From a virus: a stretch of 22,562 nt of DNA. Below, piece by piece: positions 1 through 22,562 of this stretch. The stretch lies in IMG/VR virus record IMGVR_UViG_3300012920_008869, positions 1 to 22,562 of that record; one strand, written 5' to 3'. Positions within the stretch are counted from its first letter, which is position 1; each line of letters begins with the position of its first letter. A model generated the notes under the pieces. It searched no databases. It was not told where the DNA came from and worked only from the letters and a program-made list of their open reading frames with translations. A program made the translations under genes and the position numbers.

Positions 1-510
1 ACCTGTGTAACTGTGTATTGTCGTCATTTGTCCACTTAGTATTGTAAAGTTCTCATCTAAAACTTTTACCAAGGGTGCTAAACAATTTGTTGTGCAACTT
101 GCATTACTAATGATTTGATCATTAATTTCTATTGATTTATGATTAACTCCATATACTACAGTTCTATCTACATTCTTAGCAGGCGAGCTTATTACAACTT
201 TATCAGCACCACCTGTTATATGATGTTCACAAGCATGACCATCTCTAAATGCACCTGTGCATTCAAATACTACATCAACATCATACCATTTAATCAGTCT
301 AATGTCTCTTTCTTCTGACCATATAATAGGTTCATGTATAGGACCTGTATAACGACCATGTACACTATCATATTTCAGCAAGTGCATGTTTGTACCCGTA
401 CCACCACTAGCATTTATTTGTACAAGTTCCATATCATTGCGTTCGCTCATAATATGTCTTGCAAGGCATCTCCCTATTCTGCCAAATCCATTAATACCTA
501 CTTTTATCAT
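1..510 (-). CDS. gap: Glyceraldehyde-3-phosphate dehydrogenase (N-terminal part; runs off the window)
   Basis: Catalyses the reversible oxidation and phosphorylation of glyceraldehyde-3-phosphate in glycolysis/gluconeogenesis. The 170 residues present begin with the Rossmann motif INGFGRIGR (residues 6-14), include KYDSVHG (46-52), and carry the active-site block SNASCTTNC with the nucleophile Cys139, followed by the conserved HSYTG. The C-terminal half lies outside the window. Cys139 sits about ten residues earlier than in typical bacterial enzymes because the first 90 residues are shortened. The usual IND after strand 2, whose Asp helps select NAD, reads INA here, which may relax or shift cofactor preference (inference). 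It is the last visible gene of a long minus-strand operon, and its ATG overlaps the upstream stop in ATGA. Family call is secure; cofactor preference is not. Confidence 0.95.
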   Translation of the reverse strand, partial: MIKVGINGFGRIGRCLARHIMSERNDMELVQINASGGTGTNMHLLKYDSVHGRYTGPIHEPIIWSEERDIRLIKWYDVDVVFECTGAFRDGHACEHHITGGADKVVISSPAKNVDRTVVYGVNHKSIEINDQIISNASCTTNCLAPLVKVLDENFTILSGQMTTIHSYTG

Positions 511-785
511 ACAAACAATCTCCATAATGCTATAGTATTCATAACAAAAAACCATGCAGTCAATACAAGTGTCCAACTGCTCATTCTATAATATGCACCA
601 ATTATACCTGTTACAGTGCCAATCCAATAAAAAGGCACAAATATATCGGGTCTTGGTGCAAGAATAGTATAGGTCAAAATAGCACTTCCAATCATTACGG
701 ATATTGCACTAATCATTTCAAAATAAAATGCAGTCTTACTTGTTTTATAGCTGTCTATCCAAAACTGTTTTACTGATGTAATCAC
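507..785 (-). CDS. Small multi-pass membrane protein, unknown function
   Basis: 92 residues with two to three hydrophobic segments (roughly residues 22-45, 50-65 and 70-90) and no recognised motif. It starts with GTG at 785, directly after the upstream TAA (786-788), and its stop overlaps the GAPDH start by 4 bases (ATGA), so translation is probably coupled. It is one of four consecutive small membrane proteins (507-1613) placed between a GAPDH and a DHODH-like gene. Not recognised beyond being an inner-membrane protein. Confidence 0.7.
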   Translation of the reverse strand: MITSVKQFWIDSYKTSKTAFYFEMISAISVMIGSAILTYTILAPRPDIFVPFYWIGTVTGIIGAYYRMSSWTLVLTAWFFVMNTIALWRLFV

Positions 786-995
786 TTAATCTAAACCCAT
801 ATTACTGCGGTACTCGTCTTTTAAATCCTGACTTGGGTCATAACCACCACCTGTACCGTCTACTCCAAAGTTACAACTTGCCACAAATAATAATCCTGCA
901 ATTACCAAATAACTAAAATACTTACAAAACTTTAAAAACATTGCATATGCTTCAGTCGCTTGTTGTTGTGCTTCTTTTTTAACATTATCATTCAT
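786..995 (-). CDS. Small single-pass membrane protein or lipoprotein-like protein
   Basis: 69 residues: an N-terminal polar helix of about 25 residues, one hydrophobic segment (about 28-41) ending in VASC, then a Gly/Asp-rich tail. The sequence LLFVASC resembles a lipobox, but it lies about 40 residues in, far for a normal lipoprotein signal, so a plain membrane anchor is equally possible. It overlaps the upstream gene by ATGA. A spanin-like role was considered because of size and topology, but nothing specific supports it. Confidence 0.65.
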   Translation of the reverse strand: MNDNVKKEAQQQATEAYAMFLKFCKYFSYLVIAGLLFVASCNFGVDGTGGGYDPSQDLKDEYRSNMGLD

Positions 996-1213
996 TTACT
1001 ATATCTCTTCCATGTTTCGTGTAGTACATAAAACCAAACACCATTGATCAAAGGTTCTACTATTGCATCTATTGTAGCAAGTTCGAGACTTGCTCCAGTA
1101 ATAATCATCACACATGCTATAGCTATCAGCATGTGTCCTATTGTATAAATGATAGCTAGTGTTACACTACTACCACCTAACATCCATTTAATAAATCTAT
1201 CTTTGGTTGTCAT
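992..1213 (-). CDS. DUF2061-like membrane protein
   Basis: 73 residues with two transmembrane segments. The C-terminal pattern (ATIDAIVEPL, then a stretch ending WFYVLHETWKRY) resembles DUF2061, small two-helix membrane proteins ending in a 'YYLHERxW' motif. The family's function is unknown. It overlaps the preceding PsiE-like gene by 17 bases and the next gene by 4. The family match is from memory of the pattern, not a search. Confidence 0.65.
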   Translation of the reverse strand: MTTKDRFIKWMLGGSSVTLAIIYTIGHMLIAIACVMIITGASLELATIDAIVEPLINGVWFYVLHETWKRYSK

Positions 1214-1613
1214 CTCTTAATGCCTTTTTTTCTAAGCTGAGTTTTTCTTTCATACTCATTACATAAGCGGCACCAGCTAGTAAAACAATAGCACCTGCTT
1301 CGGCAACCAGTACCCAAGGATCAGCATCTTTGCTGTGTAGTATTATCAATCTACACAATGCTGTCATTGCAATAATAATAGGAAGTGTAACAGGTATTCT
1401 GTTGCTTATGTAGTAAGCACCTACCATACCTACAATCTCAGTATAAATGAACAACAAAAATAAGTCAGCTAAAGCAATGTCTCTGGCTAGCCACAAATCC
1501 CACACTTCACAAAGTGCGGCTACAACAGTAAGAATGCCAATTCCACCAAGCATAATTTTTTCAGTAATTGTTGTTGTCCAATGTAAATGTTTGTTCAATT
1601 TATCTTGTTCCAT
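1197..1613 (-). CDS. psiE: PsiE-like phosphate-starvation-inducible membrane protein
   Basis: 138 residues with four transmembrane segments, close to the ~136 of E. coli PsiE. The core, running from LLFIYTEIVGMVGAYY to MTALCRLIIL, matches the PsiE pattern of two helices joined by a loop before an Ile-rich helix with a conserved Arg. PsiE is induced by phosphate starvation; its molecular role is unclear. The gene overlaps the DHODH-like gene by 14 bases and the DUF2061-like gene by 17. A PiT-type phosphate permease lies in the same operon direction at 6839-7798, so a phosphate theme is reasonable (inference). Confidence 0.75.
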   Translation of the reverse strand: MEQDKLNKHLHWTTTITEKIMLGGIGILTVVAALCEVWDLWLARDIALADLFLLFIYTEIVGMVGAYYISNRIPVTLPIIIAMTALCRLIILHSKDADPWVLVAEAGAIVLLAGAAYVMSMKEKLSLEKKALRDDNQR

Positions 1614-2307
1614 CGATTATCCTTTTCGTTCGCCAAGGAGTAAAATTAACTGTGCCTAAACTTATGTGATCCGCACCAGCATCTATATATCTTTGAGCAC
1701 TGAACTTGTCAGTGACACCACCTCCAGCTATAACTTCAACATGCGGATAGTTTGCTTTTAAAAAGGAAATAATCCCCATGGTATAAGGCGCCACAATTTT
1801 GCCAGACAGCCCACCTTTTTCTGTTGGTAATGTATTACTTGCATGTATTTGAGTATAGCCTAATTTTATTATTCTGTCAAGCTGTTTATGTGTAATATTT
1901 GGAGGTACTTTAACAATACACCATTTGCGTTTATCTTTTGCAAATAATTTTGTAAGATTTGGATGTTGATCTACATTAGGACAACTTATGTTTAGTTCAA
2001 CACTCATAGTTTTGGGGACTATTTGATAAAGTATTTTCCAGTCATTTGGTTCTAAACTTGCAATGCTCATGACACTGTGCCATGCAGTATTTTCTATGCC
2101 TACAAATATACCAGGATTACGAAGACCTAATTTATTACGCCATGTCCATCCAGCTTCAGTACGCACATACCTAAGTGTTTGAATTATTTGTTTGAATCTG
2201 CCAGGACGTGGTTTTAGTGTAAATGTTCCTGTTACACATGTAGCATTTTTTGCAAACGTAGAATGTTGTAAAAAATTTCCAAAAGGTGCACTAATAAAAT
2301 AGGTCAT
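1600..2307 (-). CDS. pyrD: Dihydroorotate dehydrogenase-like flavoprotein (short)
   Basis: DHODH oxidises dihydroorotate to orotate in pyrimidine synthesis, using FMN. The 235 residues keep the family blocks in order: TGTFTLKPRPG (26-36), LGLRNPG (60-66), the orotate-binding ELNISCPNV (104-112), VKVPPN (132-137), GGLSGK (165-170), VIAGGGV (192-198) and GADHISLGT (211-219), the last two shaping the FMN phosphate site. It is much shorter than the usual 300-340 residues and lacks any quinone-binding N-terminal extension. Residues between strands are trimmed, so a related TIM-barrel activity cannot be excluded. It overlaps its neighbours on both sides. OMP decarboxylase and PRPP synthetase genes in the same window support a pyrimidine role. 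Confidence 0.82.
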   Translation of the reverse strand: MTYFISAPFGNFLQHSTFAKNATCVTGTFTLKPRPGRFKQIIQTLRYVRTEAGWTWRNKLGLRNPGIFVGIENTAWHSVMSIASLEPNDWKILYQIVPKTMSVELNISCPNVDQHPNLTKLFAKDKRKWCIVKVPPNITHKQLDRIIKLGYTQIHASNTLPTEKGGLSGKIVAPYTMGIISFLKANYPHVEVIAGGGVTDKFSAQRYIDAGADHISLGTVNFTPWRTKRIIDGTR

Positions 2308-2840
2308 TGTTCCTCAAAAAACAGCATATTTTGTTGACTAGGACACATTGCAGATATAATAGCAAACAATGGATCTGGTTTATTTTTTTCGTCAATACCC
2401 ATTAGATCAACATACAAAGACTGAACATTGTATGCATCTGTTTCTAGTGCTTGCTTGCATTCAATTGTTTCATAGGTGCCACTAAATTTTTGTAAAAAAT
2501 GTACTAGTTCATGCACCAGCACTACTTCTTGATATCTATCTTCACTCATGTATCTAGTTGGTGTCTCTCGTATATAAATTGTGTTTGTGTCATCATTGTA
2601 ATAACCAGCAATGTCACACTCGTCCACATTATCAATTTCTTGCATATAAGCACCTTCACATACATCTTTTGCATTTACTAATACAATTTCAGGAAGAGGA
2701 TATCCTTTATTCTCATATTCAGTCACGTCATATATAAAAGACAACATGTTGGGCATTATTGCAGTAAGATAATCAACTCTTTCATTTGCTATTGCAGACG
2801 AAGTGAAAATTATTTGTAATATTAATAATAGTCTTATCAT
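2304..2840 (-). CDS. Secreted zinc-metallopeptidase-like protein (HExxH)
   Basis: 178 residues with a clear signal peptide (about residues 1-19) and the zinc motif HELVH at 110-114. Glu133 in ALETDAY is a plausible third ligand, giving a gluzincin-like HExxH...E layout. Four cysteines (61, 75, 128, 165) in the exported part could form disulfides. It probably acts in the periplasm or outside the host cell. The substrate is unknown; it may be an enzyme or an inactive scaffold. It overlaps the DHODH-like gene by 4 bases. I do not recognise a characterised orthologue. Confidence 0.75.
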   Translation of the reverse strand: MIRLLLILQIIFTSSAIANERVDYLTAIMPNMLSFIYDVTEYENKGYPLPEIVLVNAKDVCEGAYMQEIDNVDECDIAGYYNDDTNTIYIRETPTRYMSEDRYQEVVLVHELVHFLQKFSGTYETIECKQALETDAYNVQSLYVDLMGIDEKNKPDPLFAIISAMCPSQQNMLFFEEQ

Positions 2841-2850
2841 GTTTAATCCT

Positions 2851-3450
2851 TTACTTAATACCTGCTAAGGTTATTCTATCATATAAGTTTAATTTTAGTG
2901 TGTTTGAATATAAAATTTGTTGCATGGGATATTTAATTTTCATATCATCAATATCTGTTACACAATTAATATGATCATCAATTTTATCAAAATTATTACT
3001 TTGGATTAATACTCTACTTCCGTTTGGTATTCTATTATACCATTCGTTACTCATATGTTCGCAACTTAAATTTATAAAAGTTTCATAATCATTTAATCTA
3101 TCAAATAAATTAATATCACATGTATAATGTTGATGTTGATTTCTGTAGTCAAAATTTAATTGATTGCTTATGCTAGATAGACGCACATCTTTTTCAATTT
3201 CTGTGATATGGATTTTTTGATGTGAATACTTTGTTAATAGATAGTTTGTAAACATACCAAACCAACTTGCTACATAAAGTATATTTTTATTTTCACAATG
3301 TATTGAATTATAGGCTTTTATTGCTTGATCTTTGCTAGCAACTTGATTTCCATGACAAGCATCTCTAACCTCTTCTAAGTCAACAAGACGTTGAATATCT
3401 TCTCTATAGAGGATATCCATAAAGCTAGGAATAATATTTTCATACTTCAT
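2851..3450 (-). CDS. Class I SAM methyltransferase-like protein
   Basis: 199 residues with a Rossmann-like first half: ILYVASWFGMFTNYLL (57-72) in the motif I position and an acidic turn ITEIEKD (82-88) where the SAM ribose contact normally lies. NLSCEHM and VLIQSNN occupy the motif IV/V positions. The glycine-rich loop is not canonical (ASWFGMF), so activity is uncertain. The substrate is unknown. The start codon lies inside the end of the upstream zinc-ribbon gene, with an 11-base overlap, so the two are probably translated together. Confidence 0.65.
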   Translation of the reverse strand: MKYENIIPSFMDILYREDIQRLVDLEEVRDACHGNQVASKDQAIKAYNSIHCENKNILYVASWFGMFTNYLLTKYSHQKIHITEIEKDVRLSSISNQLNFDYRNQHQHYTCDINLFDRLNDYETFINLSCEHMSNEWYNRIPNGSRVLIQSNNFDKIDDHINCVTDIDDMKIKYPMQQILYSNTLKLNLYDRITLAGIK

Positions 3451-3607
3451 CTTGTAATTTTATTTGACCTTTATGTCCGCACTTTGGACAATACCAATTT
3501 CCTCTATCAATTCTAAATTTTTTTTGCATTACTGCATATGTAAAATAAAATTTACAACTACTACAAGTGATATGAAAAATATATTCCAAATGAGCCGTAA
3601 AACTCAT
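3440..3607 (-). CDS. Small zinc-ribbon protein (55 aa)
   Basis: Short gene with two CxxC knuckles: CSSC (residues 15-18) and CPKC (40-43), the latter followed by GH, as in zinc ribbons. Its ATG overlaps the stop of the upstream gene (ATGA at 3604-3607), and its TGA at 3440-3442 lies inside the methyltransferase-like gene. The double overlap and the paired cysteine knuckles argue that it is real despite its length. It probably binds nucleic acid or a protein partner; function unknown. Confidence 0.75.
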   Translation of the reverse strand: MSFTAHLEYIFHITCSSCKFYFTYAVMQKKFRIDRGNWYCPKCGHKGQIKLQDEV

Positions 3608-3831
3608 ATTGTAGTAACCTCAACTATTTCACTGTTAGGAAAAACTTTCTGCACCCTGTCTTTAGCATTCATTTTGCCTGTGGCGTGTAGCCAGGCTGTA
3701 CCATGTCCATTGTCAATTTGAATTTCAAAATTATCTTCAGGTCCTTTGTGCATTTTTAAAACTTTACCAGTGGGCAAATTAAATAGGACTTTGTATTCTA
3801 TGTCTGTGGGAAAATCAATAACATTTGTCAT
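3604..3831 (-). CDS. Small cytoplasmic protein, unknown function
   Basis: 75 residues, predicted beta-rich and soluble, with no membrane segment or recognised motif. It overlaps the GroES-like gene's stop upstream (3828-3831) and the zinc-ribbon start downstream (3604-3607), both in ATGA form. It is part of a tightly coupled string. Not recognised. Confidence 0.7.
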   Translation of the reverse strand: MTNVIDFPTDIEYKVLFNLPTGKVLKMHKGPEDNFEIQIDNGHGTAWLHATGKMNAKDRVQKVFPNSEIVEVTTI

Positions 3832-4163
3832 CTTGTTGCATATTCCAAAACACTTCTATCACCAGTCCATATTCCCATTATGTCTTTGGGATCAAGTGCA
3901 TAGAGTTTTTTACCTTCTGGATGATCTACATCAAACCCTCTGCTCCATCGACCATGTGGAACTGCAACTAGGTCACCTTTTTTGATATCATCAGTAACAA
4001 CATTATCGTTGCCTACACTGTGAACTTCAAAAAATCTTGTTTTGATTCCGGTGTTTGCTCCGTCATCATCTAGTGTAATAATACCACCTTTTGTTCTTCC
4101 TTCACCTGGAGGATTAACAAAAAATGCTAGTACACTATGTTTAACTGCTCGTACGTTTTTCAT
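3828..4163 (-). CDS. GroES-like co-chaperonin (T4 gp31-type)
   Basis: 111 residues with the GroES beta-barrel pattern: a VLAFFVNPP strand, a mobile-loop-like segment with GRTKGGIITLDD (residues 22-33), and a GDLVAVPHGRW strand near 62-72. Bacterial GroES is about 95-97 residues, while the phage co-chaperonin gp31 of T4 is 111, so the length fits a phage co-chaperonin that re-tools host GroEL for folding a large capsid protein. No GroEL is encoded here. It lies 1 base downstream of the PEPCK gene in the same direction. A host-derived variant GroES remains possible. Confidence 0.82.
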   Translation of the reverse strand: MKNVRAVKHSVLAFFVNPPGEGRTKGGIITLDDDGANTGIKTRFFEVHSVGNDNVVTDDIKKGDLVAVPHGRWSRGFDVDHPEGKKLYALDPKDIMGIWTGDRSVLEYATR

Positions 4164-4164
4164 A

Positions 4165-5364
4165 CTATACTCCTTCTATTACTTGTTCAAGTGTTTGTAG
4201 TACTTGTTCACTGGTATCTTTTAATGGATACTCAGTGAGTATTGCTTTTTTAATTGTGTTTCTAGTAAACTCTAAATCAAATCGTTCACCAGAGTCTGGA
4301 TTCATTCCTGTATTGACCAGGAATACATTGCTTTCATGTTGTTCAATATTCTTCATCAATAGATCACTATACTCACTTACTGCACGTGGCATAAATGGTG
4401 ATCCATAACAAGGACTTAATGTGCGTTTTATTTCTGTGACACCTGCTTCAGTACCAGGCATTGTACTGGTATAACCAGTTTCAAAAAATCTACGTACTGT
4501 ATCTCCACTAATCCTACTAATAGCAGGAAAAACACCTTCTGCATCCATAGTTAGAAAAAATATATTTTGTGCATGATCAAAGTTACCACGTTTGTGATAT
4601 GCGTTTGAAACACAACTAATTGGATAACTCAGTCTAGCATTTGCTTCACCTGGATTTTCTTCTACAAGTGTTTGTCTATCCTTAGCCCGTTCTACTGCTT
4701 GAAATATTGTTGGGTGTGTAATTGCAGACAACCCATCACTTTTAGCATAACAACCTGTTTCAATCATACGTATACCCATGTTGGTCCATGCTACTTCATC
4801 ATCACTAATCAACTTGTATTCAGGATCACTACTCAGTGTTGTTTTACCAGTGCCACTCAATCCAAACATAAGATTGGTTGTGCCTCTGTATGTAAATGCT
4901 CCGCAGTGCATGGGCAGTATATCAAACTTGGGCAGTTCAAAACTTACAATACCAAACACACCTTTTTTGATTTCACCTAAGAAAGTAGTGCCAGCTATAA
5001 GCATTATTTTTCTATCCAAATGTATATAGATTAACGGATCCATGTCAATGCTGGTGTTGTGATATATAGTCCAATCACCTACTTGGTCTTCAGCAGTGAC
5101 TTTGAACATGTTCCAAACAAACTGTTTGTGTCGTTGATCATTGGTGTGTAATGTAAAATTGGTTCCTACTGTTTCAAAGTTCATAGGTTCCAAATAGTTT
5201 GGTTGAATAAGTAATCTATCGTAAAAGTCGTTAAAGTCTGCTTCAACTCCTATCTTGTTAAACTTAGGTCTACTTAAATCTAGTTGTTTAGTTTGTTCAC
5301 CAAAAAAGTATTTGTTCTCAGGTGACCTACCTGTTGGATGTGTAGTGATGCTTATATTGGGCAT
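4165..5364 (-). CDS. pckA: Phosphoenolpyruvate carboxykinase (ATP type), compact form
   Basis: Converts oxaloacetate and ATP to phosphoenolpyruvate, CO2 and ADP. The 399 residues keep the ATP-PEPCK core: TGRSP (11-15, oxaloacetate-binding Arg13), GEIKKG (130-135, metal-ligand Lys), LPMHC (150-154, metal-ligand His153), the P-loop GLSGTGKTT (168-176), the kinase-2 SDDE (187-190), ETGCYAK (202-208), ARLSYPI (243-249, catalytic Arg244) and GTEAGVTE (304-311). Cellular ATP-PEPCKs are about 520-540 residues; this one lacks N-terminal sequence and about 60 C-terminal residues but no catalytic residue I can identify. Its ATG overlaps the upstream stop by one base (TAATG). With the GAPDH in the same operon it points to reprogramming of the PEP/triose node (inference). 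Family call is firm. Confidence 0.95.
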   Translation of the reverse strand: MPNISITTHPTGRSPENKYFFGEQTKQLDLSRPKFNKIGVEADFNDFYDRLLIQPNYLEPMNFETVGTNFTLHTNDQRHKQFVWNMFKVTAEDQVGDWTIYHNTSIDMDPLIYIHLDRKIMLIAGTTFLGEIKKGVFGIVSFELPKFDILPMHCGAFTYRGTTNLMFGLSGTGKTTLSSDPEYKLISDDEVAWTNMGIRMIETGCYAKSDGLSAITHPTIFQAVERAKDRQTLVEENPGEANARLSYPISCVSNAYHKRGNFDHAQNIFFLTMDAEGVFPAISRISGDTVRRFFETGYTSTMPGTEAGVTEIKRTLSPCYGSPFMPRAVSEYSDLLMKNIEQHESNVFLVNTGMNPDSGERFDLEFTRNTIKKAILTEYPLKDTSEQVLQTLEQVIEGV

Positions 5365-5828
5365 TATTCCTCGTCTACTTTGAGTTCTACTGTTTCAATG
5401 CTTCCATCATCGTATTCGATTTCCACATATTTGGTTCCGTCTTTTCTCGTTCTAGTAATTTTGCTGATTGCTTCAGGCTCTTGAGTAAATTGTTCTTCTA
5501 AGTTTGGTATTTCAGGTTCTTGTGGCGGTGGAGTTGATGCTGGTTTATCAGTTTGTTTTTCAGCAGTTTGTTTTTTAGGAGCGTCTTTTGGCTTTTCTTC
5601 AATTATTGGTTTTGTATCACTAATTGGTTGTTGTTGTGGAGGAACTGTATTATTATGATGTGCTACTGCAATGTCTTCTGCACTTACTTTTACACTACCA
5701 TCAGAATTCAATCTATCTCCTCTAGCATTCATTGCCACATTACTTACTGCTCTAGTTTTTTCGTGTTTGCTTGCCATTGCTGACATATCAATCATTACGC
5801 CTCTGGCTGTTCTTACACCTCTACTCAT
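5364..5828 (-). CDS. Conserved phage protein with disordered Pro/Lys/Glu-rich middle
   Basis: 154 residues: an Arg/Met-rich N-terminus (RGVRTARG, then RAVSNVAMNARGDRLN at 26-41), a low-complexity Pro/Gln/Lys/Glu stretch (about 60-115) and a short C-terminal beta segment ending in acidic residues. The N-terminal block resembles, from memory, small conserved proteins of T4-like marine phages; the role is unknown, possibly structural or assembly-related. It overlaps its neighbours by 4 bases upstream and 1 base downstream. Confidence 0.65.
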   Translation of the reverse strand: MSRGVRTARGVMIDMSAMASKHEKTRAVSNVAMNARGDRLNSDGSVKVSAEDIAVAHHNNTVPPQQQPISDTKPIIEEKPKDAPKKQTAEKQTDKPASTPPPQEPEIPNLEEQFTQEPEAISKITRTRKDGTKYVEIEYDDGSIETVELKVDEE

Positions 5829-6331
5829 CTTAGGAATTCCTTATAGTCTAAATTATATTTAACACTGTCAATTCTATGTATGCCAATTAGATACAATATA
5901 TAGCTGGAAACACTTGACCCTCTGCCAACTCCCCACAAAATATTGTGCCTTTTTAGTTCTTTTACCATATATACTAGAAATTTTAACATTGGTATCATTC
6001 CACGCTTTTTAAATTCATCAAATTCAGCAATACATCTGTCAATGTTTTCTTTTGGACATAAGTTTAAAATATAATCTTTAACATCTAATTGTTTATATTC
6101 TTCTGGCATGTGCCAATTATCAACATCTTCGTATGTGTACTTATCACTTGAATCTGCTGGTGTTTCATAATCAATTTGATCATTGAATTTAAATAATGTA
6201 CAAAAATGATTGTAACTATCTATTTTTTCAGTGTCTTTGGTAATAATATATCTAGCACTTTTACCTTGTAGAAGTCCTTCAACAAGATCATTCTCATCTA
6301 CAATCATTTCGTTAAGTTCAGTCATTTTCAT
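5825..6331 (-). CDS. Stand-alone fragment of the DNA polymerase III alpha (DnaE) family
   Basis: 168 residues. The C-terminal third matches the DnaE segment joining the PHP domain to the palm: FLVYMVKELKRHNI, then GVGRGSS (134-140), then YNLDYKEFLR, compared with GPGRGSGAGS...F(E)RFLN in cellular DnaE. It ends exactly where DnaE would continue into the PDxDxD catalytic aspartates, so it cannot be a polymerase alone. The GS motif normally contacts the incoming nucleotide triphosphate. Such truncated DnaE-like proteins are known in T4-like marine phages, role unknown. The gene overlaps both neighbours. Confidence 0.72.
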   Translation of the reverse strand: MKMTELNEMIVDENDLVEGLLQGKSARYIITKDTEKIDSYNHFCTLFKFNDQIDYETPADSSDKYTYEDVDNWHMPEEYKQLDVKDYILNLCPKENIDRCIAEFDEFKKRGMIPMLKFLVYMVKELKRHNILWGVGRGSSVSSYILYLIGIHRIDSVKYNLDYKEFLR

Positions 6332-6518
6332 TTTTCTTTAATCTAAAAATTGTATCACAATATCCACATACTGCTTCACCATCTTCTGGTATAGTGTAAT
6401 AGACTTTTGGATGATCCATGTGTTCTCCCATACACCAAACTCTGTTTGTATCACTGTAAACTATCCGTTCTTCAAAACCCTTAGGACGTTCTCCGTGTTG
6501 ACTATCTATTATTCCCAT
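6318..6518 (-). CDS. zf-CHCC zinc-finger protein
   Basis: 66 residues with the CHCC pattern Cys29, His36 (within DHPKVYY), Cys51 and Cys54 (AVCGYC), as in zf-CHCC proteins related to the NDUFS6 accessory subunit of complex I and common as tiny proteins in alphaproteobacteria. It binds zinc; its function in a phage is unknown and it may be host-acquired. It overlaps the DnaE-like gene by 14 bases. Confidence 0.8.
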   Translation of the reverse strand: MGIIDSQHGERPKGFEERIVYSDTNRVWCMGEHMDHPKVYYTIPEDGEAVCGYCDTIFRLKKNEND

Positions 6519-6533
6519 TTATTACTTCTACTG

Positions 6534-6785
6534 TTAGCCAATATTTAACACATCATTGTCTGGATTTGGATCTTCACCATTTTCTATTTTCTTTTCACGT
6601 TCTTTATCTAAAACTTCTAATTGACCTTTTGCTTTAATCTCTATGCTAATTTGATCTAACATGTTTTGTATTTGAGCGGCAGGTCCTTGCATACCCATAT
6701 TGCTTGCTTGTACAAGTTTCTGCCTTAATTCAATTTGTTTTTCAACTAATTGTTCTAGATTTAGATTTTCTACATTTAAAAACAT
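6534..6785 (-). CDS. Small coiled-coil phage protein, unknown function
   Basis: 83 residues, mostly helical and Gln/Glu/Lys-rich with heptad-like leucines (ENLNLEQLVEKQIELRQKL), ending in a disordered acidic tail. From memory it resembles small conserved proteins of T4-like marine phages. A sigma70-like promoter lies just upstream (6795-6823). There is no clear Shine-Dalgarno, and the predicted transcript would start only a few bases before the ATG. Confidence 0.7.
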   Translation of the reverse strand: MFLNVENLNLEQLVEKQIELRQKLVQASNMGMQGPAAQIQNMLDQISIEIKAKGQLEVLDKEREKKIENGEDPNPDNDVLNIG

Positions 6786-6794
6786 AATATCATT

Positions 6795-6823
6795 ATTTTA
6801 ACAGAAGTTTTAGTATAAGTCAA
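6795..6823 (-). promoter_or_regulatory. Sigma70-like promoter for the 6785 gene
   Basis: Minus strand: -35 TTGACT (6818-6823), 17-base spacer, -10 TAAAAT (6795-6800). It sits in the 53-base gap after the PiT gene, so the leader of the 6785 gene would be only a few bases long. Confidence 0.55.
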
Positions 6824-6838
6824 CAACAACTTTGAATT

Positions 6839-7798
6839 TTATAGTCCGTTAGGAACTATTATATAATGTATGGAAAGCACAACGCCTACTGACGCACCCA
6901 ATCCTATCATCATTTTTATAAAGTCTTTGGTAATCAAAGGAAATACTGTTTTAAACTTTTCCTTGCCTGTGACTGTTGCCATAGCAAGTTCACGTCCACA
7001 TAGTAGTCCTACGAATACCCAAGTTGTTGACATTGGTATATCGTTTAGTTCTTTGAAGAAGAACAGTATTACAAAATACACACAGTCAATGATTGTTGCT
7101 GATCTAACATATCTAGTGTTGTGTTTTTCCAATACAATTTGTTGTATTTTACCACCGCCTTCACGGAACATATATCCCATGCCCACGATAAACAATACAC
7201 TGATTAGCACCATTAGATCCCAAGGTATTTCTCTTGGTAAAAACACAGCAATGTTTGCCATGTCATGCGATAACCAAGTGAACCATAAGAAGCCTGTTGT
7301 AAACCATTGTGCAATACGCCACCATCTTTTGTGATGTTCAGCAACTGGTTTTGCTTCGTTTAGTATTTTGCTAACCACAATCCAAATTACGTATGCCGCA
7401 ACCGCCGCCACTGCATATCCCATCATTGATTTGACCAGCATTTTTTCCAATACAAATGTACTTGCAAATGCACTCAGCACTAGAAAACTAGTGCTAACTG
7501 GCACACCTATTCTTGTTAATATTAATAGTAGTGCAGGTGCCATTGCATGGTACCATTGTATTTCTTGGAATGGTATTTTATTCAAACGTCCGTAACTGAT
7601 GTCACCTCCGTTTGTGTACCAACCATACCACAAAGTATAAAGGAGAACTGCTGACGCGGCTCCCCATAAAACTTTCCAATTAAATTTTTCATTATTTGAT
7701 GCGATCCATGTACCTAGTGTTTGTACTGAATCATTTGCTATAACTGCATAGCCAGCAAATAAAAAACCGACCAGCATCCATAACGTTAATGCGTCCAT
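6839..7798 (-). CDS. PiT-family inorganic phosphate permease
   Basis: Imports phosphate through the inner membrane. The 319-residue protein has about nine hydrophobic segments and the duplicated PiT/PHO4 signature in diverged form: VIANDSVQTLGT near residues 19-30, and SHDMANIAVFLPRE in the second half, with the paired PVSTSF and PMSTTW motifs after each repeat. It is shorter than E. coli PitA (~499) because the central loop is missing. It has a good AAGGAG ribosome site and a structured leader (7817-7861). Phosphate transporters of this superfamily are known in algal viruses; here the gene lies in the same operon direction as a PsiE-like gene. Confidence 0.82.
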   Translation of the reverse strand: MDALTLWMLVGFLFAGYAVIANDSVQTLGTWIASNNEKFNWKVLWGAASAVLLYTLWYGWYTNGGDISYGRLNKIPFQEIQWYHAMAPALLLILTRIGVPVSTSFLVLSAFASTFVLEKMLVKSMMGYAVAAVAAYVIWIVVSKILNEAKPVAEHHKRWWRIAQWFTTGFLWFTWLSHDMANIAVFLPREIPWDLMVLISVLFIVGMGYMFREGGGKIQQIVLEKHNTRYVRSATIIDCVYFVILFFFKELNDIPMSTTWVFVGLLCGRELAMATVTGKEKFKTVFPLITKDFIKMMIGLGASVGVVLSIHYIIVPNGL

Positions 7799-7816
7799 AA
7801 ATTTCTCCTTGTGCTT

Positions 7817-7861
7817 GACGTCTTTACCACGTCGCTCGCATGTTGAGTTGTTGTTGACTCA
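7817..7861 (-). promoter_or_regulatory. Two tandem hairpins in the leader of the phosphate permease gene
   Basis: Two short perfect stem-loops lie between the 23-residue ORF and the PiT start. The first has stem GACGT/ACGTC (7817-7821 with 7829-7833, 7-base loop). The second has stem TGAGT/ACTCA (7844-7848 with 7857-7861, 8-base loop). The spacer is GC-richer than its surroundings. A late-like GTAAATAC lies just upstream (near 7863-7871). It may be a translational control leader; this is an inference from structure only. Confidence 0.4.
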
Positions 7862-7868
7862 CGTGTAT

Positions 7869-7940
7869 TTACGCCTGTACCGCTAAAAGCAGTACAGTAG
7901 CAAATAAAGTTACAATAAATGTTGCTATGATAGGATTCAT
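7869..7940 (-). CDS. Possible 23-residue membrane peptide
   Basis: Its ATG overlaps the stop of the Bax-inhibitor gene in ATGA form (7937-7940). It encodes a short N-terminus followed by a hydrophobic stretch that would just span a membrane, ending in VQA and TAA. The overlap and the uninterrupted hydrophobicity favour a real peptide, but at this length chance is possible. Confidence 0.45.
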   Translation of the reverse strand: MNPIIATFIVTLFATVLLLAVQA

Positions 7941-8620
7941 TCTCTGTTACCCAATAGCATTAACAACATTTGAAATAGGTTAATAAAATTAAGATACAAG
8001 CTGATTGCAAACTTGATACCATATCTTTCATCTCTGGTTTGTATAAAAATTAGTTTTGCAGTTTGTGTATCATAGGCAGTCAATCCTGTGAAAATTAGTA
8101 CACCAATAATACTAATTGCAAACATCAATGCACTGCTAGCCATAAAAATGTTTACAATGCTAGCAATAATAATACCAATCAAACCAATAAACAAGAAACT
8201 TCCCCATGAGGTCAAATCTCTATTGGTTGTGTATCCATACAAACTAGCACCAGCAAATGTAGCACTGGTTATAAAAAATACTTGCGTTATACTCATTGCT
8301 GTGTACACTGCAAAAATGGTACTCAAACTAAGTCCCATTAGTGTGACAAATGCATAATAAAACAACGTAAGTTTTTTAAGGTCCCAGTTCTGTCCTGCAA
8401 AACTGTACCAAAAAATCATTCCTAGTGGAGCAAACATTGCAACATACATTAGTCCGCCCATTGCATATAGTAGTCCACTACTGTATGTTAACCATGCAAC
8501 TGCACCACTGACAGCTAATCCGCTGGCAGTATGATTGTACATTGTTAACATTAATTGTCTTAGGCCTTCATCAATTTCTCTATTGCTAGTGCCTAAAACT
8601 GCTCTCTCAAGTTGATTCAT
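7937..8620 (-). CDS. Bax inhibitor-1 / TMBIM family membrane protein
   Basis: 227 residues with seven transmembrane segments, the size of bacterial YbhL/YccA proteins. Family signs include NREIDEGLRQLMLTMYNHTA at the N-terminus and LTAYDTQTAK between the last two helices, where the family has a conserved YDTQ. Bacterial relatives act as inner-membrane proteins with proposed calcium leak activity or FtsH-modulating roles; the role during infection is unknown. It has a strong AAGGAGAAGAG ribosome site. It is flanked by small membrane genes on both sides, overlapping the 42-residue gene by 14 bases. Confidence 0.9.
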   Translation of the reverse strand: MNQLERAVLGTSNREIDEGLRQLMLTMYNHTASGLAVSGAVAWLTYSSGLLYAMGGLMYVAMFAPLGMIFWYSFAGQNWDLKKLTLFYYAFVTLMGLSLSTIFAVYTAMSITQVFFITSATFAGASLYGYTTNRDLTSWGSFLFIGLIGIIIASIVNIFMASSALMFAISIIGVLIFTGLTAYDTQTAKLIFIQTRDERYGIKFAISLYLNFINLFQMLLMLLGNRE

Positions 8621-8735
8621 CTCTTCTCCTTTTTGCTATTGCAGTATAATATCCTGCAACAAAACTTGCACCAATGACACCTACCATGAGCATGCCGTGC
8701 CAAAGATAAAATTCTATCATTAAATAAGTTTCCAT
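8607..8735 (-). CDS. Small single-pass membrane protein (42 aa)
   Basis: One hydrophobic helix (about residues 12-33) followed by KRRR, giving an inside-positive C-terminus. It starts 2 bases after the stop of the 8986 gene, and its TGA lies 14 bases inside the Bax-inhibitor gene. Placement between two membrane proteins and clean spacing support it; function unknown. Confidence 0.6.
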   Translation of the reverse strand: METYLMIEFYLWHGMLMVGVIGASFVAGYYTAIAKRRRDEST

Positions 8736-8737
8736 AT

Positions 8738-8986
8738 CTACTCCATCATCATTTTTCTGTGTGGCTGAACAGGTTTGTTTTCTGTTTCACTTGTAAACTC
8801 TTGCCACTTGTCTTTTAACAAATCTATTGACATGTCAATAAACATTAAAAATAGTGTCGCCACCGGTGCATACAATGTGAAAAATAGGCCTCCAATGCCT
8901 AAAACCATGTATGCAAGGTATCTTTTGTTGTAGTTTGGCATTGTTCTAAAATCAAACAGCCAAGCAATAAAATATAATACTTTCAA
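8738..8986 (-). CDS. Small membrane protein, unknown function
   Basis: 82 residues with two hydrophobic segments (about 22-40 and 42-58), a basic loop between the N-terminus and first helix (NYNKRY) and a polar tail with QPHRKMMME. It abuts the MazG gene stop (8987). No family recognised. Confidence 0.68.
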   Translation of the reverse strand: MKVLYFIAWLFDFRTMPNYNKRYLAYMVLGIGGLFFTLYAPVATLFLMFIDMSIDLLKDKWQEFTSETENKPVQPHRKMMME

Positions 8987-9388
8987 TTATAAATCTCCTT
9001 CTTTTCTATTCTCACTATAATGCACATCAAACTCTCCTCCAGGATAACGTGCTTTTAGTTTTTCAACATTCATTTCTATAATTTTATTTGGATCATAGTT
9101 AATACATTCACATGCTTGTATCCAATACCACATGATATCTCCAAGTTCTCTAGCCATATGATACTTAGTATCTTGATCCATTGTCTTGCCTTGAAACAAA
9201 CATTTTTTAATGATTTCATTTAACTCACCAGTTTCACTAGCCAGTCCAATTGCCGCTGTTAGCATCTTAGGTACGTGAACAACCTGCCTTAGTTTGTCCA
9301 TTCTTGCTTCTAGTGCTTGACTGTTTTTGCTTTCGTCGCTGGTTACACCTTCTACAAATTCAGCGTATTTGTTTAAATCAATTTTCAT
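8987..9388 (-). CDS. mazG: MazG-like nucleoside triphosphate pyrophosphohydrolase
   Basis: Hydrolyses NTPs or dNTPs, and in some phages possibly alarmones, to monophosphates plus pyrophosphate. The 133 residues hold the all-alpha MazG metal site: SETGELNE (Glu52, Glu55, Glu58) followed by ARELGDIMWY (Glu81, Asp84), then a KLKARYPGGEFD tail typical of short phage and bacterial MazG proteins. MazG is a frequent auxiliary gene in marine phages. It sits between a membrane gene and a small coiled-coil gene in the operon. Confidence 0.88.
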   Translation of the reverse strand: MKIDLNKYAEFVEGVTSDESKNSQALEARMDKLRQVVHVPKMLTAAIGLASETGELNEIIKKCLFQGKTMDQDTKYHMARELGDIMWYWIQACECINYDPNKIIEMNVEKLKARYPGGEFDVHYSENRKEGDL

Positions 9389-9389
9389 T

Positions 9390-9623
9390 TTATACCTCTA
9401 TATCTAAGAATCTACCTTGTTGTGCTAGTGCATATTCAAGTTGTTTTTGTCTATTATAAGTTACTAATCTTTCTAACTGCTTATAATACATTTCTAACAT
9501 TAGTTCTGTCAAGACAATTTTTTTGTTTTGATGTTCTAACATTTTTTGTTTGTTCACATAATGTTCATATTGTAATTTTACGGGATCAACTGCAAAATTT
9601 TTTATTTTTGATACTTCATTCAT
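9390..9623 (-). CDS. Small coiled-coil protein, unknown function
   Basis: 77 residues, almost wholly helical and Gln/Lys/Glu/Leu-rich, likely a coiled coil (about residues 15-70). Its ATG overlaps the HAD gene's stop (9620-9623, ATGA), and its end abuts the MazG gene. No family recognised. Confidence 0.68.
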   Translation of the reverse strand: MNEVSKIKNFAVDPVKLQYEHYVNKQKMLEHQNKKIVLTELMLEMYYKQLERLVTYNRQKQLEYALAQQGRFLDIEV

Positions 9624-9964
9624 ACATCTTCTCTGGTGTTGTCTTGATATACTTGTCTAAAGAAGTTTTCACTCCAAAATGCTTTGTCATCTATCCAAAC
9701 ATCATAATGTTCTTTTTTACCAACACTTAGTTCTGTATATTTGGCTCCCCAACTTTCCAATTGGTTTTTGGTTAGTTCATAGTAATCAACACCACTTACT
9801 GCACCTCTGGCTGTCATGTATTTAATTTCATGTCCGTCATCATAAAGTTTGTTTACAATAGCAATACGATCCATCATAGGTTCATGTATTGCATAATCTT
9901 TTTTACCATTTGGTAGAAGAACTTCTTTACAAATGGTTCCATCTATATCTATAACATATCTCAT
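9620..9964 (-). CDS. Small HAD-superfamily phosphatase
   Basis: 114 residues with the four HAD motifs in order: DIDGTIC (Asp6 nucleophile, Asp8 acid/base), YMTARG (motif II Thr), a Lys in VGKKEHYD (motif III) and WIDDKA (motif IV acidic pair). There is no large cap domain, as in small sugar- or nucleotide-phosphate phosphatases and polynucleotide 3'-phosphatases. The substrate is unknown. It overlaps the PRPP synthetase gene by 4 bases (9961-9964), so a nucleotide-linked role is plausible. Confidence 0.82.
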   Translation of the reverse strand: MRYVIDIDGTICKEVLLPNGKKDYAIHEPMMDRIAIVNKLYDDGHEIKYMTARGAVSGVDYYELTKNQLESWGAKYTELSVGKKEHYDVWIDDKAFWSENFFRQVYQDNTREDV

Positions 9965-10890
9965 TTAAATAAACTACTTACACTTTCTTCATTTGTGATT
10001 CTTCGCATAGCTTCTCCGAAAAGCTCTGCAACTGTTACTTGTCTTATTTTTTTACTGTCACCCTCGATAGGAATACTGTCACTTACAACTAATTCATCTA
10101 ACACACTTTTATCAATTTTTTTGTGGGCACCATTGCTCAATACGCCGTGTGTAATATATGCCCTAACACTTAATGCACCTGCTTTCATTATTGCTTCGGC
10201 GGCATTACAAAGTGTACCTCCGCTGTCTACAATATCATCTACTAGTATTGCATGTTTGTCTTTAACTTCACCAATCAAGTTCATTACTTCTGCTACTCCT
10301 GCTTTCGGTCGACGTTTGTCAACAATAGCAACATCACCAAAAAACATTTCTGCAAACTTTCTTGCACGAACAACTCCACCTGCATCGGGCGATACAAACA
10401 CTGTGCCTTCTGTACAATTGACTGTACGTTTAATATCTTTGGCAAAAACCACCCTGCTGGTAAGATCATCCACAGGTATATCAAAAAATCCTTGTATCTG
10501 ACCAGCATGAAGATCCATTGTTAGTATTCTATCTGCACCTGCCTGTGTCAACAAATCTGCTACTAGCTTTGCAGTAATAGGGGTACGACTTGCACTTTTT
10601 CTATCCTGTCTTGCATATCCATAGTATGGCATTACTGCTGATATTCTTTTTGCACTGCTACGTTTAGCAGTGTCAATCATAATAAGCATTTCCATTAAAC
10701 TTTCGTTTACTGGCATGCAAGTGCTATTCACTAAAAAAACATCCTTGCCTCGGATGTTTTCTTTAATTTCTACTAGTATTTCACCGTCACTGAATCGTGT
10801 AACATCTGTGGGTACCAATTCTGTAAAACAGTGTTCGGCAACCTTTTGAGCAAATACCGGATTGCTTCCTCCACTAATGATTTTCATCAT
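9961..10890 (-). CDS. prs: Ribose-phosphate pyrophosphokinase (PRPP synthetase)
   Basis: Makes PRPP from ribose-5-phosphate and ATP for purine, pyrimidine and NAD synthesis. At 309 residues it is full length for the bacterial class I enzyme (~310-315). It keeps FSDGE, YYGYARQDRK (ATP loop), TMDLHAGQIQGFF (Mg site), the flexible KRRP loop and the PRPP-binding VDDIVDSGGT. Its ribosome site AGAGG precedes MMK; Met1 or Met2 could be used. Phage PRPP synthetases are rare but known. The OMP decarboxylase and DHODH-like genes give it a coherent pyrimidine context. Confidence 0.96.
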   Translation of the reverse strand: MMKIISGGSNPVFAQKVAEHCFTELVPTDVTRFSDGEILVEIKENIRGKDVFLVNSTCMPVNESLMEMLIMIDTAKRSSAKRISAVMPYYGYARQDRKSASRTPITAKLVADLLTQAGADRILTMDLHAGQIQGFFDIPVDDLTSRVVFAKDIKRTVNCTEGTVFVSPDAGGVVRARKFAEMFFGDVAIVDKRRPKAGVAEVMNLIGEVKDKHAILVDDIVDSGGTLCNAAEAIMKAGALSVRAYITHGVLSNGAHKKIDKSVLDELVVSDSIPIEGDSKKIRQVTVAELFGEAMRRITNEESVSSLFK

Positions 10891-10902
10891 AAGACCTCTT
10901 TC

Positions 10903-11214
10903 TTAAACTGCAAATGATTCGCCACAGCCACATTGTGCTTTGGCATTTGGATTTTTGACAACTAGATAGTTGCCGCCAAGTTCTCTTACGTAATCTACTG
11001 TACAACCAAACACAAACATTTCTGCCATCGGGTCAAGTTCTAAAATATTTTCTATTACTTTTCCCTCTGGCTCGTCTGTAAAGTCCCAATCGTACTTGAA
11101 CCCACTACAGCCACCTCCTGATACAGCTAATCTAACATACTTTTTATTATGTTGTTCTATCATCTCACTGAGATAACTTTTAGCTGATTCTGTAACTGTA
11201 AGTGGTATCTTCAC
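10903..11214 (-). CDS. A-type iron-sulfur carrier protein (IscA/ErpA family)
   Basis: 103 residues with the three conserved cysteines of the HesB/IscA family: Cys36 in GGGCSGFKY and Cys95/Cys97 in CGCGESF near the C-terminus. It carries or inserts Fe-S clusters in target proteins. The start is GTG overlapping the upstream TAG by one base (TAGTG at 11212-11216). A 7Fe ferredoxin (12351-12704) nearby is a plausible client. Hsp20 and A-type Fe-S proteins are recurrent in T4-like marine phages. Confidence 0.92.
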   Translation of the reverse strand: MKIPLTVTESAKSYLSEMIEQHNKKYVRLAVSGGGCSGFKYDWDFTDEPEGKVIENILELDPMAEMFVFGCTVDYVRELGGNYLVVKNPNAKAQCGCGESFAV

Positions 11215-11642
11215 TATACTTTTCCTTGCTCTTGTAATTTTATTCTATTATCTAAATGTGCTTGGTTAATGTCATCTTTGCTTTGACCATGATAAGCTAC
11301 TGCCATATGTTCTTCAATCATCTGTTGGTTTACATTAGTGCCTTCTGCCCATACCCAACCTAATATTCTACCAAATTTACCTTTTTCGTTGTCTACTTGT
11401 GTTGTAATAATTATATCCTCTGTAGCCAGTTTTTCTGTCAAATACTCTTTAGCGAGTAATCCAAATTTCTTTTCTGTTAAATCTCTTGTCCTACTCTCAG
11501 GTGTGTCTATACCCATCATTCTAACTCTTGCTTCCAACAACACATCAAATCCTAAATCTAATATACAATCAAATGTGTCACCGTCAATTATCTTTTTAAT
11601 ACTTTTCACCCTATAGCTATAGGGACTAGGTTTGTTTGCCAT
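11214..11642 (-). CDS. Thermonuclease (staphylococcal nuclease-like)
   Basis: Calcium-dependent nuclease fold. Start chosen at ATG 11642 because AGGAG precedes it by about 8 bases; the open frame runs 21 codons further up but that stretch has no ribosome site and overlaps the late-type box. The 142 residues hold IIDGDTF (18-24, Asp21 metal ligand), RMMGIDTPES (41-50; Arg41, Asp46, Glu49) and KFGRILG (89-95, Arg92), matching catalytic Arg35/Glu43/Arg87 of the staphylococcal enzyme. There is no signal peptide, so it should act inside the cell, possibly in host DNA degradation or recombination. Confidence 0.88.
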   Translation of the reverse strand: MANKPSPYSYRVKSIKKIIDGDTFDCILDLGFDVLLEARVRMMGIDTPESRTRDLTEKKFGLLAKEYLTEKLATEDIIITTQVDNEKGKFGRILGWVWAEGTNVNQQMIEEHMAVAYHGQSKDDINQAHLDNRIKLQEQGKV

Positions 11643-11660
11643 AATACTCTCCTGTACTGA

Positions 11661-11669
11661 GTATTTATT
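11661..11669 (-). promoter_or_regulatory. T4-like late promoter box upstream of the thermonuclease gene
   Basis: Minus strand AATAAATAC, 18 bases before the ATG at 11642. The stretch between box and start (GTACAGGAGAGTATTATGG) closely resembles the plus-strand site before 21678, suggesting a shared promoter plus ribosome-site cassette. Confidence 0.55.
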
Positions 11670-11701
11670 AGCAATCCCCGTCAGTTGCCAAGCATTAAAT
11701 G

Positions 11702-12349
11702 TCATAGGCTCTCTTTAATTTCCATTACAGTTTTTACTGGATCTACACTTTCAGTAATAGTTCTTCCTATCACTAGGTAGTCAGCACCTAGTTCAACTGC
11801 TTGTTTAGGTGTAACTGTTCTTACTTGTCCTTTATTAGCACCAATACCCGGACATACTCTAAGCATTTGAGGAGCCAATGGTCTTACTGTTTCTATGTCT
11901 TTTGCACTGCATACAAGTCCAGCAAATCCATATGGTCTTATCCTATCTATATTCTCTCGCCACATTACTTTGTTACCACCCGGTAACCATTGCATTATTT
12001 CTAGTAAGTCACTGCCCCTCCAACTTGTAAGATAAGTCACCCCTAGCATTTTTACTTTGTCTTTGTACTCTTGTAATTCTTCAAACACCGCACGATTATT
12101 GAGTGTACATACCGTAGTCATTGTTGCACCTTTGTCAACAATACGTTGCATCACTTGCTTTACAGTATTTGGAGTGTCCCAAAGTTTACAGTCAATGAAT
12201 AGTTCATCAGCTATTGTTTTTAACAAACTTGTATGCTCCCACATTAGATGATTTACTTTGAATCCATCTACTTGATTCTTTAACTTTGTTGCAATCTCTA
12301 TGTTTGCTTCTGGGCTTTCATTATCTAATGCTACAATTATTTTTGTCAT
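11702..12349 (-). CDS. pyrF: Orotidine 5'-phosphate decarboxylase
   Basis: Decarboxylates OMP to UMP, the last step of de novo UMP synthesis. Start chosen at ATG 12349, where GAGGAA precedes it and the upstream ferredoxin stop is one base away; the frame is open further up but only inside the ferredoxin gene. The 215 residues hold VALDN (Asp9), GFKVN (Lys31) and the catalytic DCKLWDTPN (Asp53, Lys55, Asp58), the charge network that defines the enzyme, plus CPGIGANKGQ and DYLVIGRTI at the phosphate site. Length is near the usual ~230. No orotate phosphoribosyltransferase is seen in the window. Confidence 0.93.
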   Translation of the reverse strand: MTKIIVALDNESPEANIEIATKLKNQVDGFKVNHLMWEHTSLLKTIADELFIDCKLWDTPNTVKQVMQRIVDKGATMTTVCTLNNRAVFEELQEYKDKVKMLGVTYLTSWRGSDLLEIMQWLPGGNKVMWRENIDRIRPYGFAGLVCSAKDIETVRPLAPQMLRVCPGIGANKGQVRTVTPKQAVELGADYLVIGRTITESVDPVKTVMEIKESL

Positions 12350-12350
12350 T

Positions 12351-12704
12351 TTATTCCTCTGGTCCTGGGTTTTCACTAAATTTATCTTTTTTATCTTCAC
12401 TATATCCCATATCCGGATTGACATCATCTGCTCCAGGCATAGGATCAAGTTTTTGTGTAATATTGGGCCAGATTTTACTATACTTGGTGTTAATATCTAA
12501 CCAGTATTGTAGCTCATCATTCATTTCAGTATCAGGTACAATAGCGCCTGCAGGACATTCAGGCTCACATACACCACAGTCAATACATTCATCAGGATGG
12601 ATTACAATAGTATTTTCACCTATATAAAAACAGTCTACAGGACAAACCTCTACACAATCTGTATATCGACAATTGATACACTTCTGATTGACTATATATG
12701 TCAT
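12351..12704 (-). CDS. fdxA: 7Fe-8S ferredoxin (FdxA type)
   Basis: Small electron carrier. Cysteines fall as in Azotobacter ferredoxin I: Cys9, Cys17 and Cys50 for the [3Fe-4S] cluster, Cys21, Cys40, Cys43 and Cys46 for the [4Fe-4S] cluster, and the two non-ligand cysteines 12 and 25. The blocks CPVDCFYIG and [12 protein letters not shown] are family hallmarks. The 117 residues end in an acidic, Pro-rich tail. The alphaproteobacterial FdxA style suggests capture from a host. Its stop lies one base before the OMP decarboxylase start. Confidence 0.95.
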
Positions 12705-12913
12705 TGTGCTTCAATTATTAACTTTATCATTTTATCTTTAGTAAATCTTCTATCTAAATCAATGCCTATTTGTTCTTGTGCAAACTCTACTAATTCATTT
12801 TTTGTCAATGTAGCTAACCCTTCTTTGGTATCCAATTGTGGTTCTAAAGCAGTAACGTCAGGTTTAATTACAAGTGTACTAGTAGGTATTGCATCTTTAA
12901 ATTTATCTACCAT
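12701..12913 (-). CDS. Small protein with SAP/Rho-N-like helical domain
   Basis: 70 residues from ATG 12913 (a GTG at 12928 would add five). The C-terminal half, [19 protein letters not shown] followed by [11 protein letters not shown], has the helix-turn-helix spacing of SAP/HeH-type nucleic-acid-binding motifs. The stop overlaps the ferredoxin start by 4 bases. Function unknown; DNA or RNA binding is an inference. Confidence 0.65.
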
Positions 12914-13190
12914 AATCTGTTCTTTCACCTGATCCGTTTTTTGCTAACAATTTTAAAGTTAACATATCTTCTTTATTTTTAAACCAACATTCGTAACCAT
13001 TGCGATATTGATCATATCTAAAGCCACCAAATGTTTCACCAAATAGTTCTTGTAGTAATTTATTAAATCCCTTAGGCTTTGAATACCTACTTCCTTTAAT
13101 GAATAGTGTACAATAAAATTTATCGTCTTGTGTCCAATTTGCACACCACTCTAAATCATTTGTTGTGATAGATGGCACTATTTGCTCCAT
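12903..13190 (-). CDS. Hypothetical protein, aromatic-rich
   Basis: About 95 residues from ATG 13190, with a longer reading from TTG 13217; neither start has a good ribosome site, so the start is uncertain. The sequence is rich in Trp, Tyr, Phe and Gly (e.g. ETFGGFRYDQYRNGYECWF), soluble, with no recognised family. It overlaps the end of the QueD-like gene upstream and the SAP-like gene downstream. Confidence 0.6.
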   Translation of the reverse strand: MEQIVPSITTNDLEWCANWTQDDKFYCTLFIKGSRYSKPKGFNKLLQELFGETFGGFRYDQYRNGYECWFKNKEDMLTLKLLAKNGSGERTDYGR

Positions 13191-13605
13191 GTTCTGCACA
13201 TTCACAACTAACAACAAAACATCTGTTATCAGTCATATCCTTTACTAACTTATCAGCAAACTTACATGCATGTTCAGCAAACTTTTCTACACCAACACCA
13301 TTGAGTACAGTAAGTTCACACAACCCAACTGATGCAATTTTTTCAAAATGTTTCATCATTGGATCATCTTCATCTAGTATAACTTTGTGGTCAAAGTTAT
13401 CTTCTAACCATGCTTTAAGTGGCTTTAATCCACCAAAATCTACAACCCAATTGCGTTCATCTAAATGTTCGCAACCAAATGTAAATTTAAACTGTAGTGC
13501 ATAACCATGTAGGTATTTGCAATGACTGTGTGCTTTAGGCTGTCTAAAACAAGCACTAAGACCTATATTGTGTCCATATGTTTTTGTACTTTCATATTTA
13601 GGCAT
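13156..13605 (-). CDS. queD: 6-pyruvoyl-tetrahydropterin synthase / QueD-family protein
   Basis: T-fold enzyme family acting on dihydroneopterin triphosphate (queuosine or pterin pathways). Start at ATG 13605 because a perfect AGGAGG lies 4 bases before it. The 149 residues show SACFRQPKAHSHCKYLHGYA (the region of zinc ligands and catalytic Cys), WVVDFGGLK, FDHKVIL and CECAEHGANSA. Compared with cellular QueD, the FxAAH histidine reads Cys and HGH reads HGY, so two of three usual zinc ligands differ; similar variants occur, from memory, in T4-like marine phages. It may make a 7-deazaguanine precursor for DNA or tRNA modification, or have a new substrate. Confidence 0.82.
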   Translation of the reverse strand: MPKYESTKTYGHNIGLSACFRQPKAHSHCKYLHGYALQFKFTFGCEHLDERNWVVDFGGLKPLKAWLEDNFDHKVILDEDDPMMKHFEKIASVGLCELTVLNGVGVEKFAEHACKFADKLVKDMTDNRCFVVSCECAEHGANSAIYHNK

Positions 13606-14161
13606 ATATCCTCCTATCATTTGTATTCATATTAGCATAAATTTTAGAATATGCAACCTGAATTGCTTTGGCTTGGTAATAGCTATCTTTTAATGCATTG
13701 TGTAAATCTTGTTGCATATCTTTTCTCGGGTCTCTGTTTAATAAACTAATAAGTGTTCTTCCATCTCTTACTTGCCAAAAGTTCCAAGGGATTGGTATAG
13801 CCATTTGACGATAAAGGTCTTCGACCATTGTTACATCAAAACCATATCCATGACCCCATAATACATCAACACCAACCATCCACTTGGTCAAGTGGTTGAG
13901 AAAGTGCACCAGCCCGACTCTATCTTCTTCTCCAAAGGCTTCTTCCCTTATGTGGGGGTCTTGTTTGGCCCACCAATCCAATGTATCTTGGTTTACAGTT
14001 CTACCAAGACGATCCTGTTCATCTACATCTAATTTAAAATAAAAATCACTGTGAGGTTCTTTGTCACTGTAAGGATCAAACTTTACACCACCAATTGTAG
14101 TGACTGTGGCTTGCGGACACGTATCAAACGTTTCCAAATCTATCATTGCGTGTACTGTCAT
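13598..14161 (-). CDS. DexA-like 3'-5' exonuclease
   Basis: 187-residue DEDDh-family exonuclease of the T4 DexA type. Exo I is IDLET (Asp8, Glu10), Exo II Asp109 in GHGYGFDV, Exo III HNALKDSYYQ (His154, Asp159). TLDWWAKQDP mirrors the STIEWWKNQSP block of T4 DexA. Likely roles are degrading host DNA or trimming 3' ends. The end overlaps the QueD-like gene by 8 bases and the start overlaps the 41-residue gene by 4. Confidence 0.85.
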   Translation of the reverse strand: MTVHAMIDLETFDTCPQATVTTIGGVKFDPYSDKEPHSDFYFKLDVDEQDRLGRTVNQDTLDWWAKQDPHIREEAFGEEDRVGLVHFLNHLTKWMVGVDVLWGHGYGFDVTMVEDLYRQMAIPIPWNFWQVRDGRTLISLLNRDPRKDMQQDLHNALKDSYYQAKAIQVAYSKIYANMNTNDRRIYA

Positions 14162-14283
14162 GACAACTCTTTTAAAACTTGTGCTATTTTATCAATTAAC
14201 CATTTTTCTTCAGCACTTGGTACCCAACTTTCTTCAGGTATAAGTGTGTCAAATGTTTCCCACATTGCATCTTGTTCGTTCAT
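14158..14283 (-). CDS. Small acidic protein (41 aa)
   Basis: Start ATG overlaps the upstream TAA by one base (TAATG at 14281-14285) and the TGA overlaps the DexA-like ATG (ATGA at 14158-14161). It is acidic and Trp-containing (MWETFDTLIPEESWVP), likely a short helix pair. The two exact overlaps argue for a translated gene; function unknown. Confidence 0.65.
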   Translation of the reverse strand: MNEQDAMWETFDTLIPEESWVPSAEEKWLIDKIAQVLKELS

Positions 14284-14666
14284 TAGTTACGCCTCATCTG
14301 TGCAATGTCTTTAGCATCTTCTCTATCAAATACAGGAACCATATTGCTCTTGTGCATTGTAGCTACTCCCAATAATCGTCTTTCTCCTGAGTAAACCAAT
14401 CTTTCTTTTGGTCCTGTGCTTCCTCCAGGAATAACATCACTAGTAGGGATAGAATTACCACTAGAGCGATAATCAGGGACAGATAAAATAGAAACGTTAG
14501 CATTCTTCTTTTTACTTTCAGCTATCTGCTCAGGATGAGCATTCATTTTACGTAGCCACTTATCATGTTTCGCTTCAGCTTCTAACATTTTTTTAGTCTT
14601 GTTTTTAGCTTTACGTTTCTTGTAACTGGTCGTAGTCATATACGGACCAACCAAGTGCATACTCAT
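14283..14666 (-). CDS. Conserved marine-phage protein, unknown function
   Basis: 127 residues: a very basic N-terminal part (SYKKRKAKNKTKKMLEAEAK), a Ser/Pro-rich linker, and a C-terminal block with GERRLLGVATMHKSNMVPVF then EDAKDIAQMRRN. The C-terminal block resembles, from memory, a protein found in many marine phages. The basic N-terminus suggests nucleic-acid contact (inference). Soluble; no enzyme motif seen. Confidence 0.7.
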   Translation of the reverse strand: MSMHLVGPYMTTTSYKKRKAKNKTKKMLEAEAKHDKWLRKMNAHPEQIAESKKKNANVSILSVPDYRSSGNSIPTSDVIPGGSTGPKERLVYSGERRLLGVATMHKSNMVPVFDREDAKDIAQMRRN

Positions 14667-14683
14667 AATACTTACCTCTTTTT

Positions 14684-15244
14684 TTAGTTTAATATTTGAT
14701 ATCTAACACGAAAACGTTTAGTCTGACCTATATAGGCATTTTGACCAACTGCTTTGTTTACAGTGTATGTTACATGATTACCATTTATATTATATGTTAA
14801 ACGATACTGATTAGCAACCTGTGATTGTTCATCATGATACTCAGTTCTACAACGTTGTTCTGTTCTATGTCCGATAATTTGTTGACTTGTGCCGCCTTTT
14901 TTCTTTTCAGCACTAGTCATTGCTCCAGCCAAAGCACCAAAAGCCGCACCATTATCTTGTCCTGTAAGTGCTTTTCCTAATATACCACCTATAATAGCAC
15001 CTGCTAGTACATCTCCTCCACTAGCACCACTATTATTATTCTGTACTGTTCCATATACAGGTACTTCTACATTCCTACAAACTTGTCGTGGTTTTGCAAT
15101 AGTAATATTTGTATATATAGGTTGTTTGCTTATTAGATTACCTGTTGTAACATAGCTTTCAGCCATTGCATAGTTACAGCCGCCTATTACTCCAATAATA
15201 CCAGTTACTAATACTACTTGTAAAGTTTCTTTAAAGAATCGCAT
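14684..15244 (-). CDS. Exported glycine-zipper protein (17-kDa-antigen-like)
   Basis: 186 residues: an N-terminal hydrophobic signal segment ending near GGCNYAMA, then a glycine-zipper double helix (LAGAIIGGILGKAL, then GAAFGALAGA, about residues 80-110) and a C-terminal beta-rich domain. This layout matches the glycine zipper 2TM / Rickettsia 17-kDa surface antigen family, whose members sit in the outer membrane. The GGC may be a lipobox cysteine. In T4-like marine phages similar genes are known; it may remodel the host envelope. Confidence 0.75.
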   Translation of the reverse strand: MRFFKETLQVVLVTGIIGVIGGCNYAMAESYVTTGNLISKQPIYTNITIAKPRQVCRNVEVPVYGTVQNNNSGASGGDVLAGAIIGGILGKALTGQDNGAAFGALAGAMTSAEKKKGGTSQQIIGHRTEQRCRTEYHDEQSQVANQYRLTYNINGNHVTYTVNKAVGQNAYIGQTKRFRVRYQILN

Positions 15245-15387
15245 GTCTCATTTCTCCTATTCCACACTTTAAAAAATTCTTCTCGGGTCAATATTTCATC
15301 TCCCCAATGTACTCTCTCATCACAATTATCTTGATATTCAATTCTAAATATGTTAAGTGTTTGTGCTTCTTCGTACGTCATTTGCAT
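15214..15387 (-). CDS. Small acidic hypothetical protein (57 aa)
   Basis: Starts at ATG 15387 (TAGG lies 3 bases before; an in-frame ATG follows two codons later) and ends at TAG inside the next gene, a 31-base overlap. The sequence is acidic and aromatic (YQDNCDERVHWGDEILTREE). A sigma70-like promoter sits directly upstream (15409-15437). The upstream promoter and intact frame support it; no family recognised. Confidence 0.6.
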   Translation of the reverse strand: MQMTYEEAQTLNIFRIEYQDNCDERVHWGDEILTREEFFKVWNRRNETCDSLKKLYK

Positions 15388-15408
15388 GTACCTATACTGT
15401 ATTTAACA

Positions 15409-15437
15409 ATAATATAACATTATTTAAAGTAAGTCAA
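15409..15437 (-). promoter_or_regulatory. Sigma70-like promoter downstream of DNA ligase
   Basis: Minus strand: -35 TTGACT (15432-15437), 17-base spacer, -10 TATTAT (15409-15414). The -35 is preceded by AAAGG, as in two neighbouring promoters, and lies 3 bases past the ligase stop. It would drive the 15387 gene and those after it. Confidence 0.65.
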
Positions 15438-15440
15438 CCT

Positions 15441-16583
15441 TTAATCGTCTCTTTGACCTACACCATAATCAATGGTTACAGGAAATCTAGGAACACCATC
15501 ATTGCTCAATTCAAAGTATCTACAAGTTGCCCAATCTATATTTGGATTTTCTAATAGTTCCTTTAACTTGGCTTGCGATCCTCTAATACCACTACTAAAT
15601 GTTGTACCATTGGGCATCTTAAGAGTAAGTCTTTTAGCATATCCTGCCCAATTACCTTGTCCCTCATGTACTTCAACTACTTGATATTCTTCAGTAATAA
15701 ACTCTTTTCTCTTCAACAAGTTTTTGCTTCTCTTATTTTCATAAGCAGTATCTTGTCTAATCATTTGACCTTCATAACCAGCTTGTGTGTATTCACCGTA
15801 GTGTGTATCTATATCATCTGCATCATGACATATATCTGTTTGTACAAGCCTTACTTTTTTACCTGCTTCATATTCACTGTCACCAACTGGCAAGTTTTCA
15901 AGTAACCACTGCATTCTTTCACTGAATGTAAGTTCTGGATTTGCACTATCAAACATATCATACACATGATATTCAACAAGCTCTGCACTTTCTGCCAATT
16001 CATCAGCACCTAAGTTTACAGTTTTTCTAACTAAACTTGTTATCTTTTGAAAGTTATCTTTTAGTTCATGATTGTAAAGTTCACCATCTAGTGTAACTGT
16101 TGGGTGGTTTGCAATAAACTCTTCAAGTTCTTGTGCTATGTGAGGTACTGCAACAATCTCTTTGTTGCTTCTACTGTACAAGCCTCTAGTGTTCACAACC
16201 ATTCTAATACCATCTAGTTTAGGTTGTGTATAACCACTTGTTACAGGAGTTTTTGTAAAATCATGTGCTAGCATTGGCTTGAATGCAACATAGCTATCAA
16301 TAGCATTTACATCTTCAAAATAATCTTTTTCTACGTTCTTTTTCCATTCAGCTTCTGCTTCAAACTCTGCTTGTGTTTTAGCAGTAGTGGCATTGCTTCT
16401 GCCAACGTTTTTAGCTTCTGTCAAGTTCCATTCTGAGGTCACTTTTTGACCATCTACTAAGCCTGAAATAGTTCTAATACCCGCTTCATTATCATTGTTA
16501 AAGCCAACTTCCATAGTCCAAACACGGACTTTGCCTTTGCTATCTCTTTTGTATAACGGGTTTAAACTAACGATATTTTGCAT
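15441..16583 (-). CDS. ATP-dependent DNA ligase
   Basis: 380 residues. The N-terminal ~95 residues are WGR-like, with GRSNATTAKTQAEFEAEAEW. The adenylation domain follows, with motif I PKLDGIR (nucleophile Lys122), the SRSNKE turn, LDGELY (motif III region), AGYEGQMIR (motif IV) and LLKRK (motif V). The C-terminal part has an OB-fold-like segment. It seals nicks during phage replication. The ribosome site CAGGAG lies 6 bases before ATG, and a consensus promoter is upstream (16613-16641). T4-like marine phages carry such ligases in place of or beside the gp30 type. Confidence 0.93.
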   Translation of the reverse strand: MQNIVSLNPLYKRDSKGKVRVWTMEVGFNNDNEAGIRTISGLVDGQKVTSEWNLTEAKNVGRSNATTAKTQAEFEAEAEWKKNVEKDYFEDVNAIDSYVAFKPMLAHDFTKTPVTSGYTQPKLDGIRMVVNTRGLYSRSNKEIVAVPHIAQELEEFIANHPTVTLDGELYNHELKDNFQKITSLVRKTVNLGADELAESAELVEYHVYDMFDSANPELTFSERMQWLLENLPVGDSEYEAGKKVRLVQTDICHDADDIDTHYGEYTQAGYEGQMIRQDTAYENKRSKNLLKRKEFITEEYQVVEVHEGQGNWAGYAKRLTLKMPNGTTFSSGIRGSQAKLKELLENPNIDWATCRYFELSNDGVPRFPVTIDYGVGQRDD

Positions 16584-16612
16584 AAATGCTCCTGTTTTTT
16601 AATTATATATAC

Positions 16613-16641
16613 AGTATAGCACCAAGATGTCTTATTGTCAA
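16613..16641 (-). promoter_or_regulatory. Consensus sigma70-like promoter for DNA ligase
   Basis: Minus strand: -35 TTGACA (16636-16641), 17-base spacer, -10 TATACT (16613-16618), with AAAAAGG before the -35. It lies between the terminator at 16655-16686 and the ligase start at 16583. Confidence 0.8.
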
Positions 16642-16654
16642 CCTTTTTGTATCC

Positions 16655-16686
16655 AAAAAAATAGGCCCTTCAGGGGCCTATTTTTG
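16655..16686. terminator. Bidirectional rho-independent terminator
   Basis: Stem ATAGGCCC/GGGCCTAT (16661-16681) with a 5-base loop, flanked by A-run and T-run so that both strands give a hairpin plus U-tract. On the minus strand it ends the HTH-protein transcript before the ligase promoter. Confidence 0.85.
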
Positions 16687-16702
16687 ATTATAGTGTTTGC
16701 TA

Positions 16703-16948
16703 TTATGCAAACATTTTTGCTCTTGAACCGTTTACATCACGAGCAGTAATGCTATATCGTGTTGCACCAGTAGTAGCAATATCAGTCTTAACATTAAGTC
16801 CAGCTGATTTCATTTCGCTCATTCTAGCAGGAAGTTGCTGAATGCCAAACCTTGCTTTTGCGTCTTTCGCAGTCAAAGTTTTACCAGTACCTCTTAGATA
16901 ATTTTCTAAGAAAGTTTTTTGGTTAGTTTTAATTGTTGTAAAAGCCAT
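16703..16948 (-). CDS. Small winged-helix / HTH DNA-binding protein
   Basis: 81 residues; start at ATG 16948, where GGAGG lies 5 bases upstream (the frame extends 4 codons more without support). The layout LTAKDAKARFGIQQLPARMS followed by EMKSAGLNV resembles the phage helix-turn-helix domain that binds DNA with an 'AR(I/M)S(E/D)LR' recognition helix, followed by a wing. It is strongly basic. With its own near-perfect promoter and terminator it is a single-gene unit, probably an early regulator (inference). Confidence 0.78.
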   Translation of the reverse strand: MAFTTIKTNQKTFLENYLRGTGKTLTAKDAKARFGIQQLPARMSEMKSAGLNVKTDIATTGATRYSITARDVNGSRAKMFA

Positions 16949-16999
16949 ATGTGCCTCCATTAAAGTTGTGCTTAGAGTTTATCCCTAAGCAATAAAATG

Positions 17000-17027
17000 A
17001 TTATACATGACTTTAATTGCTTGTCAA
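17000..17027 (-). promoter_or_regulatory. Consensus sigma70-like promoter for the HTH gene
   Basis: Minus strand: -35 TTGACA (17022-17027), 16-base spacer, -10 TATAAT (17000-17005), with AAAGG before the -35. Both hexamers are exact consensus, the strongest promoter in the window by sequence. Confidence 0.85.
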
Positions 17028-17034
17028 CCTTTTT

Positions 17035-17259
17035 TTAATGCAAGTCTGGATCTCTGCCAAAACCTTTTCTGACCTGAGGTTTGTGTGCGACTTCTATGTG
17101 TAGACCTTCTACTCCATTGCTTGAATGATAGTCAATAACAGACCATGCGTGGTCTTCATTTGGAAGATCGCCTTCTAGAACCTGGCCTTCTTTATCTACT
17201 ACATAAAATGAGTATGTCTTTCCGGGCCATGGTTTATGTTGTTCGATTGGTATTCTCAT
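17035..17259 (-). CDS. Small hypothetical protein (74 aa)
   Basis: Start at ATG 17259, preceded by GGGAG; the frame extends 6 codons further without support. Soluble, mixed alpha/beta, with KPWPGKTYSFYVVDKEGQ, then WSVIDYHSSNG and a C-terminal RKGFGRDPDLH. No family recognised. Its ATG overlaps the stop of the 26-residue ORF in TAATG form. Confidence 0.68.
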   Translation of the reverse strand: MRIPIEQHKPWPGKTYSFYVVDKEGQVLEGDLPNEDHAWSVIDYHSSNGVEGLHIEVAHKPQVRKGFGRDPDLH

Positions 17260-17339
17260 TATATTCTCCCTATCCAATGTGTTACATCATCGCATGGGTC
17301 ATCGCATGAGTTATCCCAATCTTCTTCTGGATCTTCCAT
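17259..17339 (-). CDS. Possible 26-residue acidic Cys-containing peptide
   Basis: ATG 17339 to TAA 17259, whose last base is the first base of the next ATG. Very acidic with a repeated CDD (SCDDPCDD) arising from a direct repeat TGCGATGA. A late-like GGTAAATAAC lies just upstream. Exact coupling to the next gene is the main support; it may be a translated leader. Confidence 0.4.
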   Translation of the reverse strand: MEDPEEDWDNSCDDPCDDVTHWIGRI

Positions 17340-17344
17340 GGTCA

Positions 17345-17363
17345 GTTATTTACCGATAAATAT
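17345..17363. promoter_or_regulatory. Head-to-head late-type promoter boxes
   Basis: Minus-strand GGTAAATAAC (17345-17354) and plus-strand GATAAATAT (17355-17363) abut, forming a near-palindrome at the switch between minus-strand (17339 down) and plus-strand (17413 up) genes. The plus copy lies 49 bases before the 17413 start; an AT-rich stretch follows it. Confidence 0.5.
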
Positions 17364-17412
17364 TGGCATATATATACATATATTAAAGTCAAACTCAAAA
17401 AAGGAGAAAGAC

Positions 17413-17604
17413 ATGGCACAATCAGACGATAAAGGTAAATTAGAAATTGGTGTAAGAATTCTTGGTAATGAACTTGTTGCACTTAAAATGGAAGTAGATG
17501 ATTTCAAAATGAAATGGTTAGTGTATGGTGTAATCACCATAGTAGCACTTGCCTGGGCAGGTGGTACTTATGGACCACCGTTAATAGATATGTTTGGAGG
17601 TTGA
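17413..17604 (+). CDS. Small single-pass membrane protein (63 aa)
   Basis: Start at ATG 17413 with AAGGAG upstream; the open frame extends further 5' but that part is the control region. Layout: a polar, acidic helical N-terminus (SDDKGKLEIG, then LGNELVALKMEVDDFK), one membrane helix (about 35-52) and a short GG-ending tail. First of three plus-strand genes. Function unknown. Confidence 0.7.
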   Translation: MAQSDDKGKLEIGVRILGNELVALKMEVDDFKMKWLVYGVITIVALAWAGGTYGPPLIDMFGG

Positions 17605-17605
17605 T

Positions 17606-17845
17606 ATGGGTAAAAAAAGAACTAGAGCAAAACAAGTATCTAAGGGTGAAATTGGCAGACCAATGAGAAGCAGAAAACGCCATTGGGAAGAAGGATACCA
17701 TTCTGATCGAATTAGAAATCAATTGAATGCATTTCTTAAAGGTAAACGAGTAATGCTTACTGTAGAAAATCCAAATAAAAATGAAACTAATAAACCTTTT
17801 ATTAGAGTTCCTGCACACGAAGTATGGAGAGGCGGTAAACGTTGA
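17606..17845 (+). CDS. Small basic protein, unknown function (79 aa)
   Basis: Start at ATG 17606, with GGAGG 5 bases before. The N-terminal half is very basic (MGKKRTRAKQVSKGEIGRPM, RSRKRHWEEGYHSDRI); the second half is more ordinary with VPAHEVWRGGKR at the end. It could be nucleic-acid-binding. Stop overlaps the next start (TTGA). No family recognised. Confidence 0.68.
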   Translation: MGKKRTRAKQVSKGEIGRPMRSRKRHWEEGYHSDRIRNQLNAFLKGKRVMLTVENPNKNETNKPFIRVPAHEVWRGGKR

Positions 17846-18207
17846 CATTATACTTTTACTTGTTATTAGTAAAACATGCAGTTGCAGACTTATGGTTACA
17901 AAGTAGATTTAATAATAAACCTAAATATGGTGAAAAAGAACAGTTATTGAAACCTAAATTATGGTTGCACAGTTTGGATCATGCTGTTCTTACTGCTATT
18001 ATAACTTTAATTTTTGCAGGATTGTATTGGGCATTGATTATTGCTGTATTAGATTTTGTGTTGCATAGTATAATTGATTATGTAAAACGAATCTATACAC
18101 TACGAACTAACTTGAATACCAAACAAAATAAATTTTGGAAAGTACAATCCTTAGATCAAATAGCTCATTTTAGTTGTTATTTTTTATATGTCATTATGAT
18201 AATATAA
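17842..18207 (+). CDS. DUF3307 membrane protein
   Basis: 121 residues with four hydrophobic segments. It keeps the DUF3307 pattern of polar residues in membrane helices: KHAVADLWLQ near the start, LHSLDHAVLTA, FVLHSIIDYVK and SLDQIAHF at the end. The family is a membrane protein of unknown function found in bacteria and phages. The start is TTG at 17842, overlapping the previous TGA, with GAGAGG upstream. Its end overlaps the minus-strand virion gene by 14 bases (convergent). Confidence 0.78.
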   Translation: MTLYFYLLLVKHAVADLWLQSRFNNKPKYGEKEQLLKPKLWLHSLDHAVLTAIITLIFAGLYWALIIAVLDFVLHSIIDYVKRIYTLRTNLNTKQNKFWKVQSLDQIAHFSCYFLYVIMII

Positions 18208-18736
18208 TTTTTCCGCCCATACCACTGTGAGATGCACAGTAATAATAGAGTATTGATGCAACATTCGTTTTTGCGAAAAGATTATGATAACCACTGCCGG
18301 ATGTTACCTGAAATGTATATTCACTGCCACCGCCGTGTGTGCCATCAGGAGTAGTACTCAATTTAAACGGATGGCTACCAACACTACCATCTGACGTGTT
18401 AAATCTGTAATTGGTAGCATTATCTCTTATAATTGTGAGTGTAGGTGTTTCTAAACCGTTGATAAAATATTTGTTGCCACCGCTAGTGCTTGCAACTGTA
18501 ACACGATATCCAATCCCACTAAATCCACCACTTTCATCTGAATAAGTTAATCCAGTATGATCAAATAAGCCTGGATTCGCACCACCGCCATAAAGATTAT
18601 TCTTTTTGTTTGCAAGCCAAGTTACATATGCAGTCTTAGCCGCAGTTCTATCAGCTTTTGGATAAATCCTCGATATGCCATTGGCATCATGTGGATTAAC
18701 TGGTCTTGCTGGTTGATGTCCTGTTAGTGTTCCCAT
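18194..18736 (-). CDS. Virion-associated protein with cupredoxin-like C-terminal domain
   Basis: 180 residues. The C-terminal domain (about 90-180) has HPFKLSTTPDGTHGGGSEYT and YYYCASHSGMGGKI; the Cys, His and Met of the last block are spaced like a plastocyanin copper site (CxxHxxM), and HPF could supply another His. Similar domains recur in tail and fibre proteins of marine T4-like phages. The N-terminal part is Gly/Asn-rich. No Shine-Dalgarno precedes the ATG, but a late-type box ends 5 bases before it. Adhesion or structural role (inference); metal binding untested. Confidence 0.75.
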   Translation of the reverse strand: MGTLTGHQPARPVNPHDANGISRIYPKADRTAAKTAYVTWLANKKNNLYGGGANPGLFDHTGLTYSDESGGFSGIGYRVTVASTSGGNKYFINGLETPTLTIIRDNATNYRFNTSDGSVGSHPFKLSTTPDGTHGGGSEYTFQVTSGSGYHNLFAKTNVASILYYYCASHSGMGGKIILS

Positions 18737-18740
18737 ACAA

Positions 18741-18749
18741 CTATTTATT
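18741..18749 (-). promoter_or_regulatory. T4-like late box 5 bases before the virion gene start
   Basis: Minus strand AATAAATAG, 5 bases (GTTGT, counted from AATAAATA) before the ATG at 18736. T4 late transcripts begin about 6 bases past such a box, so the mRNA would be leaderless or nearly so. It overlaps the stop of the upstream gene. Confidence 0.45.
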
Positions 18750-19151
18750 CTTCTTCTTAGCTAATGCTTTTTCTATTGCATCATCTAGTTCACGGTCTTG
18801 TTTTGCTAATTCTTCTTGAATAGGGTCAGCTTTAGGTTGCATTTTAGCTCTCAATTCACTCATTTCTCTTTGTCTTTGTCTAGCTTCTTGTTGTATTTTT
18901 CCTCCATTACCAGAGTTGTCTTGCGATATCTCTGATCTTTCTCCCATGCCTGTTTGCTTGTCATTACTTTGTTCCGGCCATAAGTTGAACGGGGTTTTAT
19001 TGTGTGACCCTTGAACGGGAAAAAGTCGTTCCTGTGTATTTTTCGCTTCTCTGATCCGCATTCGAAGATCACGTATTCGCTGTTCCAGTTGATCTATCTC
19101 ACTCCAATCAGTTTTAGGTGATTTAAGCATTTCTTTAATACATGCTATCAT
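18741..19151 (-). CDS. Coiled-coil protein, unknown function
   Basis: 136 residues. The N-terminal half is a charged coiled coil (EIDQLEQRIRDLRMRIREAK), the middle a Gly/Asn/Ser-rich linker, the C-terminal half another helix ending AKKKNK. Soluble. It lies between a virion gene and a peptidoglycan hydrolase, so a structural or assembly role is possible. No ribosome site near the ATG; a late box ends 5 bases upstream of it. Confidence 0.68.
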   Translation of the reverse strand: MIACIKEMLKSPKTDWSEIDQLEQRIRDLRMRIREAKNTQERLFPVQGSHNKTPFNLWPEQSNDKQTGMGERSEISQDNSGNGGKIQQEARQRQREMSELRAKMQPKADPIQEELAKQDRELDDAIEKALAKKKNK

Positions 19152-19152
19152 A

Positions 19153-19644
19153 CTAGTATTTATTTGCTCTTCTTATACCTAGTGCTTTTTTTGCTGGATA
19201 TAAATCAATGCTAACAGCATTATTTTGGTTACCACCTAATATACGATAATATTCTTTATTATTTTTAATTTCTGTACCTACATAAAAACCTACGTGACCT
19301 GCCCAATCGCTTTTGCCTCTAGGAAATACAACTATATCACCAGGATATGGTGTGTTTACAGAATATCCCCAATCTAAAAAACTTCTAGCTAAAAGTGATT
19401 GACTACCTTGAATATTACTTTCTTCTAATACTGCATTAACAAAAGCCGCACACCATTCATATCTACGCGGATCTACACCTACATATTCTTTAATAACAGT
19501 TCTGTGTTGATACTCATTTAGTCCATATTTGTCTACGGCAGTATAGACATGTTGGGGAGGATTTTCTATATGCTTTCCATCTACCAATATAGTAGGTCCA
19601 CACGATGATAATAAGATAGCAATGAAAACGAAAACAATTTGCAT
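19153..19644 (-). CDS. CHAP/NlpC-like peptidoglycan hydrolase with lipoprotein signal
   Basis: 163 residues: signal segment with lipobox LSSC (Cys15), a linker, then a cysteine-peptidase/amidase domain with WCAAFVNAVL (Cys65 nucleophile), PGDIVVFPRG, GHVGFYVG (His117) and ILGGNQNNAV. This matches the TIGR02594-type CHAP-like family often annotated as phage lysis proteins. The lipobox would tether it to the outer or inner membrane, so it may be an endolysin variant or a virion-delivered enzyme. It lies in the late cluster. Confidence 0.8.
   Translation of the reverse strand: MQIVFVFIAILLSSCGPTILVDGKHIENPPQHVYTAVDKYGLNEYQHRTVIKEYVGVDPRRYEWCAAFVNAVLEESNIQGSQSLLARSFLDWGYSVNTPYPGDIVVFPRGKSDWAGHVGFYVGTEIKNNKEYYRILGGNQNNAVSIDLYPAKKALGIRRANKY
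19156..19164 (-). promoter_or_regulatory. T4-like late box 5 bases before the coiled-coil gene start
   Basis: Minus strand AATAAATAC, with 5 bases (CTAGT) between AATAAATA and the ATG at 19151. Same spacing as the site at 18741-18749, and again no Shine-Dalgarno. Confidence 0.5.
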
Positions 19645-19661
19645 TTATTCTCTCACTCAAG

Positions 19662-19690
19662 ACAACACCTGCACAAAATGCAGGTGTTGT
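19662..19690. repeat. Perfect 12-base-pair stem-loop between two genes
   Basis: ACAACACCTGCA (19662-19673), loop CAAAA, then the exact complement (19679-19690). No T-run follows on either strand, so it is not a simple intrinsic terminator. It sits in the ~95-base gap between the 19740-19925 gene and the lipoprotein hydrolase; it may be an RNA processing or stability hairpin. Confidence 0.7.
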
Positions 19691-19739
19691 ACTATAACTA
19701 CTTATGCCTTCTTGTCTCGTTTTCGCTTAGATTCTTGTT

Positions 19740-19925
19740 TTACTTTTTGTGTTGTAATTTAGAACCAGCAACAATTTCCCCATTTTTAAGTACTCTTAGT
19801 AGTTTTAAATTGATCATACCTTCAATAGCACTTTCAATTCCATTACGTCTTCCTTGCGTATAACCTAACCATGTGCAAAATAAACAAATCGCTACGGCTA
19901 TGTATCCTTCGTAACCTACAAACAT
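19740..19925 (-). CDS. Small single-pass membrane protein (61 aa)
   Basis: One N-terminal membrane helix (about 7-22) then a cytoplasmic part with GYTQGRRNGIESAIEGMINL and LKNGEIVAGSK. It has its own sigma70-like promoter (19956-19984) and an AGGAG ribosome site 7 bases before ATG. The stop is preceded by C AAA AAG, close to a -1 slippery site (see findings). Function unknown. Confidence 0.7.
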   Translation of the reverse strand: MFVGYEGYIAVAICLFCTWLGYTQGRRNGIESAIEGMINLKLLRVLKNGEIVAGSKLQHKK

Positions 19926-19955
19926 TGCTGACTCCTATTTTGTTGTATACTTACT

Positions 19956-19984
19956 AATATAGTATACTTATGACCAAAAGTCAA
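19956..19984 (-). promoter_or_regulatory. Sigma70-like promoter for the 61-aa membrane protein
   Basis: Minus strand: -35 TTGACT (19979-19984), 17-base spacer, -10 TATATT (19956-19961). Located just past the end of the outer-membrane-like gene. Confidence 0.7.
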
Positions 19985-19988
19985 TGGT

Positions 19989-20375
19989 TTAGAACTTAAA
20001 AGATGCTCCTACTGTAATATCACCTCTTTCAGCTTCATCGATATCCCAATGTGTTTTACCATAAAGTTCGATGTTTTCACCAAGTCCACTGTAGTTAAGT
20101 TCTAAGTTTATATTTGGTCTGCTACCGTCGTCAAGTATGTCAAATGCTACAAGACTGTCTGTTGCGGTACTATCATACATAGGAATCTTAGTTCCTATGT
20201 CAACTGCCCAATCAGCTACAATTCCGATGGTCATTTCTGGCTCATATACAATTGATGTCTTTTCTGCATCAACCATGTACTCAGCAGTGATTTCGTTTTC
20301 CCAACTCCAATCCATTGCTGTGGCTGATGTTGTCATTGCACCAATAAGTGCGGTAGTGGCTATTAAATTTTTCAT
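19989..20375 (-). CDS. Small outer-membrane beta-barrel-like protein
   Basis: 128 residues with a clear Sec signal peptide (cleavage after ATA at about residue 20) and a mature part of alternating polar/hydrophobic strands (INLELNYSGL, ENIELYGKTHWDI) ending in GASFKF, a C-terminal Phe typical of outer-membrane barrel proteins. At ~107 mature residues it may be a minimal or oligomeric barrel. It has an AAGGAGAAC ribosome site, and lies just after the terminator that follows the tmRNA gene, so it depends on readthrough or an unseen promoter. Possible role in altering host surface (inference). Confidence 0.72.
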   Translation of the reverse strand: MKNLIATTALIGAMTTSATAMDWSWENEITAEYMVDAEKTSIVYEPEMTIGIVADWAVDIGTKIPMYDSTATDSLVAFDILDDGSRPNINLELNYSGLGENIELYGKTHWDIDEAERGDITVGASFKF

Positions 20376-20398
20376 ATATGTTCTCCTTATATTTCGCC

Positions 20399-20432
20399 AA
20401 AAAAAAATGACAAAACCTGATTGATTCTGTCA
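20399..20432 (-). terminator. Rho-independent terminator after the tmRNA gene
   Basis: Minus strand: stem TGACAGAA/TTTTGTCA (20408-20432, one G-U pair) followed by nine T (20399-20407). It would end the tmRNA transcript. Confidence 0.75.
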
Positions 20433-20548
20433 AGTATATTTACCTAATAAATTTTGTTTTTTAGGTTAGGTGTTATGTCATTATTACTTTAGTGGTTTTT
20501 GTGCAACTATTCTGTTGCCAGGTCAGTTGCCAACCCCGGAAGACTTAA

Positions 20549-20590
20549 TTAAGCCGCCATTGCCATTTCTGGCGCATAATTGTCATTTGC
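20549..20590 (-). other. tmRNA tag reading frame: ANDNYAPEMAMAA
   Basis: Begins with the GCA resume codon (20588-20590) and ends in TAA (20549-20551), followed by a second in-frame TAA after ATT-free read-on of TTAAT. The ANDN start and small hydrophobic AMAA end are those of an alphaproteobacterial-style SsrA tag recognised by ClpXP-type proteases. The bases before the GCA (CTATAATT) fit the usual U/A-rich approach to the resume site. Confidence 0.9.
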
Positions 20591-20680
20591 AATTATAGTT
20601 GTGTTCGCGTTAACCGAGCTTACATCCGGACAACTCCACTTGCCTAATAACTACCTGTCGATCCTAGTTCGGCCCCATCA

Positions 20681-20752
20681 TAATAACACGGAAACAACAA
20701 TTTCAATAAGCCATATAGTTAATAATAATTCCAACTTAAATCCATGTTATTA
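20681..20752 (-). repeat. Inverted repeat closing the tmRNA intervening segment
   Basis: TAATAACATGG, starting directly after the CCA end (20742-20752), pairs with CCGTGTTATTA (20681-20691) over 11 bp with one G-U pair. It extends the acceptor stem of the precursor and must be cut out to release the two mature pieces. Confidence 0.8.
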
Positions 20753-20820
20753 TGGTGGAGCCGCCGGGTACCGCCCCCGGGTCCAGTATAGTGTTGAACT
20801 TGCTTCAACGTTGCATTTTA

Positions 20821-20848
20821 TTTATACAGTATTTTTTGATATTGTCAA
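20821..20848 (-). promoter_or_regulatory. Sigma70-like promoter of the tmRNA gene
   Basis: Minus strand: -35 TTGACA (20843-20848), 16-base spacer, -10 TATAAA (20821-20826). It begins directly after the TAG stop of the AlgH/YqgE-like gene, and predicts a start near 20814. A GTTGAA/TTCAAC hairpin follows at the start of the acceptor piece. Confidence 0.8.
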
Positions 20849-21394
20849 CTAAAAATTTAAATAATCTTTAACTCTAGCATTTGCACTCATTTCTATTCCA
20901 CGTTCCCACTGATTATTAGGAGCTATGTTCCACATTAATGCTTGAGTAAATGGGCAATTGGTCCATAAACTTTTACCCATTGTTCTACTACCTAGAAGTT
21001 CACTTTCTAATTGTCCAGCACCCCAACTGCAATGTCCTACTACTATTCTCCAATACTGAGGAAAATTATTATTATTAAACATATCAATTAGTTGTTTATC
21101 TCTGGTAACACAAAAATTATCATTTAATTCTGTACTTAGTTGAATACTAAGGTCATTGCTGTGCATGATAAAAACTTGATTTATATCTACCGGACCTCCG
21201 TAATATATAGGAGCATTAATTACTAGGTTCATACTTTTTCTAAGTTTAAGTCCAACTCTTTGATCTAGTTCCTTGTTTAATATCCATCCGTGAGCCCCGT
21301 CACCATCATGCTGATCTACATATACAATACTTTTTTTAAAATTACTGTCTCCTAGTGTAGGTAAACTAACCAGTATTTGTTTTTCCATATTCAT
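20849..21394 (-). CDS. AlgH/YqgE (DUF179) family protein
   Basis: 181 residues, the usual size for UPF0301. Family blocks in order: ILVSLPTLGDSNFKKSIVY at the start, HGWILNKELD, PIYYGGPVDINQVFIMH, GHCSWGAGQLESEL near the middle of the C-terminal half. The biochemical role is unknown; AlgH is linked to alginate regulation in Pseudomonas. It overlaps the upstream gene by ATGA (21391-21394) and ends at the tmRNA promoter. Confidence 0.88.
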   Translation of the reverse strand: MNMEKQILVSLPTLGDSNFKKSIVYVDQHDGDGAHGWILNKELDQRVGLKLRKSMNLVINAPIYYGGPVDINQVFIMHSNDLSIQLSTELNDNFCVTRDKQLIDMFNNNNFPQYWRIVVGHCSWGAGQLESELLGSRTMGKSLWTNCPFTQALMWNIAPNNQWERGIEMSANARVKDYLNF

Positions 21395-21597
21395 TTTTGT
21401 TTTTTTCCAAAATCAATATCTAGATCCACTTCACTGTGTGATATTGAACGTGCTAACGATTTAATGTCGTCTATTAAAAAGTTAACTGTTGAAATATCAT
21501 ATTCTCCTGATTTTTTATATCGTTCTCTATGAAGTTGTATTGCCTTTTCATGTAGCACTGCACATCTACGATAATATTCTTCTATACTATGACTCAT
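21391..21597 (-). CDS. Small helical protein, unknown function (68 aa)
   Basis: Charged, mostly helical (EEYYRRCAVLHEKAIQLHRE), ending DIDFGKKQK. First gene of a two-gene unit with the AlgH/YqgE-like gene, driven by the promoter at 21626-21654. Not recognised. Confidence 0.68.
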   Translation of the reverse strand: MSHSIEEYYRRCAVLHEKAIQLHRERYKKSGEYDISTVNFLIDDIKSLARSISHSEVDLDIDFGKKQK

Positions 21598-21625
21598 AAT
21601 TGTTATCCGGTTACTAGTTATTCAC

Positions 21626-21654
21626 ATTGTACACGTATTTAACTAGTTTGTCAA
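21626..21654 (-). promoter_or_regulatory. Sigma70-like promoter for the 21597 gene
   Basis: Minus strand: -35 TTGACA (21649-21654), 17-base spacer, -10 TACAAT (21626-21631). Its -35 shares bases with the plus-strand late box at 21653-21660. Confidence 0.75.
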
Positions 21655-21660
21655 TAAATA
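21653..21660 (+). promoter_or_regulatory. T4-like late promoter box for the plus-strand genes
   Basis: AATAAATA followed by CTTTTACGGAGAGTATTATGG; the box, ribosome site and start closely match the site before the thermonuclease gene on the other strand (11642-11669). Confidence 0.6.
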
Positions 21661-21677
21661 CTTTTACGGAGAGTATT

Positions 21678-22139
21678 ATGGATGCAGATATTATGAGTGC
21701 CTCTGGTGTGGGCTTAGAAATCACCAACTTATTAATGCCTTTTGTAAGTGCATTAATGTTACTAGTAATCACACTATGGTTCAAAGACTTTGCTACTAAG
21801 ATTGCAAAAGGTATGGCTTTCAAAATGAATAAAAGTTTCAATGAAGGCGATACTGTAATATTAGACGGACAAGATGCACTTATTGTAAAGATAGGATTAA
21901 GTGAAACTGTATTTGGTGTATACAGTGACAAAGGCTATACTTGGCGTTATGTTCCAAATGAACGTATTCCTATGTTGAAACTAGAAAAAGTTATTAACAA
22001 AGATCTCCACTTAGATACTGATGAAGAGAAAGCTGAAAAACTACAATCATTGATTGACAGAAATCAGGATTCTAAAATTACTGCTAACAAGGACGCTATT
22101 GAGGAGATCAAAAATGGAAAACGTAAAAAAAGAGTTTAG
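21678..22139 (+). CDS. MscS-like small membrane protein
   Basis: Start at ATG 21678 with GGAG upstream; the frame is open further up without support. The 153 residues have one or two hydrophobic segments (about 15-40), then a soluble beta domain like the MscS channel middle domain: NKSFNEGDTVILDGQDALIV, KIGLSETVFGVYSDKG and YVPNERI, matching the 'fxxGDxI...vxxIxlrxT...iPN' pattern. The tail is charged and helical. It may form or modulate a mechanosensitive-type pore in the host membrane; such genes occur in T4-like marine phages. Confidence 0.72.
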   Translation: MDADIMSASGVGLEITNLLMPFVSALMLLVITLWFKDFATKIAKGMAFKMNKSFNEGDTVILDGQDALIVKIGLSETVFGVYSDKGYTWRYVPNERIPMLKLEKVINKDLHLDTDEEKAEKLQSLIDRNQDSKITANKDAIEEIKNGKRKKRV

Positions 22140-22562
22140 TTATCGAACAGCAGAACATTTTGCAGAACTTAGTAATCTAGCATATCAAGAAGAAAAAAAA
22201 TTTAAAAAAACTGCCTCTGCTATGGGATATAAGAATATCAAATATTTTAATGTTGATGGTGCCCAAGCATATGGTATGTCAAAAGATGATTACATTGTGT
22301 TGGCGTTTAGGGGTACGGAACCCACACAGTTTAACGATATCAAAGCAGACTTAAATGCACTACATGTACGCAATGAACTTGGCAAAGGTCGAGTACACAA
22401 AGGATTCAAAAGTGAAGTTGATGATATATGGGAACAAGTAGAAGCATGGGTAGCCAAACGTAAATTTTCACAAGCATATACTTGTGGACACAGTTTAGGT
22501 GGTGCTATGAGTACTATAGCTTGTAGTAGATTACCTGAAGGTACAGTTTGCTACAACTACGG
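22114..22562 (+). CDS. Class 3 lipase-like alpha/beta hydrolase (N-terminal part; runs off the window)
   Basis: 149 complete codons up to the window edge. LAFRGTEP (63-70) supplies the oxyanion-region motif of fungal-type lipases, HKGFKSEVDDIW follows, and CGHSLGGAMS carries the nucleophile Ser127 in GHSLGG. The Asp and His of the triad should lie beyond the end. There is no signal peptide, so it would act inside the cell or be carried in the virion. It overlaps the MscS-like gene by 26 bases and has GAGGAG 7 bases before the ATG. Possible role: membrane lipid breakdown for lysis or precursor supply (inference). Confidence 0.88.
   Translation, partial: MENVKKEFSYRTAEHFAELSNLAYQEEKKFKKTASAMGYKNIKYFNVDGAQAYGMSKDDYIVLAFRGTEPTQFNDIKADLNALHVRNELGKGRVHKGFKSEVDDIWEQVEAWVAKRKFSQAYTCGHSLGGAMSTIACSRLPEGTVCYNY

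Follow-up and report, generated by a model that had tools for sequence, protein, structure and literature searches.

A circularly permuted two-piece tmRNA gene on a phage contig, with a virus-specific tag and a putative composite early/late promoter

Whether a phage carries a complete tmRNA gene of its own, and what such an RNA would do during infection, is the question raised by the stretch of viral DNA analysed here, an IMG/VR record of 22,562 bases represented by a single metagenomic contig (hereafter the window). A preliminary description, which left the strand unstated, had proposed a complete permuted two-piece tmRNA, and this is borne out by both ARAGORN, which identifies a permuted tmRNA with the tag ANDNYAPEMAMAA on the minus strand at 20458-20849, and Infernal searches with Rfam models, which return full-length matches to alpha_tmRNA (RF01849; 20864-20500, 135.7 bits against a gathering cut-off of 50, E = 2.3e-37) and tmRNA_permuted (RF04321; 20814-20549, 117.9 bits against a gathering cut-off of 47). 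Both Rfam scores are far higher than a chance match would give. The window tmRNA is confirmed as complete, circularly permuted, and of the alphaproteobacterial type.

In the order of transcription, the gene consists of a promoter, an acceptor piece, an intervening segment, a coding piece with the tag frame, and a terminator (Table 1), with the CCA end, the 76-base segment, and the intrinsic terminator all present as first described. The 3' end of the coding piece is approximate, with the Rfam model ending at 20500 and ARAGORN at 20458, and the length of the intervening segment ranges from 29 to 121 nt across syntenic relatives. The perfect 7-bp acceptor stem reported earlier is likewise present (GGGGCCG/CGGCTCC, 7/7 paired), and its G3-U70 pair, together with A73 and CCA, completes the alanine identity set. 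The tag frame ends in a TAA stop preceded by a degron-like C-terminus. An altered degron was considered and rejected, as AMAA and AIAA ends are known from host tags too, and no special fate is therefore implied for the phage tag.

Table 1. Features of the tmRNA locus and its flanking genes, in the direction of transcription
Feature	Positions	Strand	Basis
AlgH/YqgE-like protein gene (DUF179), directly upstream; neighbour kept in relatives	20849..21394	-	Pfam PF02622, gene order
-35 element TTGACA, 16 nt before the -10; kept in four syntenic relatives	20843..20848	-	
-10 element TATAAATA, same as the T4 late-promoter consensus	20819..20826	-	consensus from PMC1524935
Acceptor piece (3' half of the tRNA-like domain: T arm, acceptor-stem 3' strand, A73, CCA)	20753..20814	-	ARAGORN, RF04321
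Encoded CCA of the acceptor piece	20755-20753	-	ARAGORN, RF04321
Intervening segment (76 nt), predicted to be excised during processing	20677..20752	-	ARAGORN piece limits
Coding piece (acceptor-stem 5' strand and D-like arm, 20676-20647; tag frame; structured region downstream)	20500..20676	-	Rfam, ARAGORN
Tag frame ANDNYAPEMAMAA and TAA stop	20549..20590	-	ARAGORN
Intrinsic terminator (10-bp stem, 5-nt loop, T run)	20408..20432	-	-10.6 kcal/mol, z -4.3
Directly downstream gene without family match; L128 and L129 have a homologue in this position	19989..20375	-	gene order

The paired regions of the RNA are conserved well beyond the window. Over 88 distinct viral tRNA-like domains, 99.6% of acceptor-stem and T-stem pairs are standard, compared with 85.5% after shuffling of the 3' letters (highest of 500 shuffles, 87.3%), and pairs 5 and 6 of the acceptor stem each occur as four or five pair types. 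G3-U70 is present in 87 of these sequences and A73 in all 88. The intact parts and this covariation suggest that the window tmRNA is functional.

As the window is one metagenomic contig of 22.6 kb, a host segment joined to viral DNA during assembly, or host contamination, would be conceivable. Scanning with the ATP-dependent DNA ligase of the window, however, identified four viral contigs (L128, L163, L129, and L147; ligases 68–96% identical) with the tmRNA at the same place and in a shared order, running from the AlgH/YqgE-like gene through the tmRNA to the genes leading to the ligase, and close relatives of the tmRNA are present on many further viral contigs. An assembly join was therefore rejected and is extremely unlikely, with the conserved gene order marking the window tmRNA as a phage gene, as first described. 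The label T4-like, also given earlier, finds no direct support in the window, a fragment in which no T4 Gp23 capsid gene was found, but is reasonable given that Gp23 genes are carried by more distant contigs related through the ligase (G035, G017, G030, G033, and G040). Ligase relatives at 70–73% identity differ from the window in gene order, and are uninformative on loss of the tmRNA. A megablast search of the whole window against isolate phages gave no match.

Whilst the gene had been called unusual, this was overstated. A 2022 study described the two-piece tmRNA of phage Melnitz and counted 53 two-piece structures across phage genomes, of which 50 came from marine or aquatic samples (PMC9004378), and a single acceptor-pattern scan of IMG/VR returned at least 120 contigs, so that the window gene belongs to a known kind. 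A tmRNA database includes 79 entries from bacteriophages, with all forms counted (PMC11915505). ARAGORN overlooks many permuted viral tmRNAs, such as those of L270, L206, and L218, with intervening segments of 264–332 nt, and phage counts based on it are consequently too low. The possibility that such cases represent tmRNA pieces split far apart was rejected, as the apparent misses are mostly ordinary permuted genes (intervening segments up to ~330 nt) or contig ends.

The preliminary description was also correct in assigning the gene its own promoter, with TTGACA-16-TATAAA lying at 20848-20821, where 0.2 such matches would be expected by chance per whole window. The late-promoter element, the virus-specific tag, and the viral clade described below go beyond that description. 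The -10 element matches the T4 late-promoter consensus, TATAAATA, at 8 of 8 positions, and occurs once in the window with both strands counted (3.6 expected). The T4 element is situated at -13 to -6 relative to the start (PMC1524935), a rule which predicts a start at ~20813, adjoining the first base of the RF04321 match. Aligned upstream regions of five syntenic phages have little in common except TTGACA and TATAAATA; likewise, in 63 distinct examples with a 17-nt spacer, both elements are near-invariant while the spacer drifts. A strict pattern (TTGACA-N15-19-TATAA) precedes 60 of 101 viral tmRNAs and none of 135 host tmRNAs, with a rate of 0.0002 in shuffled sequence. Among 73 viral tmRNA promoters identified with a relaxed pattern, the -10 is TATAAATA in 66 and the spacer is 17 nt in 67 (16 nt in the window). 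Counted as TTGA(C/T)(A/T), 16–18 nt, TATAA(A/C)TA, the composite promoter is found at 70 of 100 viral tmRNAs and is absent from ~30%.

At the 57 other TTGACA-N16-18-TATAA sites of these contigs, the -10 is TATAAT in 47 and TATAAATA in one (p = 3e-29). That lone site, an intact composite promoter, precedes an apparently decayed tmRNA acceptor piece in contig L266 (from ~1495), which is followed after ~600 bases by a complete tmRNA of a different type. In the Gp23 regions of related phages, TATAAATA without an exact TTGACA precedes genes at three of the four loci examined. Of the 116 usable sites with exact TTGACA-N17-TATAAATA in an IMG/VR sample, 31 precede a tmRNA-like acceptor piece. The notion that the composite promoter is exclusive to tmRNAs was rejected, as other sites precede Hsp20-like genes (L466, L484, L510, and L521) and gp32-like genes (L497, L518, and L537), of which Pfam confirms two Hsp20 and two gp32 (single-strand DNA-binding protein) genes. 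It is as if the composite promoter marked genes needed throughout infection. The joining of a sigma-70 -35 element to a T4 late box would allow early transcription by the host RNA polymerase and late transcription by the phage-modified polymerase; alternatively, TATAAATA could act solely as a weak sigma-70 -10.

The tag of the window gene is absent from the sampled hosts. A degenerate DNA pattern for ANDNYAPEMA matched 95 viral contigs, and only two contigs in 84,980 bacterial and archaeal genomes, both of which are phage although filed in bacterial MAGs: PALK01000009.1 (L206; 29,883 bases), assigned to a Rickettsiales bin, agrees with an IMG/VR record in length and over the part that was compared, and PBPT01000016.1 (L205), 335 kb long and assigned to Neomarinimicrobiota, has a gene for T4 Gp23. 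The PEMA and YAPE motifs are both missing from a sample of 136 permuted tmRNAs of alphaproteobacterial hosts. A tree of 198 tmRNAs (87 viral, 111 host), built with the tags left out from a viral set enriched by tag and acceptor patterns and from a sample of hosts, requires only 3–4 virus/host switches, compared with a shuffled mean of 65. On this tree, whose bootstrap has not yet settled, the window tmRNA sits in a supported all-viral set of 34. The window tmRNA therefore appears to be a member of a mostly viral clade, distinct in tag and promoter from bacterial genes. Some viral tags are nevertheless the same as sampled host tags (ANESYALAA), indicating that capture from hosts also happens.

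The two parts of the gene group the four syntenic relatives differently. The acceptor pieces of L128 and L163 are 98% identical and those of L129 and L147 93% (cross pairs 79–82%), whilst the tag segments pair L128 with L147 (98%) and L163 with L129 (96%; cross pairs 61–65%). All four acceptor/tag combinations thus exist, which points to recombination within the tmRNA gene among these phages.

The intact parts, the covarying acceptor stem, the conserved promoter and gene order, and the mostly viral clade together suggest that the window gene is probably a working phage two-piece tmRNA, most likely serving ribosome rescue and tagging with host SmpB both early and late in infection. A single transcript would start at ~20813, with host tRNA-processing enzymes removing the 76-nt segment to leave acceptor and coding pieces paired with each other. 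Host alanyl-tRNA synthetase would charge the RNA through G3-U70, and host SmpB and EF-Tu would deliver it to stalled ribosomes, freeing the ribosome and adding ANDNYAPEMAMAA, which is probably read as a degradation signal by host ClpXP-type proteases. Huge phages with both tmRNA and SmpB have been reported (PMC7162821). Here a phage-encoded SmpB was considered and rejected, with no PF01668 match in 22 virus records, most of them fragments and one of 306 kb; host SmpB would have to serve, making the RNA host-dependent.

The expected outcome would be that ribosomes are kept available during mRNA breakage and host transcription shut-off. T4 degrades mRNA through RegB and host RNases (PMC3014915), and the proposal that the tmRNA answers mRNA breakdown during infection is plausible. 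The phage nucleases invoked in its support would be an SNase homologue and a DexA/Rv2179c-like exonuclease encoded in the window, for which mRNA cleavage is conjectural. The timing of transcription, the processing, charging, and tagging steps, and any advantage for the phage are inferred from sequence; as hosts already encode tmRNA, such an advantage is hypothetical.

Three other accounts of the gene bear on this reading. Recent passive capture of a host ssrA, for example with an attachment site, leaving a gene now idle or decaying, would fit the viral tags equal to the sampled host tag ANESYALAA and the apparently decayed acceptor piece in L266. It is quite improbable for the window gene, however, given a tag absent from sampled hosts, placement within a supported all-viral set, parts that are all intact and covarying, gene order kept between diverged phages, a phage-like promoter, and no integrase among the window genes scanned. 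A decoy that ties up SmpB or stalled ribosomes and so blocks host trans-translation, as proposed for mycobacteriophage DS6A, has a precedent in a tmRNA consisting of the tRNA-like domain only, which is able to inhibit tmRNA, perhaps through SmpB titration (PMC4131195), but the window gene retains its coding piece, resume site, tag frame, and stop, and the tags of the viral group remain readable with degron-like ends, making a decoy very unlikely.

It has also been suggested, by the authors of the Melnitz study (PMC9004378), that the main gain is not ribosome rescue but the marking of host proteins for breakdown and the reuse of their amino acids, and the resemblance of the AMAA/ALAA tag ends to host degrons is in keeping with this. 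However, tmRNA acts at stalled ribosomes regardless of the protein being made, nothing found here confers selectivity, and the late-promoter element counts against the early-only use assumed by those authors, so that selective proteolysis seems improbable as the main function. Beyond ribosome rescue with host SmpB, a bolder proposal is a virus-run form of trans-translation, in which a tmRNA lineage long maintained by viruses, with a tag confined to them, tag modules that can be exchanged, and promoters read both early and late, yields infection-tagged products that are perhaps handled differently from those tagged by host tmRNA; this we regard as speculative and rather unlikely.

Several other genes of the window merit mention. 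Genes for GAPDH (1-576), dihydroorotate dehydrogenase (1600-2307), ATP-type PEP carboxykinase (4165-5364), ribose-phosphate pyrophosphokinase (9961-10890), and OMP decarboxylase (11702-12448) form an unusual set for a phage, and together would lead from gluconeogenesis to PRPP and UMP. For the PEP carboxykinase, PHROGs gave no match, and the few matches among phage records are mostly doubtful. The window further encodes a Bax inhibitor-1 family membrane protein (7937-8620) and a 168-residue protein similar to a portion of DNA polymerase III alpha (5825-6331).

Taken together, scattered odd phage tmRNAs become a testable pattern, a virus-specific rescue RNA common to many marine phages, with a promoter that predicts expression through the whole infection and a tag that, in proteomic or metatranscriptomic work on infected cells, may show which ribosomes are being rescued and from whose mRNAs. 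What appears to be new, within the open-access papers searched, is the restriction of the tag to viruses, the existence of a viral clade, the exchange of modules, and the use of the composite promoter at tmRNAs.

Among known systems, Methylophilales phage Melnitz EXVC044M (MZ577097.1) and related marine myophages resemble the window in carrying a permuted alphaproteobacterial-type tmRNA in a T4-type marine phage (PMC9004378), and the Melnitz gene shares the composite promoter, as TTGACA-N17-TATAAATA. Melnitz differs in its tag (ANDNYVPVDYALAA), in an intervening segment of 142 nt, and in having a glutamine riboswitch on the 3' side of the tmRNA, none of which the window has; at the nucleotide level, 46% of the query is covered at 73.6% identity. 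The Melnitz riboswitch is said to control the tmRNA (PMC9004378). It occupies 6400-6448, between the alpha_tmRNA match, which ends at 6392, and a late-transcription coactivator gene, a position 3' of the tmRNA from which it would be placed to control the following gene or genes rather than the tmRNA. Equivalent control of the window tmRNA was rejected, given this position and the lack of any Rfam riboswitch match in the window. In L147, a glutamine riboswitch (57.3 bits) lies at 9790-9838, ~160 bases before the DNA ligase gene.

The roseophages DSS3_MAL1 and vB_RpoS-V10, large phages of marine alphaproteobacteria whose DNA ligases are among the nearest isolate matches, also carry a permuted tmRNA, but with APMEMAIAA-type tags, no composite promoter, and a location near tRNA gene clusters. 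Alphaproteobacterial host ssrA (Caulobacter type, RF01849) shares with the window the permuted order, T arm, G3-U70, CCA, and ANDN...AA layout; in contrast, the window tag is not found in hosts, the viral genes have a phage-type promoter and fall mostly in a separate clade, and the median intervening segment is 64.5 nt in viral genes and 25.5 nt in host ssrA. The promoter has its closest parallel in the MotA-less T4-like phages RB49, S-PM2, and Syn9, in which a single gene is likewise preceded by both early and late elements (PMC2984593). As such overlapping promoters are already described for these phages, the promoter class is not new. No composite early/late promoter for a tmRNA was reported in the open-access papers searched, and its regular use by phage tmRNAs appears to be new, as the Melnitz study assigned an early promoter only.
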